Of a stretch of 64,000 bases of DNA, positions 1 through 64,000 are shown one piece after another (the first letter of the stretch is position 1; every line of letters starts with the position of its first letter). The notes under the pieces are model-generated. The model was not told the origin of the DNA, searched no databases, and saw only the letters and a list, made by a program, of their open reading frames with translations. The DNA is from Fibrobacter sp. Lineage in GTDB: Bacteria > Fibrobacterota > Fibrobacteria > Fibrobacterales > Fibrobacteraceae. Location of the stretch: positions 1 to 64,000 of the forward strand of contig NZ_JAFZKX010000006.1 in the NCBI RefSeq assembly GCF_017551775.1, read 5' to 3'. Made by a program: the position numbers and the translations under genes.

Positions 1-564
1 GGTTTCCTGGTCGAGGCGGTGCGCGATGGTGGGCTTGAAGTCGAGGCCTTCGCGGCGGCCCCATTCCCAAAGGTATTCCACGAGGCTTTCACCGGGGCGC
101 GTTCCGGAACCGGGCTGGCTTGCAAGTCCCGAGGGCTTGTTCACGACGACGTAGTCTTCTGTCTGGATGACGATGTCGAGTTCCTTGACGCCCCAGCACG
201 ACTGCTTTTCTGCCGGAGAGAGCGCCTTGCCCCAGGTGGACTTGTTCTTCGCGAAACCGGATTTTGCTTGTGTTTCCTCGGTTACGGGGCGTTGCGGGGT
301 GTCCCCGCTAGAAGGGGTAGCGGATGCCGTGGCAGAAGCGAGGGGAACGCTTTCCCCTTCCACGCTCTTGAAGTTCTCGTAGATGCAGACGGTGTCGCCT
401 TCCTGGAGCATCTGGTTCGCCTTGCCGATGACTCCGTTCACTCGGACCTTTTTCTTGCGGATGACGGCGAAGAATACGGACAGGGATTCATCGGGGAATG
501 CCTTGCGCAGGAACCTGTCGAGGCGCATGTTGGCGAAGTTGCGGTCTATAACGCGAGTAATCAT
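1..564 (-). CDS. RluA-family pseudouridine synthase (partial, 3' end outside window)
   Basis: Isomerises uridine to pseudouridine in ribosomal or transfer RNA. The first ~60 residues (start ATG at 562-564) form an S4-type RNA-binding domain with the run RLDRFLRKAF and a KKVRVNG turn. A low-complexity linker rich in Ser, Thr and Ala follows, then the catalytic domain begins. Near the left edge the motif AHRLDQET is visible; this is the RluA signature HRLDxxTSG, and its Asp is the catalytic residue. The gene runs off the left edge, so the C-terminal half is not seen and RluC, RluD or another paralogue cannot be told apart. It is divergent from dgt, with 73 bases between the two starts. Confidence 0.85.
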   Translation of the reverse strand, partial: MITRVIDRNFANMRLDRFLRKAFPDESLSVFFAVIRKKKVRVNGVIGKANQMLQEGDTVCIYENFKSVEGESVPLASATASATPSSGDTPQRPVTEETQAKSGFAKNKSTWGKALSPAEKQSCWGVKELDIVIQTEDYVVVNKPSGLASQPGSGTRPGESLVEYLWEWGRREGLDFKPTIAHRLDQET

Positions 565-625
565 GGCGGCTTTTTAACTTTGGTTTTAAATGCAATTTAG
601 AAAAAAAAGAACGCACGCATTTATC

Positions 626-633
626 TATATTTG
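626..633 (+). promoter_or_regulatory. TATATTTG promoter element of dgt (predicted leaderless)
   Basis: An exact TAnnTTTG element, the -7 type promoter motif known from Bacteroidetes. It ends four bases before the dgt ATG at 638. Transcription from it would start at or next to the ATG, and there is no Shine-Dalgarno-like sequence in between. The transcription start itself is inferred. Confidence 0.5.
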
Positions 634-637
634 CATC

Positions 638-1945
638 ATGCTCAATTGGGAAACTCTTTTGTCGGCGACGCGGTATGGACATCCCGCCGACCCGGATCCG
701 AACCGCTCCGATTACCACAGGGATTACGACCGCATTGTTTTTTCGACGGCTTTCCGCAGGCTTGGCCGCAAGACGCAGGTTCACCCATTCTCCGTGAACG
801 ACCATGTGCACAGCCGCCTCACGCACAGCATCGAGGTTTCGAGCGTGGGCCGCAGCCTCGCGATTACGGTTTATCACCTGATAAAGAAGTACTTGCCCAA
901 GTATATCAATGAATACCAGTTCGGTACCATCGTGCAGTCCGCGTGCCTTGCGCACGATATCGGCAATCCGCCGTTCGGACATGCGGGGGAGGCCGCCATC
1001 CGCGAATGGTTCCGCAAGAACAGGAACAGCGACCCGCTCCGTGGCCTGAGCAACCGTGAAATGGCCGACTTCGAGAACTTCGACGGCAACGCGCAGGGGC
1101 ACCGCATCTTGAGCAAACTGGAATACCACTTCCTCGATGGCGGAATGCGCCTGACCTATGCGACTATCGGTTCGATGATCAAGTATCCGCAGCTCGCGAT
1201 GTACGGATGCCCGACGAGCCTTTTTTCGACGGAATACGATTTGTACGAGATGACGGCTGAGACGCTCGGTCTCCCGCAGATTGAGAAGGGCCGCTGGACG
1301 AGGCACCCGCTGGTCTACCTGATGGAGGCTGCCGACGATATCTGCTACTCCATTCTCGACGTGGAAGACGCCATCGAACTCGGGATCTTGAGTTACGGCG
1401 ACGTGCGCGACATGTTCAGCTACCTCTGTGGCCCCGATGTGGACGTGGACCACGAATACGAGGAAAACGGGCGCAATTTCCGCGACTTCCTGAGCAGCAT
1501 CCGCGGGAAGGCTATCCAGAACCTGATTGACGATGTCGCCGTCGTGTTCGTGAAGCATTACGAAGAGATTATGAACGGCACGCTGGACAAGCACCTGATG
1601 GACCTCTCGAATTCGAGCCCGATGTGGGGAATCCGCATCGGCAAGCGCCTCGGGAAGGAACGCATTTACCCGGACCGCCGCAAGACGGAACTCGAAGTGG
1701 GTAGCTACACGACGCTTGCGACCGTGCTCGACGCCTTCATCAACGGTGTCTACGACTACCGCCAGAACGGCAAGAATTCGTACCGTGCCGACCGAATCGT
1801 GCGCCTTATCGGGCAGGCTAAAATCGGGCAGAGCGTTTCCGCGGCCGAGGCCTACCACCAGGTGCTCGATTTCGTGAGCGGCATGACCGACAACTACGCG
1901 ACGTATCTGGCGCGCCAGATTGGCGGCCTCGCTATGGGCGTTTGA
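638..1945 (+). CDS. dgt: Deoxyguanosinetriphosphate triphosphohydrolase-like protein
   Basis: A dNTP triphosphohydrolase of the HD superfamily, which splits dGTP or other dNTPs to a deoxynucleoside and tripolyphosphate. The 435-residue product has the HD metal-site residues in the expected order: the RLTHSIEVSSVGRSLA segment, the central CLAHDIGNPPFGHAGE motif, and a downstream EAADDICYSILDVEDA helix with the later Asp ligand. Early residues STAFRRLGRKTQVHP match the conserved N-terminal block of this family. An in-frame start 48 bases upstream exists, but it lies across the promoter element, so the ATG at 638 is preferred. Its TGA overlaps the next gene's ATG by one base, so the two are probably translationally coupled. 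Confidence 0.92.
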   Translation: MLNWETLLSATRYGHPADPDPNRSDYHRDYDRIVFSTAFRRLGRKTQVHPFSVNDHVHSRLTHSIEVSSVGRSLAITVYHLIKKYLPKYINEYQFGTIVQSACLAHDIGNPPFGHAGEAAIREWFRKNRNSDPLRGLSNREMADFENFDGNAQGHRILSKLEYHFLDGGMRLTYATIGSMIKYPQLAMYGCPTSLFSTEYDLYEMTAETLGLPQIEKGRWTRHPLVYLMEAADDICYSILDVEDAIELGILSYGDVRDMFSYLCGPDVDVDHEYEENGRNFRDFLSSIRGKAIQNLIDDVAVVFVKHYEEIMNGTLDKHLMDLSNSSPMWGIRIGKRLGKERIYPDRRKTELEVGSYTTLATVLDAFINGVYDYRQNGKNSYRADRIVRLIGQAKIGQSVSAAEAYHQVLDFVSGMTDNYATYLARQIGGLAMGV

Positions 1946-2634
1946 TGGTCTGGCTCTTCGATTACGACCTTACGTTGTACGGGGAAGAGGAACGCTTTGT
2001 CCTCGATTCGCTCGACAGGCGCATCGCTCTTTTCGTGCAGAAGACCGTGGGCGGGGATTTTGAAAATGCGACGCGAATCCGCAAGGAATACCTGGTGCGG
2101 TTCGGCACGACGCTTTCGGGCCTCATGGCGATGAACGGCACCGACCCGGACGATTTTTTCGACTTCATTCACGAACCGGAACACTTGATTTACCCCAAGG
2201 AGGCTCCGGAAAAGCTCGCGCTGTTGCTGGGCTTGAAGGGACCGCGCTTCGTGTTTACCAACGGGCGTCATGACTGGAGCGAAGCGGGCATGGCCCACAT
2301 GGGAATCGATTCCGCGATAGACGGCGTGTTCGACCTGAAGATGCTCGGCTGGGAAGGCAAACCGCACGATAGCGCGTACGTGAAGATGGAACGCTGGCTG
2401 GAACGCGTTTTGCCGGAAAAGGGATGGGCGATGCCCGCGAACCCGAGCGAAATCGTGCTGCTCGAGGATTCCCTGCGCAACCTGGAACCCGCGCATGCCC
2501 GCGGCTGGACCACCATTCTCGTAAACCCGAACGTCGAAGCCCCCGCCTGGGTGGACTTCCATATCCCGCATCTGATGAATTTGCCCGATATTCTCCCCGA
2601 GGTGACTTCCCGAGCGGGTTGTGCGCATCGGTAA
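1945..2634 (+). CDS. HAD-family hydrolase, probable pyrimidine 5'-nucleotidase
   Basis: A haloacid dehalogenase-superfamily phosphatase of 229 residues. Motif I is FDYDLTLYG near the N-terminus (nucleophile Asp and second Asp two residues on), motif II is the FTNG segment around residue 95, and the acidic motif appears as LLEDSLRNLEPAHARGW near residue 175. The DLTLY variant of motif I and the LEDSxxN variant of the last motif are typical of the yeast Sdt1/Phm8-like pyrimidine 5'-nucleotidases, so hydrolysis of UMP/CMP or a related nucleotide is likely. It overlaps the dgt stop (TGATG), which suggests a joint role in nucleotide-pool control. An in-frame TTG one codon earlier is less likely. 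Confidence 0.75.
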   Translation: MVWLFDYDLTLYGEEERFVLDSLDRRIALFVQKTVGGDFENATRIRKEYLVRFGTTLSGLMAMNGTDPDDFFDFIHEPEHLIYPKEAPEKLALLLGLKGPRFVFTNGRHDWSEAGMAHMGIDSAIDGVFDLKMLGWEGKPHDSAYVKMERWLERVLPEKGWAMPANPSEIVLLEDSLRNLEPAHARGWTTILVNPNVEAPAWVDFHIPHLMNLPDILPEVTSRAGCAHR

Positions 2635-2669
2635 ATCTTTACTTTATATTTTTTGTATTTTATACCTCG

Positions 2670-3788
2670 ATGAAACGTACTATACATACTGCATTTTTTT
2701 TGGCGCTCGGTTTCTTTTTTGTATCGCTTTCGTGGTCGTTCCCCGCTCCGGCTGCACGAAACGGTTTCAACAACATGAATGTTACGACGGAGTATTCCGA
2801 ACTCCTGAAGGAGAAGAATGCCCGTAACGATTCCTTGCTCCCGGCGCTCGATGGCGACAAGGCATTTGCCGAAGTGCTCCGCCTGAATCCGAATTTCTGG
2901 AGTCTTGGTAGCGCGATGGAAAAGGAAGGCTCCCTTGTCACCAAGCTCAATGCGCAGATCGTGTTTATCGATGGTATCCGCGAGGATCCTTTCTGTGAAC
3001 TGGTGAAGGGCTCCAAGAGCGACGCTTCCACATGGAACGTGCGTATCGGTGTCGACTTCGTTTCGGGCGGCTCGAATACGGTACATATCCACGTGCAGCA
3101 GTGCCTCGACTACGTGCGTGACCAGCTGGGCTATGCCATCAAGCAGGGCGACAAGATTATCGTCATCCCGCCGAAGAAGGTGCTCGACAAGCTCCGTGAA
3201 AGCGAAATTCCCGATGCCATCGACCTCGACATGCAGCAGACGCTCTTGAAGGCGCACGAGGAAGTGGAACTCGACGGCAAGTGCCCCAAGAATATCGAGG
3301 CCTACATCATCCTGATGAATGTCTACAATCAGGTGAAAGACAAGAAGATGGATTATGTCGTCATCAACGACCAGCTGAACAAGCAGCGCAACGGCGGAAG
3401 CCGCGTGCAGAGTTGTGCCTTTAGTCGCGAGTGGAATAAACGCTACCAGGAAAGCGCGAGTTTTGAATGCGATATCGATAATGACCGTTGCCTGTACCGC
3501 CAAGAAAACGACGGCAATTCGCAGTGGCAGATCAATTACGAGCAGGACCGTTTCGAGTACATCAACAAGAAGTTCCTTTTCTTCAATCTCAATCCCAAGA
3601 GCATCCACAAGGGCGGTTCCATGCTGGATTTGCGCCTGATCCGCCTTTCGACCAAGCTCTACCTGGAAGCCTACATCAACTTGAAGGGCGAACCTGTGAC
3701 GCTCGGGCTCATCATTGTTCCGGGCGACAAGACCATCGAGGATTACGATGACGGGAGTGACGAGGATGAAGGCGTGATGATGGAATAG
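2670..3788 (+). CDS. Exported protein of unknown function with acidic C-terminus
   Basis: I do not recognise this family. The 372-residue product starts with a signal peptide (MKRT, then a hydrophobic stretch ending near SFPAPAA), so it is exported to the periplasm or beyond. The mature part is mixed alpha/beta in appearance with four or five scattered cysteines. The last ~15 residues are dominated by Asp and Glu. The start chosen is the ATG at 2670, because the longer frame upstream lies inside the HAD gene. A TATATTTT stretch about 20 bases before the start resembles the local promoter element. It stands alone between the nucleotidase and a lipoprotein gene. Confidence 0.6.
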   Translation: MKRTIHTAFFLALGFFFVSLSWSFPAPAARNGFNNMNVTTEYSELLKEKNARNDSLLPALDGDKAFAEVLRLNPNFWSLGSAMEKEGSLVTKLNAQIVFIDGIREDPFCELVKGSKSDASTWNVRIGVDFVSGGSNTVHIHVQQCLDYVRDQLGYAIKQGDKIIVIPPKKVLDKLRESEIPDAIDLDMQQTLLKAHEEVELDGKCPKNIEAYIILMNVYNQVKDKKMDYVVINDQLNKQRNGGSRVQSCAFSREWNKRYQESASFECDIDNDRCLYRQENDGNSQWQINYEQDRFEYINKKFLFFNLNPKSIHKGGSMLDLRLIRLSTKLYLEAYINLKGEPVTLGLIIVPGDKTIEDYDDGSDEDEGVMME

Positions 3789-3863
3789 CGGAAAAATACG
3801 TTGCATTTTTTTCCGCATGAGTATATATTTAGGGTAAATGATAAATTAAGAGAGGGGGAAACC

Positions 3864-4799
3864 ATGAAACAAAAATTTTTTGTATTCGCTGTGGCTGCGT
3901 TTATGCTTGCCGCATGTTCGGACGATTCTTCAATCCAGTCGAGCACGGATAAGACATCCAAGGTTTCGACTTCGTGCAAGTTTGACGACTCCTGGTTCGA
4001 AGAAGCCTCTGCAAACGGTGGCTTTGCCTTGAAGAAAATGGTCTATGAGGAATCGGCGGGCGAGCGGGAGCCGGAACGTAGTTTCTATGTTGTGGACCAG
4101 GGCGATTCCGTCCTTTTCTCGGTCACTGGAATTGTCGATGCTTGCAACAAGATTGTTCGTGATATAGGCATGCGCATGGAGGGCGATACGCTCTACGCGA
4201 CCCTAAACTATGAGCCGGATGTGGCGACAGATTGCCTCTGTTTTTGGGTGGACATGTCGTTTACGGCAGCAAAAAAGTACGGATCAGCGAAGACGCTGGT
4301 CATTGGGAACGAGGTTTTCCCGTTGCATGAACTGTCTGAAACGACGAACGAATCCTTGGCGATTCCTCCGGAAGAAAACGTAACGTCGGGGAAGGCTGTT
4401 TTCAAAGGCAGTTCGTGCGAGTTTGATGAAACCTTGCTTGAAAGGGCAGGTGCGGGCAAGTCCCTAAAGAAGACTTCCTCTGAGGAAAAGTTTGGCGAAA
4501 AGGCTCAGAATCGCACTTTTTATGTCGAAGAGTCCGAAAGTTCTGCGGAAGTGTTCGTTACGGGCCTTGTCAGTGCGTGCAATAAGGTTATCCGTAGTGT
4601 CAGCGTGCGCGTCGAGGGCGATACGCTCTATGCAACCGTTGGCTATATGCCGGATACCGAAACCTTGTGCATGTGCACCTGGGTAGATTTGTCGTTTACT
4701 GTCGACAAGGAACTATTGGGCGGTTCCGTAAAGACCTTGGTCATAGGCGAAGAGGTATTCCCGTACCGCGAAAAGGCTGAATCTTCTTCGGAAGAGTGA
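3864..4799 (+). CDS. Lipoprotein with two tandem four-cysteine domains
   Basis: A 311-residue lipoprotein: the signal peptide ends in the lipobox LAAC, so Cys is lipidated and the protein is membrane anchored. The mature part is an internal duplication of about 120 residues. Each copy has a Cys-x-Phe-Asp start, an ACNK segment after a VTG strand, the string EGDTLYAT, a CxC-x-WVD segment, and ends with KTLVIGxEVFP. Each copy therefore keeps four cysteines at matching places, fit for two disulphides. The pattern slightly recalls NigD-like domains of Bacteroidetes, but this is only a resemblance. Start at 3864 follows a GAGAGGGGG ribosome site. Function unknown. Confidence 0.65.
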   Translation: MKQKFFVFAVAAFMLAACSDDSSIQSSTDKTSKVSTSCKFDDSWFEEASANGGFALKKMVYEESAGEREPERSFYVVDQGDSVLFSVTGIVDACNKIVRDIGMRMEGDTLYATLNYEPDVATDCLCFWVDMSFTAAKKYGSAKTLVIGNEVFPLHELSETTNESLAIPPEENVTSGKAVFKGSSCEFDETLLERAGAGKSLKKTSSEEKFGEKAQNRTFYVEESESSAEVFVTGLVSACNKVIRSVSVRVEGDTLYATVGYMPDTETLCMCTWVDLSFTVDKELLGGSVKTLVIGEEVFPYREKAESSSEE

Positions 4800-4894
4800 G
4801 TTTGGGCTTTTTTTACGAAAAAACTGCGTTTTTTGCGGTATATTCTGCATTTTTTATAGTATATTTATTAAAGAATGAATTTCAAGGAGAATGA

Positions 4895-5710
4895 ATGAAA
4901 AAGTTTGTCAAGGCGTCTCTTGTTGCGGCCATGCTTGCCGCTCCTGTTATGGCTGATGAACAGTTCGGTGGTATCGGTGTTACGATTTACCAGGTGCCTG
5001 CTGGCGTGTTCGTTGCCGAAGTGATTCCCGGTGGTCCCGCTTCTGAAACCAAGATTAAGAGTGGTGACGTTATTGTCGCTGTGGACGGTGTTTCCCTGAA
5101 GGGCAAGACCATCGATTTTTCGAAGGAACAGATTCGCGGCCAGATTGATAAGCCGGTCGAACTCACGTACGTGAGCGAGGGCGATACGCTCTCCGCTGTC
5201 GTGCGTCGCACATCCATGCTTGTCAAGGATTTCAACGCCGAGGATGTCGCTGCCTGGTATGGCGACAAGGATGAATTCAATGCCCAGGAGCTTGAAACGT
5301 TTGCCAGCGGAAGCGAGACCGACAAGCAGCTGCTTGCCGTGTTGAGCCGCGGTTCTGTCGTCGCGGGCGATGCCGAGAAGGTTTCCGCAAGCAACCTGAA
5401 CGGCGTGTTCGTGAAGAAGGCCGAAGTTGTCGCCCCGAAGGTGAATTCGAACAAGGGTGTCAAGTCTAACGGCGCCGTGCTGAAGGGCTTCAGCCGCAAT
5501 TCTATCGCCTTTACGCTCAAGACTGCGGGCACGACTGTCGTGAAGGTCTCCGACCCGAACGGTGAAGTGGTCGCGACTGTGCGTGTGGATAATGCTCCGG
5601 CCGGATTCAACTCCGTTGCTTGGAACTCCGAGAACATCCCGAGCGGCCGCTACATGGTCAGCATCGAGCAGTCCTTCGGCATCTCCGGCAAGTTTGCAGT
5701 GTTGAAGTAA
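4895..5710 (+). CDS. Exported PDZ-domain protein with FlgD-Ig/T9SS-like C-terminal domain
   Basis: A 271-residue secreted protein. Residues 1-20 are a signal peptide ending in VMA. Residues ~25-110 form a PDZ domain with the GGPASETKIKSGDVIVAVDG core typical of HtrA and Ctp proteins, but no protease domain follows. The middle is polar. The last ~80 residues form a beta-sandwich of the FlgD immunoglobulin-like type, with the pattern FTLKTAGTTVVKVSDPNGEV and a GRYMVSI strand before a short C-terminal FAVLK. Such domains at the extreme C-terminus often act as type IX secretion signals in Bacteroidetes and Fibrobacter. Surface localisation by T9SS is an inference; the PDZ call is firm. Confidence 0.75.
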   Translation: MKKFVKASLVAAMLAAPVMADEQFGGIGVTIYQVPAGVFVAEVIPGGPASETKIKSGDVIVAVDGVSLKGKTIDFSKEQIRGQIDKPVELTYVSEGDTLSAVVRRTSMLVKDFNAEDVAAWYGDKDEFNAQELETFASGSETDKQLLAVLSRGSVVAGDAEKVSASNLNGVFVKKAEVVAPKVNSNKGVKSNGAVLKGFSRNSIAFTLKTAGTTVVKVSDPNGEVVATVRVDNAPAGFNSVAWNSENIPSGRYMVSIEQSFGISGKFAVLK

Positions 5711-5752
5711 TAAGCAACACCAGTAATAAGCAACAATAAATTCTTAATTGAA

Positions 5753-5777
5753 AGGCCTCGCAAAAAGCGGGGTTTTT
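5753..5777 (+). terminator. Rho-independent terminator after the PDZ gene
   Basis: A six-pair GC-rich stem (CCTCGC with GCGGGG, one G-U pair) around an AAAAA loop is followed by TTTTTCTTTT. It lies between the PDZ gene and the lptD promoter. Confidence 0.7.
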
Positions 5778-5826
5778 CTTTTGATATTTTAACCAAAAAA
5801 TGGCGGGCTTCCGAATAGAATATTCC

Positions 5827-5834
5827 TATATTTG
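5827..5834 (+). promoter_or_regulatory. TATATTTG promoter element of lptD (predicted leaderless GTG start)
   Basis: An exact TAnnTTTG element ending seven bases before the GTG at 5842 that fits the signal peptide of LptD. The in-frame ATG at 5800 lies upstream of this element and would put the promoter inside the gene, which supports the GTG start. Confidence 0.5.
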
Positions 5835-5841
5835 CTCGCAC

Positions 5842-8304
5842 GTGATTTTATTTAGAACCCATAGTCTGCTGTGGGCCGTTTTGCTTTTTGCAACAGCGGT
5901 CTTTGCTCCTGCTGCCTTTGCGCAGGACATGACCCGCTTTGAACTCGAGGAGCGCGAACAGGTCGAGGAAGACACGACCGAGGTCGACTGGATGAACGAC
6001 ACGACGGGAACGGACACCATCGAGTATCACGCTGTCGATCTGGTGTACGACGTGGAAAAGGAAACGTTCAACCTGAACAACAACGCGCAGCTCAAGTACC
6101 GTACCGCGACGCTCGATGCGGATACCATCTGGTTCGACCAGAGGAACAGCGTGCTTGTCGCGGGTGGCGGGCCTATCCTTCGCGAGACGAAGAACCCCTC
6201 GCTTTCGGGAATGCGTCTCAAGTACAACATGAAAAGCCGCATCGGCGAAATCTATTATGCGACCACCTACCAGGACAACCAGCAGTTGAACGGTATGGAG
6301 GTGCGCCGCCTGCCCGACCAGAGAATTCAGATTGCCCGCGGTGATTTCAGTACGTGTAACGATTCTACGCACCAGCATTTTTTCTTCTACGGACGCCGCA
6401 TGGTGGTGAAGCCGAAGGAGACCATCACGGCCAGGCCTGTCGTGCTGAATATCGCCGATGTTCCCGTTGCGGTTCTCCCGATGATCGTTGCTCCCTTGAA
6501 GAGCGGGCGCAAGTCGGGTCTCCTCACTCCCAAGTTCGGTGGCGACCAGGTGCAGGGTTACTACTTGCGCAATCTCGGCTTCTACTACGCGCCGAACGAC
6601 TACTGGGATGCGACCATCAGCGGTGACATTATCGAAGGCGACGAGGCGCGGTTCGAACGTTCGACTTTGACGGGGCAGGTGCGGTACAACAAGCGCTATA
6701 TGCTCGATGGAAACTTGAAGTATACGGCGTACCTCAATGAATTTGATTTCAGCAACAGCGGCTACGACATTACGTTCTCGCACAACCAGAACTTGACGCC
6801 CGACAGGAAGCATACGTTGAGCGGTACGGGTTCGTTCGTGAGCGACCAGAGCGTGCGCAAGGACAATGCGCTCGATGCGGAGACGATCCTCAACCAGCAG
6901 GCGAACGCGTCGCTCACTTACTCGGGCAAGTTCGGTACGAACAAGAGCCTTACGGTGAAGGCGAGTCAGGACCATAACTTGGTGACCGGATTTATCCGCC
7001 GCCAGTTGCCCGATATCCGCTTCAATATGAGCGGTCCGCTCTTTGATTTCGAGACCAGCGACGACGAAGTCGCGGCTGCCGACGGCTCGTTCTTCTCGTA
7101 CCTGAAGAAACTCAACTACAGCTTCTCGAACCATTTCAATTACGAGATGGAAGAAGGCCGCGATACCACGCTCGACATGGATACGACCGCGAAGTACGTG
7201 GGTTACACCGGTACGTATTCTCTAGACTATTCGGGCTCCCTGTTCAACGTCATCAATATCACGCCGCGTGCGACGTGGAGCGGTTTCTGGACCGGGCAGT
7301 CGTGGATTAATCCCGAAGATTCGAGCAAGTACTGGAAGCGCCGCACGAGCCTCGACCCGGAGCACAACACCTACGGTGAGTTCGCGTACAACCACAACTA
7401 CAGCCTCACCGCCGACACCAAGCTTTACGGTATCTGGGTCCCGGAAATCGGGCGCTTCACGGGCCTGCGCCACATCCTTTCCCCGAGCGTGTCGTACACG
7501 TATGCGCCCGAGATTGACACGGTGAAGTATTTCGCGCCGCACCCGCATTTGGGGCAGTCCCCGTACCAGAGGGAACAGCAGACCGTCGGGTTCTCCCTGG
7601 GCAATGACCTGGACTTGAAGTACCTGAAGGTGGTGGGCCACAAGCCCGATTCCGCGAAGGGCGATACCTCGAAGGCGGTAGAAGACCAGTACGGCAACCG
7701 GAGACTCCTCACCACGCGTCACAGCGTTTCGTACAACTTTGCGGCGGATTCCCTTAATTTCTCGGACATCAGCTCGACCTTCGGTTTGCAGATTTTGCCG
7801 GATTACCTTTTCACTATCACGACGCGCCACAGCATGTACCACAAGTATTCCATGGAACCCAACAAGGTGCGGTTCCCGGAACTCACGTACTGGGGCTATG
7901 ACTTCAGCCGCAGTTTCCACTGGAGCGGAACGTTCAATGCGGGGCTTCCATCGCAGATGGGCAAGTACGAGATGCGCAAGTGGTCACTGGGCTTGAGCTA
8001 CCGCTATTCGTTCTCCAGCACGCGAGTGGGCAAGGACCTGTTCCAAGACAACATAAGCCATTCGACTTCCATTACGGCGTCGTTCCAACCGACGGTGAAC
8101 TGGGAAGTTTCGTACAGTACGCAGTACGATTACAACGAAGGAAAGTTTGTTACACACAAATTCACTTTCAACAGGACCCTGCATTGCTGGCAGCTTGATT
8201 TTACATGGACACCGACCGGGCCTGCCGCGGGTTGGTCGTTCGCTCTCTACGTGAGAGACCTGCCCGATATCAAGCTCAATGCCGGAAGCACGGAAACGAA
8301 GTAA
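5842..8304 (+). CDS. lptD: LPS-assembly outer membrane protein LptD (OstA)
   Basis: The outer-membrane translocon that inserts lipopolysaccharide into the outer leaflet. The product is 820 residues from the GTG start. Residues 1-28 are a signal peptide (hydrophobic core LLWAVLLFATAVFAPAAFA). Residues ~65-220 form the OstA/LptA-like beta-jellyroll with DADTIWFDQ, a GGGP turn and CND as in the N-terminal domain of LptD. The rest alternates aromatic and polar residues as expected of a 26-strand barrel, with KSGLLTPKFG at the jellyroll-barrel junction, a segment well conserved in LptD. It heads a run with maf, rodZ and hisB, only five bases from maf. The usual paired cysteines of E. coli LptD are not obvious. 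Confidence 0.88.
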   Translation: MILFRTHSLLWAVLLFATAVFAPAAFAQDMTRFELEEREQVEEDTTEVDWMNDTTGTDTIEYHAVDLVYDVEKETFNLNNNAQLKYRTATLDADTIWFDQRNSVLVAGGGPILRETKNPSLSGMRLKYNMKSRIGEIYYATTYQDNQQLNGMEVRRLPDQRIQIARGDFSTCNDSTHQHFFFYGRRMVVKPKETITARPVVLNIADVPVAVLPMIVAPLKSGRKSGLLTPKFGGDQVQGYYLRNLGFYYAPNDYWDATISGDIIEGDEARFERSTLTGQVRYNKRYMLDGNLKYTAYLNEFDFSNSGYDITFSHNQNLTPDRKHTLSGTGSFVSDQSVRKDNALDAETILNQQANASLTYSGKFGTNKSLTVKASQDHNLVTGFIRRQLPDIRFNMSGPLFDFETSDDEVAAADGSFFSYLKKLNYSFSNHFNYEMEEGRDTTLDMDTTAKYVGYTGTYSLDYSGSLFNVINITPRATWSGFWTGQSWINPEDSSKYWKRRTSLDPEHNTYGEFAYNHNYSLTADTKLYGIWVPEIGRFTGLRHILSPSVSYTYAPEIDTVKYFAPHPHLGQSPYQREQQTVGFSLGNDLDLKYLKVVGHKPDSAKGDTSKAVEDQYGNRRLLTTRHSVSYNFAADSLNFSDISSTFGLQILPDYLFTITTRHSMYHKYSMEPNKVRFPELTYWGYDFSRSFHWSGTFNAGLPSQMGKYEMRKWSLGLSYRYSFSSTRVGKDLFQDNISHSTSITASFQPTVNWEVSYSTQYDYNEGKFVTHKFTFNRTLHCWQLDFTWTPTGPAAGWSFALYVRDLPDIKLNAGSTETK

Positions 8305-8309
8305 TACAG

Positions 8310-8882
8310 ATGATTACGAACAAAGTAATATTGGCGAGTGGTTCGCCGAGACGCCGAGAGATTTTGACACAGATAGGGGTGGATTTCGAGGTGGTGGTCT
8401 CCAACGAGGAGGAGTGCCCCAAGAGCTCAAATCCGCTCGATTTCCCCCGCGAGAACGCCGCCATGAAGGCCCTCGCGGTCTCGAAAATGCGACCGGGGGC
8501 CTACGTCCTCGGGTTCGATACCCTCGTTTTCCTGGATGGGAAGCCCTTGGGCAAGCCCAAAACGCCCGAAGAAGCCCTCGAAATGTTACAAAAACTGAAT
8601 GGAAAAACTCACAAAGTTATTACGGGCGTGGCAATCGCGAAAGATGCGCAAGTCGTTGATACTCAACAAGAAGAAACACGGGTACTTTTTAGAGAGAACA
8701 CCTTACATGAGCTAAAAGATTATGTAAATTCTAAAGACCCGATGGATAAGGCGGGCGCTTACGGAATCCAGACCCGCGGGGCGCGCCTCATCAAATCGAT
8801 TTCTGGATGTTACTACAACGTGGTGGGTTTGCCAGTGGCCCTTACGTTAGAGATGCTGGCAAGGCAAGAGGTTGAGGTATGA
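8310..8882 (+). CDS. maf: Maf-family nucleoside triphosphate pyrophosphatase
   Basis: Hydrolyses non-canonical or modified nucleoside triphosphates (dTTP/UTP-type or m7GTP-type substrates) to the monophosphate and pyrophosphate. The 190-residue product begins with the family signature ILASGSPRRREIL, followed by the Glu/Cys segment, the central GFDTLVFLDGKPLGKPKTPEEA block with the catalytic Asp, the HKVITGVA strand, and the DKAGAYGIQ motif. A frame extending upstream to 8205 overlaps lptD and is not used. The 3' half is more AT-rich than its neighbours. The stop overlaps rodZ in an ATGA junction. Confidence 0.9.
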   Translation: MITNKVILASGSPRRREILTQIGVDFEVVVSNEEECPKSSNPLDFPRENAAMKALAVSKMRPGAYVLGFDTLVFLDGKPLGKPKTPEEALEMLQKLNGKTHKVITGVAIAKDAQVVDTQQEETRVLFRENTLHELKDYVNSKDPMDKAGAYGIQTRGARLIKSISGCYYNVVGLPVALTLEMLARQEVEV

Positions 8883-9874
8883 ATACGAACCCGATCGAAG
8901 ATAAACGCCCGGATGAACGCCTTGGCTCCTACTTGACTCGTGCTCGCGAGGCCAAGGGGATGACCGTGGAACAACTTGCCACTGTGACGAAACTCACAGT
9001 AAAAACCATAACGCTTATCGAAAGCGGCGACTGGAAGGCCTTCCCGGTGGAAGCCTACCTTCGCGGTTACCTCAATTCCATTTGCGAGAAGCTCGGCCTC
9101 GAGCCGAGAAGGATTGTCGATTATTACCTGGTCGAGGCCGGTACGAAGTTCTCCAGCCTCCTTTCTCCGATTCCGGAGAAGCCCATGAAGATTTCCCCGA
9201 TGACGGATGAAGAACGCAAGCCCCGCAGCAAGGCCGTTCCCATTGTCATTGCCGTCATCGTACTGGCATTCGTGGTCGGGTCTCATTTCCTTAAGGAAAT
9301 GGGCAGTGACGAACAGGCACCCGCGGTTGCCGAGAAGACTGGAACCGAGGTGAGCACTGATGCCGTCGCAGCGGATTCCGCACAGCAAGAAATACCGGAA
9401 GGAGCGGAAGTCGTTCCTCCTGATTCGGTGCAGGCTGATTCCACGGCGAAGGATTCTGTCGCGAAGTCCAAGGACGTGGTGACGCAGGCAATCGTGGATG
9501 AGGCCGTAAAGAAATCCGAGTTGCCCGCTTCTGCGACGATCTTCATCTCTTCTACATCCGAGACGGAAAAAGAAGAAGTTTCTACCAAGACTCATTTCGA
9601 ACTTATCGGTTCGGGTACGATGGTTTCTTGGATTGGTCTCAAGCGCCACGAAGACGATGGTTCCTTCGTGAAGGAAGCGAACATCGCCGTGAAGGACGCT
9701 CGCATGATTTACGATTCGGATGATACTTTGTATGTAGTCATCGGTGAACCGCGTGCCATTTCCAAGATGAAATTGAACGGCAAGGAAACAAAGATTCCCG
9801 AAATGAAGTATGGCCGCGTCGCCAAGTTCCGCGTGTTCGCGGGCGAGATCGTTCCGGCCAAGGGAGGTCGCTAA
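8879..9874 (+). CDS. RodZ-like membrane-anchored helix-turn-helix protein
   Basis: A 331-residue protein of the RodZ type, which links the MreB cytoskeleton to the cell-wall elongation machine. Residues ~15-80 form a Cro/CI-type helix-turn-helix (LTRAREAKGMTVEQLATVTK, then ESGDWKAFP and AYLRGYL), the exact pattern of RodZ cytoplasmic domains. One transmembrane helix follows at ~121-140 (VPIVIAVIVLAFVVG). A linker rich in Ala, Asp, Ser and Val leads to a C-terminal beta domain (DUF4115-like) ending with a GEP-A-S-K-M-L-NG pattern. It overlaps maf by four bases and hisB by one. Confidence 0.85.
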   Translation: MNTNPIEDKRPDERLGSYLTRAREAKGMTVEQLATVTKLTVKTITLIESGDWKAFPVEAYLRGYLNSICEKLGLEPRRIVDYYLVEAGTKFSSLLSPIPEKPMKISPMTDEERKPRSKAVPIVIAVIVLAFVVGSHFLKEMGSDEQAPAVAEKTGTEVSTDAVAADSAQQEIPEGAEVVPPDSVQADSTAKDSVAKSKDVVTQAIVDEAVKKSELPASATIFISSTSETEKEEVSTKTHFELIGSGTMVSWIGLKRHEDDGSFVKEANIAVKDARMIYDSDDTLYVVIGEPRAISKMKLNGKETKIPEMKYGRVAKFRVFAGEIVPAKGGR

Positions 9875-10458
9875 TGCGCGTTTCTAACATTTCCAGAAAG
9901 ACGGGCGAGACGGATATCCAGCTTTCGCTGAATCTCGACGAAGCGTCGCGCGGCGTCGTGAATTCCGGAAACGGATTCCTTGACCACATGCTCGATCTTT
10001 TTCAGGTGCACGGCGGTTTTCGCCTTGACCTCACCTGCAAGGGCGATACGAATGTAGACATGCACCACAGCATGGAAGACATAGCCATCGTGCTCGGACA
10101 GGCGTTGGTTGAATGCCTGGGCGACAAGAAGGGTATCGAACGTTACGGATTCTACTTCGTCCCGATGGACGAGGCGCTTTCCCGTGTTTGCCTGGATTTC
10201 AGCAACCGCATCGGATTCGTGTGGAACGTGAAGCTCCCTGCGGCCATGGCGGGCGGTATCGAGGCGAGCATGTTCGAACACTTCTTCAAGAGCGTTGCCG
10301 AGAATGCGCGCATGAACCTGCACATCGAACTCTTCTACGGCAGCGATAACCACCACTGCCTCGAAAGCATCTTCAAGGCTTTCGCACGCGCGGTCGCAAT
10401 GGCGGTTGCGCCGAGCCGCAATGTGAAGGGCGTGCCCAGCAGCAAGGGCGTGCTTTAA
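9874..10458 (+). CDS. hisB: Imidazoleglycerol-phosphate dehydratase
   Basis: Catalyses the sixth step of histidine synthesis, dehydrating imidazole glycerol phosphate to imidazole acetol phosphate. The 194-residue product is of the monofunctional type, without the N-terminal phosphatase of E. coli HisB. It has the manganese-binding repeats: FLDHMLDLFQVHGGF, then DMHHSMEDIAIVLGQAL, and in the second half EHFFKSVAENARMNLHIE and DNHHCLESIFKAFARA. The ATG overlaps the rodZ stop (TAATG), so it is coupled to a cell-shape operon rather than to other his genes; none of those is in the window. Confidence 0.95.
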   Translation: MRVSNISRKTGETDIQLSLNLDEASRGVVNSGNGFLDHMLDLFQVHGGFRLDLTCKGDTNVDMHHSMEDIAIVLGQALVECLGDKKGIERYGFYFVPMDEALSRVCLDFSNRIGFVWNVKLPAAMAGGIEASMFEHFFKSVAENARMNLHIELFYGSDNHHCLESIFKAFARAVAMAVAPSRNVKGVPSSKGVL

Positions 10459-10480
10459 TTAGAAGAAGCTGTGAAGTATA

Positions 10481-10514
10481 AAAAAGGCGCGGGCATTTAG
10501 CTCGCGCCTTTTGT
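10481..10514. terminator. Bidirectional terminator between hisB and the nuo operon
   Basis: A nine-pair stem (GGCGCGGGC with GCTCGCGCC, one G-U pair, five-base loop) is flanked by AAAAA on the left and TTTT on the right. It can stop transcription from hisB and, on the other strand, from nuoN. Confidence 0.75.
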
Positions 10515-10545
10515 AATCGCAAAAAGAAGTCTCCGTGAACAACAA

Positions 10546-10567
10546 GCCCCAGTTATTAAACTGGGGC
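10546..10567 (-). terminator. Perfect hairpin downstream of nuoN
   Basis: A nine-pair perfect stem (GCCCCAGTT with AACTGGGGC, loop ATTA). On the minus strand it is followed by the T-rich TTGTTGTT, so it may be the first terminator of the nuo operon, backed up by the bidirectional hairpin beyond it. Confidence 0.5.
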
Positions 10568-10592
10568 GGTTGCGAATTATGACCACTTAGTC

Positions 10593-12035
10593 TTAAAAAC
10601 TAAAACCGGCGAACACGTTGTTGCTGAGGAACGGAATGAACCCGAGTGCTACAACGGTGATACTGAGCACCACGATGACTCCGCGCTGGCGACGGGTGAG
10701 ACGCAGCGGCGAAAGGTGTCCATCGGGTTCGTCGACCCATGCGCTCTTGATAAGTTGTATGTAGTAGAAGAGGGCGAGCACGTTGTTCAGCACAGCGAAG
10801 GTGACTAGCGCATAATGGCCCGTGGACGCACCGCTGAAGAACAGGTGGAACTTGCCGAAGAAACCGGCGAGCGGCGGGATGCCCGCGAGGCTGAACATCG
10901 AAATCGCAAGCGCTACGGCGAGGCTCGGGTTCTGCTTCGAAAGCCCGCGCAGGGAGGCGAACGTTTCTTCGCGGTGGTGCCCGATGATGCCGAAGATGAA
11001 GAAGGCGAGGTAGTTCGAAACCGCGTATACGAACAGGTAGTAGACGATGGCCGTCTTCGCTGTTGTCGCGGGCCCGAGAAGCGCCACCATGATGTAGCCC
11101 GCCTGCGCGATGGAACTGTACGCCATGAAGCGGCGGAGCCTGCTCTGCTTGAGTGCGCCGAGGTTGCCTACGAAGAGGGTGGTGCCCGCAAGGAGCGCGA
11201 TGAGGGGGGCAATCTGTTCCTGGATGGGGGCGAGGGGGCCGAACACGAGAACCACGAGGAACGCGATGGCGGTCGCCTTGGAGGTCACGGAAAGGACAGC
11301 GGTGACTGGCGTCGGTGCGCCTTCGTAGACATCGGGTGCCCAAGTGTAGAACGGGAAGAGCGTGAGCTTGAACCCGATTCCGCAGAAGAGGAACAGCACG
11401 GAAACCCACAGGAGCGGGTTGGTGCCGGCGGCTACCGCCTGCTGGATTTCGTTGAAGTGCAGCGAGCCCGAGAAGCCGTAGAGGTAGCTGAAGCCGAAGA
11501 GCTCGAACGCCGTCGCGACGGACCCCATCAGGATGTACTTGGTAGCGGCCTCGCTTCCGAGCTGATCCTTCTTGTTCCAGGCCGTGAGGGCGTACATCGG
11601 GATGGTCGCGATTTCGAGCCCGAGGAAGAAGGTGAGCATGTCGCACGCCGACACGACGGTCACGCCGCCGAAGGTGGCGAACGCGATGGCGCCGATGAAT
11701 TCGGCAATCTGGTGCATCTGCGGTTTTCCGTCTGCGCCGTGCTCGAAGTAGTCCTTCGAAAGCCATATGCCGAGAATCGCGGAGATGATGAGGACTTCGC
11801 GCATGAGCACGCCGAAGTCGTCGATTTTCCAGTTGCAGATGAAGAATCGACCTTCGCCGCTAGCCAGCGGAATGAAGTTCAGCAGGATGAAGATGGCGAT
11901 GAACCCGAAGTTCGCGATGCGCCAGGGCAGCTGCGAGCGGTAGTTGCAGAACAGTCGGCTCCCGATGACGATGAAGGGGAACAGCAACAGGAGAATGTCG
12001 GGAATGATGAAGTTCATGTTGAAAAAGCTGTACAT
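10593..12035 (-). CDS. nuoN: NADH-quinone oxidoreductase subunit N
   Basis: One of three antiporter-like proton-pumping subunits of the complex I membrane arm. The 480-residue product is almost wholly hydrophobic, with about 14 predicted helices. Conserved charged residues lie inside membrane stretches, including the GLEIATIPMYAL segment (Glu in TM5), the KLTLFPFYTWAPDVYEGAPTP block with its Lys, and a SIAQAGY loop. It is last in the operon, one base after the nuoM stop. Start at 12035; a second ATG six codons on is possible. Confidence 0.93.
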   Translation of the reverse strand: MYSFFNMNFIIPDILLLLFPFIVIGSRLFCNYRSQLPWRIANFGFIAIFILLNFIPLASGEGRFFICNWKIDDFGVLMREVLIISAILGIWLSKDYFEHGADGKPQMHQIAEFIGAIAFATFGGVTVVSACDMLTFFLGLEIATIPMYALTAWNKKDQLGSEAATKYILMGSVATAFELFGFSYLYGFSGSLHFNEIQQAVAAGTNPLLWVSVLFLFCGIGFKLTLFPFYTWAPDVYEGAPTPVTAVLSVTSKATAIAFLVVLVFGPLAPIQEQIAPLIALLAGTTLFVGNLGALKQSRLRRFMAYSSIAQAGYIMVALLGPATTAKTAIVYYLFVYAVSNYLAFFIFGIIGHHREETFASLRGLSKQNPSLAVALAISMFSLAGIPPLAGFFGKFHLFFSGASTGHYALVTFAVLNNVLALFYYIQLIKSAWVDEPDGHLSPLRLTRRQRGVIVVLSITVVALGFIPFLSNNVFAGFSF

Positions 12036-12036
12036 A

Positions 12037-13575
12037 TTAACCTCCTATCCCGCCGATGACGGGCTGGGTGGCCGCAGATATCTTTTCGAAAATCGGCGCG
12101 ATGCTTGTGTCCAGCATGTCGGCGATCCACCCGGGGCAGATACCGATGAACAGGAGGCATGCGACAAGCACGACGATGACGAGCTTCTCGCGGAAGCACC
12201 CGTCGGTAAGGCTTTCATACTTTTGCGGGAGCGGACCGTGGAGCATGCGGTTCGCGGTCTGCAGAATATAGACCGCGGTCGTCGTGATGGAAAGGATGGC
12301 AAGCACGGTCACGATGCGGGTGAGCGTGGAATCCTGCTGGAAGGCACCGATGAAGATGGTGCTTTCGGCGATGAACCCGCTGAAGCCCGGAAGGCCGAGG
12401 CCCGCGAAGCCGGCCAGTACGAAGCCTACGCCGAGGAAGGGCATCTTGCGCATGATACCGCCCATCTCGGTGATGTCACGCGTGTGCGTGCGTTCGTAAA
12501 TCATGCCGATGGTCGCGAAGAAGAGCCCGGTGAGGAACCCGTGCGAAATCATCTGCAGGCTCGCGCCGCGCAGGCCTACCGGCGTGAGGGCGGCAAGTCC
12601 GAGGAATATGAGGCCCAAGTGGCTGATGGAGCTGTAGGCGGTGATGTACTTGAGGTCCTTGTGACGGAGCGCGATGAAGGGGCCGAGAACCACGTTGAAT
12701 ATGAGGAGCGCCACCACGTAGGGGAGCCAGATCTTTGCGGCTTCGGGCATGAGGAACATCGCGACGCGGAGGCATCCGTAGGCGCCCATCTTCATCATGA
12801 CGCCTGCGGCGAGCATGGAGACTGCGGTAGGTGCCGCGGAGTGGCCGTCCGGGCTCCAGAAATGGAACGGGAACAGCGAACTCGAAACAGCGAAGCCCAT
12901 GAACATGAGCGGGAAAGCCCACATCTGGAATTCCATCGGCAAGCTGACCTTGGAGAGTTCCATGATGCTCCAGCTGTTCACGCCGCCTTCGAAGTAGAGC
13001 CCGAAGAGGGTCGCGAGAATCATCGAGGAACCGAACGCGAGGGTGAGCGTGAGTTTTTTGCCGCCGTAGTCCCTGCGGCCGCTGCCGTAGCATGCGATCA
13101 TCAGGTACATGCACAGCGCTTCCATTTCGTAGAACACGAAGAAGAGCACGAGGTCGAAGCTCATGTACACGCCGTAGACGCTCGTGGCGAGCAACTGGAT
13201 GAGCGCGAAGAACACCTTCTGGTTGCCCTTGATGTTCCAGCTCACGAGAACGCCGCCCCAGACGATGAACGCGGTGAGCGTGAGCAGCAGGATGTTGAGG
13301 CCATCGGCACCGACGGTGTAGTGCGCGTTGAACATCGTGAGCCACGGGATGTCGGTAAAGAACCGTAGCGCAAGCGGAGCCGCGAGCTCGTTCGCAGGCT
13401 CACCCGTAAGCGCATAGACGCGGTAGGTGAGGAAGCAGACGACGAGGAGGACTATTGTCGCGGAGGTGGCGTGGATTGTCTTCAGGATTCCCGGGCGTTC
13501 TGCGGGGAGCGGGACGCATACGAGGACCGTGAGGAGCGGGATTATCCAGATGAGGTTGAAAAGTATCGTTTCCAT
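12037..13575 (-). CDS. nuoM: NADH-quinone oxidoreductase subunit M
   Basis: Second antiporter-like subunit of complex I, 512 residues. Diagnostic features are the FYEMEALCMYLMI segment (conserved Glu), the HFWSPDGHSAAPTAVSMLAAGVMMKMGAYG block, and SSISHLGLIFLG. The start at 13575 (METILFN) leaves seven bases after the nuoL stop; a longer frame overlaps nuoL and is rejected. It shares ancestry with nuoL and nuoN. Confidence 0.94.
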   Translation of the reverse strand: METILFNLIWIIPLLTVLVCVPLPAERPGILKTIHATSATIVLLVVCFLTYRVYALTGEPANELAAPLALRFFTDIPWLTMFNAHYTVGADGLNILLLTLTAFIVWGGVLVSWNIKGNQKVFFALIQLLATSVYGVYMSFDLVLFFVFYEMEALCMYLMIACYGSGRRDYGGKKLTLTLAFGSSMILATLFGLYFEGGVNSWSIMELSKVSLPMEFQMWAFPLMFMGFAVSSSLFPFHFWSPDGHSAAPTAVSMLAAGVMMKMGAYGCLRVAMFLMPEAAKIWLPYVVALLIFNVVLGPFIALRHKDLKYITAYSSISHLGLIFLGLAALTPVGLRGASLQMISHGFLTGLFFATIGMIYERTHTRDITEMGGIMRKMPFLGVGFVLAGFAGLGLPGFSGFIAESTIFIGAFQQDSTLTRIVTVLAILSITTTAVYILQTANRMLHGPLPQKYESLTDGCFREKLVIVVLVACLLFIGICPGWIADMLDTSIAPIFEKISAATQPVIGGIGG

Positions 13576-13582
13576 GTTGCGC

Positions 13583-15538
13583 CTACAGGGGAAGCTGGCC
13601 GAAGAAACGCCAGATGAGAACGCCGACAATCAGAGTGCCGAGATAGAAAGGGAGGTAACCCGCCTGCGCCGTGCGTACGAGGTCGCCCAACTTGTGGATG
13701 AACCATACGGAGAACGCGAGCAGACCTTCGACAACATAGTCGTTGAAGGCGCGCGAGACGCGGGCGACTCCGCCGATGATGAACTGCCGCACGACGGCAT
13801 AGTACATCTCGTCGAAGTAGAACTTGTTGTAGACCACCTTGTAAAGGCCGGAACGGTTTTCCGCGTCGAGCGCGCGCTGAATTTTCGCCTTCGGGCTCGC
13901 ATAGAGGAACCATGCGATGGCGAGCGCGAGGACGGCGATACCGACGGCCGCGAAGGGAATCCAGGAGGCTTCGGTTACCTTCAGGAGAATGGGTGCGTGC
14001 AGCTTTCCGGGCGTGAAGAACTTCTCGAAAAGTCCCTTGCCGAGAATGCCCGAAAGGAGTGCCGGAATGGCGAGCACCACGATCGGGAGCGTCATGGCGA
14101 GGTCTTCGTGCACATGGCCAGCCTTGACGCCTTCGTGGCGCGGTTCCCCGTGGAAGGCGAGGAAGAACAGGCGGAACATGTAGAACGTGGTAAGGCCGCT
14201 CGTGAGGAGGGCGAGCGCGAATACCGTGTAATGGTGGGCCTGGAATGCGGCGAGGATGATTTCATCCTTGGAGAAGAATCCGGAGAACGGCGGAATGCCC
14301 GAAATCGCGAGAATCGAGATGAGCGAGCAGACGTAGGTGACGGGCATCTTCTTGCGGAGGCCTCCCATCGCGTCGAGGTCGTTCGTGTGGACCTGATGGA
14401 TGAGGCTACCTGCGATAAGGAAGAGGCTGCACTTGAAGAAGGCGTGCGTGAAGATGTGGAACGTGGATGCGGTCCAGCCCATGGTGATGACCGCCTGGCC
14501 AATCTTGCAGGCGCCGAGCGCGAACATCATGTACCCGAGCTGCGAGAGCGTGGAGTAGGCGAGAATGCGCTTGATGTCTTTCTGCGTGCAGGCGATGACG
14601 GCGGCGAACACCATCGTGAACGCGCCCACCCACATGATGATGGTGAGGGAATCGCCGCAGACGGCGAAGAACGGGAAGAGGCGTGCGACCAGATAGACGC
14701 CCGCGACCACCATCGTCGCGCTGTGGATGATGGAGCTGACCGGGGTCGGACCTTCCATCGCGTTCGGGAGCCAGATATGCATCGGGAACATGGCCGACTT
14801 GCCCCATCCACCGGTGAATATCAGGATGGACCCGAGAATGAGCGCGCTTGACTTGCTCATCACGCAGAGCCCGAGGTCGATGGTTTCGGCACGGAAGGGA
14901 ATCAGCGAGAGCGAATTGATGGTCGAGAAGTCGAAGCTCCCCACCACGTAGCTCACGAGCACGATGCCGAGCAGGAAGAAGCTGTCGGCGAAGCGCGTGA
15001 GGATGAAGGCCTGCTTGGAGGCGCTCACGGCGGAGGGCTTGTGGTACCAGAAACCGATGAGCAGGTAGCTGGACACGCCCACGAGTTCCCAGAAGATGAA
15101 CATCTGGAACAGGTTCGTCGCGACGACGAGCCCGAGCATGCTGAAGCTGAACAGCGAGAGCAGCGCGAAGAATCGTCCTTCGGCGCGGTCTTCTCGCATG
15201 TAGCCGATGCTGTAGATGTTCACCATGAGGCTGATGAACGTGACGACGACGAGCATCATCACCGAGAGCGGGTCGACGAGCATGCCGATTCTTGCGACCA
15301 GATCGTCGACGAAGGGGAGGAACGTGTACTCGAAGAGGACGGCCTTCTGCGGGGCGAGCGACGAGCAGAAGTAGTGTACCGCGACGAGGATGGCGGACAG
15401 GGCCGAAACGCCGTTGAGCGTAACAGCGATGGCAGCGGCGGCTTTGGCGTTCCTGTTGCCGACAAACAGCCCGTTGATGACGAATGTCAGGAGCGGACAC
15501 AGGAAAATGAGGTAACCGAGGGTAACGTCGTTAATCAT
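13583..15538 (-). CDS. nuoL: NADH-quinone oxidoreductase subunit L
   Basis: Distal proton-pumping subunit of complex I, 651 residues. Visible markers: the FWELVGVSSYLLIGFW segment (Glu in TM5), the GGWGKSAMFPMHIWLPNAMEGPTPVSSIIHSATMV block (read in parts), the STLSQLGYMM loop and HAFFKCSLFL. The long C-terminal part (~ residues 500-651) contains the lateral amphipathic helix and final anchor helix, ending with a transmembrane stretch. It overlaps nuoK by eight bases. Confidence 0.95.
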   Translation of the reverse strand: MINDVTLGYLIFLCPLLTFVINGLFVGNRNAKAAAAIAVTLNGVSALSAILVAVHYFCSSLAPQKAVLFEYTFLPFVDDLVARIGMLVDPLSVMMLVVVTFISLMVNIYSIGYMREDRAEGRFFALLSLFSFSMLGLVVATNLFQMFIFWELVGVSSYLLIGFWYHKPSAVSASKQAFILTRFADSFFLLGIVLVSYVVGSFDFSTINSLSLIPFRAETIDLGLCVMSKSSALILGSILIFTGGWGKSAMFPMHIWLPNAMEGPTPVSSIIHSATMVVAGVYLVARLFPFFAVCGDSLTIIMWVGAFTMVFAAVIACTQKDIKRILAYSTLSQLGYMMFALGACKIGQAVITMGWTASTFHIFTHAFFKCSLFLIAGSLIHQVHTNDLDAMGGLRKKMPVTYVCSLISILAISGIPPFSGFFSKDEIILAAFQAHHYTVFALALLTSGLTTFYMFRLFFLAFHGEPRHEGVKAGHVHEDLAMTLPIVVLAIPALLSGILGKGLFEKFFTPGKLHAPILLKVTEASWIPFAAVGIAVLALAIAWFLYASPKAKIQRALDAENRSGLYKVVYNKFYFDEMYYAVVRQFIIGGVARVSRAFNDYVVEGLLAFSVWFIHKLGDLVRTAQAGYLPFYLGTLIVGVLIWRFFGQLPL

Positions 15539-15836
15539 GCAAATCCCTCAACTGGTCTACGTCAAGGCTCTTGTGGCGACGGTACATGGTGACGATGATG
15601 GCAAGGGCGATTGCCATTTCGCAGGCCGTCACGGCGATGACGAAAATACTGAAGAGCGCACCCGCGGTGGCATCGTGCGCGGAGAAATAGGCGAAACTGA
15701 TGAAGTTGATGTTCGCCGCGTTCAGCATGAGCTCGATGGAAATGAGCATGCCGATGAGGTGGCGCCTGCGCATGAGGCCCCAGACTCCGATGCCGAACAG
15801 GAGGAATGCGAGTATTAGGCAGTTCATCAAATTCAT
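15531..15836 (-). CDS. nuoK: NADH-quinone oxidoreductase subunit K
   Basis: Small three-helix subunit of the complex I membrane arm, homologous to MrpC. The 101-residue product keeps the GMLISIELMLNAANINF segment with the key membrane Glu of helix 2, and EMAIALAIIVTMYR in helix 3 with the second conserved Glu. Its ATG overlaps the nuoJ stop (TAATG). Confidence 0.94.
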   Translation of the reverse strand: MNLMNCLILAFLLFGIGVWGLMRRRHLIGMLISIELMLNAANINFISFAYFSAHDATAGALFSIFVIAVTACEMAIALAIIVTMYRRHKSLDVDQLRDLHD

Positions 15837-16441
15837 TATTTTACCGCCTTTTCTTTTTCGACTTCGTCCTTTGTCTTGCGGGCGACGGTGATGGCGCAGA
15901 TGAGCGTCATCAGGAGGAGCACGCTCACCACCTCGAAGGGGATGATGAAGCCGTCCTGGCCGTAGCCGAGGAGCCTGAGGGCGAACTGTTCAAGTCCGGA
16001 ATAGCCTTCGGGCGCGCTGACCGCGCCGCTGGAGAGCGATTCTACCGGGAGGATGCACTTGACCATCACGAATACGAACGCGATGGAAAGGGCGAATGCC
16101 GCGAACACTCTCGGAATTTTCGTGGTGAAGGCGTCTTCGCCGAGATGGCTTGTCAGGAGGATCGTGAACACCACGAAGATGACGACGCCTCCCACGTAGA
16201 CCATCACTTGCGCGAGCGCGATGAATTCGGCGTGCAGGAGCAAGTAGAGGATGGCGGTCGCGACAAAGCTGAAAATCAGGAACACGGCGCTTTGCAGGAT
16301 GTTCTTCACGGCGACAGTGCAGATGGCGGTAAAGAGCATGACCGCGGCGACCACATAAAACGCGATATCCATGCCACCCATCGGGAAGGCCAGCGGAAAC
16401 TCCGGCAACTGGATATTAGGTAAGGCTAGATTCGGGAACAT
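15836..16441 (-). CDS. nuoJ: NADH-quinone oxidoreductase subunit J
   Basis: Membrane subunit of the complex I arm, 201 residues and five predicted helices. The FIALAQVMVYVGGVVIFVVF segment is the hallmark of NuoJ (ALxQVxVYVGAI... in other species). The N-terminus carries a short extension rich in Pro and Leu before the first helix. Start ATG at 16441; the longer frame upstream overlaps nuoI and is not used. Confidence 0.92.
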   Translation of the reverse strand: MFPNLALPNIQLPEFPLAFPMGGMDIAFYVVAAVMLFTAICTVAVKNILQSAVFLIFSFVATAILYLLLHAEFIALAQVMVYVGGVVIFVVFTILLTSHLGEDAFTTKIPRVFAAFALSIAFVFVMVKCILPVESLSSGAVSAPEGYSGLEQFALRLLGYGQDGFIIPFEVVSVLLLMTLICAITVARKTKDEVEKEKAVK

Positions 16442-16914
16442 TATCCTTGTCCCTCCTTCTTGTTCAATATCATTTCGAGCGTGTTCGGGTCGGTTGTCGC
16501 CACCTCGAAATCCTGGTTCATGCGGATGGCGCCGAACGGGCACGCTTCCACGCAGAGCCCGCACTGGGTGCAGCTCGCGAAGTGGTATACGTAGCGGCCC
16601 AGCACCTTCTTGCCCGCGATGTTCTTGGTCGAGAGCACGTTGATGCTCGCGTTCGGGCAGGCGCGTTCGCACATGCCGCAGGCGGTGCAGCGGTTGTTGC
16701 CTTCTTCGTCCTCGATCATCTCGAGCCTTCCGCGGTAGCGGTCGTGCATCCGAAGCGTCTTTTTGTTCTCGGGATACTGCTCCGTGACGATGCGTCTTGG
16801 GTCAAAGAAGTACTTGAGCGAAACGGAAAGCCCGCAAATCAGGCTCCACGGCCCGGTAATGCAGCGCTTGAAGTAGCGCTTGAAATATTGCAGTAGGGTA
16901 ATGTTCTCTTGCAT
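16441..16914 (-). CDS. nuoI: NADH-quinone oxidoreductase subunit I (2x[4Fe-4S])
   Basis: Peripheral-arm subunit that carries clusters N6a and N6b and passes electrons to NuoB. The 157-residue product has two ferredoxin-type motifs, CTACGMCERACPN at ~75 and CTQCGLCVEACPFGAI at ~115, each of the form CxxCxxCxxxCP. The N-terminus has the amphipathic RYFKRCITGPWSL anchor region. Start at 16914 (MQENITL); the ORF's longer upstream extension runs into the nuoH end. Thirteen bases separate it from nuoH. Confidence 0.95.
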   Translation of the reverse strand: MQENITLLQYFKRYFKRCITGPWSLICGLSVSLKYFFDPRRIVTEQYPENKKTLRMHDRYRGRLEMIEDEEGNNRCTACGMCERACPNASINVLSTKNIAGKKVLGRYVYHFASCTQCGLCVEACPFGAIRMNQDFEVATTDPNTLEMILNKKEGQG

Positions 16915-16927
16915 AGGAATCTCCCGC

Positions 16928-18049
16928 CTAACCACAGACCACTATGTATGCCGCGCCGGCAACGAGCAGCACGAGGTTCACGGGCAACAAAAATTTCCAT
17001 TCGAAATCCATCAGCTGGTCGACGCGCGGGCGCACGAACGTCCAGCGGACCATCATGTAGCACCAAATCATGAAGAAGACTTTCGCGAAGAACCACACGA
17101 CACCGGGCACCATGTTGAGGTAGTTGTCCACGAACGAGACACCGATGCAGGGCGGCAGGAATCCGCCGAGGAAGCATGTGGTCGCAAGCGCCGAGTTCGT
17201 CACCAACGCGATGTATTCGGCGAGGTAGAACATGGCGAAAGGCGTGCCGTTGTATTCGGTATGGTAGCCGCCGGTGAGTTCCTGCTCCGCTTCGGCGATG
17301 TCGAAGGGGGCGCGGTTCATTTCGGCGGTAGAAGAAATGAAGAACAGGATGAAGGCGATGATGCCGAGTACGGGAATCTTGAAAATCCACCAGTCGGCGA
17401 TTGTGCCTTCCTGGCCGAGCGTGATGCTCATGAGGTTCGTGGAACCCGAAATCATCACGACGAACAGAAGGATCATCGCGAACGAGATTTCGTAGCTGAT
17501 CATCTGGGCGCCGCTGCGGAGCGCTCCGAGCAGGGAGTACTTGTTGTTGCTGCTCCAGCCGCCGAGCAAGATGCCCAACACGCCGAAACCGTTCACCGCG
17601 ATGATGAGCGGGATGCCCATCGACACGTCGGCGACCACGAGGTTCCTGCCGAATGGGATGAGCGCGCACACGATGAAGGGGGCGATGAGCACGATGAGCG
17701 GTGCCAGGTAGAACATCAGCTTGTCCGCGCCGCTCGGGGCGTAGACTTCCTTGAAGAGCATCTTGAGCACGTCGGCGATGGTCTGGATGGTACCGTGCCA
17801 GCCGAGGCGCATGGGGCCGAGTCTGCACTGGATGTGGGCGCAGACCTTGCGTTCCATGTAGATGAGGATGGGGGCGGAACCGATGTTCACCACGCATACG
17901 GCGATGACGCAGATGACCGCGTTTATCAAGAATGCGACGATGCTGTTGAGCGTATCGCTCTGGAGGCTCGCCGGCAGGAATTCTGCGAGGCGCGGAACCA
18001 TGTCGCGTACGAAATCGCCGATGGGGTTAGTGACTGAAGGTACAAACAT
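16928..18049 (-). CDS. nuoH: NADH-quinone oxidoreductase subunit H
   Basis: Membrane subunit next to the quinone site, 373 residues and about eight helices. Markers include the RKVCAHIQCRLGPMRLGWHGTIQ loop, the LKMLFKEVYAPSGADKL segment, and the E-rich FDIAEAEQELTGGYHTEYNG loop that lines the quinone channel. It follows nuoD by three bases. Confidence 0.95.
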   Translation of the reverse strand: MFVPSVTNPIGDFVRDMVPRLAEFLPASLQSDTLNSIVAFLINAVICVIAVCVVNIGSAPILIYMERKVCAHIQCRLGPMRLGWHGTIQTIADVLKMLFKEVYAPSGADKLMFYLAPLIVLIAPFIVCALIPFGRNLVVADVSMGIPLIIAVNGFGVLGILLGGWSSNNKYSLLGALRSGAQMISYEISFAMILLFVVMISGSTNLMSITLGQEGTIADWWIFKIPVLGIIAFILFFISSTAEMNRAPFDIAEAEQELTGGYHTEYNGTPFAMFYLAEYIALVTNSALATTCFLGGFLPPCIGVSFVDNYLNMVPGVVWFFAKVFFMIWCYMMVRWTFVRPRVDQLMDFEWKFLLPVNLVLLVAGAAYIVVCG

Positions 18050-18052
18050 ATA

Positions 18053-19189
18053 TTACCTGTCAATTTCGGGAATGACCGGGTCGAGGGTTGCCATGATGGT
18101 CACGAGGTCGGATATCTTGTGGCCCTGCGCCATCTTGTTGAGCGCTGCGATATGCGGGAAGCTGGGGCCGCGCGTGTGGATGCGGTAGGGCTTCTCGCCG
18201 GTCGTTGCCGCCACCACGTAGGTGGCGTACAGGCCTTTCGCCGTCTCGATTTCGCTGTAGTAGCGGCCCTCGGGGAGTCGCACCGGTTTTTCCTTGCTGC
18301 GCCAAGGTCCTTCCTTCGGGAACTTTTCGACACACTGGCGCAGGATTTTCATGGATTCGTGTATTTCGGCAATGCGGATCTTGTAACGGTCGTAGCAGTC
18401 GCCGTTCTGGAATGTCGGAATTTCGAAATCGAACTGGTCGTAGATGCTGTACGGGTTGGCGCGACGCACGTCGAATTCGACGCCGCTTGCGCGCAGCACC
18501 GGGCCCGAGCATCCGTAAGCGATGGCGTCTTCCTTGCTGAGCACGCCGATGCCGATGCTGCGTTCAAGCACGATGATGTTCTTGGAGAGGAACCTCTCGT
18601 AGTCGCGCATCGTGTCTTCGAGGTGGTCGAGGAACGCCTTCACGCGCGGGATGAAGGTATCGGGCACGTCGGCGCGGCTTCCACCCGGCCTGAAGTAGTT
18701 CGTGGTGAGTCGCGAACCCGTGACTTCTTCGAGGATGTCGTGAATCATCTCGCGTTCCTTGAACCCGAACAGCAGGCAGGTTTGCCCGCCGAGGTCGCCG
18801 CCGAAGCAGCCGTAGAACACGAGGTGCGATGCGATGCGGCCCAGTTCCTGGAGCATCACGCGGATGTATTCGCCCTTCTCGGGCACACCTACGTTCATGC
18901 CTTTTTCAAGTGCAATCACGACGCCTAGGTTGTTTTGGATGGCCGTGAGGTAGTCCTGGCGGTCGGAAAGCGCGATGTACTGCAGGTAGCTCATCGATTC
19001 CGCCTGCTTTTCCATGCCGCGGTGGATGTAGCCGAAATGCGGGACGACTTCGACGATGGTCTCGCCGTCCATGCGCAGCGCAAGGCGGAGCGCACCGTGC
19101 GTACTCGGGTGCTGGGGACCCATGTTGATGAAAAATTCTTCGGTATTGGTTTCGCGCTGGAGGCGGAATCCTGGAGGCAGACTCGGCAT
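18053..19189 (-). CDS. nuoD: NADH-quinone oxidoreductase subunit D (49 kDa type)
   Basis: Quinone-binding subunit related to the large subunit of NiFe hydrogenases, 378 residues. It has NMGPQHPSTHGALRL near the N-terminus with the quinone-site His, the HRGMEK segment, and the C-terminal SPSFPH-like strand RGPSFPHIAAL and DLVTIMATLDPVIPEIDR. It is a separate gene, not fused to nuoC as in enterobacteria; its ATG shares one base with the stop of the nuoBC gene. Confidence 0.95.
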   Translation of the reverse strand: MPSLPPGFRLQRETNTEEFFINMGPQHPSTHGALRLALRMDGETIVEVVPHFGYIHRGMEKQAESMSYLQYIALSDRQDYLTAIQNNLGVVIALEKGMNVGVPEKGEYIRVMLQELGRIASHLVFYGCFGGDLGGQTCLLFGFKEREMIHDILEEVTGSRLTTNYFRPGGSRADVPDTFIPRVKAFLDHLEDTMRDYERFLSKNIIVLERSIGIGVLSKEDAIAYGCSGPVLRASGVEFDVRRANPYSIYDQFDFEIPTFQNGDCYDRYKIRIAEIHESMKILRQCVEKFPKEGPWRSKEKPVRLPEGRYYSEIETAKGLYATYVVAATTGEKPYRIHTRGPSFPHIAALNKMAQGHKISDLVTIMATLDPVIPEIDR

Positions 19190-20448
19190 TATACGGGCCT
19201 CCTGATCATTTGCGGGTGGGTGAAGTCCTTGCGCAGGGGGTAACCCACGAAGTCCTTGTCGAGGAATATGCGGCGCTGGTCCGGATGGCCTTCGAAGTTG
19301 ATGCCGAACATGTCGTACACTTCGCGTTCCTTGACTTCGGCGCCCGGGTACAGGTGGCTGATGCTCTTGACGCTTGCGAGGAGCGACGTCGGGCGCTTCT
19401 CCTCGGGGATGCTGAAGTTCTTCTTCATCTGTACGCAGAGGAAGAGCTTGTGGCCGTGCTTCAGGCTGCGCAGCATCGTCACCATGTCGAAGTGGTCGTC
19501 GTAGTCGATGGCGGTCACGTCAATGAGGTAGTCCATGGCGAACTCGGGAGAATTCTTCACGAACTCGACGATGGGGAGGTAGTCCTCGGGTTCCACCATC
19601 ACTTCGAGCGGACGGTCGGCGGGAAGTGCCGCCACCACGTCTTCAATCGGGTCTTCGCTGTGCGTGTGCACCGTTACGTTCGGGAACTTCTCGCGCAGTT
19701 TGGCGAAAATCTCGGATTGCGTGAGGCCGAACCTGTTGAAGGGAACGCGCGGCACTTCCGGGAAGTCTTCCTTCTTTACGCGGATGGGCTTGAAGCTGGA
19801 CTTGTAATCCGGGTGTTCTTCCTTGAACTTCGCGCGGGCCTCGGCCATCTCCTCGTCCTTCATCTCTTCGAGGGCGGCCCATGTCTTCGCCGCTTCGCGG
19901 TAGCGGTCCATGGTGGAGACGTCCTTCGGGTTGCCTTCGTGCCACGGGTTGCGGCAGGTTTCCTTCAGGATTTTTTCGCGCAGGGTCAAAAGCCCGTGGA
20001 AAAGCGCTTCGGGGCGCGGCGGGCAACCGGGGACGAACACGTCGACCGGAATCAGGTTCTGCGCACCGCGGACGACGGCGTAGTTGTCGTAGATGAACGG
20101 TCCGCCGCTGATGGTGCATGCGCCCATCGCGATTGCGTACTTGGGCCCGGGAATCTGTTCCCAGAGCATCTGGATGGCGGGGGCCATGCGGCGGGTGATC
20201 GTACCCGCGAGGATAAAGAGGTCGGCCTGGCGCGGGGAGGCACGGAACACTTCGGAGCCGAAGCGGGCGATGTCGTAGCGTGCCATGGAGCTGCTCATCA
20301 TTTCGATGGCGCAGCAGCTAGTACCGTAGGTCAGGGGCCAGATGGAATTCGCTCGTGCCCAGTTCACCACGTAGTCGATGGCGTTCACGACGTACTTGCC
20401 GCCGGGAACCGGGTCGAGTATCTTGGGGGCGAAGTTGATTATTCCCAT
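19189..20448 (-). CDS. nuoBC: Fused NADH-quinone oxidoreductase subunits B and C
   Basis: A single 419-residue frame joins NuoB and NuoC. Residues ~1-170 are NuoB: the four ligands of the terminal cluster N2 are visible as the Cys pair in TSCCAIEMM, the Cys of MGACTISGG, and the Cys of PGCPPRPEA. A charged linker rich in Lys, Glu and Asp covers ~170-250. Residues ~255-419 are NuoC: the DVTAIDY strand, YPGAEVKEREVYDMFGINF and PLRKDF are the usual signatures. There is no stop or frameshift at the junction. NuoC is usually separate or fused to NuoD, so this order is uncommon. It overlaps nuoA by ten bases. Confidence 0.93.
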   Translation of the reverse strand: MGIINFAPKILDPVPGGKYVVNAIDYVVNWARANSIWPLTYGTSCCAIEMMSSSMARYDIARFGSEVFRASPRQADLFILAGTITRRMAPAIQMLWEQIPGPKYAIAMGACTISGGPFIYDNYAVVRGAQNLIPVDVFVPGCPPRPEALFHGLLTLREKILKETCRNPWHEGNPKDVSTMDRYREAAKTWAALEEMKDEEMAEARAKFKEEHPDYKSSFKPIRVKKEDFPEVPRVPFNRFGLTQSEIFAKLREKFPNVTVHTHSEDPIEDVVAALPADRPLEVMVEPEDYLPIVEFVKNSPEFAMDYLIDVTAIDYDDHFDMVTMLRSLKHGHKLFLCVQMKKNFSIPEEKRPTSLLASVKSISHLYPGAEVKEREVYDMFGINFEGHPDQRRIFLDKDFVGYPLRKDFTHPQMIRRPV

Positions 20449-20819
20449 TTGAGGATACCTTTTTTCCAGGCGTATGCGAGGCCGGAAACGAGGATGGCTA
20501 TGAAAATCGCAAGGTCAACAAGGACGATGACGGGCGAGAGCGCCGTATGCCCTGCCATGATTTCCTTGAAGTTCATCATGACGGGGAAGAGGAACAGCGC
20601 TTCGATGTCGAACACGAGGAACAGGAGAGCGAACAGGTAGTAGCCCACCTTGAACTGGATACGGGCGTTGCCGATGGTCTCCATGCCGCATTCGTAGGGC
20701 GCCATCTTGTTCTTGGTATTCTTGGTCCTGTAGCCGAGCAAAAGCCCGACGACGGTCGCCGCCGCGGCGATGAACGCGCCCAGGAACAAGAAGATGGATA
20801 GGATGATGTATTCAGACAT
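20439..20819 (-). CDS. nuoA: NADH-quinone oxidoreductase subunit A
   Basis: Small membrane subunit at the junction of the two complex I arms, 126 residues with three helices. The KMAPYECGMETIGNARIQFKVGYYLFALLFLVFDIEALFLFP pattern (read in parts) is diagnostic: the ECG loop with its Cys near the quinone site, and FDIE in the second helix. It is the first nuo gene, 47 bases after the orphan gene upstream. Confidence 0.95.
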   Translation of the reverse strand: MSEYIILSIFLFLGAFIAAAATVVGLLLGYRTKNTKNKMAPYECGMETIGNARIQFKVGYYLFALLFLVFDIEALFLFPVMMNFKEIMAGHTALSPVIVLVDLAIFIAILVSGLAYAWKKGILKWE

Positions 20820-20866
20820 AATTACAGGTCACTAGTTGTTGGTCTATAGTCCTTAGCCATTTTACA

Positions 20867-21457
20867 TTAGTAGAAGTTCTGCAGTTCCTGTACCGTCCCG
20901 AAGAGCGTGTTGCCTATCTGGAAGCGGTCGATGATGTGCTTGAAGAGGTCCTTGAATTCCTCGATGGTCGCGTTGTTCATCGCGGTGAGCTTTTCCTGGA
21001 TGGAACTCACGAAACCGGAATTCATGGGCTTGGCCTTCATGTCTTGCATGGAGCCGCTCCACTGCTGCAGGATGCGGTCGGTTTCCATTCGCGCGATGAT
21101 ATAGCGGGTCGTGGAAAGCAGTTCCTGCAAAAAATGCACGAGGAAGATTTCCTCTTGCAAAATACCCCAGCGCTTGTCCTTGGAGTAGAGCGTGGCGATG
21201 TCGGCCTTGCCGTAGAAGACGGCGGCCTGCGCATATTCGAGGCATGTCTTGAGCACGCGGTCGAGACGGTTGATTTCCTGGGCGAGGTTCTTGAACCAGT
21301 CGAGGTTCATGGCCGAACCGTCAATATCGCCCTTGGCGTCGAGCGGCATCACTGCACGGAAGGCGTAGTACACCTCCTCATAGTAGCGGTTGCGCATGCG
21401 GCAGTTGAACGCGCGGTTCTTGAGGGTGTAGTCGCTGTGGTGCAGTGGAGTTATCAT
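20867..21457 (-). CDS. Unknown helical protein between rel and nuoA
   Basis: I do not recognise this 196-residue protein. It has no signal peptide or membrane segment and is rich in Glu, Lys, Leu, Tyr and Phe in an alpha-helical pattern. A segment near residue 60 (EINRLDRVLKTCLEYAQAA) and another near 150 (AMNNATIEEFKDLFKHIIDRF) look amphipathic. Its ATG overlaps the TGA of rel (ATGA), so it is translated with rel, and nuoA follows after 47 bases. The position suggests a link between the stringent response gene and the respiratory operon, but this is only context. A longer frame into rel is rejected. Confidence 0.55.
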   Translation of the reverse strand: MITPLHHSDYTLKNRAFNCRMRNRYYEEVYYAFRAVMPLDAKGDIDGSAMNLDWFKNLAQEINRLDRVLKTCLEYAQAAVFYGKADIATLYSKDKRWGILQEEIFLVHFLQELLSTTRYIIARMETDRILQQWSGSMQDMKAKPMNSGFVSSIQEKLTAMNNATIEEFKDLFKHIIDRFQIGNTLFGTVQELQNFY

Positions 21458-23592
21458 GCCTTGGAAACCTCCCTCACGCCTGAAATCTGTTTGATCTTCG
21501 TGATGATGGAATCGACTTGTTCCTTGCGGAACGCCTTGAACTCCATGCGGATGCGGCCCGTGGATTGCGCGCTTGCCACGCTCATGCGGTCGAGTGACAC
21601 GTCGGAACCCTTGAGCTGCTCGAGCACGTCGAGGGTGATGTTCTTGCGGTTGTCGGTGTCGATGGTGAGGTGCGTCATGAACGGCTTGGAAACGTCGGCG
21701 CTCCATGCGACCGCAATCTGCTGCTCGACGGGGAAGTCCTTCAAGTTCGGGCAGTTCCTGTTGTGCACCTCGATGCCTATCTTGGGCCTGAGGATGCCTA
21801 CGATTTCATCGCCGGGAAGCGGGGCGCAGCAGTCTGCGAAGTGGATGACGAGACTCGTCTCCTGCCCGATTTGCAGGGGCATTTCTTCGGGGATGGCCCT
21901 CTTGTCGTTTCCGAAGATGGGGAAGAACCTGAGCGACATTTCCTTGGGGAGAGCGTTTCCGCCCGAAAGGAACCTGTGGATGTCCTGCAGGGGCAGTTCG
22001 CCCTGTCCGATGCGCTCGAAGAAGTCGTCCATGGAGAGCGTGCCGAAGTACCTGCGGATTTCGTCTTCGCTGGGGCGCTTGTCCTTCTCGATTTTCGCGA
22101 TTCTGAGTTCGCGCGTCCAGATTTCCTTGCCGAGGCTCATCGACTGCTGGATAATGCTGGTCTTCATCCAGCGGCGCAGTTCCTGCTTCGCCTTTACCGT
22201 CTTCACGATGTCGAGCCATTCGGGGCTCGGTTCCTGGTGCGGGCTCTTAAGTATCTGGATGGTAGCGCCGTGCGTCACGACCTTGTCGAGACTCACCACC
22301 TCGTCGTTGATGCGGGCGCCGATACAGTGGAGCCCGAGTTCCGTGTGGATGGCGAACGCGAAGTCGAGGACGGTCGAACCTTCGGGCAGTTCGATGGAAG
22401 CGCCCTTCGGGGTGAACACCGTCATGCCGTCGGGCTTCAAGTCCACCTTCAAGAAGTCGAGGTATTCCTTGGAGTCCGAGATTTCGGACTGCAACTTCAC
22501 CATGTGGTCGAGCCACGCGAGCTCTTCGCCCTCGTGCTGGGTTTCCATCTTGTAGGCCCAGTGCGCGGCGAAACCCTTTTCGGCGGTGAGGTCCATGTCC
22601 TTCGTGCGGATCTGGACTTCCACCATCTTGTTCTCCGGTCCGATGACCGTGGTGTGGATGCTCTGGTAGAGGTTCGGCTTCGGCGTCGCGATGTAGTCCT
22701 TGAAGCGGCTCTGCATCGGGGTCCACAGGTTGTGGACGTACCCGAGCGCGAGGTAGCATTCGGGAATGGTTTCTACGATGATGCGGATGGCGAAGATATC
22801 GAAAATGTCGTCGAACTGGCAGTCGCGGCTGAGCATCTTGTTGTAGATGCTGTAGATGTTCTTGGTGCGGCCCTGGATGGTGCAGTCGAAGTCTTCGAGC
22901 GCCATCTTGATTTGCAGAGGGCCGATTACGGACTGCACGTACTTTTCGCGCCTCTCTTTGTTCTCGATGAGCGCGTCGACGATTTTCTGGTATTCGTCCG
23001 GATTGACGTACTTGAAACTCAGGTCTTCGAGTTCGGTCTTCAGCTTGTATAGACCGAACCTATGGGTGAGGGGCACGTATATGTCGAGCGTTTCCTGCGC
23101 GATGGAGCGGCGCTTCTCGGGTTTCATGTACCGCATGGTACGCATGTTGTGGATGCGGTCTGCGATTTTGATCATGATGACCCGCGGGTCCTTGGCCATC
23201 GCGGTGATGAGCTTGCGGTATGTCTCCGCCTTCTGCGCGGTCTTGTTCTGTTCCTGGGCCGCGGTAATCTTCGTGACGGCGTCCACCATGAACGCGGTGT
23301 CTTCGCCGAATTCCCGTGCGATTTCTGCGAGCGTGTGCTGCGTGTCTTCGACAACGTCGTGCAGGAGTCCCGCGAGTACGGTGGACTGGTCCTGCTGGAG
23401 TTCGGCTAGAATCTTGGCGACTTCGTAGGGATGCTCGGTGTAGGGCATCCCGCTCTTGCGGTATTGCCCGTCGTGGGCGTCGGCGATAAAGGCAACGGCT
23501 TTCTCCAGGACCCGGCGATCAAGGTTCGGGTTCTTCTTGATGAGCACGTCGACAATGTGCTCCTGATTCGATGTCAGGTTCACTGTTTCCAT
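21454..23592 (-). CDS. rel: RelA/SpoT-family (p)ppGpp synthetase/hydrolase
   Basis: A long RSH enzyme of 712 residues that makes and likely degrades the alarmone (p)ppGpp. In order: an HD hydrolase domain with His54 in YTEHPYEVA, the HD pair at His78-Asp79 in LLHDVVEDT, and KIADRIHNMRTM; a synthetase domain with RFKDYIATPKPN and YQSIHTT; a TGS domain starting at MTVFTPKG; a helical/zinc-finger-like stretch with CCAPLPGDEIVG; and a C-terminal ACT domain. The intact HD residues argue for a bifunctional Rel rather than a synthetase-only RelA. It begins the minus-strand run that continues into the orphan gene and the nuo operon. Confidence 0.93.
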   Translation of the reverse strand: METVNLTSNQEHIVDVLIKKNPNLDRRVLEKAVAFIADAHDGQYRKSGMPYTEHPYEVAKILAELQQDQSTVLAGLLHDVVEDTQHTLAEIAREFGEDTAFMVDAVTKITAAQEQNKTAQKAETYRKLITAMAKDPRVIMIKIADRIHNMRTMRYMKPEKRRSIAQETLDIYVPLTHRFGLYKLKTELEDLSFKYVNPDEYQKIVDALIENKERREKYVQSVIGPLQIKMALEDFDCTIQGRTKNIYSIYNKMLSRDCQFDDIFDIFAIRIIVETIPECYLALGYVHNLWTPMQSRFKDYIATPKPNLYQSIHTTVIGPENKMVEVQIRTKDMDLTAEKGFAAHWAYKMETQHEGEELAWLDHMVKLQSEISDSKEYLDFLKVDLKPDGMTVFTPKGASIELPEGSTVLDFAFAIHTELGLHCIGARINDEVVSLDKVVTHGATIQILKSPHQEPSPEWLDIVKTVKAKQELRRWMKTSIIQQSMSLGKEIWTRELRIAKIEKDKRPSEDEIRRYFGTLSMDDFFERIGQGELPLQDIHRFLSGGNALPKEMSLRFFPIFGNDKRAIPEEMPLQIGQETSLVIHFADCCAPLPGDEIVGILRPKIGIEVHNRNCPNLKDFPVEQQIAVAWSADVSKPFMTHLTIDTDNRKNITLDVLEQLKGSDVSLDRMSVASAQSTGRIRMEFKAFRKEQVDSIITKIKQISGVREVSKA

Positions 23593-23789
23593 CGCACATA
23601 ATTATATCTAAAAATGCGCTTCTTGGAATGTGAAATCTGGTTAAATAAGCGAAAAATAAGGCATTTTCACGCATTTGTTGTAAATAGAAACAACGCTTTA
23701 TGAAAAAAACGGAAAAAAACTTTTTAAATGTTTTTATTTTATGTTCACTCATTGGGTCGAATTCCTCGGCCCAAAAAATGGGGTTGGTT

Positions 23790-25364
23790 ATGAATAAACG
23801 GAAATCATTATTTCCGGTGGCTCTTGTTGCCATCGGTTTATGGGCGTGCGGAGAAAACGAAAACGCAAACGTAGGCCCAGAAAGTTGCATCACACCAGAA
23901 TGCCTAGCGGAGCAGGAAAATAATCCTGCGAGTTCGGCGACTGTGCCTTTGTCGGAGGAGACTGTGTCTTCTTCGTCGTTTACGGGCCCGGAGCCGCATT
24001 ATCTGGGGGATCAGGATTCCACGAAGGATACGACACAGCAGTCGATGTCTTCGAGCAGCGTTCTTCCGCTGGTTTCGTCGAGCTCGATTGCCGTTCCCGT
24101 CTCGAGTTCTGCCCTTGTCGCAAGCTCCAGTTCCAGGCATCATAGGAGTTCCAGTTCGTCTGACGTTCCGCCTGTGGCGTCCAGTTCCAGCGCGGTCGTG
24201 CAGAAATCCGGCGACTTCGTGGAAGACCACCGCAGCGAATGCCAGATTGGCAACATTCCTACGAGTGTGAACAACGCGAAGCTGCCTGACCCGTTCATGG
24301 GTCTTGACGGCAAGCGTATTTCTTCGAAGGCCGACTGGAAGTGCCGTCGCGAAGAAATCGGCGCGATGTACGAAAAAATCATGTTCGGTACCAAGCCGCG
24401 CAATCCCGAGAAGGTCGAAGGTAGCTATTCCGGCGGAAAGCTCACCATCAAAGTGACCGACAAGGGCAAGTCCGGCTCGTTCTCCGTGAAAATCAGCAAC
24501 GCGGGTACCAAGGACAATCCGAAGCCGGCCCTCATCGGGTTTGGCGGCGGCATGATGGGCGGTTGCGGAAGCCTCGGCAATGCGACCAACGGCCTCGATA
24601 TCGCCATGATCACGTTCAACCCGGACGATGTCGCTCCCGAAAGCGGTGGCGGCATGTTCTTCCAGCTTTATAACGGTGGCCAGGGCACCATCATCGCGTG
24701 GGCCTGGGGCGTGAGCCGCATTATCGACGCTCTCGAAAATACTCCCGAAGCGGGTATCGACGTGAAGCACCTCGCCATGACGGGCTGCTCCCGCTGGGGC
24801 AAGGGCACTCTCGCCGTCGGTGCGTTCGACGAACGTATCGCGCTTACCATCCCGCAGGAATCCGGTTCCGGTGGCGCCTCCCTTTGGCGCGTCGGTGCGC
24901 AGGTGAACAAGCAGAAGGGCAAGCAGTTCGTGCAGGGCCTGAACAGCGCCGCTACCGAAGGCAAGTGGATGATTTCGAGCTTCAAGAACTACGACGGCAA
25001 GGAAAATACGCTTCCGTTCGACCAGCACATGTTGGTGGCCATGGTCGCCCCGCGTGCGCTCCTCGTCATCGACAACGCCGGCCAGGAATGGCTGGGCGAA
25101 GTGCCTTCGAACTACTGCGGGCAGGCTTCGAAGGAAGTGTTCGACGCCCTCGGCGTGAGCGAAAATTACACCTATACCCAGGAAGGCGGGCATGGCCATT
25201 GCCAGCTCCCGAACGGACAGTTCGATGAGGTCAAGGACTTCATCAACAAGTTCCTGCTGGGCAAGGATGCTAAGACCGGCAAGATAGACTACACCAAGAA
25301 TACTCAGACGATTAACTTCAGCAAGTCTGAATGGATTGATTGGACGACGCCGAATCTTAATTAG
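23790..25364 (+). CDS. CE15-type 4-O-methyl-glucuronoyl methylesterase lipoprotein
   Basis: Cleaves ester bonds between glucuronoxylan and lignin alcohols. The 524-residue product has a lipoprotein signal (lipobox LWAC, Cys at residue 17), so it is membrane anchored. Residues ~35-135 are a low-complexity linker with repeated runs of four or five Ser, typical of Fibrobacter exported enzymes. The alpha/beta-hydrolase domain follows: the nucleophile Ser lies in GCSRWGKG (~residue 333), the CE15 signature, followed by PQESGSGG; the catalytic His is in GGHGHCQLP (~467). Start at 23790 rather than 23700, because only this puts the signal peptide at the N-terminus. It is divergent from rel; 197 bases separate them. 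Confidence 0.85.
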   Translation: MNKRKSLFPVALVAIGLWACGENENANVGPESCITPECLAEQENNPASSATVPLSEETVSSSSFTGPEPHYLGDQDSTKDTTQQSMSSSSVLPLVSSSSIAVPVSSSALVASSSSRHHRSSSSSDVPPVASSSSAVVQKSGDFVEDHRSECQIGNIPTSVNNAKLPDPFMGLDGKRISSKADWKCRREEIGAMYEKIMFGTKPRNPEKVEGSYSGGKLTIKVTDKGKSGSFSVKISNAGTKDNPKPALIGFGGGMMGGCGSLGNATNGLDIAMITFNPDDVAPESGGGMFFQLYNGGQGTIIAWAWGVSRIIDALENTPEAGIDVKHLAMTGCSRWGKGTLAVGAFDERIALTIPQESGSGGASLWRVGAQVNKQKGKQFVQGLNSAATEGKWMISSFKNYDGKENTLPFDQHMLVAMVAPRALLVIDNAGQEWLGEVPSNYCGQASKEVFDALGVSENYTYTQEGGHGHCQLPNGQFDEVKDFINKFLLGKDAKTGKIDYTKNTQTINFSKSEWIDWTTPNLN

Positions 25365-25396
25365 AATCTCCCGATATAACTCCTGATAAAATCGGG

Positions 25397-25425
25397 CGGG
25401 GCTGGGCAACCGGCCCCGTTTTTTT
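25397..25425 (+). terminator. Terminator after the CE15 gene
   Basis: A nine-pair stem (CGGGGCTGG with CCGGCCCCG, allowing one T-G pair, loop GCAA) is followed by TTTTTTT. Confidence 0.8.
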
Positions 25426-25487
25426 GACCGCTCACGCTACGTTTAAGGTATTGAATTACTCCGGTATGCGTTCGCTCTCGCCTCCGA

Positions 25488-25507
25488 CGGCTTGTTAATA
25501 CAAGCCG
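25488..25507. repeat. Short perfect inverted repeat in the intergenic region
   Basis: CGGCTTGT and ACAAGCCG pair around a TAAT loop, in the 243 bases between the CE15 and thrH genes. There is no T-run next to it, so it is not an obvious terminator. The rest of this gap shows only two terminators and no gene. Confidence 0.4.
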
Positions 25508-25554
25508 CCTACGGCTCACGGATAATTCGGGTTTCTCGCTCGACGCCTTGCCAA

Positions 25555-25584
25555 CAAAAAAGCGGCCCGGTGTTAGCGGGTCGC
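25555..25584 (-). terminator. Terminator of thrH
   Basis: On the minus strand the stem GCGACCCG/CGGGCCGC (one G-U pair, seven-base loop) is followed by TTTTTT, 24 bases past the thrH stop. Confidence 0.75.
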
Positions 25585-25607
25585 GATTGCAATAGTGCTC
25601 GGCCTTA

Positions 25608-26225
25608 TTACAGCTTTTCTTGGAACTGGTGGAACTTTTCGAGGAGTTCCGCGTAGGTCTTGGTGGCTTCGAGCTGCGGGAACTGTGCCACGATGGAGTC
25701 CGGTGCGCAGAAGAAGCAGCCCTTGTCTGCCTGCTTGAGCATGCCCGTGTCGTTGAAGGAATCTCCGCTCGCGAACACCTTGAAGTTCAGTTCCTGCAGG
25801 TGCTTCACGACCTTCGTCTTCTGGTCGCTCATGCGCAGGTGATACCCCTTGATCATGTCGTTTTCCACAACCAGGTTGTGGCAGAAGATGGTCGGGAATC
25901 CGAGGTTCTTCATGATGGGGTAGGCGAATTCCTGGAATGTGTCCGAAAGAATGATTACCTGGGCTTCGTCACGGAGCTTGTCCATGAAGTCGCGGGCGCC
26001 GTCGAGCAGGCCGAGGTTCGCGATGACGTTCTGGATGTCGGAGAGCTTGATGTTTTCGCGGTCGAGGATGGCGATGCGGCCCTTCATGAGCACGTCGTAG
26101 TCGGGGATGTCGCGGGTAGTGAGGCGCAGGTCCGCGATGCCCGTCTTTTCGGCGACGGCGATCCAGATTTCGGGGGCAAGGACTCCTTCAAGGTCCAGGG
26201 TGACGACACATTGTTTCGTGAACAT
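25608..26225 (-). CDS. thrH: ThrH-like phosphoserine phosphatase / homoserine phosphotransferase
   Basis: A HAD-family enzyme of 205 residues. In Pseudomonas, ThrH removes phosphate from phosphoserine and can pass it to homoserine. The sequence matches ThrH closely in my memory: the N-terminal LDLEGVLAPEIWIAVAEKTGI (read in parts), TTRDIPDYDVLMKGR, ILSDTFQEFAYPIMKNLGFPT and ASGDSFNDTGMLKQA are nearly the same. Motif I is DLE (nucleophile Asp plus Glu), motif II Ser-Asp, and the acidic motif GDSFND. It sits 50 bases downstream of hslO on the same strand. It may supply serine synthesis, as no serB is visible here. Confidence 0.88.
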   Translation of the reverse strand: MFTKQCVVTLDLEGVLAPEIWIAVAEKTGIADLRLTTRDIPDYDVLMKGRIAILDRENIKLSDIQNVIANLGLLDGARDFMDKLRDEAQVIILSDTFQEFAYPIMKNLGFPTIFCHNLVVENDMIKGYHLRMSDQKTKVVKHLQELNFKVFASGDSFNDTGMLKQADKGCFFCAPDSIVAQFPQLEATKTYAELLEKFHQFQEKL

Positions 26226-26275
26226 AATTAGTGACTTGTGGCTAGTGGTTGGTGGGAAATGCTAGGCATTTCACA

Positions 26276-27160
26276 TTATTTATCGTTCTTTCTATCCTTT
26301 ATAATCTCGTTCAAGTCCTGCGGGGTAATCTGGTACGGCGTGCGGCAGAAATCGCAGATGACTTCGAGGTTCTTGCCTTCGGATTCGAGTTCCTGCAAGT
26401 CCTTGAGCGGGAGCGTGGCGAGGGTCGCCAGGGTGCGTTCGCGGCTGCAGGGGCAGTAGGCCTTCGGGTCGATTTCCTTCACGATGTCGATTTCGTAGGG
26501 CCCGCGCAGCTGGTCCAGCAGTTCATCGAGGTTGAAGCCTTCGGGCGTGTTCATGTCCTTGAACTTCGGCAGGTTCTGCACGATGACTTCGATGAGGTTT
26601 ATGTCCTTGTCCTCGAGGTCGGGGAAGGCTTCGATGTAGAAACCCGCGGCGTAGTCGAGCTTGCTCGGGTCTTCGCGGTTGAAGGCGGCTTCGATGCCCA
26701 CGGCGGAACGGATCTGTTCGGACTGCAGCAGGTAGGTGGCGAGGTTCTGGCCCATCGAGACGGAGGGCGCTTCGATAATGCTTTCGTGGACGCGCTTGCC
26801 CTGCTCGTTCAGCTTCACGACCTGCACGCTCTGCGGGATGAGCGCGGGTTCGTTACCGCCCACGGCGGCAAGTTCAACCTGCGGAATCATCGCGCGTACG
26901 AGCCCCATCGGGGTCGTGTCGGACGAAACCTTCGTGATTTCGCCGCCGAAGCGCGTGGTGAGCGAGACCGTGCCCGCATACTTGAGCGAGGCGCTCAGGA
27001 AGATGCTTGCGATTGAGTTTTCGGCCAGGAGTTTGAGGGCGAACCCCCGTGCGTTGTGCTGCTTGCCGATTTCGTTCATCGTCGCGGTCAAGTCGACGAC
27101 AATCAGGCGGAAGGGCGTCTTTTGGCCCGTGGCGCGGATAATGCGGTCCTTGAAATTCAT
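26276..27160 (-). CDS. hslO: Redox-regulated chaperone Hsp33
   Basis: A holdase chaperone that is switched on by oxidation. The 294-residue product has the conserved N-terminal domain and the C-terminal zinc centre CPC ... CDFC (CxC at ~244, then CxxC about 28 residues later), the four cysteines that bind zinc when reduced and form disulphides when oxidised. The segment AYCPCSRERTLATLATL is typical. The start ATG is only four bases after a TAAATTTG element, so the mRNA is probably leaderless. Confidence 0.93.
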   Translation of the reverse strand: MNFKDRIIRATGQKTPFRLIVVDLTATMNEIGKQHNARGFALKLLAENSIASIFLSASLKYAGTVSLTTRFGGEITKVSSDTTPMGLVRAMIPQVELAAVGGNEPALIPQSVQVVKLNEQGKRVHESIIEAPSVSMGQNLATYLLQSEQIRSAVGIEAAFNREDPSKLDYAAGFYIEAFPDLEDKDINLIEVIVQNLPKFKDMNTPEGFNLDELLDQLRGPYEIDIVKEIDPKAYCPCSRERTLATLATLPLKDLQELESEGKNLEVICDFCRTPYQITPQDLNEIIKDRKNDK

Positions 27161-27164
27161 GGCC

Positions 27165-27172
27165 CAAATTTA
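27165..27172 (-). promoter_or_regulatory. TAAATTTG promoter element of hslO (predicted leaderless)
   Basis: An exact TAnnTTTG element on the minus strand (read CAAATTTA on the plus strand), four bases before the hslO ATG. No ribosome-binding sequence fits between them. Confidence 0.5.
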
Positions 27173-27270
27173 GTAAAAAAGTGGTCGGGAGGTAATAGTA
27201 GTCCTTTCTTTTCTGGGGAGAAATGCTATGGAAATGGGTGGAAAATGCAAATATTGTTATAATTAAGCTA

Positions 27271-28623
27271 GTGAAAAAACGCCTGCTAATCAAGTTGATC
27301 CAACCCAAGATGTGCCGCCGTCCCATGGACACGGACATTAAGCTGCATATGGCCCCTCCTTTGGGCCTGCTTACGATTGTGAATCTGGTCAGAAAAGAAC
27401 ACGATGTGCAGCTGGAAAACGAAAATATCCAACAAATTCATTACGAAGATACGCCTGATATTGTTGGATTGTCCGTTACAGTTGATACTTTGCCGAGGGC
27501 TATCGAAATCGCTCGACGTTTTCGTGAAAAAGGCTCTATTGTCGTTGCTGGCGGAATCCATGTGACAACAGCCTATGATACGATTCCCAAAGATGTATTT
27601 GACGTGCTTTGCATTGGCGCCGCCGAAGGCACTTGGCCGGACATCGTAAGGGATTTCCAGGACAATGATCTGAAACCCGTCTACTGTTGCCCCAAATTAC
27701 TCGATGGAAGTCAAATAGTTTCTCCGGCCTATGATTTCCTCAAGAAGGGCGAATACCTATATTGCCATGTCGTCCATACGAGCAGGGGGTGCCCTTTCCG
27801 TTGTGATTTTTGCTATAACAGCGCAAAGGCGCATCAATACATAAACCGCGATATTCAAGATGTCTTGGCCGATATCAAGGCGGTACGTTCGAGACACGTC
27901 ATGTTTATCGACGACAATTTTGCGGGAAACCCCAGATGGACTAAACAGCTCCTGAAAGAAATCATGCCTATGCGGTTGAAGTGGAGAGCGGCTGTATCCA
28001 TCAATGCGGCTTTTGACGATGAATTGCTCGACCTGATGAAAGAATCAGGATGTCAAAGCTTGTTTATCGGTTTTGAGAGTATTAATCCCGAATCTGTGAG
28101 TGGAGTTCACAAGGTACAGAACCATACGCAGGAATACGAGAAGGCGATAAAGGCGATACACGAAAGGGGTATCATGATCAACGGGAGTTTCGTATTTGGG
28201 CTTGATGGCGATACGCCCGAGACGTTCAGGTCGACTCTGGATTGGATTGTGAAAAATAAAATCGAGACGGTCACATCCCATATTCTGACGCCTTACCCGG
28301 GAACAGCGCTCTACGACAGGATGAAAGCGGAGGGAAGGATTCTTACGGATGACTTGACCCTCTACAATACGGCCCATGTTGTTTATGAACCAAAGGGGAT
28401 GACTAAGCAGGAATTGTATCAAGGGTACCGTTGGATTTATAAGGAAATATATAGCCTGAAAAACATATGGCGACGTTGTCCGGAATCAAAACGCATAAGG
28501 GCCGCTTACTTTACTTTTAATTTCCTTTATCGAAAATACGGAAAGTTCACCGATATGCTTTGCCGTATAATATCGTATGAAAAAATTGGGGCGATAGCAG
28601 AACGAATAGCGAAGTCCATTTAA
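27271..28623 (+). CDS. B12-binding-domain radical SAM protein of unknown substrate
   Basis: A 450-residue enzyme with an N-terminal cobalamin-binding-like fold (~1-140: PPLGLLTIVNLVRK, then DIVGLSVTVDTLPRAIEIA and VVAGGIHVTT) and a radical SAM core. The cluster motif is CPFRCDFC (CxxxCxxC) at ~175, followed by DDNFAGNP and the GFESI and SFVFGLDGDTPETF strands usual in this group (relatives of HpnP, BchE and other lipid- or tetrapyrrole-modifying enzymes). A C-terminal part rich in Tyr, Arg and Lys follows. Substrate unknown. The gene is visibly more AT-rich than its neighbours, and the GTG at 27271 is chosen as the start because an ORF-extending ATG lies within hslO's promoter area. It may have been acquired by transfer. 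Confidence 0.8.
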   Translation: MKKRLLIKLIQPKMCRRPMDTDIKLHMAPPLGLLTIVNLVRKEHDVQLENENIQQIHYEDTPDIVGLSVTVDTLPRAIEIARRFREKGSIVVAGGIHVTTAYDTIPKDVFDVLCIGAAEGTWPDIVRDFQDNDLKPVYCCPKLLDGSQIVSPAYDFLKKGEYLYCHVVHTSRGCPFRCDFCYNSAKAHQYINRDIQDVLADIKAVRSRHVMFIDDNFAGNPRWTKQLLKEIMPMRLKWRAAVSINAAFDDELLDLMKESGCQSLFIGFESINPESVSGVHKVQNHTQEYEKAIKAIHERGIMINGSFVFGLDGDTPETFRSTLDWIVKNKIETVTSHILTPYPGTALYDRMKAEGRILTDDLTLYNTAHVVYEPKGMTKQELYQGYRWIYKEIYSLKNIWRRCPESKRIRAAYFTFNFLYRKYGKFTDMLCRIISYEKIGAIAERIAKSI

Positions 28624-28670
28624 AAGGATGCGTTTTTAATTTATTATATTCGTTAAAAACGAGGTACAAT

Positions 28671-29216
28671 ATGCAGATACTATTCCTTATGGCTGACGGT
28701 TTCGAGGAAACCGAATTCGTCACTCCGTTCGACTACCTGCAGCGGGCCGGGTTCGAGGTCGCTCTGGCGAGCGTTTCGGGCAATTCTATCGTGACGGGTG
28801 CTCACGGGCTCAAAGTTGTAGCCGATTTCGCGTTGAAGGGCGCCGATACCGAAAAGTTCGATGCAGTTCTTCTGCCGGGCGGCGGTCCGGGCGTGCAGCG
28901 CCTCAAAGCGAGTTCCGACGTGGAGCACGTCGTTTGCGACTTCAATGACAAGGACAAGTGGATTTTTGCCATCTGTGCGGCTCCGCTCGTGCTGAGCAAG
29001 GCTGGCCTCCTCGTAGACAGGACGGCGACATGTTTCCCGGGCTGCGAGACGGAACTCGTGTGCGAGAAGTTCGTGGAAGACCGCGTGGTGGTGGATGGCA
29101 ATATTGTCACGAGCCGCGGGGCCGGAACTGCCGAGGAATTCACTTTCGAATGCATCGCCCTGCTGGGCGGGCGCTATTTGTCCGAGAAAATTCGCAAACA
29201 GGTGGTGGCGCGCTAG
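28671..29216 (+). CDS. DJ-1/PfpI-family protein
   Basis: A 181-residue member of the DJ-1 family, whose bacterial members are deglycases, glyoxalases or redox chaperones. The order of motifs fits: MADGFEETEFVTPFDYLQRAGFEV at the start with the conserved Glu, LPGGGPGVQRLK, and the nucleophile elbow AICAAPLVLSKAGLL with its reactive Cys (~residue 104), then the TSRGAGTAEEF segment. The GAYP/ATCF strand follows as in YajL-like proteins. Single gene between the radical SAM gene and a lipoprotein operon. Confidence 0.88.
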   Translation: MQILFLMADGFEETEFVTPFDYLQRAGFEVALASVSGNSIVTGAHGLKVVADFALKGADTEKFDAVLLPGGGPGVQRLKASSDVEHVVCDFNDKDKWIFAICAAPLVLSKAGLLVDRTATCFPGCETELVCEKFVEDRVVVDGNIVTSRGAGTAEEFTFECIALLGGRYLSEKIRKQVVAR

Positions 29217-29260
29217 CTGTTTTTTGTATATTGATGGTATAACATCAAAGAGAGGATTTT

Positions 29261-29680
29261 ATGAAGTTTTCCCACGCTCTGATTCTTGCTGGCTCGCTCG
29301 CTTTTTTGGCCTGTGATGACACGACCTCGGCCGACAACAGCTCTGATTTCGATTGCACCGTTTCCGGTGGCGTGAAGGTTGTTTCTCCCAAGGGTGGCGA
29401 AGAATTCAAGATTGGCGACAAGATTACCGTCGTGTACGGTTCCGATGTGCAGGGTTCTGGCTACCGTTTCGTGTTCAAGACCTCCGAAGACGATATCGGC
29501 AAGGACTTGCTCGATGGTTCCGCCGGTCCCGAAACTCCGGACGGCAAGAAGTGCTATGAGCAGGAAGTCGTCCTCAGCAAGGACATCGTCAAGGCGACGT
29601 CGACCGCTATCATTCGTGTGATTCCGTACGAAAACACGAAGAAGGGCGCTAATTCCGGGACCTTCAAGGTCAAGGAGTAA
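29261..29680 (+). CDS. Small lipoprotein, possible Ser/Thr-rich (Kre9-like) beta domain
   Basis: A 139-residue lipoprotein with lipobox LAC (signal peptide MKFSHALILAGSLAFLAC). The mature domain has the pattern VVSPKGGEEFKIGDKITVVYGSD followed by YRFVFKTS and an IIRVIPYE strand; this resembles the Kre9/Knh1-like cell-wall domain found in some bacterial lipoproteins, but identity is uncertain. Two Cys are present in the mature part. Its stop overlaps the epimerase ATG (TAATG), so it is probably co-translated with it. Confidence 0.65.
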   Translation: MKFSHALILAGSLAFLACDDTTSADNSSDFDCTVSGGVKVVSPKGGEEFKIGDKITVVYGSDVQGSGYRFVFKTSEDDIGKDLLDGSAGPETPDGKKCYEQEVVLSKDIVKATSTAIIRVIPYENTKKGANSGTFKVKE

Positions 29681-30768
29681 TGAACCTCCGATTCGATGAC
29701 AGTAGCATCACCGTAGCCATCGTGGGCTGCGGTGGTTTTATCGGTAGCCACCTGCTAGACGCCGTGCTGGAACGTACCCGCTGGCGCGTTTTTGGCGTTG
29801 ACCTCGATTTCTACAGGCTCCAGCACCGCTTGAACCATGAACGTTGCGAGTTCCTGTGTGCCGACCTCGCGGACCGCGCTGTCGTGGAACGAATCGCAAA
29901 GTTCCCGCTGGTGGTGAACCTCGCCGCCATATGCACGCCGAGCCGCTACATGGGGGAGGCCTGCGAAGTCATCCGCAGCAATTACGACCATCCTGCAGCG
30001 CTTGCGGAGGCTTGCGCGAAGAGCGGTTCTTGGCTCGTGCATTTTTCGACTTCCGAAATTTACGGGAAGACGGCCGCCGATTCGGGCGAACTGCTCGAGG
30101 ACTCGACGCCAGCCGTTTTCGGGCCGGTTACCGCTAGCCGCTGGAGCTACGCGACGGCGAAACTCTTGGCGGAACGCTATATCGCGGGGCTGCCGGGTTT
30201 GCGCTGGACGGTTGTCCGCCCGTTCAACTTTGTCGGGCCGTACATGGACTTTATGCCGGGTGTCGACGGTGAGGGCATCCCGCGTGTGCTCGCGAATTTC
30301 TCGACGGCGCTGTTGCGGGGTGAACCGCTCAAGCTCGTGAACGGCGGGAAGGCGAAGCGCTGCTTTACCAGCGTGCATGATGCGGTGGACTTCTTGTTCG
30401 CACTGTTTGCCGCGGGAACATCGGGTTCCGGTGCGGCGCCGGATGCTGCTTCTGCGAATGCGGGTTGTGCCGGAGTGTTTTCGCAGGCGTTCAATGTCGG
30501 GAATCCGGAGAACGAGGTCTCGATTGCGGAACTTGCTGCGAAGATGCGGACTATTTTCGCGAAGGTGCGCGGTGTGGATGTCTCGACGCTGCCTGAACCG
30601 CAAAGCGTTTCGGGCGAGGAATACTACGGCGTGGGTTACGACGATTCCATGCGTCGCATGCCGAGTGTCGCGAAGGCAGAACGGTTGCTCGGGTTCAAGG
30701 CGCGCATCCCGCTCGATGTCGCGCTGGAAGAATCGCTCGCTTGGTTTGTAAAGCATTATTCCGTCTAG
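29680..30768 (+). CDS. ArnA-dehydrogenase-like NAD-dependent sugar epimerase/decarboxylase
   Basis: An extended short-chain dehydrogenase of 362 residues. The Rossmann motif GCGGFIGSHL lies at ~12-21, the active-site Ser-Thr-Ser-Glu in FSTSEIYGK, and the Tyr-xxx-Lys pair in SYATAK. Other segments (GPVTASRW, RPFNFVGPYMDF, GGKAKRCFT, NVGNPENEVSI, YYGVGYDDSMRRMPS) match the C-terminal UDP-glucuronate decarboxylase domain of ArnA rather well. It has no transformylase domain. A low-complexity loop of Ala, Gly and Ser is inserted near residue 250. Likely product: a modified UDP-sugar for surface glycans; the exact reaction is not proven. Confidence 0.75.
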   Translation: MNLRFDDSSITVAIVGCGGFIGSHLLDAVLERTRWRVFGVDLDFYRLQHRLNHERCEFLCADLADRAVVERIAKFPLVVNLAAICTPSRYMGEACEVIRSNYDHPAALAEACAKSGSWLVHFSTSEIYGKTAADSGELLEDSTPAVFGPVTASRWSYATAKLLAERYIAGLPGLRWTVVRPFNFVGPYMDFMPGVDGEGIPRVLANFSTALLRGEPLKLVNGGKAKRCFTSVHDAVDFLFALFAAGTSGSGAAPDAASANAGCAGVFSQAFNVGNPENEVSIAELAAKMRTIFAKVRGVDVSTLPEPQSVSGEEYYGVGYDDSMRRMPSVAKAERLLGFKARIPLDVALEESLAWFVKHYSV

Positions 30769-30774
30769 TGCGTT

Positions 30775-31578
30775 ATGCCTGACTATTTTATATTCGTTCC
30801 TGCATACAATGTGTCTGCGACTCTCGCGGATGTGCTGGGGCGTATTCCGCCTGCTGTTATGGAACGCGCGGAAGTGCTCGTGATTGATGACGGCTCGAAG
30901 GACGATACACGCGGGACTTTTGAGATGTTTATCGCAGATAAGGAGTGCGCGGTTTCTGGTAAGGCATGCGCGGATCACTTGCAGTACGAGCGTTTCGAGC
31001 GGAACTTGGGGTACGGTGCCGTAGTGAAGCGCGGGATTTCCGAGGGCCTGCGCTCCGGCGCGAAGTTTATCGCCTGCCTGCATGGGGATGGCCAGTATCC
31101 CGCTGAAAAGTTGGATGAATTCTTCGCTCATCTTGAGAGCGCGCGCAATCAGCCTGCAAACGGATCGTGCAACGAGCCCGCGGGCGTCTTGCCGGATGGC
31201 GGAATGCTCGCTTTAGTACAGGGTTCGCGCCGCCTCGTCCCGGGTGCGGCTCGTGCCGGCAACATGCCCCTCCACAAACGACTCGGCGGCGCATTCCTCA
31301 CGGCGCTTGAAAACCTTGCATTCACGCAGAAGCTCACGGACCGCCACAGCGGATTTATCGTCTATAATGCGGAATTCCTGAAGACGCTTGACCTCGCGAA
31401 ACTGAGTCCGAGCTTCGATATCGATTTGGAAATCATCTCCATCGCCGATGCCCGCGGGTACAGGCTGGCGGAACTCCCGATCCCCACGCGCTATGCCGGC
31501 GAGACATCCAACTTGAACGCCGTCACCTACGGCCTACGCGTGTTGCGCCAAACCTGGCGCCGTTTTTGCCTGCGGTAA
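30775..31578 (+). CDS. Glycosyltransferase family 2
   Basis: A 267-residue GT-A enzyme. It starts with FIFVPAYNVSATLADVLG and the nucleotide-binding strand VLVIDDGSKDDT, then LGYGAVVKRGISEGL and the metal-binding ACLHGDGQYP (the DxD-like Gly-Asp-Gly-Gln). It lacks the C-terminal membrane helices of ArnC and dolichol-phosphate mannose synthase-like enzymes with anchors. A loop of about 40 residues around 120-165 is poorly conserved. It begins six bases after the epimerase stop, so the two probably work in one glycan pathway, the acceptor unknown. Confidence 0.85.
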   Translation: MPDYFIFVPAYNVSATLADVLGRIPPAVMERAEVLVIDDGSKDDTRGTFEMFIADKECAVSGKACADHLQYERFERNLGYGAVVKRGISEGLRSGAKFIACLHGDGQYPAEKLDEFFAHLESARNQPANGSCNEPAGVLPDGGMLALVQGSRRLVPGAARAGNMPLHKRLGGAFLTALENLAFTQKLTDRHSGFIVYNAEFLKTLDLAKLSPSFDIDLEIISIADARGYRLAELPIPTRYAGETSNLNAVTYGLRVLRQTWRRFCLR

Positions 31579-31619
31579 AGCCGAATTATTGCCAACGACA
31601 AACGCGAATTTTGCCGCGG

Positions 31620-31744
31620 GGGCGTATAAGCGAGCTTTTTTTCTGAATTTATACGCCCTTTTGTTATTTTGTGAGTAAACGAAAGGTGTTGTTATCTAAG
31701 TCTGGGGCATATAAAATGCGGGTTTTACTCCGGTTTATACGCCC
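31620..31744. repeat. Three copies of TTATACGCCC upstream of the FISUMP gene
   Basis: The ten-base word occurs on the minus strand at 31620-31629 and on the plus strand at 31649-31658 and 31735-31744. The first two face each other and can form a stem with a 19-base loop followed by TTTTG, so they could also end transcription of the GT2 gene. The third copy stands alone 64 bases before the lipoprotein start and does not fit a simple terminator. Confidence 0.5.
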
Positions 31745-31808
31745 CGAGGGTAAAAGACACGATAAAAAAATATATGTTTAAGAGCAAAAGGGCTTCAAGG
31801 AGGAGTAG

Positions 31809-32609
31809 ATGCGTTTCTGGACCAAGTCTTTAGCCATATCGGTAGCGCTGGCTTTATTCATTGCCTGCGGCGATGACGACAGCAATTTTACGACGCGTCC
31901 GTTGGGGGACTCTTCTTCCTCGATCAAGTCCAGTAGCTCGAAGGGGGCTACGGCCAATGACGCCATCTGCAAAACAGAAACAGAAGATAACTGCGAGTAC
32001 GACTCCTTGACGGACAGGCGTGACGACCAGGTCTACAGAACGGTTAAGATTGGAGAGCACTGGTGGATGGCAGAAAACCTGAACTACGAGACTGATAATA
32101 GTTTTTGCTATGACGACGAAGACTTCTATTGCACCGAGTTCGGGCGCCTTTATACTTGGGCGGCTGCGATGGATAGCGCTGGCAGATGGGGTTCAAAAGG
32201 CAGGAACTGCGGCTTGGACCGGGTATGTACGCCAGAAGGGAATGTGCGGGGCGTTTGCCCTGAAGGTTGGCACCTTCCGGTGACTAAGGAATTTTTCGAG
32301 ATAATAAAAATGGCTGGGGGCCAGTCCCTGGCGGGTGAAATGATGAAATTTACGGATGGCTGGAAGGATTATGGGGAAAAGCGCGGAATTGGTTCGGATG
32401 GGTTTGGTTTTTCTGCACTTGCAGCGGGCATAAGAGGATTGTTTAGGCATTACCTTGAGATAGGTAGCGAAACATACTTTTGGACAGCGACTGACAGTGA
32501 CTCTCTCCGCGCTTATGCAATGGGCTTGTTTAATCGCAATACGAATCTGGAGTATTATGTTATACACAAATCAGAAGGCGTATCTGTCCGCTGCGTCAAA
32601 GACGAATAA
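31809..32609 (+). CDS. FISUMP-domain lipoprotein
   Basis: A 266-residue lipoprotein of the Fibrobacter succinogenes major paralogous domain family (Fib_succ_major). Signal peptide with lipobox ending FIACG, then a linker with runs of Ser (SSSSIKSSSSK). The domain shows the family hallmarks: DDQVYRTVKIGEHWWMAENLNYET, GRLYTWAAAMDS, the CPEGWHLPVTKEF segment and a C-terminal SVRCVKD. Function of the family is not known; it is very abundant in Fibrobacter genomes. Its start follows an AAGGAGGAG ribosome site. It stands as a single gene. Confidence 0.88.
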   Translation: MRFWTKSLAISVALALFIACGDDDSNFTTRPLGDSSSSIKSSSSKGATANDAICKTETEDNCEYDSLTDRRDDQVYRTVKIGEHWWMAENLNYETDNSFCYDDEDFYCTEFGRLYTWAAAMDSAGRWGSKGRNCGLDRVCTPEGNVRGVCPEGWHLPVTKEFFEIIKMAGGQSLAGEMMKFTDGWKDYGEKRGIGSDGFGFSALAAGIRGLFRHYLEIGSETYFWTATDSDSLRAYAMGLFNRNTNLEYYVIHKSEGVSVRCVKDE

Positions 32610-32645
32610 GGCGAATGTCGCAAAAATGTGCAAGCAAGCTGAGTG

Positions 32646-32678
32646 AAGCGGTCGCCAAGGTTACTTGAGCGACCGTTT
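32646..32678. terminator. Hairpin between the FISUMP gene and slyD
   Basis: CGGTCGC and GCGACCG (plus outer AAG/TTT pairs) form a stem with a 13-base loop between two convergent genes. The T-runs are weak, so this is a candidate only. Confidence 0.45.
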
Positions 32679-32689
32679 GCTTGGACTGA

Positions 32690-33292
32690 TTAGCCGTTGC
32701 CGTGGTGCTTGTCGTGGTTGGGGCAACCGCAGCCGCCCTTTCCGTCGCAGTTTTCCTTGTGGTGGCCTTCGCCGCCGCATTCGCATTCGTGGCCTTCTTC
32801 GCCACACTTGCATTCGCCTTCGCCACCGCAGCAGCAGTGGCCCTGCGGGTTCAGTTCCTCTTCGGTAGCTTCGCGCACGCTCACGACTTCGATCGCGAAG
32901 TTCAGGTTCTTGCCCGCGAGTTCGTGGTTCGCGTCGATGATGGCCTTGTCGCCCGAGACGGACTTCACGCGGATGGGCATCGGGCCCATGGGGGTCTGCG
33001 CATAGAACATCATGCCGGCTTCGACCTTCTCGACACCCTGGAACGCATCCATCGGGACTTCCTGCGTCATGCGCTCGTCGTATTCGCCGTAGCCTTCGCT
33101 CGGGATGACCTTCACGTCGAACTTGTCGCCGACTTCGTGGCCTACCATGGCCTTTTCGAGCCCGACCACGATCATGTGGGCGCCCTGGATGTACTGGAGC
33201 GGTTCGCGGCCTTCGGAGGAATCGATAACGGCTCCTTCGTCGGAGGTGAGGGTGTAGTGCATCTGGACTACGGTCTTGTCGGCAATCTTCAT
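32690..33292 (-). CDS. slyD: SlyD-type FKBP peptidyl-prolyl isomerase with metal-binding tail
   Basis: A cis-trans prolyl isomerase and metallochaperone of 200 residues. Residues ~1-145 are the FKBP domain with the inserted chaperone flap: the start MKIADKTVVQMHYTLTS, the DSSEGREPLQYIQGAHMIVVGLEKAMVGHEVGDKF block (read in parts), and FNFAI-type NLNFAIEVVSVREAT. The last ~50 residues hold about 12 Cys and 8 His in CCCGGEGECKCGEEGHECEC-like runs; in E. coli SlyD such a tail binds nickel for hydrogenase maturation. Which metal is bound here is not known. Confidence 0.9.
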   Translation of the reverse strand: MKIADKTVVQMHYTLTSDEGAVIDSSEGREPLQYIQGAHMIVVGLEKAMVGHEVGDKFDVKVIPSEGYGEYDERMTQEVPMDAFQGVEKVEAGMMFYAQTPMGPMPIRVKSVSGDKAIIDANHELAGKNLNFAIEVVSVREATEEELNPQGHCCCGGEGECKCGEEGHECECGGEGHHKENCDGKGGCGCPNHDKHHGNG

Positions 33293-33373
33293 TGGGTATC
33301 CTTTTTTTGATTTGTGGCTGCAATATAGAATAATTTGCTATATTAAGTTCGGATTTTTTAAAAAGGATAGATA

Positions 33374-34378
33374 ATGTCTATTAAACTTGTTTCCCGTAGT
33401 TTACTTGCCGTGGCCATGGCCGCGGGTATTGCCTCCGCACAGCTTCTCAATAGCAAGAGCATCGATGTCATCCGTGTCGAAAAGACTGGCTTCTCCGCCG
33501 GCCGTATCGATAGCTTGACCCAGGCGCTTGCCATGCAGCAGTTCCAGGGCAAGAAGGTGAATGACGAGACCATGACCCAGGTCCGCTATGCGGTGATCGA
33601 CAACCTCGTTGGCCAGGAACTCGTGAAGCTCGAATGCAAGAAGCAGGGCATCAAGGTCCCCGCCTCCCGCGTTGACAGCCTTGCCGTACTTTTCAAGAAG
33701 CAGTTCCCGAGCGAGGACGTGTTCCAGAAGCAGCTCAAGCAGAGCGGCCAGACGATGGCTCAGTTCAAGGAAAAGCTTGAAGACCAGCTCAAGAGCGAAG
33801 AGCTCCTGAAGAAGAAGGTTCCCTTCCCGAAGGATCCGACCGAAAAGCAGAAGGAAGCCTTCTGGGAACTCAACAAGGACAAGGCGGTCATCAACGATTC
33901 CATCAGCGGTGCCCGTATTTGGGTTTCTACCAAGGGCAAAAAGGCTCAGGAAATCAACGATACTAAGGATATGCTCAAGGGCCTCGCCGCCCAGGTGCGT
34001 ACCAAGAAGGCTACTTTCGCACAGCTCGCCGCCATCTACAGCGACGATAAGGATGCGAAGAAGACCGGCGGCATGATGCCGAAGTTCGTCGCCAAGTCCA
34101 AGGGCGATGCCTTCGTGAAGGCCGTGAACAAGATCAAGGTGGGCGAGATTACCGACGTCATCACCGACAAGGACGGCGTGTACATCTTCATGCTTGCTGA
34201 ACGCAACGACGGCAAGTACGATAGCTACAAGGTCCAGATTGAATACTACCTGCGACTCCAGGCCGAACAGGAACGCCAGATGAAGCTCAAGGCTTACCTC
34301 GACGAACTTGCCAAGGTCTACAAGGTCCAGTACCTCGACAAGAAGTACACCCCGCCGCAGGCTATCGGGGGCAAGTAA
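33374..34378 (+). CDS. Periplasmic PpiC-type (parvulin) peptidyl-prolyl isomerase
   Basis: A 334-residue exported protein. Residues 1-23 are a signal peptide ending ASAQ. Residues ~30-170 form a SurA-like helical domain (the NLVGQELVKLECKKQGI segment is typical). The parvulin domain covers ~175-280: KATFAQLAAIYSDDKDAKKTGGMMPKF, then the GEITDVI and GVYIFML strands, all standard PpiC signatures. A basic C-terminal helix follows. It probably helps fold outer-membrane proteins. Its stop overlaps the prfB start (TAATG). Confidence 0.87.
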   Translation: MSIKLVSRSLLAVAMAAGIASAQLLNSKSIDVIRVEKTGFSAGRIDSLTQALAMQQFQGKKVNDETMTQVRYAVIDNLVGQELVKLECKKQGIKVPASRVDSLAVLFKKQFPSEDVFQKQLKQSGQTMAQFKEKLEDQLKSEELLKKKVPFPKDPTEKQKEAFWELNKDKAVINDSISGARIWVSTKGKKAQEINDTKDMLKGLAAQVRTKKATFAQLAAIYSDDKDAKKTGGMMPKFVAKSKGDAFVKAVNKIKVGEITDVITDKDGVYIFMLAERNDGKYDSYKVQIEYYLRLQAEQERQMKLKAYLDELAKVYKVQYLDKKYTPPQAIGGK

Positions 34379-35485
34379 TGGCCTTCCAGACTACTCACAC
34401 CGGGCTTATCGACCTGCGCAGCCGCATCGACAAGCTCTGGGGGTATCTTTGACTTAGAAGCCAAGACCGAGGAACTTTACGTCCTCGAGAAGGATTCCGC
34501 AGACCCGGACCTGTGGAACGATCAGGAAAAAGCGCAGTCGATGATGAAGAAAATCGGCAACCTGCGCGATATTCTTGATGCGTGGAAAGAGGTTTCGCAG
34601 AGCTGCGATGACCTGGCTGAACTTTACGAGATGAGCAAGGCGGAGGAATCCGCCGACCTTACTGCGACCATCGAGTCCGATATTGCGGCCCTCAAGGCGC
34701 GCGTGGAGAAGATGGAATTCAAGAAGATGCTGAACGGGCCGGACGACGCCTGCGCATGCCTCATGTCTATCCATCCGGGTGCGGGCGGTACCGAGTCCCA
34801 GGACTGGGCCCTGATGCTGTTCCGCATGTACACGCACTTCTTCGAGCGCGAGAACATGGACTTCAAGGTGGTGGACTTCCAGGAAGCCGAAGATGCCGGC
34901 CTCAAGAGCGCGACCATCGAGGTGACCTGCGAGAACGCGTACGGCCTGCTCCGTTCGGAGATAGGCGTGCACCGCCTGGTGCGCATCAGCCCGTTCGACG
35001 CTAACGCCCGCCGCCACACGAGCTTTACCGCCGTGTACCTGTACCCCGAGCACGAGGACGTGGAATTTGATTTGGACATGGCCGATGTGCGCGTGGATAC
35101 CTACCGCAGTAGCGGTGCGGGTGGCCAGTACATCAACAAGACGGATTCCGCCGTGCGCATGACTCACTTGCCCACGGGTATCATGGCGAGCTGCCAGACG
35201 GAACGCAGCCAGATCCAGAACCGCGAGACCTGTTACAAGATGCTCAAGACCATGGTGGCCGAGCACTACCGCCTCGAAGAAGAGGCGAAGCGCGACGCCC
35301 GCATGGCCGAGAAGAAGAAGGTCGAGTGGGGAAGCCAGATCCGCAGCTACGTGTTGCAGCCCTACCAGCTGGTGAAGGACCTGCGTACCGGTGTGGAAAC
35401 CTCCGATACCGCGGGCGTGCTCGACGGCAAGATTAGGCAGTTTATCGACGCCTATCTGCTCAGCACCAGCGAAGAGCAGAAATAA
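34378..35485 (+). CDS. prfB: Peptide chain release factor 2 (programmed +1 frameshift)
   Basis: Release factor 2 reads UGA and UAA stop codons. The ATG at 34378 opens a 24-codon frame (MAFQTTHTGL... ending in Tyr-Leu) that runs into TGA at 34450. A +1 shift at CTTTGA brings translation into the frame starting at GAC 34451, giving a 368-residue protein. The second part has the domains of RF2: the ISPFDANARRHTS segment with the SPF codon-recognition tripeptide, and GGQ in SSGAGGQYINKTDSAVR (~residues 246-248), which triggers peptide release. The shift lets the protein control its own level, because scarce RF2 favours frameshifting. It overlaps ppiC by one base. Confidence 0.95.
34439..34453 (+). 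promoter_or_regulatory. prfB programmed frameshift signal
   Basis: A GGGGG internal Shine-Dalgarno-like run, TAT spacer of three bases, then CTT-TGA-C. This is the canonical RF2 shift signal with the slippery CUU codon before UGA followed by C; only the first base of the usual AGGGGG differs (T). Confidence 0.92.
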
Positions 35486-35535
35486 AAGACCGAAGACCGC
35501 TCGTTCGACGTTATTTTTGTCGCAAAAAAAAGAAT

Positions 35536-35558
35536 GCCCCGGTTTTGCCGGGGCTTTT
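35536..35558. terminator. Bidirectional terminator between prfB and the DoxX-like gene
   Basis: A seven-pair perfect stem (GCCCCGG with CCGGGGC, loop TTTTG) with A-run on the left and TTTT on the right, between two convergent genes. Confidence 0.8.
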
Positions 35559-35579
35559 CATTTTATGTAATTCTGAATG

Positions 35580-36284
35580 TTACTTCTTCCAGATGCCGAT
35601 CAGGCTGCGGTTCTTGCGGAGAGCGAGCCAGAGCGTGGGCCAGATGAGAATCAGGTCGCGGATGAGGCTGGTCCAGGCTTCGGCCTTGTCTTGAGCGCCT
35701 TCGAGTTCGAAGCACCCGCAGGTGATGCCGAGGTCGTTCCAGAGCGCCCAGGCGAGCGCGATGATGAAGCTCACGAACATCCAGAAGATGGCGAATGCGG
35801 ATTCCTTCACGAAAGGCGTGAAGATCATCGCGAGGCCGAACCAGAGTTCAAATTGCGGATAAACTAGCGCAAAGAAGTTGTTCACGAAGTCCAGGTGCAG
35901 CGCGGAGAAGAACTGGTACTGTGCGACGAGAGTCGCGAACTGGTGCGGGTCCTGAATCTTGAAGATGGAGGCGAAGATGAACATTCCGCCGATGCCGATG
36001 CGGCAGAGGACCTCAAGCGCGCGGATGGCGAAATCCTTCTGGAGCTTGTAAGCCGGGATGATGAGCAGCCCGCAGATGACGCAGGCTCCGACACCCACCT
36101 GGATGTTGTAGCGGAATGCCTTGGGCCAGATGTCGAGAAGCCAGTCCTGGTCGGTAAACGTGAGGAAGCTTTCGGGGAAGCTGATTTCTGCCACGCCGAA
36201 GGCTACGAAGAATGTGGCGACAAGGAGTAAAGCTGCGGAAGCGATGGTGCGCTTGATATTTTTCTTTTCAAAACATTCAATCAT
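35580..36284 (-). CDS. DoxX/MauE-like membrane protein
   Basis: A 234-residue integral membrane protein with about six hydrophobic segments. Residues ~85-200 resemble the MauE/DoxX group of small quinone- or disulphide-linked membrane proteins: the FIFASIFKIQDPHQFATLVAQY loop is typical of DoxX-like proteins, and a CGCF motif follows GITC near residue 190, as in MauE. The first ~80 residues add two more helices. The start at 36284 has an AGGAGG ribosome site six bases upstream. It follows the small membrane gene by eight bases, so the two are probably an operon. Confidence 0.65.
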   Translation of the reverse strand: MIECFEKKNIKRTIASAALLLVATFFVAFGVAEISFPESFLTFTDQDWLLDIWPKAFRYNIQVGVGACVICGLLIIPAYKLQKDFAIRALEVLCRIGIGGMFIFASIFKIQDPHQFATLVAQYQFFSALHLDFVNNFFALVYPQFELWFGLAMIFTPFVKESAFAIFWMFVSFIIALAWALWNDLGITCGCFELEGAQDKAEAWTSLIRDLILIWPTLWLALRKNRSLIGIWKK

Positions 36285-36292
36285 ATCGCCTC

Positions 36293-36538
36293 CTACAGGA
36301 TATCCGCCGGTTTTTCCATCACGTCCTGAGTGCCAATCCATTCGACGGATTTGCCTTCACCCACGCGGATGTTGTTTATGATGGCGAGCGCTATGCAGAA
36401 GAGGGCGATGCCGATAAGTACGAGCCAGTTCAGCTTTTTGGCGTAAGAGATTGCGGCGCTTGCTGCGAGTGCGACCGGGATGCATACCGCTGCAACGCAG
36501 AGCAATAAAACAGATGCGATAAATTCAAAAAATTTCAT
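36293..36538 (-). CDS. Small two-helix membrane protein
   Basis: I do not recognise this 81-residue protein. Two hydrophobic helices (~5-30 and ~40-58) are joined by a short Lys loop (SYAKKLNW), followed by a polar C-terminus. It is encoded eight bases before the DoxX-like gene, so it may be a partner subunit. No signal peptidase site is evident. Confidence 0.55.
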   Translation of the reverse strand: MKFFEFIASVLLLCVAAVCIPVALAASAAISYAKKLNWLVLIGIALFCIALAIINNIRVGEGKSVEWIGTQDVMEKPADIL

Positions 36539-36567
36539 AGCCTTAATATACAAAAAGTTGGTTTTAT

Positions 36568-36602
36568 ATTCCGACCCTGTCCTGAATCAAGTTCAGGATG
36601 AC
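36568..36602. repeat. Interspersed repeat copy 1
   Basis: Thirty-five bases that match the reverse complement of 44134-44168 at 34 of 35 places. The core CCTGAA-TCAAG-TTCAGG is itself a palindrome. Similarity continues on the right as CCTCAGGGTGAC. It lies in the 87-base gap between the small membrane gene and the barrel gene. Confidence 0.8.
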
Positions 36603-36625
36603 AGCCCTCAGGGTGACATGTAGGG

Positions 36626-38638
36626 TTAGTTCCCGAAGGTCCAGACGATGCCGTAGGCGAAGCGCAGTCCTTCGGGCGTGTATCCCGAAGCCGGCATGTA
36701 GATGCTGTGGTTGAAGTTCTCGATGCGGCTGTAGAGCTCGAAGGAGAGAATCTGCATGCGGGCTTCGAAATCGAGGGCGAGGTACTTCTTCATGTGCTCG
36801 AGTTCGGGCATGCCTTCTTCGTTGACGGTGCAGTCGTAGCGGTCGCCGAACCACTGCCAGTCCACGCGTACGCTCACGCCGAGCCTGTTTTGTACAAAGC
36901 GGTTCTGCCAGTGGATGCCGCCCTTGTAGTAGAGTTCCGGAGTGTCGATGATTTTCTCTTCGCGGTCGAGGACCTGCCCGCGTTCCAGGTAGAACTTCCA
37001 GTTCCCGAGCCTGAACCCGATTTTGAAGAGCCAGTCCCAAGTGGAAGCTTCGCCGAGGTTGGTCCAGCGGAAGGCCTCGTTCACCGATTCCATGCCTTCT
37101 CCCAGAACCCAGCGCTGCTTTATCAGGTTCTTTGCGCTTTCGTGCCTAAGCCCGAGCCCGTAGAACACTTCGCGCGAATACCACCCGATGTTGAGGGCCT
37201 GCCTGTCGCGCCTCTCGTAGTCGAGATTCTCGTTGGGGAAGGAGAGGCGGCCCGTTTCGACTAGCTTGATTTCCTTCACGTCGGGGAACTTGTTGTCGTG
37301 ACGGAGCATGGCGTTGAGTTTCAGGTGGAAGGGAAGGTTGAACGTCGCGTCGGCGGAATAGGCGGGAGCGAAGTCCACGTGGTCGAGGAGCGAACTGTTG
37401 CGCTGCATGCCCGCCTGCGCGCGGAAGAACACGAAGGAAAGCGTGTCCGAGATTTGGCCGTAGCCGATTTCGCGGTCCTGGTAGTACGTCTTGGAAAAAT
37501 CGGTGAGTTCGTCGTCGGTGTTCACGAATTCGTACTGGAAATGTACGGAGGGGTTGAGGAACGTCGCGTAGCGGATCGAGGCGTCGCCGAGCACCGTGTT
37601 GTAGGTGTAGTTGTGTTCGGTATCGTAGTAGAGGCTGTCCGTGCGCTGGATGCCGAGCGTGTCTCTCCAGGTCTTGGTGCCGTACCCGATTACGGCGAGC
37701 GAGTCTTCCATGATTTCGTGCGTGCCGTAATGGAAGCTGGTCGCTACGGTGAGCTTGCGCATGGGGTAAATCTCAATGCCGCCGCCGTAGGTGACGACCT
37801 TCTCGTCGATGGTGTAGGGCGGCTTTTGGAAAGTGCGCTTGGCGAGGTCTAGCGTATCGAGCAGCACCTTGTGGCTCGTGTTGTCGGCGTTCTCTAGCGA
37901 GAGGTAGTTCATCTTGAAGAACGCCTTGCCGAGCCCGAATCTCCATGTGAGGACGGGCTGCACGTGCATCGAGTTTACGGCGATGTTTCTGCCGGTGAAC
38001 GGGATGCTCGATGAGTCGCGGCCGAGCGCGAAGTAGGGCGAGCTCGTCACGTTCTGGTAGTCGTATTCCTTCGAGAGCTTGTTGGAACGGCTCTGCACGC
38101 CGAAATCGAGCGTGACGGAATCGGTGATGAGCCTCCGGAAATCCAGGTGCAGCGCGTTGCCCGCGAAGGCGCCGCGTTCCCAGGCCACGTCGGTGACCGG
38201 CGTATCGACGGGGACGCCGTGGCGTTCTTCGAAGAGGATGCCGTTTTCGCCGTTGAGCGAGAGTCGCGACGGGTCGTACCCGAGGCGCGTGGTGTAGATG
38301 CCCGAAAGCATGGCGGGGTAGCGCCTGCTGATGCTCGCCATCCCCATGGCGGAAGGTTCGAGTTCCGGGTTCCCGAGGATGGAGGTCCCGAGCGTCCATT
38401 CCGATTTCTGGCCCGAGACGTCGTAGAGCCTCTGCATGACTTCGGAGTGTATGAGGCCGAAGCGCCCTGCGTCGTTTTCGCGTACGTGCGGGTCGAGGCG
38501 GTCAGGGACGACCATGACGGAATCCTGGCGTGCGGGCTGTGTATATGTCGGTGAAGGCAGAACTTGCGCAAACGCGGTTAAGGCGAGACTTGCGACGGTA
38601 ATGATGGCGACGATGGCGCGGTTGATGTGCTTCGGCAT
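36626..38638 (-). CDS. Outer-membrane beta-barrel protein of unknown role (putative porin type)
   Basis: A 670-residue exported protein. Residues 1-24 are a signal peptide ending AFAQ. The rest alternates aromatic and charged residues in strands of the outer-membrane barrel kind (for example SYFALGRDSSS-like turns, MKFNYLSLEN-like strands), and the C-terminus ends with aromatic-rich strands (FAYGIVWTFGN). There is no TonB box or plug domain that I can see, so it is not a standard TonB-dependent receptor. It follows the PHP gene by one base, in an operon with it and the small GT9-like gene. It may be a putative porin; the substrate is unknown. Confidence 0.6.
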   Translation of the reverse strand: MPKHINRAIVAIITVASLALTAFAQVLPSPTYTQPARQDSVMVVPDRLDPHVRENDAGRFGLIHSEVMQRLYDVSGQKSEWTLGTSILGNPELEPSAMGMASISRRYPAMLSGIYTTRLGYDPSRLSLNGENGILFEERHGVPVDTPVTDVAWERGAFAGNALHLDFRRLITDSVTLDFGVQSRSNKLSKEYDYQNVTSSPYFALGRDSSSIPFTGRNIAVNSMHVQPVLTWRFGLGKAFFKMNYLSLENADNTSHKVLLDTLDLAKRTFQKPPYTIDEKVVTYGGGIEIYPMRKLTVATSFHYGTHEIMEDSLAVIGYGTKTWRDTLGIQRTDSLYYDTEHNYTYNTVLGDASIRYATFLNPSVHFQYEFVNTDDELTDFSKTYYQDREIGYGQISDTLSFVFFRAQAGMQRNSSLLDHVDFAPAYSADATFNLPFHLKLNAMLRHDNKFPDVKEIKLVETGRLSFPNENLDYERRDRQALNIGWYSREVFYGLGLRHESAKNLIKQRWVLGEGMESVNEAFRWTNLGEASTWDWLFKIGFRLGNWKFYLERGQVLDREEKIIDTPELYYKGGIHWQNRFVQNRLGVSVRVDWQWFGDRYDCTVNEEGMPELEHMKKYLALDFEARMQILSFELYSRIENFNHSIYMPASGYTPEGLRFAYGIVWTFGN

Positions 38639-38639
38639 T

Positions 38640-39506
38640 CTAGAACCATTCGGCACGCGATTTCTCGCGGCATTCCTTGAGCGCCTGGACGACGGTGTAG
38701 GGCATCTTCATGCAGCCCGGGGGGTATGCTCCGCTTTCGGTGTGGAAGTCGGAGCCTCCGGTGCCCACGAGCCCGAAGCGGACCGCCATTTCTTTGTACT
38801 TGCGGCCCACGGCGCCTTTTTGCGCGGGGCTGTAGACTTCCATGCCCTTGATGCCCCATTCCACCATGTTCTCGATGAATTCGTCGGAGAGGCCCGACTT
38901 GTAGGGGTGCGCGAGCACGGCGATTCCGCCCGCGTTTTCGATGAGGCGGATGGTCTGCTGCGGGTTGAGGCCCTTCTTTTCGACGAAGGCGATGCACCCG
39001 TCGCCGAGGTACTTGGTGAACGCTTCGGCGAAATTCCCGATGTATTCCTCGTCCACCAGCGACATGGCGATGTGCGGGCGCCCGATGACTTTACCCTTGC
39101 AGTAGGAATGGACCTTCTCGTAGGTGATGTCGATGCCGAGCGCGTTGAGTTTCTTGATGATCGCCTTTACGCGGGCGATGCGCTGTTTTGCGAAATCCTC
39201 GAGTTCCATGTTCAGGGCGAGGTTCGTCGGGTCGCAGAAGTACCCGAGGATATGGATGTCCTTGCCCTGCCAGACGGCCGAAATCTCGATGCCCGGGATG
39301 AGTTCGAGCCCGAGCTCCTTGGCCTTGTCTTCGGCCAGCTTGTACGAGTCCAGGTTGTCGTGGTCGGTTATGGAGATGCAGCGAAGCCCCTTGCGCTTCG
39401 AAAGCGCGAGGAGTTCCTCTACCGAAAGAGTGCCGTCGGAAAGACGGGTATGCAAGTGCAGATCCGCATATCCACCGCTTTCGGTGATGATTGTCCCACG
39501 GTTCAC
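38640..39506 (-). CDS. PHP-domain phosphoesterase
   Basis: A metal-dependent phosphoesterase of 288 residues. The trinuclear metal site is visible in order: DLHLHTRLSDGTLS at ~residue 14 (motif I), SITDHDNLDSY (motif II), IPGIEISA, and near the C-terminus VLAHPYK and GSDFHTESG. The pattern matches the YciV/RNase AM group, whose E. coli member trims 5' phosphorylated oligonucleotides, but other members act on 3',5'-bisphosphates. The GTG start at 39506 overlaps the upstream stop by four bases (GTGA); longer ORF extensions to 39680 are inside that gene. Confidence 0.83.
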   Translation of the reverse strand: MNRGTIITESGGYADLHLHTRLSDGTLSVEELLALSKRKGLRCISITDHDNLDSYKLAEDKAKELGLELIPGIEISAVWQGKDIHILGYFCDPTNLALNMELEDFAKQRIARVKAIIKKLNALGIDITYEKVHSYCKGKVIGRPHIAMSLVDEEYIGNFAEAFTKYLGDGCIAFVEKKGLNPQQTIRLIENAGGIAVLAHPYKSGLSDEFIENMVEWGIKGMEVYSPAQKGAVGRKYKEMAVRFGLVGTGGSDFHTESGAYPPGCMKMPYTVVQALKECREKSRAEWF

Positions 39507-40060
39507 TTGCCGACTCCGTAATATTGCGCAATGAGCTCGGCTTCGCTGAGCTGGTCCGGATGCAGGCACAGGTTCAGGAACGGGTAGAGGCCTTCGCAGC
39601 CGAACCCGATACGGCAGGCGGCTCCGCTCTTTTTCGCGAGGTAGAGCCTGGGCAGGAAGGGCTGACCGAGGTAGATGCACACCGTGGGCGCAAATTCGAG
39701 AATTTTCTGTTCAATCTCTTCGAAGACGTGTTCACCGTAACGGCATTCTGTGTCGCTGAAATAGACGGCGTGCGCGCGCTTTGCCGATATGAGGGCGTGG
39801 AGCGATTCATGCGCAACGCACAGTACGTCCGTGAACCAGGAGTTCGGCATCTTGTGCAGGAACGCTGCGGAACTTTCCATGTCGCGCGGCAAGAAGAGGA
39901 GCGTCTTCGGATTGCTGCGGAGCGATTCGGGGAAGCTGAACGCCGCCGTGTATTCACCAGCCTGATTTAGGAACCATTTGAACAGCGATTCCTTGCTTGA
40001 GAATCGTTTGAAGAAAAAACGGAACTGGTCTGCAAAATACGGCGACGGCTTCAAAATCAC
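39503..40060 (-). CDS. Small GT9-like protein (fragment of a heptosyltransferase fold)
   Basis: A 185-residue protein from a GTG start at 40060. It has LLFLPRD and HALISAKRAHAVYFSDTECRYGE segments and a C-terminal stretch CRIGFGCEGLYPFLNLCLHPD. These recall the N-terminal Rossmann half of GT9 (ADP-heptose type) glycosyltransferases, but the protein is about half the usual 350 residues and its nucleotide-sugar half is missing. Function is therefore unclear; it may be a non-catalytic relative. It is first in an operon with the PHP and barrel genes. Divergent from rnhA, 35 bases away. Confidence 0.5.
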   Translation of the reverse strand: MILKPSPYFADQFRFFFKRFSSKESLFKWFLNQAGEYTAAFSFPESLRSNPKTLLFLPRDMESSAAFLHKMPNSWFTDVLCVAHESLHALISAKRAHAVYFSDTECRYGEHVFEEIEQKILEFAPTVCIYLGQPFLPRLYLAKKSGAACRIGFGCEGLYPFLNLCLHPDQLSEAELIAQYYGVGK

Positions 40061-40082
40061 TCCAATGTTTGAGAGAAATATA

Positions 40083-40090
40083 TAAATTTG
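40083..40090 (+). promoter_or_regulatory. TAAATTTG promoter element of rnhA (predicted leaderless)
   Basis: An exact TAnnTTTG element ending five bases before the rnhA ATG at 40096. No room remains for a ribosome-binding site. Confidence 0.5.
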
Positions 40091-40095
40091 TATTT

Positions 40096-40698
40096 ATGTC
40101 AAAGCAGAAATTTTATGCGATTAAGCGCCCCGAAGGGGGGCAAATCGTCGATTCGTGGGAAGTTTGTGAACCTTTGGTCCGTGGTGAGAAGGGAATCAAG
40201 TTTAAATCTTTTTCGACGAAGGCCGAGGCGGAAGCCTGGCTGAACGGTTCTGAGGCTACAGAACCGGATGGAATCCGCGTATACGTGGACGGATCCTTCA
40301 CCCCGAGTTGCGAGAAGGCGGGCTGGGCGTTCGTCGTCATCGAGAACGGCAAGGAAATTGCGCGTGGCTCGGGTTTTACCGCGTTTCCCGCGGAAAGCAG
40401 GAACATCGATGGCGAATGCATGGCGAGCTACCAGGCGATGCGCTGGCTCGACCTGAACGACAAGTATGCGACAATCTGCCACGACTACGAGGGCATCGCC
40501 CGCTGGGCCCGCGGGGAATGGAAGGCCAAAAGCCATATCGCGATGCAGTACGTGGCGGCGGTGAAGCCGTACCTTTTCCGCGTGAAGTTCGAGAAGGTGG
40601 CCGCCCACACGGGAGTCAAGTGGAACGAGCTTGTAGACAGTCTCGCCAAGGAGGCAGTCGAGAAGGCTAAAAAAGTGAAGGAAGGGAAGAGCGCCTGA
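40096..40698 (+). CDS. rnhA: Ribonuclease HI with N-terminal hybrid-binding domain
   Basis: Cleaves the RNA strand of RNA-DNA hybrids. The 200-residue product has an N-terminal caulimovirus viroplasmin-type domain (~1-50: KFYAIKRPEGGQIVDSWEVC, then GIKFKSFSTKAEAEAWL), which binds hybrids in eukaryotic-like RNase H1. The catalytic domain follows: YVDGSF (first Asp), the Glu in NIDGECMASYQAM, an acidic residue in CHDYEG, and the Asp of ELVDSLAKEA, plus AAHTGVKWNE with the conserved His. Start at 40096; the ORF extension of nine codons lies across the promoter. It is two bases before mfd. Confidence 0.92.
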   Translation: MSKQKFYAIKRPEGGQIVDSWEVCEPLVRGEKGIKFKSFSTKAEAEAWLNGSEATEPDGIRVYVDGSFTPSCEKAGWAFVVIENGKEIARGSGFTAFPAESRNIDGECMASYQAMRWLDLNDKYATICHDYEGIARWARGEWKAKSHIAMQYVAAVKPYLFRVKFEKVAAHTGVKWNELVDSLAKEAVEKAKKVKEGKSA

Positions 40699-40699
40699 G

Positions 40700-43600
40700 A
40701 TGACCCTTCAAGAATTCATTCAGGAGAGCCGGTTTTCGACGCTTTCGTGCTTTGCGGATGCGGGTCGTGAAGCCATCCACGTGAACGGGGCTTCCATCCC
40801 GCTCGCTTCGATGATGGTGGCGCAGCGCTTTTTCGAAAAACCCGGCCCGATTCTTGTGGTCGCGAAGGATTTCAAGAGCGCCGAAGTCTGGATGGAGAAC
40901 CTCCAGAGCCTCGTGGGCGAGGAATACGTCCGCTTCTTCCCGGCGCTCGGTCTCAAGCCATATGAGCAGAAGGTGCCCTTCGAGGGTGTTATTGAAGAAC
41001 GCCTGAGGTTTTTCCGCGATGCGGGGAATGCTGAGAAGCCGATCGTGGCGGTATGTCCGCTCGACGCGTTGCTGATGAAGCTCCCGGTGCCGGGCGGGCT
41101 TGTGCGGAACATGCGTACGCTCAAGGTGGGCGACGTGCTCGAGCCTTCGACGCTTCGCCCGTGGTTCATGGATCATGGATTTACGGAACAGCCCGTCGTG
41201 AGTTCGGTGGGCGAGTTCTCCATACGCGGGTGCATCGTCGACGTGAACTGCCTTCTGTACCCGCATCCGATACGCATCGAGTTTTTCGGCGACGAGATTG
41301 AATCTATCCGCAGTTTCGACATCTTCACGCAGCGCTCCGTCGAAAACATGGACCGCGTGACGCTCTACCCGATGGGCGAATGGACGCTCCCGGATGCGGA
41401 ACTGGCGAAGTTCAACGGCGATACGACCGGCATCTGGTGGATGCGCGGGCGTTACGAGCAACTGAATTCTAGCCTGCTGGATTACCTTCCCGGGGCAAGC
41501 CTCGTGTTCGAGGAGCTCTCGTCGCTTGCCGAGAATGCGTCGCGCCTGAACCAGGCCTACGACAGCGCTTTCGAGGAACTGCGCACGACGGCGCAGGATG
41601 TCGAGCCGTCTACCAAGATTTGGTGGAGGTTCGGTGAACTTTCGGCGACGTTCCCGGGACATGCCTCGATGGATGTCACGCATGTGGAGGCCGATGCTTC
41701 GAACTGGTACAGCGTGAAATCGCGTCCGCAGGATTTTGCGAGCGCGGGTACCGAGGAAGTCGCCAAGAAAATTGAGGACTTTTATGCGGGCGGCGGCGAA
41801 GTGTATGTGGTCGCCCCGACTCCAGGGGCGCTGGCGCGCCTCAAGCATGTCTTTAGCGGACTTCCGGTGGCGGATTACTTTGTTGGTAACCTTTCCGAAG
41901 GGTTCTGGCTTGACGACGACAAGGTGGCCTTCCTCACGGAGACGCGAATATTCAATCGCCATGCGACGAAGTCGCGCAAGCGCCAGATTGCGGGCTCGGT
42001 AACGACCGCGCTGATGGTTGAATCCCTGAACCGCGGGGACTACGTCGCGCATGAGGACCACGGCGTGGGCCGCTATCTCGGGCTTGTGCGCGTGGAAGTG
42101 AACGGCGGTCTCGTGGACTGCGCCCTGTTGGAATACGAGGGCGGCGACCGCTTGAAGTTCCCAGTCTCGGACTTGCAGAAAATTGAGCGTCTGGAAGTTT
42201 CGGACGAAAAGACCCCGAAGCTCGACCGCCTGGGCAGCAAGACTTGGGAGAACCTGAAGAAGCGCGTGAAGGAAAAGGTCGTGAAGATTGCGCGCGACCT
42301 GGTGAACCTTTACGCGAAGCGCGAACTTGTGGACGGGTTCTCCTTCCCGCCCGATGGCAAGATGCAGAGGGAATTCGAGGACGCGTTCGAGTACGACCCG
42401 ACTCCCGACCAGGTGAAGGCCACTGCCGAAATCAAGCGCGACATGGAAAGCAGGCGGCCGATGGACCGCCTCGTCTGCGGCGACGTGGGATTCGGCAAGA
42501 CGGAAGTCGCCATGCGCGCGGCCTTCAAGTGCATCACCGCGAAAAAGCAGGTGGCGATACTCGTGCCGACGACAATCCTTGCCGCACAGCATTACGAGAA
42601 CTTCTGCGACCGATTTGCCGCGTTCCCCGTGAACATCGCGCTCGTGAACCGTTACAAGACGGCGAAGGAGAAGAAGGAAATCTTCAAGCGTGTTTCCGAA
42701 GGAAAGATTGACATTATCGTCGGTACGCATGCGCTCTTGAGCGAGAAGAACCAGTTCAAGGACTTGGGCTTGCTCGTGATTGACGAAGAGCAGAAGTTCG
42801 GCGTGAAGCAGAAGGAAAAGTTGCGTGAACTCCGCATGACGGTGGATACGCTCAGCATGAGCGCGACCCCGATCCCGCGTTCCCTTCATTTGAGCATGAC
42901 GGGGGTGCGCGATATTTCGCTCATCAATACGCCCCCGATGAACCGCCTCCCGGTGGAGACGAAACTCCTGAAGCGCGACGACGTGGTGCTTGCGGCTGCT
43001 GTCCGCGACGAACTTGCGCGCGGCGGGCAGGTGTTCGTCGTGAACGATCGCGTGCAGAACATCAACATGCTTGCCGAAGAAGTGGAATCGTGGGTGCCGG
43101 AGGCCCGCGTCGCGGTTGCCCACGGACAGATGAACGACCGCGATTTGGAACGCGTGATGGAAAGTTTCCTCTCGAGGGAATTCGACATCCTGGTGAGCAC
43201 GAGCATCATCGAGTCGGGCCTGGATGTCCCGAACGCGAATACCATCATTATCATGAACGCGCACCACTTCGGTATTAGCCAGCTTTACCAGATGCGCGGG
43301 CGCGTCGGGCGCAGCAGCGTGCTTGCGAAGGCGTTCCTCGTGATTCCCGCGAAGAGCGGCATATCGCAGGAATCCATGCGCAGGCTGAAGGCGCTTGAGC
43401 AGTTCAGCGACCTCGGCAGCGGATACCAGCTGGCGATGCGCGACCTCGAGATTCGCGGTGCGGGCAATTTGCTCGGCGAAGAACAGCACGGATTTATCGC
43501 CGAGGTCGGCTTCGAGACGTATGTACGTCTCGTGCGCGAGGCCGTGGAGGCCTTGCGCGGCGGCTCGAGCGAGAAGCCGATCCAGCCCCGCGTGGAAATC

Positions 43601-44089
43601 GGGGTGGACGCCTACTTGCCCGAAGACTACATCCAGGATGGCCTTACCCGTATCGGGATGTACCAGCGGATTGCCCGCGTTACGAGCTCCGCGGAAGTCG
43701 AAAATATCCGGCTTGAACTGGTCGACCGTTTTGGCGAATTGCCGGTACCTGCGAAAATGCTCCTGCTCGTAACCGAAATCGCGCTCCATGCCGGCCGGCT
43801 CCGCATGCAGGGAATCCAGCAGCGCAAGGGCGTGCTCGTTGCGACCTTCGTGGAGTTCCCGCCCATCGAGACGCGCGTGCTCGGCGAGATTGCGGGGAAG
43901 AGTACCTGCCCCATGCGTTACGTGGGCATGTCGCCCCTTCAGGCGGTTTTCGAGTTGGGTACTGCACCTGCCGAGAGGATGGCCGAAAAGATTGCGGAAC
44001 TCTTCCGCGGGTTTGCGGATATCACGATAACGCCGTCTCGGGCCGAACCTTCGAACCCGATTTTCCAGGACACGAATATCCTGACCTGA
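40700..44089 (+). CDS. mfd: Transcription-repair coupling factor Mfd
   Basis: Removes RNA polymerase stalled at DNA lesions and recruits UvrA. The 1129-residue product has, in order, a UvrB-like region (residues ~1-350: FFPALGLKPYEQKVPFEG), the RNA-polymerase-interacting CarD-like domain (~440-500: GDYVAHEDHGVGRYLGL), and the SF2 translocase: Walker A GDVGFGKTEVAMRAA at ~597, DEEQ box IDEEQKFGVKQKEKLRE, SATPIPR, and the second RecA domain with MRGRVGRS. The TRCF C-terminal domain follows. Length matches E. coli Mfd (1148). Coupled to rnhA by two bases, so both act on transcription-replication conflicts. Confidence 0.96.
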   Translation: MTLQEFIQESRFSTLSCFADAGREAIHVNGASIPLASMMVAQRFFEKPGPILVVAKDFKSAEVWMENLQSLVGEEYVRFFPALGLKPYEQKVPFEGVIEERLRFFRDAGNAEKPIVAVCPLDALLMKLPVPGGLVRNMRTLKVGDVLEPSTLRPWFMDHGFTEQPVVSSVGEFSIRGCIVDVNCLLYPHPIRIEFFGDEIESIRSFDIFTQRSVENMDRVTLYPMGEWTLPDAELAKFNGDTTGIWWMRGRYEQLNSSLLDYLPGASLVFEELSSLAENASRLNQAYDSAFEELRTTAQDVEPSTKIWWRFGELSATFPGHASMDVTHVEADASNWYSVKSRPQDFASAGTEEVAKKIEDFYAGGGEVYVVAPTPGALARLKHVFSGLPVADYFVGNLSEGFWLDDDKVAFLTETRIFNRHATKSRKRQIAGSVTTALMVESLNRGDYVAHEDHGVGRYLGLVRVEVNGGLVDCALLEYEGGDRLKFPVSDLQKIERLEVSDEKTPKLDRLGSKTWENLKKRVKEKVVKIARDLVNLYAKRELVDGFSFPPDGKMQREFEDAFEYDPTPDQVKATAEIKRDMESRRPMDRLVCGDVGFGKTEVAMRAAFKCITAKKQVAILVPTTILAAQHYENFCDRFAAFPVNIALVNRYKTAKEKKEIFKRVSEGKIDIIVGTHALLSEKNQFKDLGLLVIDEEQKFGVKQKEKLRELRMTVDTLSMSATPIPRSLHLSMTGVRDISLINTPPMNRLPVETKLLKRDDVVLAAAVRDELARGGQVFVVNDRVQNINMLAEEVESWVPEARVAVAHGQMNDRDLERVMESFLSREFDILVSTSIIESGLDVPNANTIIIMNAHHFGISQLYQMRGRVGRSSVLAKAFLVIPAKSGISQESMRRLKALEQFSDLGSGYQLAMRDLEIRGAGNLLGEEQHGFIAEVGFETYVRLVREAVEALRGGSSEKPIQPRVEIGVDAYLPEDYIQDGLTRIGMYQRIARVTSSAEVENIRLELVDRFGELPVPAKMLLLVTEIALHAGRLRMQGIQQRKGVLVATFVEFPPIETRVLGEIAGKSTCPMRYVGMSPLQAVFELGTAPAERMAEKIAELFRGFADITITPSRAEPSNPIFQDTNILT

Positions 44090-44102
44090 AAGTCCCCCTG
44101 AG

Positions 44103-44235
44103 GACTTGGTCTCCCTCGTCACCCTGAGGCTTGGTCATCCTGAACTTGTTTCAGGACAGGGTCGGAATGTTTATATCTGATGCTGCCCTGAGAGTCCTCA
44201 GGGTGACCAAGCCTCAGCATGACGGTGGGCTGGGT
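44103..44235. repeat. Interspersed repeat cluster with copy 2 and a long imperfect palindrome
   Basis: The intergenic region after mfd. It contains the core at 44134-44168 (reverse complement of 36568-36602, 34/35), palindromic about TCCTGAACTTGTTTCAGGA. On its sides the strings CTGAGGCTTGGTCA (44124-44137) and TGACCAAGCCTCAG (44204-44217) are exact inverted copies of each other, and further CCTGAGGACT / AGTCCTCAGG pairs also occur. No gene is seen. Confidence 0.75.
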
Positions 44236-44246
44236 CAGTATGACAC

Positions 44247-45011
44247 TCAGGGGAGTGCGTTTATGGTTTCTGAAAGTGTCTGGACGAGCTTCTCGGCGAA
44301 CTGCTGGGGTGTCTCGTTGGCATCCTGAACGAACGATTCGTCGGCATCCGTCTCGAATCGCAAATTTTCTGCCGGAATAAGCGCGAGCGCTTCCCGCGTC
44401 GCCTTCTTGCGGAATGAATCCGCGTGGATGGAGAAAATCGCTCCCAGCGATAGTCCCGCTTTCACGATGCCCGCGTCCGCGCCGAACCTGTGGAACACGG
44501 GCCTGGACCGTTTAACGCACGCGTCGGGCCGAACGCCCGTGCCGGCACCTGCGCCAAACCCGACTTCTCGCAAAATCCGAATCACGCGTCCGTAGTCGCC
44601 CACGCAGTGGATTTGCAGGTCCCGCCCGAACTCCATGGCCATTCTTGCCTGCGCGCGGAAGATTTCTTCTTGCACGCCGCCCGGTTCGTATCCTTCGTAA
44701 CGCTTGTCCAGTCCCGCTTCGCCTGTTTGGGCGTCCGGGTCTTTTTCGAGCCTCCGGCGCAAATCCGCCATATTTTTATCGAAATCGCACGCGATTTTGG
44801 CCGCTATCATCGGGTGGATTCCGTAGGCCTTTCCGCAGCCTTCCAGCCAGCCTTCGCCGCCCGCCTTTTCCCAAATTTCGTCAAGTGCGGTCCATTCCCA
44901 GGGTTCGCACGCTACGGCGCAGTACTTGAAGCCTGCTTGGTGCAAACTGCGGGCCAAGTTCAGGGGCTGGGGGAGCCTCGCCAGGTGGATATGGCTGTCG
45001 AAAAGTTTCAT
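44247..45011 (-). CDS. TatD-family metal-dependent hydrolase
   Basis: An amidohydrolase-fold enzyme of 254 residues. It opens with the metal motif FDSHIHLARL (DxHxH), has YGIHPM near residue 64, EAGLDKRY at ~98 with the metal Glu, QIHCVGDYGRV at ~134 and SIHADSF and ETDADES near the C-terminus (Asp ligand). Members are 3'-5' DNA exonucleases or related hydrolases. A short Gly-rich insertion (GAGAGTGVRP) precedes HRFGA, where the canonical HCFS motif would be. Single gene, convergent with mfd. Confidence 0.82.
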   Translation of the reverse strand: MKLFDSHIHLARLPQPLNLARSLHQAGFKYCAVACEPWEWTALDEIWEKAGGEGWLEGCGKAYGIHPMIAAKIACDFDKNMADLRRRLEKDPDAQTGEAGLDKRYEGYEPGGVQEEIFRAQARMAMEFGRDLQIHCVGDYGRVIRILREVGFGAGAGTGVRPDACVKRSRPVFHRFGADAGIVKAGLSLGAIFSIHADSFRKKATREALALIPAENLRFETDADESFVQDANETPQQFAEKLVQTLSETINALP

Positions 45012-45159
45012 TTTACCCGTAAAATATCTTTTTTTTACATTTTTTGCTTGTTTTTTCGGAATAAAAAGCCTAGTTTAAGGGGCGCGGGGCTTTGACCCTG
45101 CGTTCTGGCGGGGCGATGCCCTGCGATTTTAGAACATGCGTTTAAATAAAGGAGTCTTT

Positions 45160-45357
45160 ATGCGCGACTTGCTGGAAAAAGCCCTGAAGAAAGGTCTGAG
45201 TGTCACTTTTTCTAACGAGAATGGCTATGCGGTCATTCGTATTTCCAAGGACAGCGAAGTTGTTGCTTCGTGCAGCCTGGGTTCCGCCAATTTCCGCGAT
45301 TCTGTGGAGGATTCCCTGCAGTCGCTCCTTCTTGACCTGGAGCGCAAGGGCATCTAG
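45160..45357 (+). CDS. Small protein of unknown function
   Basis: I do not recognise this 65-residue protein. It has no signal or membrane segment; a charged N-terminal helix (MRDLLEKALKKGL) is followed by two beta-like segments and a C-terminal helix with SLQSLLLDLERKG. The start at 45160 has the ribosome site AAAGGAG seven bases before it, which the in-frame ATG at 45136 lacks. It sits alone, convergent with lepB (10 bases between the ends). The 148-base gap upstream is GC-rich and could fold, but no known RNA was recognised. Confidence 0.55.
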   Translation: MRDLLEKALKKGLSVTFSNENGYAVIRISKDSEVVASCSLGSANFRDSVEDSLQSLLLDLERKGI

Positions 45358-45367
45358 AATTCTGCCT

Positions 45368-46321
45368 TTATTCTGCTTTTTCGGGCTGCGCATCGCCTTG
45401 GGGCTGCGCGGCCCTCTTTTTTTGGCCGATGATGCTCACCAGCAGCGAACGGCTGAGTTGCTTTATGTAATTGATGGCGATTCGCGGTTCTTTCACGAAT
45501 CTTCCGCGCAGGTGGCTCTGGGTAAAGTAGCCGACTTCGCGGCTGTCCATGCAGAATGCGCCTTTTTCGCAGGCGAGGAAGTAGCAGTCTTCCGGAACGA
45601 CGAATTCGGTAATTTTGGAGGAATCGCTTTCCTCGAAGAATTCATAGCGCATCTGGATGGGGGCGTCGCCCGGTTCGGAATGGAACACCTGTCCTTCGAG
45701 CAAGAAACGGTCTTGCCAGGGAAGGAAGTCGATTTCCTGCAGGCTGACCTGACGGTTTCCTAGCTTGGTGGCACCGAGGGCCTCGACCCCGATTTCGCGT
45801 TCGCCCTGCCAGAGGGTTGTCTTTACGAAAAACTTCTTGCCCGCCTCGTGCATCAGGTTCACGAAGAAATCCTGTTCGATGTCGTTCAGGCGGTCGAGGT
45901 GAAGCGTGTCGCCTTTGCGGGGGATATGCAGCTGCCGGCTCTGGATGAAGGCGGTTTCTTCTTTCCAGCGGAACCTGCCGTGCGGAGTCCTGACCTTGCC
46001 GTTGTCGGAAAAATCGAGGCGGTCGCCGGGGAGGCCGATGACCTTGCGTACCACGCTCTCACCGCTGCGGAGTGTGGCCCAGACGGTCTCGTTGTATTTG
46101 AGTTTTTCGATGCACTGGGGGAGTTTGCACATCCACAGGATTTCTTTTTCCTTGTGGCGCGGGAACATCGATGAATCGTGGAGCTGCACGGGCTCGAGCG
46201 CGTAGAAGCGGACCGCGATGGCGAGCGCGAAGCTGGCGATAATCCCGAGCACGAGCATGACGATGCATGCCTTGGAATTCTTCCACTGCAGGGAACGTAC
46301 TTTTCGCTTCAGGTTCGCCAT
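45368..46321 (-). CDS. lepB: Signal peptidase I-like protein
   Basis: Cleaves signal peptides of exported proteins at the inner membrane. The 317-residue product has one N-terminal helix (~18-38) and the S26 boxes: Ser51-Met in DSSMFP (nucleophile Ser), the VVRKVIGLPGD segment (~90-100), and near the C-terminus ACEKGAFCMDSREVGYF. The general-base Lys is normally the first of the KR pair before VIGLPGD; here that place is Arg92 and Lys93 follows, so the order is swapped. Length and lack of a large insert resemble E. coli LepB. It follows lepA by 12 bases, the classic lepA-lepB pair. Confidence 0.8.
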   Translation of the reverse strand: MANLKRKVRSLQWKNSKACIVMLVLGIIASFALAIAVRFYALEPVQLHDSSMFPRHKEKEILWMCKLPQCIEKLKYNETVWATLRSGESVVRKVIGLPGDRLDFSDNGKVRTPHGRFRWKEETAFIQSRQLHIPRKGDTLHLDRLNDIEQDFFVNLMHEAGKKFFVKTTLWQGEREIGVEALGATKLGNRQVSLQEIDFLPWQDRFLLEGQVFHSEPGDAPIQMRYEFFEESDSSKITEFVVPEDCYFLACEKGAFCMDSREVGYFTQSHLRGRFVKEPRIAINYIKQLSRSLLVSIIGQKKRAAQPQGDAQPEKAE

Positions 46322-46333
46322 AGGTTGATCCGG

Positions 46334-48154
<1,821 letters not shown>

Positions 48155-48186
48155 AGAATCTTTAATCGTTTGTTTTTTAACGAGTG

Positions 48187-48194
48187 CAAATATA
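48187..48194 (-). promoter_or_regulatory. TATATTTG promoter element of lepA
   Basis: An exact TAnnTTTG element on the minus strand, 32 bases before the lepA ATG, leaving room for a short leader. Confidence 0.4.
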
Positions 48195-48303
48195 GAAATC
48201 CTGCGCCATTTTTTGAATCGCTGGGCGACAAAGCCCGAAAAAATAACTATATTCTCTTGACATTCTAGGAATCTTTCACGATAACTATATTGGAAGTGTT
48301 AAA

Positions 48304-48831
48304 GTGCTAAAGAAAATTTCGTTCATACTGTCTATTGTCGGCATGTCCTGTTTGTGCTTTGCCGAAGGAAAAGTCTTCAACAAAGATTATACGGGTATCA
48401 AATCAATCGAGGCGACTATCACCACGCACGAAGGTGTCATCGTCGTCGACCTCGACTTCAAGGCAGCCCCGAACACTGTCGCTAATTTCGTCGAACTTGC
48501 GAACAAGGGCTTCTACAACGGGCTCATGTTCCACCGCGTCATCAACGGTTTTATGATTCAGGGTGGTGATCCCGAAGGGAATGGCTCGGGCGGTCCGGGC
48601 TATACCATCGATGACGAACAGAACAATTTGAAACATGAAGCAGGCGTGATTTCCATGGCGAACCGCGGCCCGAACACGGGCGGCTCGCAGTTCTTCATCA
48701 CGCAGATGCCCCAGCCTCACTTGGATGGCAAGCACACTGTTTTCGGGAAGGTTCTTCAGGGGCTGGACGTCGTCTGCCGTATCGAACCTTTCGACCCCAT
48801 TTTAAACATAACTATCGTGGAAAAGAAGTAA
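48304..48831 (+). CDS. Exported cyclophilin-type peptidyl-prolyl isomerase
   Basis: A 175-residue enzyme that catalyses prolyl cis-trans isomerisation. Residues 1-20 are a signal peptide ([19 protein letters not shown]), so it acts in the periplasm. The cyclophilin core follows: the [42 protein letters not shown] block (read in parts) with the catalytic Arg in [37 protein letters not shown], all typical of bacterial PpiA/B. The GTG at 48304 is the only in-frame start that keeps the signal peptide. Four bases before the next gene. Confidence 0.9.
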
Positions 48832-48834
48832 TCT

Positions 48835-50022
48835 ATGAGTTCAAAGAAAGCCACTAGCGCAAAGAAACCGGCGGCGAAGGCTGCTGCCAAGAAGCCCGCG
48901 GCTCCCGCTAAGAAGCCTGCCGCTAAGGCCGCTCCGGCAAAGAAGCCCGCAGCCAAGCCGGCTCCCGCTAAGAAGCCCGCTCCGGCAAAGGCCCCCGCGA
49001 AGAAGCCTGCCGCAAAGCCCGCTCCTGCCAAGAAGCCCGCAGCCAAGCCGGCTCCCGCTAAGAAGCCCGCTCCGGCAAAGGTTCCGGCTAAGAAGCCTGC
49101 CGCAAAGCCCGCTCCTGCCAAGAAGCCCGCAGCCAAGCCGGCTCCCGCTAAGAAGCCCGCTCCGGCAAAGGCTCCCGCGAAGAAGCCTGCTGCAAAGCCC
49201 GCTCCTGCCAAGAAGCCCGCAGCCAAGCCGGCTCCTGTAAAGCCGCAGGCCAGTGCAGCTAAGAAGAACGACGTGAAGACTTCTGCCGCAAAGCCGGTCG
49301 AAACCAAGGCTCCTGCTAAGGCGGTCAAGGCTCCCGAAAAGGTGAGCGTGAAGCCGGTTGAAAAGCCCGTGGAAAAAATTGTCGAGAAGCCCAAGGCCGT
49401 AGCTCCCGAGAAGGAAGCTCCGGCAGTGCAGGCCGCTCCCGAACCGAAGCCCGTAGTTGTGGAAGCCGAAGAACCTGCGGTCGCCGAAAAGGCAGCTCCT
49501 GCGGGCAACAACAAGAAGTTTGTCCCGTTCGCAATCCTTCTGCAGGGTGGCAAGAAGCTCTCGAAGACCATCATGTTCACCGAGGTGAACGAAGAGGCCG
49601 AGCGCGTCAACCAGAAGAAGGTTTCTTCCGACGCGAAGCTCGAAAGGAAGCCGACGATGTCTATCCGTCACAAGCTTTCTCTCGCTGAAGAAACGCAGGA
49701 AGAACTGACGGAACGCATCCTCAAGGAACTCGAGGAACAGAACGCCGCGTTCACGCGCGAGGCCGCCACGCAGATGTGCACCCGCTGCAACCGCAATCTC
49801 GTTTCCCCGGAATTCTGGGTCGACAAGCATCTCGGTTACTGCGAGGAATGTGCCGCCATCCTCAAGCTCGGTCAGTCCAAGGAAGCCCGCAAGGTCGAAT
49901 ACACGCTCGGCTCGATGGGCGGTGACTCGCTCGACGAGGCGGATGACGAGGATTTCGAAGGACCGGACGCCGCCGACCTGAAGGAAGCGGAAGAAGATCT
50001 CGCCGAACTCGAAGACAACTAG
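48835..50022 (+). CDS. Lys/Ala/Pro repeat protein with C-terminal zinc finger
   Basis: A 395-residue protein of two parts. Residues ~1-145 are made of AKKPA-like units (Lys/Ala/Pro only), resembling histone H1 tails and bacterial histone-like AlgP proteins, so they likely bind nucleic acid through charge. Residues ~145-235 are variable and acidic-basic. The C-terminal part from ~235 holds a folded domain with four zinc ligands, Cys315, Cys318, Cys336 and Cys339 in CTRCNRN ... YCEECA, DksA/TraR-like in spacing, then a tail rich in Asp and Glu. Function unknown; a nucleoid- or RNA-polymerase-associated role is plausible. It follows the cyclophilin by three bases. Confidence 0.7.
   Translation: MSSKKATSAKKPAAKAAAKKPAAPAKKPAAKAAPAKKPAAKPAPAKKPAPAKAPAKKPAAKPAPAKKPAAKPAPAKKPAPAKVPAKKPAAKPAPAKKPAAKPAPAKKPAPAKAPAKKPAAKPAPAKKPAAKPAPVKPQASAAKKNDVKTSAAKPVETKAPAKAVKAPEKVSVKPVEKPVEKIVEKPKAVAPEKEAPAVQAAPEPKPVVVEAEEPAVAEKAAPAGNNKKFVPFAILLQGGKKLSKTIMFTEVNEEAERVNQKKVSSDAKLERKPTMSIRHKLSLAEETQEELTERILKELEEQNAAFTREAATQMCTRCNRNLVSPEFWVDKHLGYCEECAAILKLGQSKEARKVEYTLGSMGGDSLDEADDEDFEGPDAADLKEAEEDLAELEDN
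48946..49236 (+). repeat. Three-and-a-bit 90-base tandem repeats in the Lys/Ala/Pro gene
   Basis: Three full 90-base units start at 48946, 49036 and 49126; a partial fourth begins at 49216. Each unit encodes 30 residues. The second unit has a block with changed codons (AAGGTTCCGGCTAAG instead of AAGGCTCCCGCGAAG or similar), so the copies are not identical. Confidence 0.9.
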
Positions 50023-50050
50023 TCTTCACTGGCGACAAGCCATTAGAAAA

Positions 50051-50070
50051 GCCCCCTTTCGGGGGCTTTT
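50051..50070. terminator. Bidirectional terminator after the Lys/Ala/Pro gene
   Basis: A six-pair GC stem (GCCCCC with GGGGGC, loop TTTC) flanked by AAAA on the left and TTTTTC on the right. It lies in the gap before argH, which is convergent. Confidence 0.8.
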
Positions 50071-50120
50071 TCTTTTCCATAGTCACCCTGACGTCAGCAG
50101 ACGCGCGGGTAATTACTCAA

Positions 50121-51545
50121 TTACTTTTTGAACTGTTTGAGAATGGCGGCGGCCTTCACGAACTGCTGCTTCACGGACTTGGGACCGGTACCGCCTTCGA
50201 TGTTGCGGCGGGAAACGCTGTATTCGAAGGTGAGGGTCTTCTTCATCTGCTTCACGTTCGGGACGCCGGCGCTGGCCCAGGCCTCGTCAGAGAGGTCTGT
50301 GAATTCGAGGCCTTGGCGGGCGGCTTCGCCGACCAGGCTACCGACCACGTGATGCGCGTCGCGGAAAGGCACGCCGGATTCCACCAGCAAGTCGGCGAGG
50401 TCGGTGGCCAACAGCGCCGGCAGCATCTTGGCATGCATCTTGTCGAAGTTGAAGCGAGCGCTTTCCAAGGCTTCCTTCATTACGCGGAGGATCACCTTCA
50501 CGTTATGGACGCTGTCGAAAACCGGTTCCTTGTCTTCTTGCAGGTCGCGGCTGTAGCTGAGCGGGGCACCCTTCACCAGAGTGTAGAGAGCGCTGAAGTT
50601 ACCGAGCATGCGGCCGGACTTTCCGCGGATGAGTTCCATGGAGTCGGGGTTCTTCTTCTGCGGCATCATGGAAGAACCGCTAGAGAAGGCGTCGTGCAGG
50701 GTGAGGTAGCCGAATTCGCTGGTGCTCCAGTTCACGAAGTCTTCGGCGTAACGGCTCATCGTGTTCGCGATAATGGCGAGGTCGGCTTCGAATTCGAGCA
50801 TCATGTCGCGATGGCTCACGGCGTCGATGCTGTTGGGGCTCACGCCCTTGAAACCGAGTTCCTTGGCCACCAAGGCGCGGTGGTAGGGGAATGCGGAACC
50901 TGCCATGGCGCCGCTACCGAGCGGAAGCTCGCTGTGTAATTCCAAGAAGTTGTCGAGGCGCTTCACGTCGCGGCTCACGGCAAAGAACATGCTCATCAGG
51001 TAATGGCTGAAGTAGATGGGCTGTGCCTGCTGCAGGTGAGTGTAGCCCGGCATCATCTTGCCGAAGTACTTCTTGGCGAGGTCGAGAACCGTTTCCATCA
51101 GGCTCACTTCGAGTGCGCGGATTTCGGCGGCGCGGTGACGCATGTAGAGTTTGAAGTCGGTGCAAACCTGGTCGTTACGGCTGCGGCCCGTGTGGATCTT
51201 CTTGCCGAGAGCGCCGATGCGTTCGGTAAGTACGCGTTCCACGGCCATGTGGATGTCTTCGTCGGATTCCTTCCACAGGTTCTTGTCTTCCTTGTAGTCC
51301 TTGAGGATGCTTGCAAGACCGTCGCAAATCTTCTTGTATTCCGCCTTGCTGAGCACGCCGGATTCCACCAGGCCCTTGCCGTGGCCGATGCTGCCCTCGA
51401 TATCTTCTTCGATGAGTTCGGCGTCAAATTGCAGGCTGAAGCTCAGGTCCACCATGCTCTGCGCCATGCCGCTTGCGAAGCGGCCGGTCCACATGTTGGT
51501 CTGGGTGCCTTTCTTTTCCGATTTCTTTGCGCTGGTCTTGGCCAT
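50121..51545 (-). CDS. argH: Argininosuccinate lyase
   Basis: Last step of arginine synthesis: splits argininosuccinate to arginine and fumarate. The 474-residue product has the superfamily signature GSSMMPQKKNPD near residue 285 (with the catalytic Ser loop), the HTGRSRNDQV and GYTHLQQAQP blocks, and the FPYHR segment. Short Lys-rich N-terminal extension (MAKTSAKKSEKKG). The ATG at 51545 is preferred to the in-frame TTG two codons earlier. A TATATTTG element lies 27 bases upstream. Confidence 0.95.
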   Translation of the reverse strand: MAKTSAKKSEKKGTQTNMWTGRFASGMAQSMVDLSFSLQFDAELIEEDIEGSIGHGKGLVESGVLSKAEYKKICDGLASILKDYKEDKNLWKESDEDIHMAVERVLTERIGALGKKIHTGRSRNDQVCTDFKLYMRHRAAEIRALEVSLMETVLDLAKKYFGKMMPGYTHLQQAQPIYFSHYLMSMFFAVSRDVKRLDNFLELHSELPLGSGAMAGSAFPYHRALVAKELGFKGVSPNSIDAVSHRDMMLEFEADLAIIANTMSRYAEDFVNWSTSEFGYLTLHDAFSSGSSMMPQKKNPDSMELIRGKSGRMLGNFSALYTLVKGAPLSYSRDLQEDKEPVFDSVHNVKVILRVMKEALESARFNFDKMHAKMLPALLATDLADLLVESGVPFRDAHHVVGSLVGEAARQGLEFTDLSDEAWASAGVPNVKQMKKTLTFEYSVSRRNIEGGTGPKSVKQQFVKAAAILKQFKK

Positions 51546-51572
51546 TTTCAAATCCTCTTGTTTTTACGCGCA

Positions 51573-51580
51573 CAAATATA
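51573..51580 (-). promoter_or_regulatory. TATATTTG promoter element of argH
   Basis: An exact TAnnTTTG element on the minus strand, 27 bases before the argH ATG, leaving space for an AGAGGA ribosome site. Confidence 0.45.
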
Positions 51581-51595
51581 GAATATTGCGGGGCG

Positions 51596-52012
51596 TTAAT
51601 TCTGCTGTACCCAGATGTCGACGTTCTGGGGCTTTGCCTGGTTCGGCCTGTAATTGCTTTGCTTCATGGCCGCATTGTTGGCGGTCAGGCAGTGGTCCAG
51701 ATTCCCGGCTTTAACATCTTTCACGTAGCACTTGGTCTTGACTTCCGCGTCGCGCGTGTATTTGGTCCTTGCGACCAGTTGTCCGTTCACTAAAAAGTCG
51801 AAATTCCCGTGCTTTCTTCCTTTGACGCAACGTCCTACGATGTCGTATTGTAGGCCCTGGTTGTCCATAAAATGCCAGGTGGCGGTTCGTACATGGAGCT
51901 CTTCGCAACTGACCGGACCGTTCATGGAACTTTCATCCTGTTCTTTTTGATACCCCGCACTGCAGGAACATAATATAAAAGCAGCTAAGCCAATGAATGC
52001 GAGACGAATCAT
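51596..52012 (-). CDS. Small lipoprotein of unknown function
   Basis: A 138-residue protein with a lipoprotein-like signal (MIRLAFIGLAAFILCSC), Cys17 being the likely lipidated residue. The mature part has a MORN-like strand turn, VGRCVKGRKHGNFDFLVNGQLVARTKY, suggesting a small beta domain. It has an AGGAGG ribosome site. It follows the PlsC-type gene by 22 bases on the same strand, so it may be the last gene of the leftward half of the polyene cluster, but the link is only positional. Confidence 0.55.
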   Translation of the reverse strand: MIRLAFIGLAAFILCSCSAGYQKEQDESSMNGPVSCEELHVRTATWHFMDNQGLQYDIVGRCVKGRKHGNFDFLVNGQLVARTKYTRDAEVKTKCYVKDVKAGNLDHCLTANNAAMKQSNYRPNQAKPQNVDIWVQQN

Positions 52013-52034
52013 TTTTCCTCCTTGAAAATAAAAA

Positions 52035-52814
52035 CTAGTGAACGTCGTGCTCTTTTTCCAGGACTTCCTTCATTTTCGCGGTAAGCAGGATTGCGCTTCG
52101 CGACATGGGCATGTCCTTGTAGGGGGCGACGGAAATATCCGGTAAGACTCGGAGATTGTAGATGTAGCGTTCGGTCGGGTGGAACTGGAGCATCTTGTCG
52201 TGCTTGCGCAGCCCGATTTTTTCGTTTCCGCCAAAATAGATGGGCACGACGTCCGTATTTGCAAAGAGCGCGAACCTAGCGGCCCCCTTCTTGAAGTACC
52301 ACGGCTCTCCCGGCTTGGAGCGAGTTCCTTCGGGGAAGATGATGAGGTTGTTGCCGTCTTCGAGCATCGACTTCTTGGCGCGTTCCAGTTGCTCATCGAA
52401 GGGGAGCGTGTTCGGGATGTAGAGGTTGCGGATGATGAGCGATATAAACTTGTTCTGAACGAGCGACCCTTTGACGATGCAGTTCGCGTTCGGGATGAGC
52501 GAGATGAGGATGACCACGTCGAGGAGCGAAGGATGGTTCGCGATGACGACCTTGCCCTTGATGCCTTTTAGCAGTTCGCGGTTCTCGACGCTCAGGCGCA
52601 TCGCTCCCGTGACTTCGATATACTTGACGAAGAACTGGAAGAAATGATTCACGAACTTGCGCGAGATGACGTTGAAGCGCTTTTCCGAGAAGCCCGCGAG
52701 AACGTGGAACAGCGGGAACAGCGACGTCGCGAGAATCAGGCTGCTGATTCCGAATACGGCGAACGACGAAAGCTTCGAAATCAGGCGGCGGAGGTATTTG
52801 ATGCGGCGAATCAT
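52035..52814 (-). CDS. PlsC-type lysophospholipid acyltransferase in the polyene cluster
   Basis: A 1-acyl-glycerol-phosphate acyltransferase-fold protein of 259 residues. The catalytic HxxxxD motif is in NHPSLLDV (~residue 98), and the substrate motif FPEGTRS at ~163. A hydrophobic N-terminal stretch (~15-40) anchors it in the inner membrane. In known aryl polyene clusters an acyltransferase of this type joins the polyene chain to a glycerol-like lipid. The start at 52814 shares one base with the stop of the ketosynthase-like gene (TGATG). Whether it uses the polyene or a fatty acid is inferred. Confidence 0.8.
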   Translation of the reverse strand: MIRRIKYLRRLISKLSSFAVFGISSLILATSLFPLFHVLAGFSEKRFNVISRKFVNHFFQFFVKYIEVTGAMRLSVENRELLKGIKGKVVIANHPSLLDVVILISLIPNANCIVKGSLVQNKFISLIIRNLYIPNTLPFDEQLERAKKSMLEDGNNLIIFPEGTRSKPGEPWYFKKGAARFALFANTDVVPIYFGGNEKIGLRKHDKMLQFHPTERYIYNLRVLPDISVAPYKDMPMSRSAILLTAKMKEVLEKEHDVH

Positions 52815-53428
52815 CAGGCTAACCTCTGGCGAATGAAGGCAATCGCTTCTTCGGCGGCGGTTTCGAATTTCCCTTCGAGGGGAGTCTTGTCGAGTTCCTT
52901 GCCCCCGCGGTTCTTGTCGGTGGTGAGCCTGAGCGCCAAAGCGCATACGGCGTTCGGGTAGGGCGTGCCTGCCACGGGCGCATACGTCTCGGGAATCTTC
53001 TCGTCGGCGAAAATAAAGAGGCGTTCGGTTTCGGAGCCCGCCTCGAGGGCGGCGATGCAGTCGCGCAGGCCGTCACGGAAGGCTTCGCGTCCCGAGAATA
53101 CGGCGGAATATCCGGCGGTGTTCTTCTCGAGGATGGTTGCGTTCGCAATCGACGCGTTGAATACGGAAAGGCTGAAATGCGCGGGCGACACGTTCCCGGT
53201 ATCGAGGAGGGCCTGCGAAATTTTGTACTGCTGGGTGATTTCGCCGTACTGCGATGCGAAGGTCACCTTGCAGGGTTCGATATCCTTGCTTATGGCCGCG
53301 TTCACGTAGACAACCATCTTCGACAGCTGGCTCAGGCGCCTGCGCGTAAGCATGGGTACGAACTTCACGTCGGGGAGCGGTTGTTCCTCGGTCGGAATAA
53401 AGTATTCGGCTCGTTCGATATAGATCAT
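52814..53428 (-). CDS. Beta-ketoacyl synthase-like (chain-length-factor type, small)
   Basis: A 204-residue protein matching the small ketoacyl-synthase-like family (Ketoacyl-synt_2) found in aryl polyene and dialkylresorcinol clusters. Markers: MLTRRRLSQLSKM near residue 25, the FASQYGEITQQYKI strand, and SPAHFSLSVFNASIANATI, where the active-site Cys of normal synthases is replaced, here by Asn in FNAS. It probably cannot condense on its own and serves with a full ketosynthase, expected outside the window. Translated with the PlsC gene and 22 bases after the methyltransferase. Confidence 0.82.
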   Translation of the reverse strand: MIYIERAEYFIPTEEQPLPDVKFVPMLTRRRLSQLSKMVVYVNAAISKDIEPCKVTFASQYGEITQQYKISQALLDTGNVSPAHFSLSVFNASIANATILEKNTAGYSAVFSGREAFRDGLRDCIAALEAGSETERLFIFADEKIPETYAPVAGTPYPNAVCALALRLTTDKNRGGKELDKTPLEGKFETAAEEAIAFIRQRLA

Positions 53429-53450
53429 TTTCCCTTCCCGTCTTTAATTT

Positions 53451-54542
53451 CTACTTGATCCTGAACCTGAGGAGCGAGTAGCTGTTGGGGCCAACGCTGT
53501 GGTGGGCTTCCTTCAGTTCGAATCCGGCAATTTCGATGGCGTGCTTCAGTTCTTCGAAGCGGTACATCTTGGAGTTGCCGTTCGCGATGCAGGTAAAGTA
53601 GAGGGAGGTCGCCTGGAGGGAGTAGGCGGCGGCTTCGAAGCGCTGCTTGTCCCAGAGCGGTTCGAGCACGTACACGTCGGTGTCGGGTGCTGCCGCGGTG
53701 CGGATCTTCTTCAGGATTTTCGTGATTTCTTCGAGCGAGAAGCAGTCGAGGAACTGGCTCATCCAGACGGCGTTTGCACCCTTCGGGAATTCGGTCGTTT
53801 CGTCGAGGACGTTGCAGGGGATGGTATCGATGCGGTTTTCGAATCCGGCGGCCTTCGCGTTCTTCTCGGCGACGGCAGTCTGGCCCGGGAGGTCGATGAT
53901 GGAAACGTTCACGTCGGCGTTATACTTGCAGCAGGCGATGGCCCACTTCGCGGTGTTGCCGCCGATGTCGAACAGGCGCTTGCAGGGGTTCGAGAACACG
54001 ATGGGGAGCGCTTCGGGGAAGGCGAGGTCGGAGTAGAAGTGGTCGAAGCCGAACCAGCTCTTCTTTTGCTGGTCGGTCAGCTGCGAGAGGCCCTGGTAGA
54101 CCGTCTTCCAGTTGCCGAGGTGCTTGAGGCCCGCGGGCTTGCCGTCGCGGATGGATTCCTGGAGGTTTTCGGCGCCCAGGTAGCAGATGTCCTCGGAAAA
54201 GTCCATGTTGACCTGAGTCATTTCGTCGCTCATCAGGAAGAACCCGATCTTGCCGAGCGTGAGGCGGAGGTCGTCTTCCTTGGAATCCTTGTGCAGCTTG
54301 ATGGCACCCATGCCGAGTCCCATCTCGATGAGGACGCCGACACCGTAAAGCGAAATGCCGAGCTTCTGGGAGAGTTCGGATACAGTAATGCCCTTCTTGC
54401 GGGCGCTGCAAATTTCTTCAAGAATCCCCATGTCGCGCAGGGCCTTGGCTGCATGGAAACTGAGGGGAGCGAATGCGATTTTCTGGGCTTCGAACTTGGC
54501 GTCCGTGGCCGAAATTTTGTCTTGGAAGTAGTAGTCGAACAT
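53451..54542 (-). CDS. O-methyltransferase-like SAM-dependent enzyme in the polyene cluster
   Basis: A 363-residue class I methyltransferase of the plant-type O-methyltransferase group. An N-terminal winged-helix dimerisation domain (~1-110: MGILEEICSARKKGITVSELSQKLG, read in parts) precedes the SAM fold: RLFDIGGNTAKWAIACC at ~186 (motif I, here with Gly-Gly-Asn), VSIIDLPGQTAVAEKNAKAAG, and AVWMSQFLDCFS. Such enzymes are common in aryl polyene clusters, where they methylate the aryl head group or a ring carbon. Regiochemistry unknown. It begins the leftward transcript, divergent from the carrier proteins; element TAAATTTG lies 32 bases before the ATG. Confidence 0.82.
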   Translation of the reverse strand: MFDYYFQDKISATDAKFEAQKIAFAPLSFHAAKALRDMGILEEICSARKKGITVSELSQKLGISLYGVGVLIEMGLGMGAIKLHKDSKEDDLRLTLGKIGFFLMSDEMTQVNMDFSEDICYLGAENLQESIRDGKPAGLKHLGNWKTVYQGLSQLTDQQKKSWFGFDHFYSDLAFPEALPIVFSNPCKRLFDIGGNTAKWAIACCKYNADVNVSIIDLPGQTAVAEKNAKAAGFENRIDTIPCNVLDETTEFPKGANAVWMSQFLDCFSLEEITKILKKIRTAAAPDTDVYVLEPLWDKQRFEAAAYSLQATSLYFTCIANGNSKMYRFEELKHAIEIAGFELKEAHHSVGPNSYSLLRFRIK

Positions 54543-54574
54543 GGATTTTATTTTGGGTTGAAATTTTTTGATAT

Positions 54575-54635
54575 CAAATTTAGCACATTTTGGACGGAAC
54601 GTGGTTGACGCTGTATAACATTTTATCTATTTTTG
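54575..54635. promoter_or_regulatory. Divergent promoters of the polyene cluster
   Basis: Two exact TAnnTTTG elements back to back: TAAATTTG on the minus strand at 54575-54582 for the methyltransferase transcript, and TATTTTTG on the plus strand at 54628-54635, 22 bases before the first carrier protein. A TTGAC at 54605-54609 lies 18 bases before the plus element. The arrangement would fire both halves of the cluster from a 115-base gap. Confidence 0.5.
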
Positions 54636-54657
54636 CTTGCCAAATTAGGTTATAAAT

Positions 54658-54927
54658 ATGGACGAACTAAAAAATCGAATCAAGGAAATGATTGTTACGT
54701 CTCTCGAACTCGAAGACGTGACTGCTGCAGACATTGTCGAAGACGCTCCCCTTTTTGGCGAGAGCGAAAGGGGTCTCGGACTCGACTCCATCGACGCTCT
54801 TGAATTGGGTATTGCCATCAAGGAAACCTTCGGTGTTTCTTTCTCGGCGGCAAACGAAGATACCAAGAAGCATTTTTATTCTGTAGATACACTGGCCGCC
54901 TATATTTCGGCGAATATGCCCAAGTAA
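54658..54927 (+). CDS. Acyl carrier protein 1 of the polyene cluster
   Basis: An 89-residue carrier. The phosphopantetheine site is Ser in GLDSIDALELG (DSI motif, ~residue 43). It carries acyl intermediates for the ligase and condensing enzymes. Its N-terminus (MDELKNRIKEMIVTSLEL) is helix-forming. Nine bases before the second carrier gene. The presence of two carriers is typical of aryl polyene clusters. Confidence 0.9.
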   Translation: MDELKNRIKEMIVTSLELEDVTAADIVEDAPLFGESERGLGLDSIDALELGIAIKETFGVSFSAANEDTKKHFYSVDTLAAYISANMPK

Positions 54928-54936
54928 GGAGAAATT

Positions 54937-55194
54937 ATGGACAAGCAGGCGATTTTTGAAAAACTCAAGGCAGCCCTCATCGAGGATTTCGAACTTGATG
55001 ACGAACAGGTGACTCTCGAAGCTCGTCTTTACGAAGATTTGGAACTCGACAGCATCGACGCAGTTGACCTGATTGTGAAACTCAAGTCCCTTTTGCCGAC
55101 GAACATCGACCCCGAAGTGTTCAAGACGGTCCGTACCGTGCAGGACGTGGTCGACGCCATCTATAACCTGATTCAGAACGCGGAAAACAAGTAA
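54937..55194 (+). CDS. Acyl carrier protein 2 of the polyene cluster
   Basis: An 85-residue carrier with phosphopantetheine Ser in ELDSIDAVDLIVK (~residue 39). Less related to carrier 1 than expected from a recent duplication. AAGGAG ribosome site seven bases upstream. Its stop overlaps the ATG of the fused ligase gene (TAATG). Confidence 0.9.
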   Translation: MDKQAIFEKLKAALIEDFELDDEQVTLEARLYEDLELDSIDAVDLIVKLKSLLPTNIDPEVFKTVRTVQDVVDAIYNLIQNAENK

Positions 55195-57530
55195 TGAAAT
55201 CGGTGGCGGGGAAGGTTGTCTTTGCCGCCCTATCGGTTCTTTATCCTGTTCTCGTATTTTGTGGCCTCGAATTCTGGGGCCTTTCGCCTCGCCGATTAAG
55301 CTTGATGCTAATCGGCCTTGCTTTTGTGCATTTCTTCAATGTCACCAGGGAACGGGCTAAGGACGACGAGGGGTCGAACAGGGCGAATGTTGCCAAGAAC
55401 ATTTCGCTGCTCGTGCTGATGCTTCTGTGCGGGGCTCTCGCCTTTTTTGCCGACAACCTTTTGTTCCTCAAGTTCTACCCGGTGATGGTGAACTTGAGCC
55501 TGCTTTGCTTTTTTGCGTTTTCGCTCTGGAAAAAACCGAGTTTTGCGTTCCGCATGGCGAACCTGGGCGACAGGACCCTGCGTGTTTCTCCGGAGCGTCC
55601 GTTCGTGGAGCGCTACTGCGACCGCGTGACCCTCGTGTGGTGCGCCTTCTTCGTCGCGAACGCTTCCGTCGCTTTGTTCACCGCATTGGTGGGTAGCGAG
55701 CGGATGTGGACACTCTACAACGGTTTAATCTCCTATATTTTAATCGGCATTTTGTTTGCCGTGGAATTCATGGTCCGTAAAATTATGCAAAAAAAATTGC
55801 ACTCCTACGTGCCCGTTTGCGAACTGCAGCGGGATAGTCGCCCCGACGGGGCCATTGTCTGTTTTGATGGCGAATCCACAAGGACATGGGCTGATTTCGT
55901 ATCCGACGTGTCCAAGGTCCGTCGCTTCCTGGAATCGAGCGAGAACCGCCCGTGGATCCTCCATTGCGAAGATTCGTATTTCTTTATTGTCGCGCTCCTT
56001 TCGATGCTCCAGAGCGGGCGCAAGGCGATGGTGACCGCGAACCGCCAGGAAGCCTTCATCAAGGAAATCAAGAAGCCCGAGTACGGCTTCATTACCGATA
56101 CTCCGTTTGGAGACGCGTCTGCGGGCGCGGTTCAGATCCAGACGATTCTGGATGGTCCTGCGGTCGAACCCCTGTGGAATGTCTTTGACAAGAACGAAGC
56201 CGAGATGGTGATGTTCACTTCGGGTACGACAGGCGAGCCCAAGTCCGTGCCCAAGCGTTTCTCGCAGTTCGAGAACGAGCTTTATGAGCTGGTGAAGGTC
56301 TTCGGTGACGACTGGCTGGGCCGCAAGGTGTACAGCACGGTGAACCACCACCACATTTACGGCCTCCTGTTTACGGTTCTTTTGCCGACGGCGACGGGAC
56401 TTCCGTTCCGCAGGCACCGCATCGACTACCCGAGCGAACTTGTCAGCATTGCGGGCGAAAAGGCTGTAATCGCCTCTAGTCCGGCTTACCTCAAGCGCCT
56501 TGCCGCCGATACCGATAAGCCCATCGATTTCAAGTGCTCTCCGATTATCTATTCTTCGGGCGGACCGCTTCCCGAAGAGGTGGCGCGCAAGTGCGAAGGG
56601 ATTACGGGTTACTGGACCATGGAAATTTACGGCAGCACCGAGACGGGTGGCATCGCCTACAGGCAGTCCAAGAACGGGCCCGTGTGGAAGCCGTTCGAAG
56701 TCTGCAAGATGAGCATCGGTGAAAACGACTGCCTGAACGTGAAGTCCAGCTACATCCTGGAACCCGAGGGCTTTACCACGGGCGACCTCGTGGAAATCTA
56801 CGACGACGGCCGCTTCCTTCTGAAGGGACGCGCCGATTCCATCGTGAAAATCGAGGAAAAGCGCATCTCGCTCCCCGAAGTGGAAAACCGCCTGAAGCAG
56901 ACGGGCCTGGTGCAGGACGTCCGCGTTGTCCCGATGGTCGGCAACCGCCAGTACCTCGCTGCGGCAATCGTCTTGAATGCGGAAGGCCGCGAGAAGTTCA
57001 AGGACCAGCCCAAGCTCGAAATAAACAATTTCTTCAAGAAGCATCTGGCGCAGTTCATCGAGAATACGGTTTCGCCCAAGAAGTGGCGCTACCTCGAGGA
57101 ACTCCCGCAGGATACGCAGGGCAAGATCAAGATGCGCGATATCCAGGCGCTGTTCGGCATTCCCGAAAGCCCGAATTTCAAAATCCTGAAGATGCGCCGC
57201 GAACCGGGTACGGTCACGCTCAAGATCGTGTTCCCGGAAACAAGCGACTACTACAACGGTCATTTCCCGTCGTTCAAGCTGCTTCCGGCCGTTGCGCAGG
57301 TCGACATGACCGTCATGCTTGCCCATGCCCTTCTCGGTACGCCCGAGGTTGTCGTGCGCATCCAGCGTACCAAGTTCAGCTACCCGATTTTGCCGAACGT
57401 TCCCGCCATCCTCGAGATGACCTACAAGGCGGAATCGTCCAAGCTCACATTCTCTTATACGCTCGAAGAAGGTCGCCCGCTTTCGGGTGGTACCCTTGTG
57501 CTTTCCGGAGACGAAAATGCGCGAACCTAA
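55194..57530 (+). CDS. Membrane domain / adenylate ligase / hotdog dehydratase fusion
   Basis: One 778-residue frame joins three proteins that are separate genes in E. coli-type aryl polyene clusters. Residues ~1-200: five or six transmembrane helices, like the COG4648 membrane protein. Residues ~205-640: an acyl/aryl adenylate-forming ligase, with the P-loop FTSGTTGEPKS at ~341, YGSTETGG at ~480 and the GDLVEIYDDGRFLLKGRADSIVKI hinge (read in parts); this activates the aryl acid and loads a carrier. Residues ~650-778: a FabZ/ApeI-like hotdog dehydratase with YNGHFPSFKLLPAVAQVD at ~688, whose His is the likely catalyst. No stop interrupts the frame. Confidence 0.85.
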   Translation: MKSVAGKVVFAALSVLYPVLVFCGLEFWGLSPRRLSLMLIGLAFVHFFNVTRERAKDDEGSNRANVAKNISLLVLMLLCGALAFFADNLLFLKFYPVMVNLSLLCFFAFSLWKKPSFAFRMANLGDRTLRVSPERPFVERYCDRVTLVWCAFFVANASVALFTALVGSERMWTLYNGLISYILIGILFAVEFMVRKIMQKKLHSYVPVCELQRDSRPDGAIVCFDGESTRTWADFVSDVSKVRRFLESSENRPWILHCEDSYFFIVALLSMLQSGRKAMVTANRQEAFIKEIKKPEYGFITDTPFGDASAGAVQIQTILDGPAVEPLWNVFDKNEAEMVMFTSGTTGEPKSVPKRFSQFENELYELVKVFGDDWLGRKVYSTVNHHHIYGLLFTVLLPTATGLPFRRHRIDYPSELVSIAGEKAVIASSPAYLKRLAADTDKPIDFKCSPIIYSSGGPLPEEVARKCEGITGYWTMEIYGSTETGGIAYRQSKNGPVWKPFEVCKMSIGENDCLNVKSSYILEPEGFTTGDLVEIYDDGRFLLKGRADSIVKIEEKRISLPEVENRLKQTGLVQDVRVVPMVGNRQYLAAAIVLNAEGREKFKDQPKLEINNFFKKHLAQFIENTVSPKKWRYLEELPQDTQGKIKMRDIQALFGIPESPNFKILKMRREPGTVTLKIVFPETSDYYNGHFPSFKLLPAVAQVDMTVMLAHALLGTPEVVVRIQRTKFSYPILPNVPAILEMTYKAESSKLTFSYTLEEGRPLSGGTLVLSGDENART

Positions 57531-58287
57531 GATGAAACCCGAAGACATGAAGTTTTGTGCCATCGTGCCGGTGTACCGCCACGAGAAGGCTTCGCGCGGG
57601 GTGGCCGAATCGCTTGCCGCACAGGGGCTCTCGGTAATCTTGGTCGATGACGGCAACGCGCCCGAGGGTCACGAGATTCTCGTGCAGATCGCAAGCGATG
57701 TCCCGAACACGACGCTCGTGACGCGCGAAAAGAACGGAGGCAAGGGAGCCGCGGTGATCAGCGGCCTCGAGGCTGCCTTCAATATGGGCTTTACCCACGC
57801 GCTCCAGGTGGATGCCGACGGGCAGCACGACATGGAGGCGATTCCGTTCTTCGTGAAGGCCGCGAAGAAGCATCCGTTGGACCTGGTCGCCGCGTTCCCG
57901 CAGTACGACATGTCCGTCCCCAAGGCTCGTGAACAGGGCCGCAAGATTACGAACTTCTGGGTCGCTATTGAGACGCTTTCCATGTCCATTCCCGATTCCA
58001 TGTGCGGGTTCCGCGTGTACCCGGTGAAGTTCGTGTGGCCAGTCGCAAAGAAAATCCGCACGTACCGTATGGGATTCGATATCGAAATCCTGGTGCGCCT
58101 CTCGTGGGCCGGACTCAAGATGTATTTCTATCCGATCAAGGTGAAGTATCCCGAAGACGGCGTTTCCAACTTCAGGGCCTTCGGTGACAACGTCGAAATT
58201 TCGTGGACCCATACCAAGCTTTGCTTCGGGATGCTCGTGCGCCTGCCGATGATTCTTGGCCGCCGCCTTTTCAAGAAGAAAAAATGA
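57517..58287 (+). CDS. Glycosyltransferase family 2 in the polyene cluster
   Basis: A 256-residue GT2 enzyme: VPVYRHEKASRGVAESLAAQGLSV at the N-terminus, VILVDDGN, GGKGAAVISGLEAAF, and the LQVDADGQHD metal-binding DxD. The C-terminal part keeps the family's RMGFDIEILVRLSW pattern. In E. coli-type clusters this domain is fused to the LpxL-like acyltransferase; here the two are separate but overlap (ATGA). Start at 57517 because GGAG lies six bases before it; an ATG at 57532 is the alternative. Probably sugar-modifies the lipid anchor. Confidence 0.83.
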   Translation: MREPKMKPEDMKFCAIVPVYRHEKASRGVAESLAAQGLSVILVDDGNAPEGHEILVQIASDVPNTTLVTREKNGGKGAAVISGLEAAFNMGFTHALQVDADGQHDMEAIPFFVKAAKKHPLDLVAAFPQYDMSVPKAREQGRKITNFWVAIETLSMSIPDSMCGFRVYPVKFVWPVAKKIRTYRMGFDIEILVRLSWAGLKMYFYPIKVKYPEDGVSNFRAFGDNVEISWTHTKLCFGMLVRLPMILGRRLFKKKK

Positions 58288-59243
58288 GTTCTGAGTCGCA
58301 ACAGTGGTTTGAAGTGAAGGAAGTCGGGGGAAGCCTTTGGCATTTCCGGTTCATGCTGTGGATTACCTGCCACCTGCCGCTCCGCGTGGTGGAACTCTGC
58401 ACGGCGGTGGTCTGCTTCTTCTTCTGGCTGGGGGCGTCTCCCGTGCGCAAGCGTTCCTCGGCGTACTTGAAGCGCCTTTTTGCGGTGCGCGGGAAGCGCA
58501 TGCCCTTCATGGCGACGTACAAACATGTGCTTTCTTTCGCGCTCTCGATGATCGAGAAACTGCTCGGCTGGCGTGGTGCCATCAAGTTGAACCGGGTGGA
58601 AACGCAGGGCGACGACCTCGACAAACTGGTGGAACAGCTCGATCGCGGGGAAGGCGCATTCCTGATTTGCTCCCACCTCGGTAACATGGAGATGCTGCGT
58701 TCGCTTACGGGCTACGGCGAAATCCATACGCACAGGCAGTTCAAGGTGTTTCCGGTTGTCGATTTCTCGGGAACCTCTAAGTTCAACGCGCTGCTCTACG
58801 AGCTGAATCCGGACCTCATGAATTCCGTGCTCGACGCGAACAAGATGAACGTGGATTCCGCCGTGTGGATGAAGGAGCAGATTGTCGCGGGTAACGTGGT
58901 GGCGATTGCGGGGGACCGCACTTCCGCCAATTCGCAGGGCCGCAACATCGAGATGGATTTCCTCGGCGATTCCGCCAATTTCCCCGAAGGCGCGTTTACG
59001 CTCGCGAGCATCTTGAATGCTCCGATATATTTCACCTTCGCGATCCGCAAGCACGATTTCGATATCCGCACTCCTTACGAGATGCATGTGGTGAAGGCCA
59101 CCACCTCTTTTGATTGCCCTCGGAAGGAACGTGCCGGAAAAATCAAGGATTTGGCACGCGAGTACGTGCAACTCCTCGAAAAATTGAGTCTACGCCACCC
59201 GTACCAGTGGTATAATTTCTACAATTTTTGGAATAAAACGTAA
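58284..59243 (+). CDS. LpxL/HtrB-like lysophospholipid acyltransferase
   Basis: A 319-residue late acyltransferase relative. After a hydrophobic N-terminal region (~25-60) the motif SHLGNMEML (~residue 133) supplies the catalytic His and Glu (HxxxxE type), and AGDRTSANSQGRNI matches the second conserved block of LpxL-like enzymes. In known aryl polyene clusters such an enzyme helps attach a fatty acyl group to the anchor. The ATG overlaps the GT2 stop by four bases. Confidence 0.82.
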   Translation: MSSESQQWFEVKEVGGSLWHFRFMLWITCHLPLRVVELCTAVVCFFFWLGASPVRKRSSAYLKRLFAVRGKRMPFMATYKHVLSFALSMIEKLLGWRGAIKLNRVETQGDDLDKLVEQLDRGEGAFLICSHLGNMEMLRSLTGYGEIHTHRQFKVFPVVDFSGTSKFNALLYELNPDLMNSVLDANKMNVDSAVWMKEQIVAGNVVAIAGDRTSANSQGRNIEMDFLGDSANFPEGAFTLASILNAPIYFTFAIRKHDFDIRTPYEMHVVKATTSFDCPRKERAGKIKDLAREYVQLLEKLSLRHPYQWYNFYNFWNKT

Positions 59244-59259
59244 TAAAGGATTGGTTACA

Positions 59260-60786
59260 ATGAAAACTATCGTTATTGGCTCCGAAAAGTTAACAATTGA
59301 ACAGGTCGTGGCCATTGCTAAGCGCCAGGTCATCGTGGAACTGGATTCGTCTTCCAGGTTCCAGAAAAAAATCGATGCCGGTGCGGAATTCCTTGACGAA
59401 GCCCTTGCCGAACACGGCGGTATCTACGGCGTGACGACCGGTTATGGCGATTCCTGCACGCAGGTTGTACCTCCTGACCATTATTACGATTTGCCCGTTA
59501 ACCTCACGCGTTTCCATGGTTGCGGTCTCGGAAACTACTTTGACGAAGAGACGACCCGCGCCATCATGGTGGTGCGCCTCAACACCCTCGCTCGTGGATT
59601 CTCCGGCGTGAGCTACGCCCTCCTCAAGATTATCATGACGTTCCTGCAGAACGACATCTTGCCGTTGATTCCGCAGGAAGGTTCCGTGGGCGCGAGCGGC
59701 GACCTGACTCCGCTCTCTTACCTCGCCGGCGCCGTAATCGGTGAACGCGACGTGCTTTACAAAGGCCAGCGCCGTCCCTCGAAGGATGTGATGGCCGAAC
59801 TCGGAATCACCCCGCACCGTTTCCGCCCGAAGGAAGCGATTGCCATCATGAACGGTACCGCCGTGATGAACGCTGTTGCCTGCATGGCCTACAGCCGCGC
59901 CGAATACCTTTCCGATTTGACATGCCGCATTACGGCCATGAACACGATTGCGATGAAGGGCAACGCCTACCACTTCTACGAACGCCTGTTCGCCGTGAAG
60001 CCGCACCCGGGTCTCGTGACCGCCGCGAAGAAGATGCGCGACGCGATGAACCTCGAAGTCGAAAAGAACGTGATTCCCGAAAAGATTCAGGATCCGTATT
60101 CCCTGCGCTGCGCTCCGCACGTGGTGGGCGTGTTCTACGATTCCGCTCCGCTCCTGCGCCAGCTTATCGAAATCGAGATGAATAGCGCGAACGACAATCC
60201 GATTATCGACCCCGAAACGAGGAACATCTTCCACGGTGGGCACTTCTACGGTGGCCATATCTGCCTTGCTATGGATACCCTCAAGAACATTGTCGCTAAC
60301 CTCGCTGACCTCCTGGACCGCCAGCTTGCGACGATCGTCGACATCAAGTTCAACCGCAGCCTGCCGCCTAACCTTTCGGGCAGCCAGGGCGAGTTCTCCA
60401 TCAACCATGGCTTCAAGGCCGTTCAGATCGGTGCCTCGGCATGGACCGCGGAAGCGCTCCACAACACGATGCCGATGAGCGTGTTTAGCCGTTCCACCGA
60501 ATGCCACAACCAGGACAAGGTGAGCATGGGTACCATCGCCGCCCGCGACTGCATCCGCGTAATCGAGCTTACCGAACAGGTGGCCGCCGCCGTGCTGCTC
60601 GCTTCGGCCCAGGCCCTCCGTATTCGCCTCGAACGCGGGGAAATTTTCGAAGTGCGCCTCGCCGGCGTCAAGAAGACGTACGACCAGGTGTTCGAATACT
60701 TCGCGCCGCTTGCCTGCGACCGCCAGCTCGAACCGGATCTCCGCAAGGCGCTCGAGCTCATCCGCGAAAAGTATTACGCTGTGTAA
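59260..60786 (+). CDS. Aromatic amino acid / histidine ammonia-lyase family
   Basis: A MIO-cofactor lyase of 508 residues. The cofactor is self-made from Ala145-Ser146-Gly147 in GSVGASGDLTPLSYLAG; catalytic Tyr62 lies in TTGYGDSC. It would deaminate tyrosine, phenylalanine or histidine to an unsaturated acid; in a polyene cluster the expected product is coumarate or cinnamate, the aryl starter. The selectivity loop reads NLTRFHGCG: Phe85-His86 where typical HutH has Ser-His, Rhodobacter TAL His-Leu, and plant PAL Phe-Leu. So the substrate cannot be read from this motif. No other histidine-degradation gene is near. RBS AAAGGA. Confidence 0.88.
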   Translation: MKTIVIGSEKLTIEQVVAIAKRQVIVELDSSSRFQKKIDAGAEFLDEALAEHGGIYGVTTGYGDSCTQVVPPDHYYDLPVNLTRFHGCGLGNYFDEETTRAIMVVRLNTLARGFSGVSYALLKIIMTFLQNDILPLIPQEGSVGASGDLTPLSYLAGAVIGERDVLYKGQRRPSKDVMAELGITPHRFRPKEAIAIMNGTAVMNAVACMAYSRAEYLSDLTCRITAMNTIAMKGNAYHFYERLFAVKPHPGLVTAAKKMRDAMNLEVEKNVIPEKIQDPYSLRCAPHVVGVFYDSAPLLRQLIEIEMNSANDNPIIDPETRNIFHGGHFYGGHICLAMDTLKNIVANLADLLDRQLATIVDIKFNRSLPPNLSGSQGEFSINHGFKAVQIGASAWTAEALHNTMPMSVFSRSTECHNQDKVSMGTIAARDCIRVIELTEQVAAAVLLASAQALRIRLERGEIFEVRLAGVKKTYDQVFEYFAPLACDRQLEPDLRKALELIREKYYAV

Positions 60787-60798
60787 TGCGGTAACGTC

Positions 60799-61239
60799 AT
60801 GGCAGAAAAGAAACTCAAGGAAACGGTCGAGTTCAAGGTCGAATTCTACGATGTGGATTCGATGAAGGTGGCATGGCACGGCAACTACGTGAAGTACATG
60901 GAAATTGCCCGCTGCGCCCTCCTCACCAAGATAAAGTACGATTACTTCGCCATGGAAGAGAGCGGGTACGCCTGGCCCGTGGTCGATATGCATATAAAGT
61001 ATCTTCGCCCGATGATCTTTATGCAGCGCATCCGCGCCGAGGTCACGCTCGAAGAATACGAAGTCTGCATGAAGCTTTCGTACAAGTTCTTTGACGCCGA
61101 GACGGGCGTACTTTTGACCCGTGCCGAAAGCATGCAGATGGCTGTCGACATGAACAAGCGCGAATCGATGATGGGCTGCCCGCAGTGCTTTATCGAACGC
61201 GTTCGTGCGGCGCTCGCCGAGGAAGAGACTGCGGCATGA
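60799..61239 (+). CDS. YbgC/4-hydroxybenzoyl-CoA thioesterase-like hotdog enzyme
   Basis: A 146-residue hotdog-fold thioesterase. The FYDVDSMKVAWHGNYVKYMEIAR segment matches the YbgC motif (YxDTDAxGxVYHxxYL), with the Asp of the first part kept. It hydrolyses acyl thioesters (CoA or carrier protein). In aryl polyene clusters this gene is usual and may release or proof-read intermediates. Its stop overlaps the next gene's ATG (ATGA). Confidence 0.85.
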   Translation: MAEKKLKETVEFKVEFYDVDSMKVAWHGNYVKYMEIARCALLTKIKYDYFAMEESGYAWPVVDMHIKYLRPMIFMQRIRAEVTLEEYEVCMKLSYKFFDAETGVLLTRAESMQMAVDMNKRESMMGCPQCFIERVRAALAEEETAA

Positions 61240-61931
61240 GACGTATCGCTAGAGGGATAGGCCTGCTCGCGCTTTCTGCGGTTCTCGCATTCGCGGGGGC
61301 TGGGGATGCCGCCGGTGTTTACAAGAAGCCGCTTTCGGCGGAATCGAAGCCCGCGATGCTCCAGTCGATGAAGGTCCTCACCGAAAGTCCGCTTACGGTC
61401 GGGAATTTCAAGCAGACGCGCACGATTACGAAGCTGAACCGCGAATTCGTTTCGACAGGTTCCTTTGCCATCGACCGCGTCTCGGGAATCCTCTGGGATA
61501 CGCAGAAGCCGTTCCCGTCGGTGCTTTGGGTGGGCGACAATTCCATTGTCCAGTGGGATCTTTCGCGCGATACGAAGAAGACGATGTCGGCGAAGGACAA
61601 TCCGGTGTTCGCGGAATTCTCGAAGACCATCCAGTCGGTATTTTCGGGACAGTTCGACGAACTGGATCGCAACTTCAAGCTCTTTTTTGAAAAGAAGGCT
61701 GCCGGTTTCGATATCGGGCTTGTCCCCAAGGAAAACGCTGTCGCTCGCGTTATAGCGTCGATTACCCTTACGGGGCGTACGGAACTTGAAAAGGTGACGA
61801 TTGTCGATGGGGAAGGGAATACCGTGGTGTACGAGTTCTCTGCCCAGGCGCATTTCAAGGATCTTGAATCGGTGAACGCTCCGTTCGACAAGCTTGCTCT
61901 CCGTTTTTTGAAACTGAAATCTGCGAAATAA
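61236..61931 (+). CDS. LolA-like outer-membrane lipoprotein carrier of the polyene cluster
   Basis: A 231-residue exported protein. Residues 1-26 are a signal peptide. The rest fits the LolA half-barrel: FKQTRTITKLNREFVSTGSFAID and GILWDTQKPFPSVLWVGDNSIVQWD strands (read in parts), and a C-terminal LTGRTELEKVTIVDGEGNTVVYEF strand pair. The hydrophobic cavity may carry the lipid-linked polyene across the periplasm. Four-base overlap with the thioesterase gene. Confidence 0.82.
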   Translation: MRRIARGIGLLALSAVLAFAGAGDAAGVYKKPLSAESKPAMLQSMKVLTESPLTVGNFKQTRTITKLNREFVSTGSFAIDRVSGILWDTQKPFPSVLWVGDNSIVQWDLSRDTKKTMSAKDNPVFAEFSKTIQSVFSGQFDELDRNFKLFFEKKAAGFDIGLVPKENAVARVIASITLTGRTELEKVTIVDGEGNTVVYEFSAQAHFKDLESVNAPFDKLALRFLKLKSAK

Positions 61932-61997
61932 AACCGTCGTGGCGGTCGGGGCGTATTGGGCCCGCGATGTGGCCGCCATCCGGGAGAAAAATTGGAT

Positions 61998-64000
61998 ATG
62001 AAAGGTACGCGAAAAAAAGTAGCTTCGGTAATATTGTGGGTGGCGATACACGCCGCCTTCGTGTTGCTTGGGCTCTTGCTGCCTTGGAATATCGAGACCG
62101 ATCTGTATTCGGTTTTGCCGGATTCGAGCGAATTCAGGAATGTCGCGGAAGCGGAAAAGGCCCTGAGCGCGCATTCGATGCGGAACCTGACCGTATTGCT
62201 TGGGCATCGCGATTTCGCGGTGGCGAAATCCGCGGCGAGCGAACTCGAAGGGATTTTCGCCGGGGATAGTTCGCTTGCCGAGACCCGCTTGCGGGTCGGC
62301 GATGCCTCGATGCAGGAACTTCGCGATTTCTATTTCGGGTACCGTTATGTACTGCAGGGAAATGCGGTCCGTGACCTGCTGAAGCAGGGGGATGCGGCGA
62401 CCCTCAAGGACAACGCGCTCCAGAAGGTCTATGGCGCGTTCTCGCTTGCCGACTTGAGTCGGGTCGAAGAAGACCCCTTCCTGCTGGGCGACGAGGCTTT
62501 TGAACATTTCACGCTGAATTCGCCCCTCATGAACGGGCGTTTCACGCTTCGCGACGGTGTCCTTGCCGCCGAGGATTCCGCGGTCACTTACGTCATGTGG
62601 AGCGCCTCCCTTGCGGCGAATACTTCCGCGATGGCTTCCAGCGGCCATGTGCTGGAACGCCTCGACCGCGTGCTCGATTCGCTGCAGCGCGTTCACGAAG
62701 GCCTGCTCGTCGAAAAGTCGGGCGTGCCGTTCCACAGTTACGAGAGTTCCAAGAACGCGCAGTCCGAAGTGGCCTGGATTTCGGGCGTGTCCATGGCGCT
62801 CATCCTGCTTTTGCTGCTCTGGGTGTTCCGCACGCCAATCCCCATCGTGTCGACGTTTTTTGCAATCGGCGTGGCGATATGCGCTGCCCTTTCGGGTACC
62901 TGGGCCGTGTTCGGGAGCATCCATATTTTCACGTTCGTGTTCGGTACGAGCGTTATCGGCGTGAGTATCGACTACGCGATACACTTCTTTACGGAACGCC
63001 ACCATATTCTCAAGGGGCTTCTCCTCGGCTTCATGACGACGGAATTCAGCTACATCGCGCTCACCTTCGCCGATTTCCCGCTGTTGCGCCAGATGGCCGT
63101 GTTCTCGATAGTCGGGCTTGCGAGCTCTTTTGCGACAATCGTGCTCCTGTTCCCGAATCTTCCGCTGCCTTCGCATGCCGCGGAGGGCAAGCGTCCTCTT
63201 CCGACGCGGATTCCGGAACTCTTCCTTCGCGTGTACGACAGGTTCCCGCCGCGCTGGGTGCGTATTGCCGGTATCGTTTTCGCCCTCGTGCTCGTGCCCG
63301 GCGTGTTGAAGCTGGATGTGCATACCGACATGCGCACGCTCTATTCGATGAGCGAAAGTCTCAAGCGTTCCGAGGCTCTGAACGCGCGGCTTAACAACCT
63401 GGGAATTTCGGCGAATTACTTTATTGTGGAAGGCTCGTCGGAACAGGAACTCCTGGAAAACGAGGAAGCCCTTTCTGCACGCTTGCAGGTAGCGGTGAAG
63501 GATTCCCTGATGCGCGGGTTCCTTGCGACAAGTTCGTATATCCCTTCCGTCAAGACGCAGCAGGAAACTTTCGAAGGCATGCAGTCGCTTCGCCATTCGC
63601 AGGCCCTGCAAGAACTCCTGGAAAGCCTGAACGTTCCGGGCGATTCCCTCTTTGAATCGGGTTTCGCCTCTCCTGCGTATCTGGAACCTTCCTCGAAGAT
63701 TCCTTCGTCTTTCGCGAGCATCCTCGATATGCTCTGGATAGGCGAGGTGGACGGACGTTTTTACAGTGCCGTATTCCCGTTGCATGTCGCCGCGGGTTTC
63801 GACATCGGCAAGCAGGCCGCCGAATTGCCCCATGTGTATGCGGTGAACAAGATGGAAAACGTGAACGAGACGCTCACGCAGCTTTCCCGCGTGGCGCTCC
63901 TCCTTGTGGCGATTGCGTATGCGGTCGTGTTCCTGGTCCTGGTCTTTGTCTACGGGTTTGTCCCTGCGCTCCGGATTATCCGCGCTCCGGTCCTCTCGTG
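61998..64000 (+). CDS. MMPL/RND-family exporter of the polyene cluster (partial, 3' end outside window)
   Basis: An open frame from ATG 61998 to the right edge (667+ codons), with no stop. It starts with a positively charged N-terminus and a transmembrane helix (VILWVAIHAAFVLLGLLLPW), then a ~200-residue periplasmic domain, then a cluster of helices with GTSVIGVSIDYAIHFFTERH (~residue 321), the MMPL motif with the membrane Asp that drives proton-coupled export. A second half (helix near ~435, second periplasmic loop) begins before the edge. Probably exports the polyene lipid, with the LolA-like protein as partner. 66 bases follow the LolA-like gene. Confidence 0.85.
   Translation, partial: MKGTRKKVASVILWVAIHAAFVLLGLLLPWNIETDLYSVLPDSSEFRNVAEAEKALSAHSMRNLTVLLGHRDFAVAKSAASELEGIFAGDSSLAETRLRVGDASMQELRDFYFGYRYVLQGNAVRDLLKQGDAATLKDNALQKVYGAFSLADLSRVEEDPFLLGDEAFEHFTLNSPLMNGRFTLRDGVLAAEDSAVTYVMWSASLAANTSAMASSGHVLERLDRVLDSLQRVHEGLLVEKSGVPFHSYESSKNAQSEVAWISGVSMALILLLLLWVFRTPIPIVSTFFAIGVAICAALSGTWAVFGSIHIFTFVFGTSVIGVSIDYAIHFFTERHHILKGLLLGFMTTEFSYIALTFADFPLLRQMAVFSIVGLASSFATIVLLFPNLPLPSHAAEGKRPLPTRIPELFLRVYDRFPPRWVRIAGIVFALVLVPGVLKLDVHTDMRTLYSMSESLKRSEALNARLNNLGISANYFIVEGSSEQELLENEEALSARLQVAVKDSLMRGFLATSSYIPSVKTQQETFEGMQSLRHSQALQELLESLNVPGDSLFESGFASPAYLEPSSKIPSSFASILDMLWIGEVDGRFYSAVFPLHVAAGFDIGKQAAELPHVYAVNKMENVNETLTQLSRVALLLVAIAYAVVFLVLVFVYGFVPALRIIRAPVLS

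Follow-up and report, generated by a model that had tools for sequence, protein, structure and literature searches.

The window, the whole 64,000-nucleotide stretch of a Fibrobacter genome analysed here (contig C6, positions 1-64000), very probably carries at its right end a complete lyase-bearing gene cluster for making and exporting an aryl polyene (APE), for which a route through tyrosine and coumarate is proposed; we put the probability of this reading at roughly 0.8. The cluster, which spans 17 kb and continues towards the contig end at 68815, 4.8 kb beyond the window, adds a member to the lyase-bearing APE clusters already known and is not a flexirubin cluster. What our comparisons suggest is new is repeated loss of the lyase together with a four-column pattern in the loading ligase. 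No report of an APE cluster in Fibrobacter was found in the open-access papers retrieved, a set to which the founding 2014 survey does not belong, and a literature search for yellow pigment in Fibrobacter returned reports on Ruminococcus only.

Each gene from ApeB to ApeR of E. coli has its counterpart in the cluster (Table 1), which bears out the aryl polyene reading in an earlier note on this DNA. All proteins listed there were found at the given positions and strands, diverging as described from a 115-base gap, and the ketoreductase and two ketosynthases predicted to follow the exporter all lie less than 5 kb away on the same contig. ApeA has a positional match only, a small lipoprotein gene with neither a Pfam match nor a match to E. 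coli ApeA. The APE core set comprises two acyl carrier proteins (ACPs), an acyl-ACP ligase, a ketoreductase and the dehydratases ApeI and ApeP, with no enoyl reductase left over among the cluster ORFs; the attachment and export set comprises ApeD, ApeJ, ApeK, the LolA-like ApeL, the MMPL protein ApeM and the DUF3261 protein ApeN. The nearest solved structures are those of ApeO-ApeC, ApeR and ApeP (6qsp, 7f28, 7f27, 6qsr), the best PDB matches of the ketosynthase-chain length factor pair ApeO-ApeC and of ApeR being 6qsp_A/B, 7f28 and 7f27. Catalytic motifs are kept throughout (ACP serines, ketosynthase Cys-His-His, ketoreductase motif, adenylation motifs and the MIO-forming Ala-Ser-Gly of the lyase), and ApeC lacks the ketosynthase motifs, as expected of a chain length factor. 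Gene set, order, domains, motifs and conservation are established at the level of sequence. The ORF of ApeD is listed to 52946, and the alignment of its relatives begins at about residue 45.

Table 1. Features of the cluster. Positions refer to the window; those prefixed C6 lie beyond it on the same contig.
Feature	Position	Strand	Basis or remark
Small lipoprotein, ApeA by position only	51596..52012	-	ORF; same end of cluster in several relatives
ApeD, lysophospholipid acyltransferase	52035..52811	-	PF01553; E. coli ApeD E 5e-27
ApeC, chain length factor	52814..53428	-	PF13723 (Ketoacyl-synt_2); 6qsp_B; E. coli ApeC E 7e-25
ApeB/FlxJ-type methyltransferase	53451..54542	-	NF053543 460 bits vs 560 cut-off; 47% to E. 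coli ApeB
Divergent intergenic region, 115 bases	54543..54657	.	Between the two arms
ApeE, acyl carrier protein	54658..54927	+	52% to E. coli ApeE
ApeF, acyl carrier protein	54937..55194	+	56% to E. coli ApeF
ApeG-ApeH-ApeI fusion (membrane part, acyl-ACP ligase, C-terminal dehydratase)	55194..57530	+	PF00501, PF22818; E. coli ApeG, ApeH, ApeI align consecutively along it
ApeJ N-terminal half, GT2	57487..58287	+	PF00535; 49% to E. coli ApeJ 8-242; true start probably near 57532
ApeJ C-terminal half, LpxL-type acyltransferase	58284..59243 (ORF listed from 58203)	+	PF03279; E. coli ApeJ 243-549
Aromatic amino acid ammonia-lyase	59251..60786 (ATG at 59260)	+	PF00221 E 1e-153; F88-H89, GASG, CHNQD
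ApeK, 4HBT thioesterase	60799..61239	+	44% to E. coli ApeK
ApeL, LolA-like carrier	61185..61931	+	PF03548; E. coli ApeL E 1e-20; start probably near 61236
ApeM, MMPL exporter	61956..64289, past window end at 64000	+	E. coli counterpart
ApeN, DUF3261	C6:64243-64902		
ApeO, ketosynthase	C6:64899-66092		
ApeP, ApeP-type dehydratase	C6:66076-66570		
ApeQ, ketoreductase	C6:66594-67331		
ApeR, second ketosynthase	C6:67331-68554		

In the proposed route, whose enzymatic steps follow experiments on relatives, the lyase would deaminate tyrosine to 4-coumarate, which the ApeH part of the fusion (about residues 215-660) would load onto ApeE. The chain would grow with malonyl units through ApeO-ApeC and ApeR, with reduction by ApeQ and dehydration by ApeI/ApeP; with no enoyl reduction, a conjugated polyene would result. 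Ring methylation by ApeB, release assisted by ApeK and joining of the acid to a lipid by ApeD and both ApeJ halves would complete the product, which ApeL-M-N would transport to the outer membrane to act there as an antioxidant pigment. We infer the tyrosine/coumarate starter, the lipid anchor and the colour and function of the product; known APE clusters would predict a yellow pigment held on a lipid of the outer membrane. Such a pigment would bear on how a fibre-digesting gut anaerobe copes with oxygen when it is fixed to plant fragments.

The earlier note had also labelled the cluster as flexirubin-class, in which case a dialkylresorcinol would carry the polyene acid as an ester, like the flexirubins of Bacteroidota. 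Although the lyase and a FlxJ-family methyltransferase are present and the FlxB and LolA2 models also match, FlxA and FlxJ score below their curated cut-offs (342 bits versus 700 and 460 versus 560), FlxB and LolA2 reach 260 versus 340 and 51 versus 125 bits, and the export and acyltransferase genes stand in APE order. DarB is KASIII-like, and a domain search of the genome (11 of 14 controls positive) returned no KASIII C-terminal domain, which makes a resorcinol synthase of the DarB type unlikely. Sub-cut-off scores and the missing KASIII led us to discard flexirubin membership, to which we assign a very low probability. The Chitinophaga pinensis flexirubin cluster (PMC3992019) has in common with the Fibrobacter cluster the start from tyrosine ammonia-lyase (a probable one in Fibrobacter) and ligase and the FlxJ-family methyltransferase, but here scores below the equivalog cut-offs and the lack of a KASIII hit give no sign of a resorcinol part.

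A decaying or silent cluster, yielding no product in the source species, is just as improbable. Its appeal lies in patchiness: of 168 Fibrobacterota genomes, 58 have ApeR and 61 the lyase, and some relatives have a split cluster or have lost the lyase or the methyltransferase. Yet every window gene is free of internal stops, the motifs are intact, and dN/dS against the near-identical relative G129 is 0-0.22 for every gene; the cluster genes are under purifying selection. Because the same arrangement is also retained across many Fibrobacter genomes, the APE cluster is more than a chance assembly, and because it is absent from at least half of the Fibrobacterota genomes, it is not essential. An apparent loss of ApeR, ApeQ and the exporter in G074-like genomes was rejected, as the cluster sits at two loci there, and the lyase of G047 is present on a different contig from its cut APE locus.

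The lyase has the PF00221 fold with its MIO-forming GASG at 147-150, and its invariant signature combines the TAL/PAL-type NQD (CHNQD) with H89, aligned with the His of tyrosine aminomutase. The histidine ammonia-lyase (HAL) motif with the catalytic Glu is QED; CHNQD in its place, together with 386 bits against the 539 cut-off of TIGR01225, sets the enzyme apart from HutH. At the selectivity position, a Phe/Tyr-His pair with NQD contrasts with the His-Leu pair of RsTAL. The best single-sequence PDB match is the RsTAL variant 2o78, in which Phe replaces H89 of RsTAL and activity is turned towards phenylalanine. F88 corresponds to that substitution and would favour a PAL giving cinnamate from phenylalanine, or a lyase with another substrate, within an APE cluster. 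We consider this unlikely: the adjoining, tyrosine aminomutase-like H89 is invariant, and known APE and flexirubin head groups bear a precursor-derived 4-hydroxyl (PMC8253772, PMC3992019). FlxA, a proven TAL, likewise differs from the RsTAL pattern, and sequence is an unsafe guide to TAL specificity (PMC3992019). The enzyme is probably a tyrosine ammonia-lyase. Context, residues and covariation with the ligase pocket lend good support to its predicted role as supplier of the starter. A profile search found no UbiC above cut-off, and the usual source of 4-hydroxybenzoate is therefore lacking. APE-cluster lyases are frequently annotated as ammonia-lyase and nothing finer.

Genes E to R follow the same order in E. 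coli, whereas here A-D are inverted, ApeG, H and I are fused rather than separate, and ApeJ is split rather than one protein. The CFT073 apeA-R cluster lacks a lyase, its ligase pocket reads T-L-A-I, and it is predicted to start from 4-hydroxybenzoate made by UbiC (PMC8253772); here a lyase is inserted and the pocket of the fusion reads L392, Y453, S455, G486. Of the same lyase-bearing type are the APE_Vf-kind clusters of Vibrio, Photobacterium, Shewanella, Pseudomonas and Methylobacter, which share genes, nearly the order, the lyase signature, the ligase pocket and a lyase (56-59% identical) between the ApeJ acyltransferase and ApeK, a slot it occupies in Gammaproteobacterial and Spirochaetal APE clusters alike. 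Vibrio also has a left-end methyltransferase on the opposite strand; the Fibrobacter cluster differs from this kind in its single ApeG-ApeH-ApeI protein and in ApeC-ApeD lying in the opposite arm. The Acinetobacter baumannii APE cluster (PMC8041823) likewise has a lyase, a ligase-ApeI fusion and an S/G pocket, but its ApeG lies outside the fusion.

Comparison of relatives suggests that the lyase was lost about four to six times within Fibrobacteraceae, usually coupled to the same four changes in ApeH. Four lyase-less clades, namely the enterobacteria that use 4-hydroxybenzoate and three clades of Fibrobacteraceae, are set apart from 102 lyase-bearing clusters by exactly 4 of 426 columns in the ApeH alignment (392/453/455/486 in the window's fusion protein). 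The Gammaproteobacterial sample was drawn from plasmid records; informative independent pairs number three (n=3), and a sign test needs more losses. The pattern suggests a starter switch between coumarate and 4-hydroxybenzoate. A strict one-to-one rule was dropped, as six lyase-less clusters retain the lyase-type pocket, and so was the general rule that lyase-less clusters scavenge coumarate, as most have a remodelled pocket. No lyase replacement appeared among the unexplained ORFs listed for lyase-less Fibrobacter clusters, and an Rv2949c-like chorismate lyase was found in G143 only.

Under the resulting two-starter scheme, an L-(Y/F)-S-G pocket with an ammonia-lyase would indicate 4-coumarate, and x-L-A-(I/C/A/V) without a lyase 4-hydroxybenzoate or another benzoate. 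Fibrobacteraceae would have passed from the former to the latter on three or more occasions and so have arrived at the pocket of the enterobacteria by convergence, while the lyase-less G113, G126 and some soil Burkholderiaceae, with a lyase-type pocket, would take up plant-derived coumarate. Taken jointly, starter types readable from four residues, a repeated switch and plant coumarate uptake make a tentative proposal, with odds slightly below even. Against a coumarate starter, the A. baumannii ligase, which has the lyase-type pocket, loads 4-hydroxybenzoate in vitro (PMC8041823, PMC8358021), the substrate of the published assays (PMC8041823). The wider value lies in this starter question: one lyase-bearing system has been modelled in print with 4-hydroxybenzoate, and the four-residue pattern, if true, marks clusters expected to use coumarate instead.

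The earlier note had placed two acyl carrier proteins, an adenylate ligase, an ammonia-lyase, an exporter and associated proteins in divergent arms around a 115-base gap, an arrangement borne out by open reading frames and domain matches. The reductase and ketosynthases that it foretold beyond the exporter are also present, as a ketoreductase and two ketosynthases past the window on the same contig (68815 bases, of which the window is 1-64000, from a 3.2 Mb Fibrobacter genome). Gene-by-gene comparison with the aryl polyene (APE) cluster of E. coli CFT073 (L191), using published ape gene names (PMC8253772), revealed counterparts of ApeB, C, D, E, F, G, H, I, J, K, L, M, N, O, P, Q and R, with ApeA the sole E. 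coli gene paired by position alone. E. coli ApeG, ApeH and ApeI are all contained in one fusion in the window cluster, and ApeJ corresponds to two separate genes. The closest solved structures are 6qsp_B and 7f28_A for ApeC, 6qsp_A for ApeO, 7f27 for ApeR and 6qsr_B for ApeP, with the roles of 6QSP and the A. baumannii structures taken from PMC8358021. Both acyl carrier proteins have their motifs, as do the two active ketosynthases, the ketoreductase, the ligase and the MIO lyase; ketosynthase motifs were looked for in ApeC and are absent. Most cluster proteins are 92-100% identical to those of a near relative, G129, and dN/dS values of 0-0.22 for every cluster gene in this comparison indicate purifying selection. 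Judged from its sequence, the APE cluster is genuine, complete and ordinary, and the open-access literature searched describes none from this phylum.

Features of the APE cluster, its surroundings and the detached ligase-lyase units
Feature	Coordinates	Content
Whole cluster	51596-68554	Single gene cluster, two divergent arms
Left arm, gap outward		Methyltransferase, Ketoacyl-synt_2 protein, lysophospholipid acyltransferase, small lipoprotein
Right arm within window		Two acyl carrier proteins, 778-residue fusion, GT2, LpxL-type acyltransferase, aromatic ammonia-lyase, 4HBT thioesterase, LolA, MMPL exporter
Right arm past window		DUF3261 protein, ketosynthase, ApeP-type dehydratase, FabG/FlxB-type ketoreductase, second ketosynthase
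Protein beside the cluster's left neighbour	48835-50022	395 residues; long Lys/Ala/Pro repeats (KKPAAKPAPAK), C-terminal Cys-rich part (CTRC...CEEC)
Detached two-gene unit	L180:11690-15163; L091:8054-11527	ApeH-ApeI ligase and lyase; flanks argJ-like, uvrA-like

The alternative class named in the earlier note, flexirubin, was not upheld. Matches to the FlxA, FlxB, FlxJ and LolA2 models all fell under cut-off, and the KASIII C-terminal domain (PF08541), found in 11 of 14 control genomes, is absent from this 98% complete genome. The DarB ketosynthase of flexirubin makers is KASIII-like, and its presence here is therefore unlikely.

The part of the finding worth testing is a starter-type pattern in the APE ligase, ApeH. 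Four positions, 392, 453, 455 and 486 in the numbering of the window fusion (here Leu, Tyr, Ser and Gly, or LYSG), covary with lyase presence. Ser455 and Gly486, the S/G type, occur in 102 of 102 lyase-bearing clusters examined across Fibrobacterota, Spirochaetota, and Gamma- and Betaproteobacteria, nearly always with Leu392 and usually with Tyr or Phe453. Twenty lyase-less clusters, 14 from three clades of Fibrobacteraceae and 6 from Enterobacterales, carry Ala455, a non-Gly residue at 486, Leu, Ile or Val at 453, and Thr, Pro or Ala at 392. Only these four of 426 columns split all four lyase-less clades from lyase-bearing ligases, in a scan that left out six lyase-less clusters keeping the S/G pocket (G113, G126, three Cupriavidus and Caballeronia sp. 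M1242, the last four judged lyase-less from one searched replicon each). The columns fall in the HIYGLLF segment, in the SSGG motif and directly after YGSTETG, and going by known 4-coumarate:CoA ligase structures we take them to line the acyl pocket. On a tree built without the pocket columns, the pocket changed four times, every change coinciding with lyase absence, and Fibrobacteraceae reached three distinct solutions (ALAA, TLAC and PLAI). G110 and G118 each possess a full TLAC-type cluster that lacks the lyase and, elsewhere, a detached pair of LYSG-type ligase and lyase; in these genomes the lyase keeps with an S/G ligase even apart from the cluster. Independent contrasts are few: three agree with the pattern, none goes against it, and in three the pocket did not change (sign test p = 0.25). 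The ligase tree has long branches. The columns were first spotted in the Fibrobacter set; plasmid records served for the later check, which alone is an independent test.

Among 168 Fibrobacterota genomes, the lyase was detected in 61, a count that includes distant homologues (33-39% identity) outside such clusters; the methyltransferase was found in 55, ApeR in 58, the G-H-I fusion in 60 and ApeM in 61. The lyase is gone and the rest of the cluster kept in G083, G086, G091, G093, G094, G113, G126 and genus g6, both lyase and methyltransferase are absent from G071, G072 and G080, and the methyltransferase alone from G120, G135 and G136. In those of the first group whose cluster was read, the lyase slot is closed, and the six inspected ORF by ORF contained no substitute gene. 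An ApeR+ApeQ tree implies about six changes of lyase state (seven scored, one of them, G047, wrongly), and the ligase tree four or five losses inside Fibrobacteraceae. The ligase tree places G093 with G094/G091 and the ApeR tree does not, a hint that a ligase-lyase segment may have been exchanged. G074, G132 and their relatives have a split cluster, with ApeD, ApeL, ApeM, ApeQ and ApeR on a contig apart from the lyase-bearing part (L047 with L178; L179).

The E. coli CFT073 cluster lacks a lyase. The same lyase as in the window occupies the same slot in APE clusters of Vibrio, Photobacterium, Shewanella, Pseudoalteromonas, Pseudomonas and methanotrophs (56-59% identity). It has that slot in Spirochaetota too, at 61-72% identity, although some contigs there are too short for the slot to be seen; the lyases on Spirochaetota/Treponema metagenome contigs L096-L102 are nearer to the Fibrobacter enzyme than any Proteobacterium's. 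The lyase was likely transferred between these gut bacteria. All compared lyases share the Phe/Tyr-His, GASG and HNQD motifs, and the His of the first pair aligns with that of tyrosine aminomutase. The Gln of the NQD motif points to tyrosine or phenylalanine ammonia-lyase and away from histidine ammonia-lyase. FlxA, a proven tyrosine ammonia-lyase, combines a HAL-like motif 1 with a TAL-like motif 2, and its authors caution that sequence alone cannot predict lyase specificity (PMC3992019). UbiC, the E. coli source of 4-hydroxybenzoate, gave no match over cut-off in any Fibrobacter genome tested, and a recognised 4-hydroxybenzoate maker, sought in the lyase-less Fibrobacter, was found in G143 only. 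Given the lyase residues, the shared slot and the lack of a UbiC match over cut-off, the pathway would most likely start with conversion of tyrosine to coumarate.

A. baumannii sets a limit on the starter-type pattern. One of its APE clusters (L202, record CP035931) also encodes an aromatic lyase, and the ligase pocket there is of S/G type. A. baumannii ApeH loads 4-hydroxybenzoate in vitro, and coumarate goes unmentioned in the papers on this enzyme (PMC8041823, PMC8358021); published A. baumannii models and assays take 4-hydroxybenzoate as the starter. APE genes also occur on plasmids, one conjugative and one mobilizable, in Moellerella wisconsensis (pW1-a, L195) and Enterobacter asburiae (p1MP4m4, L192), and such plasmids may help the pathway to spread.
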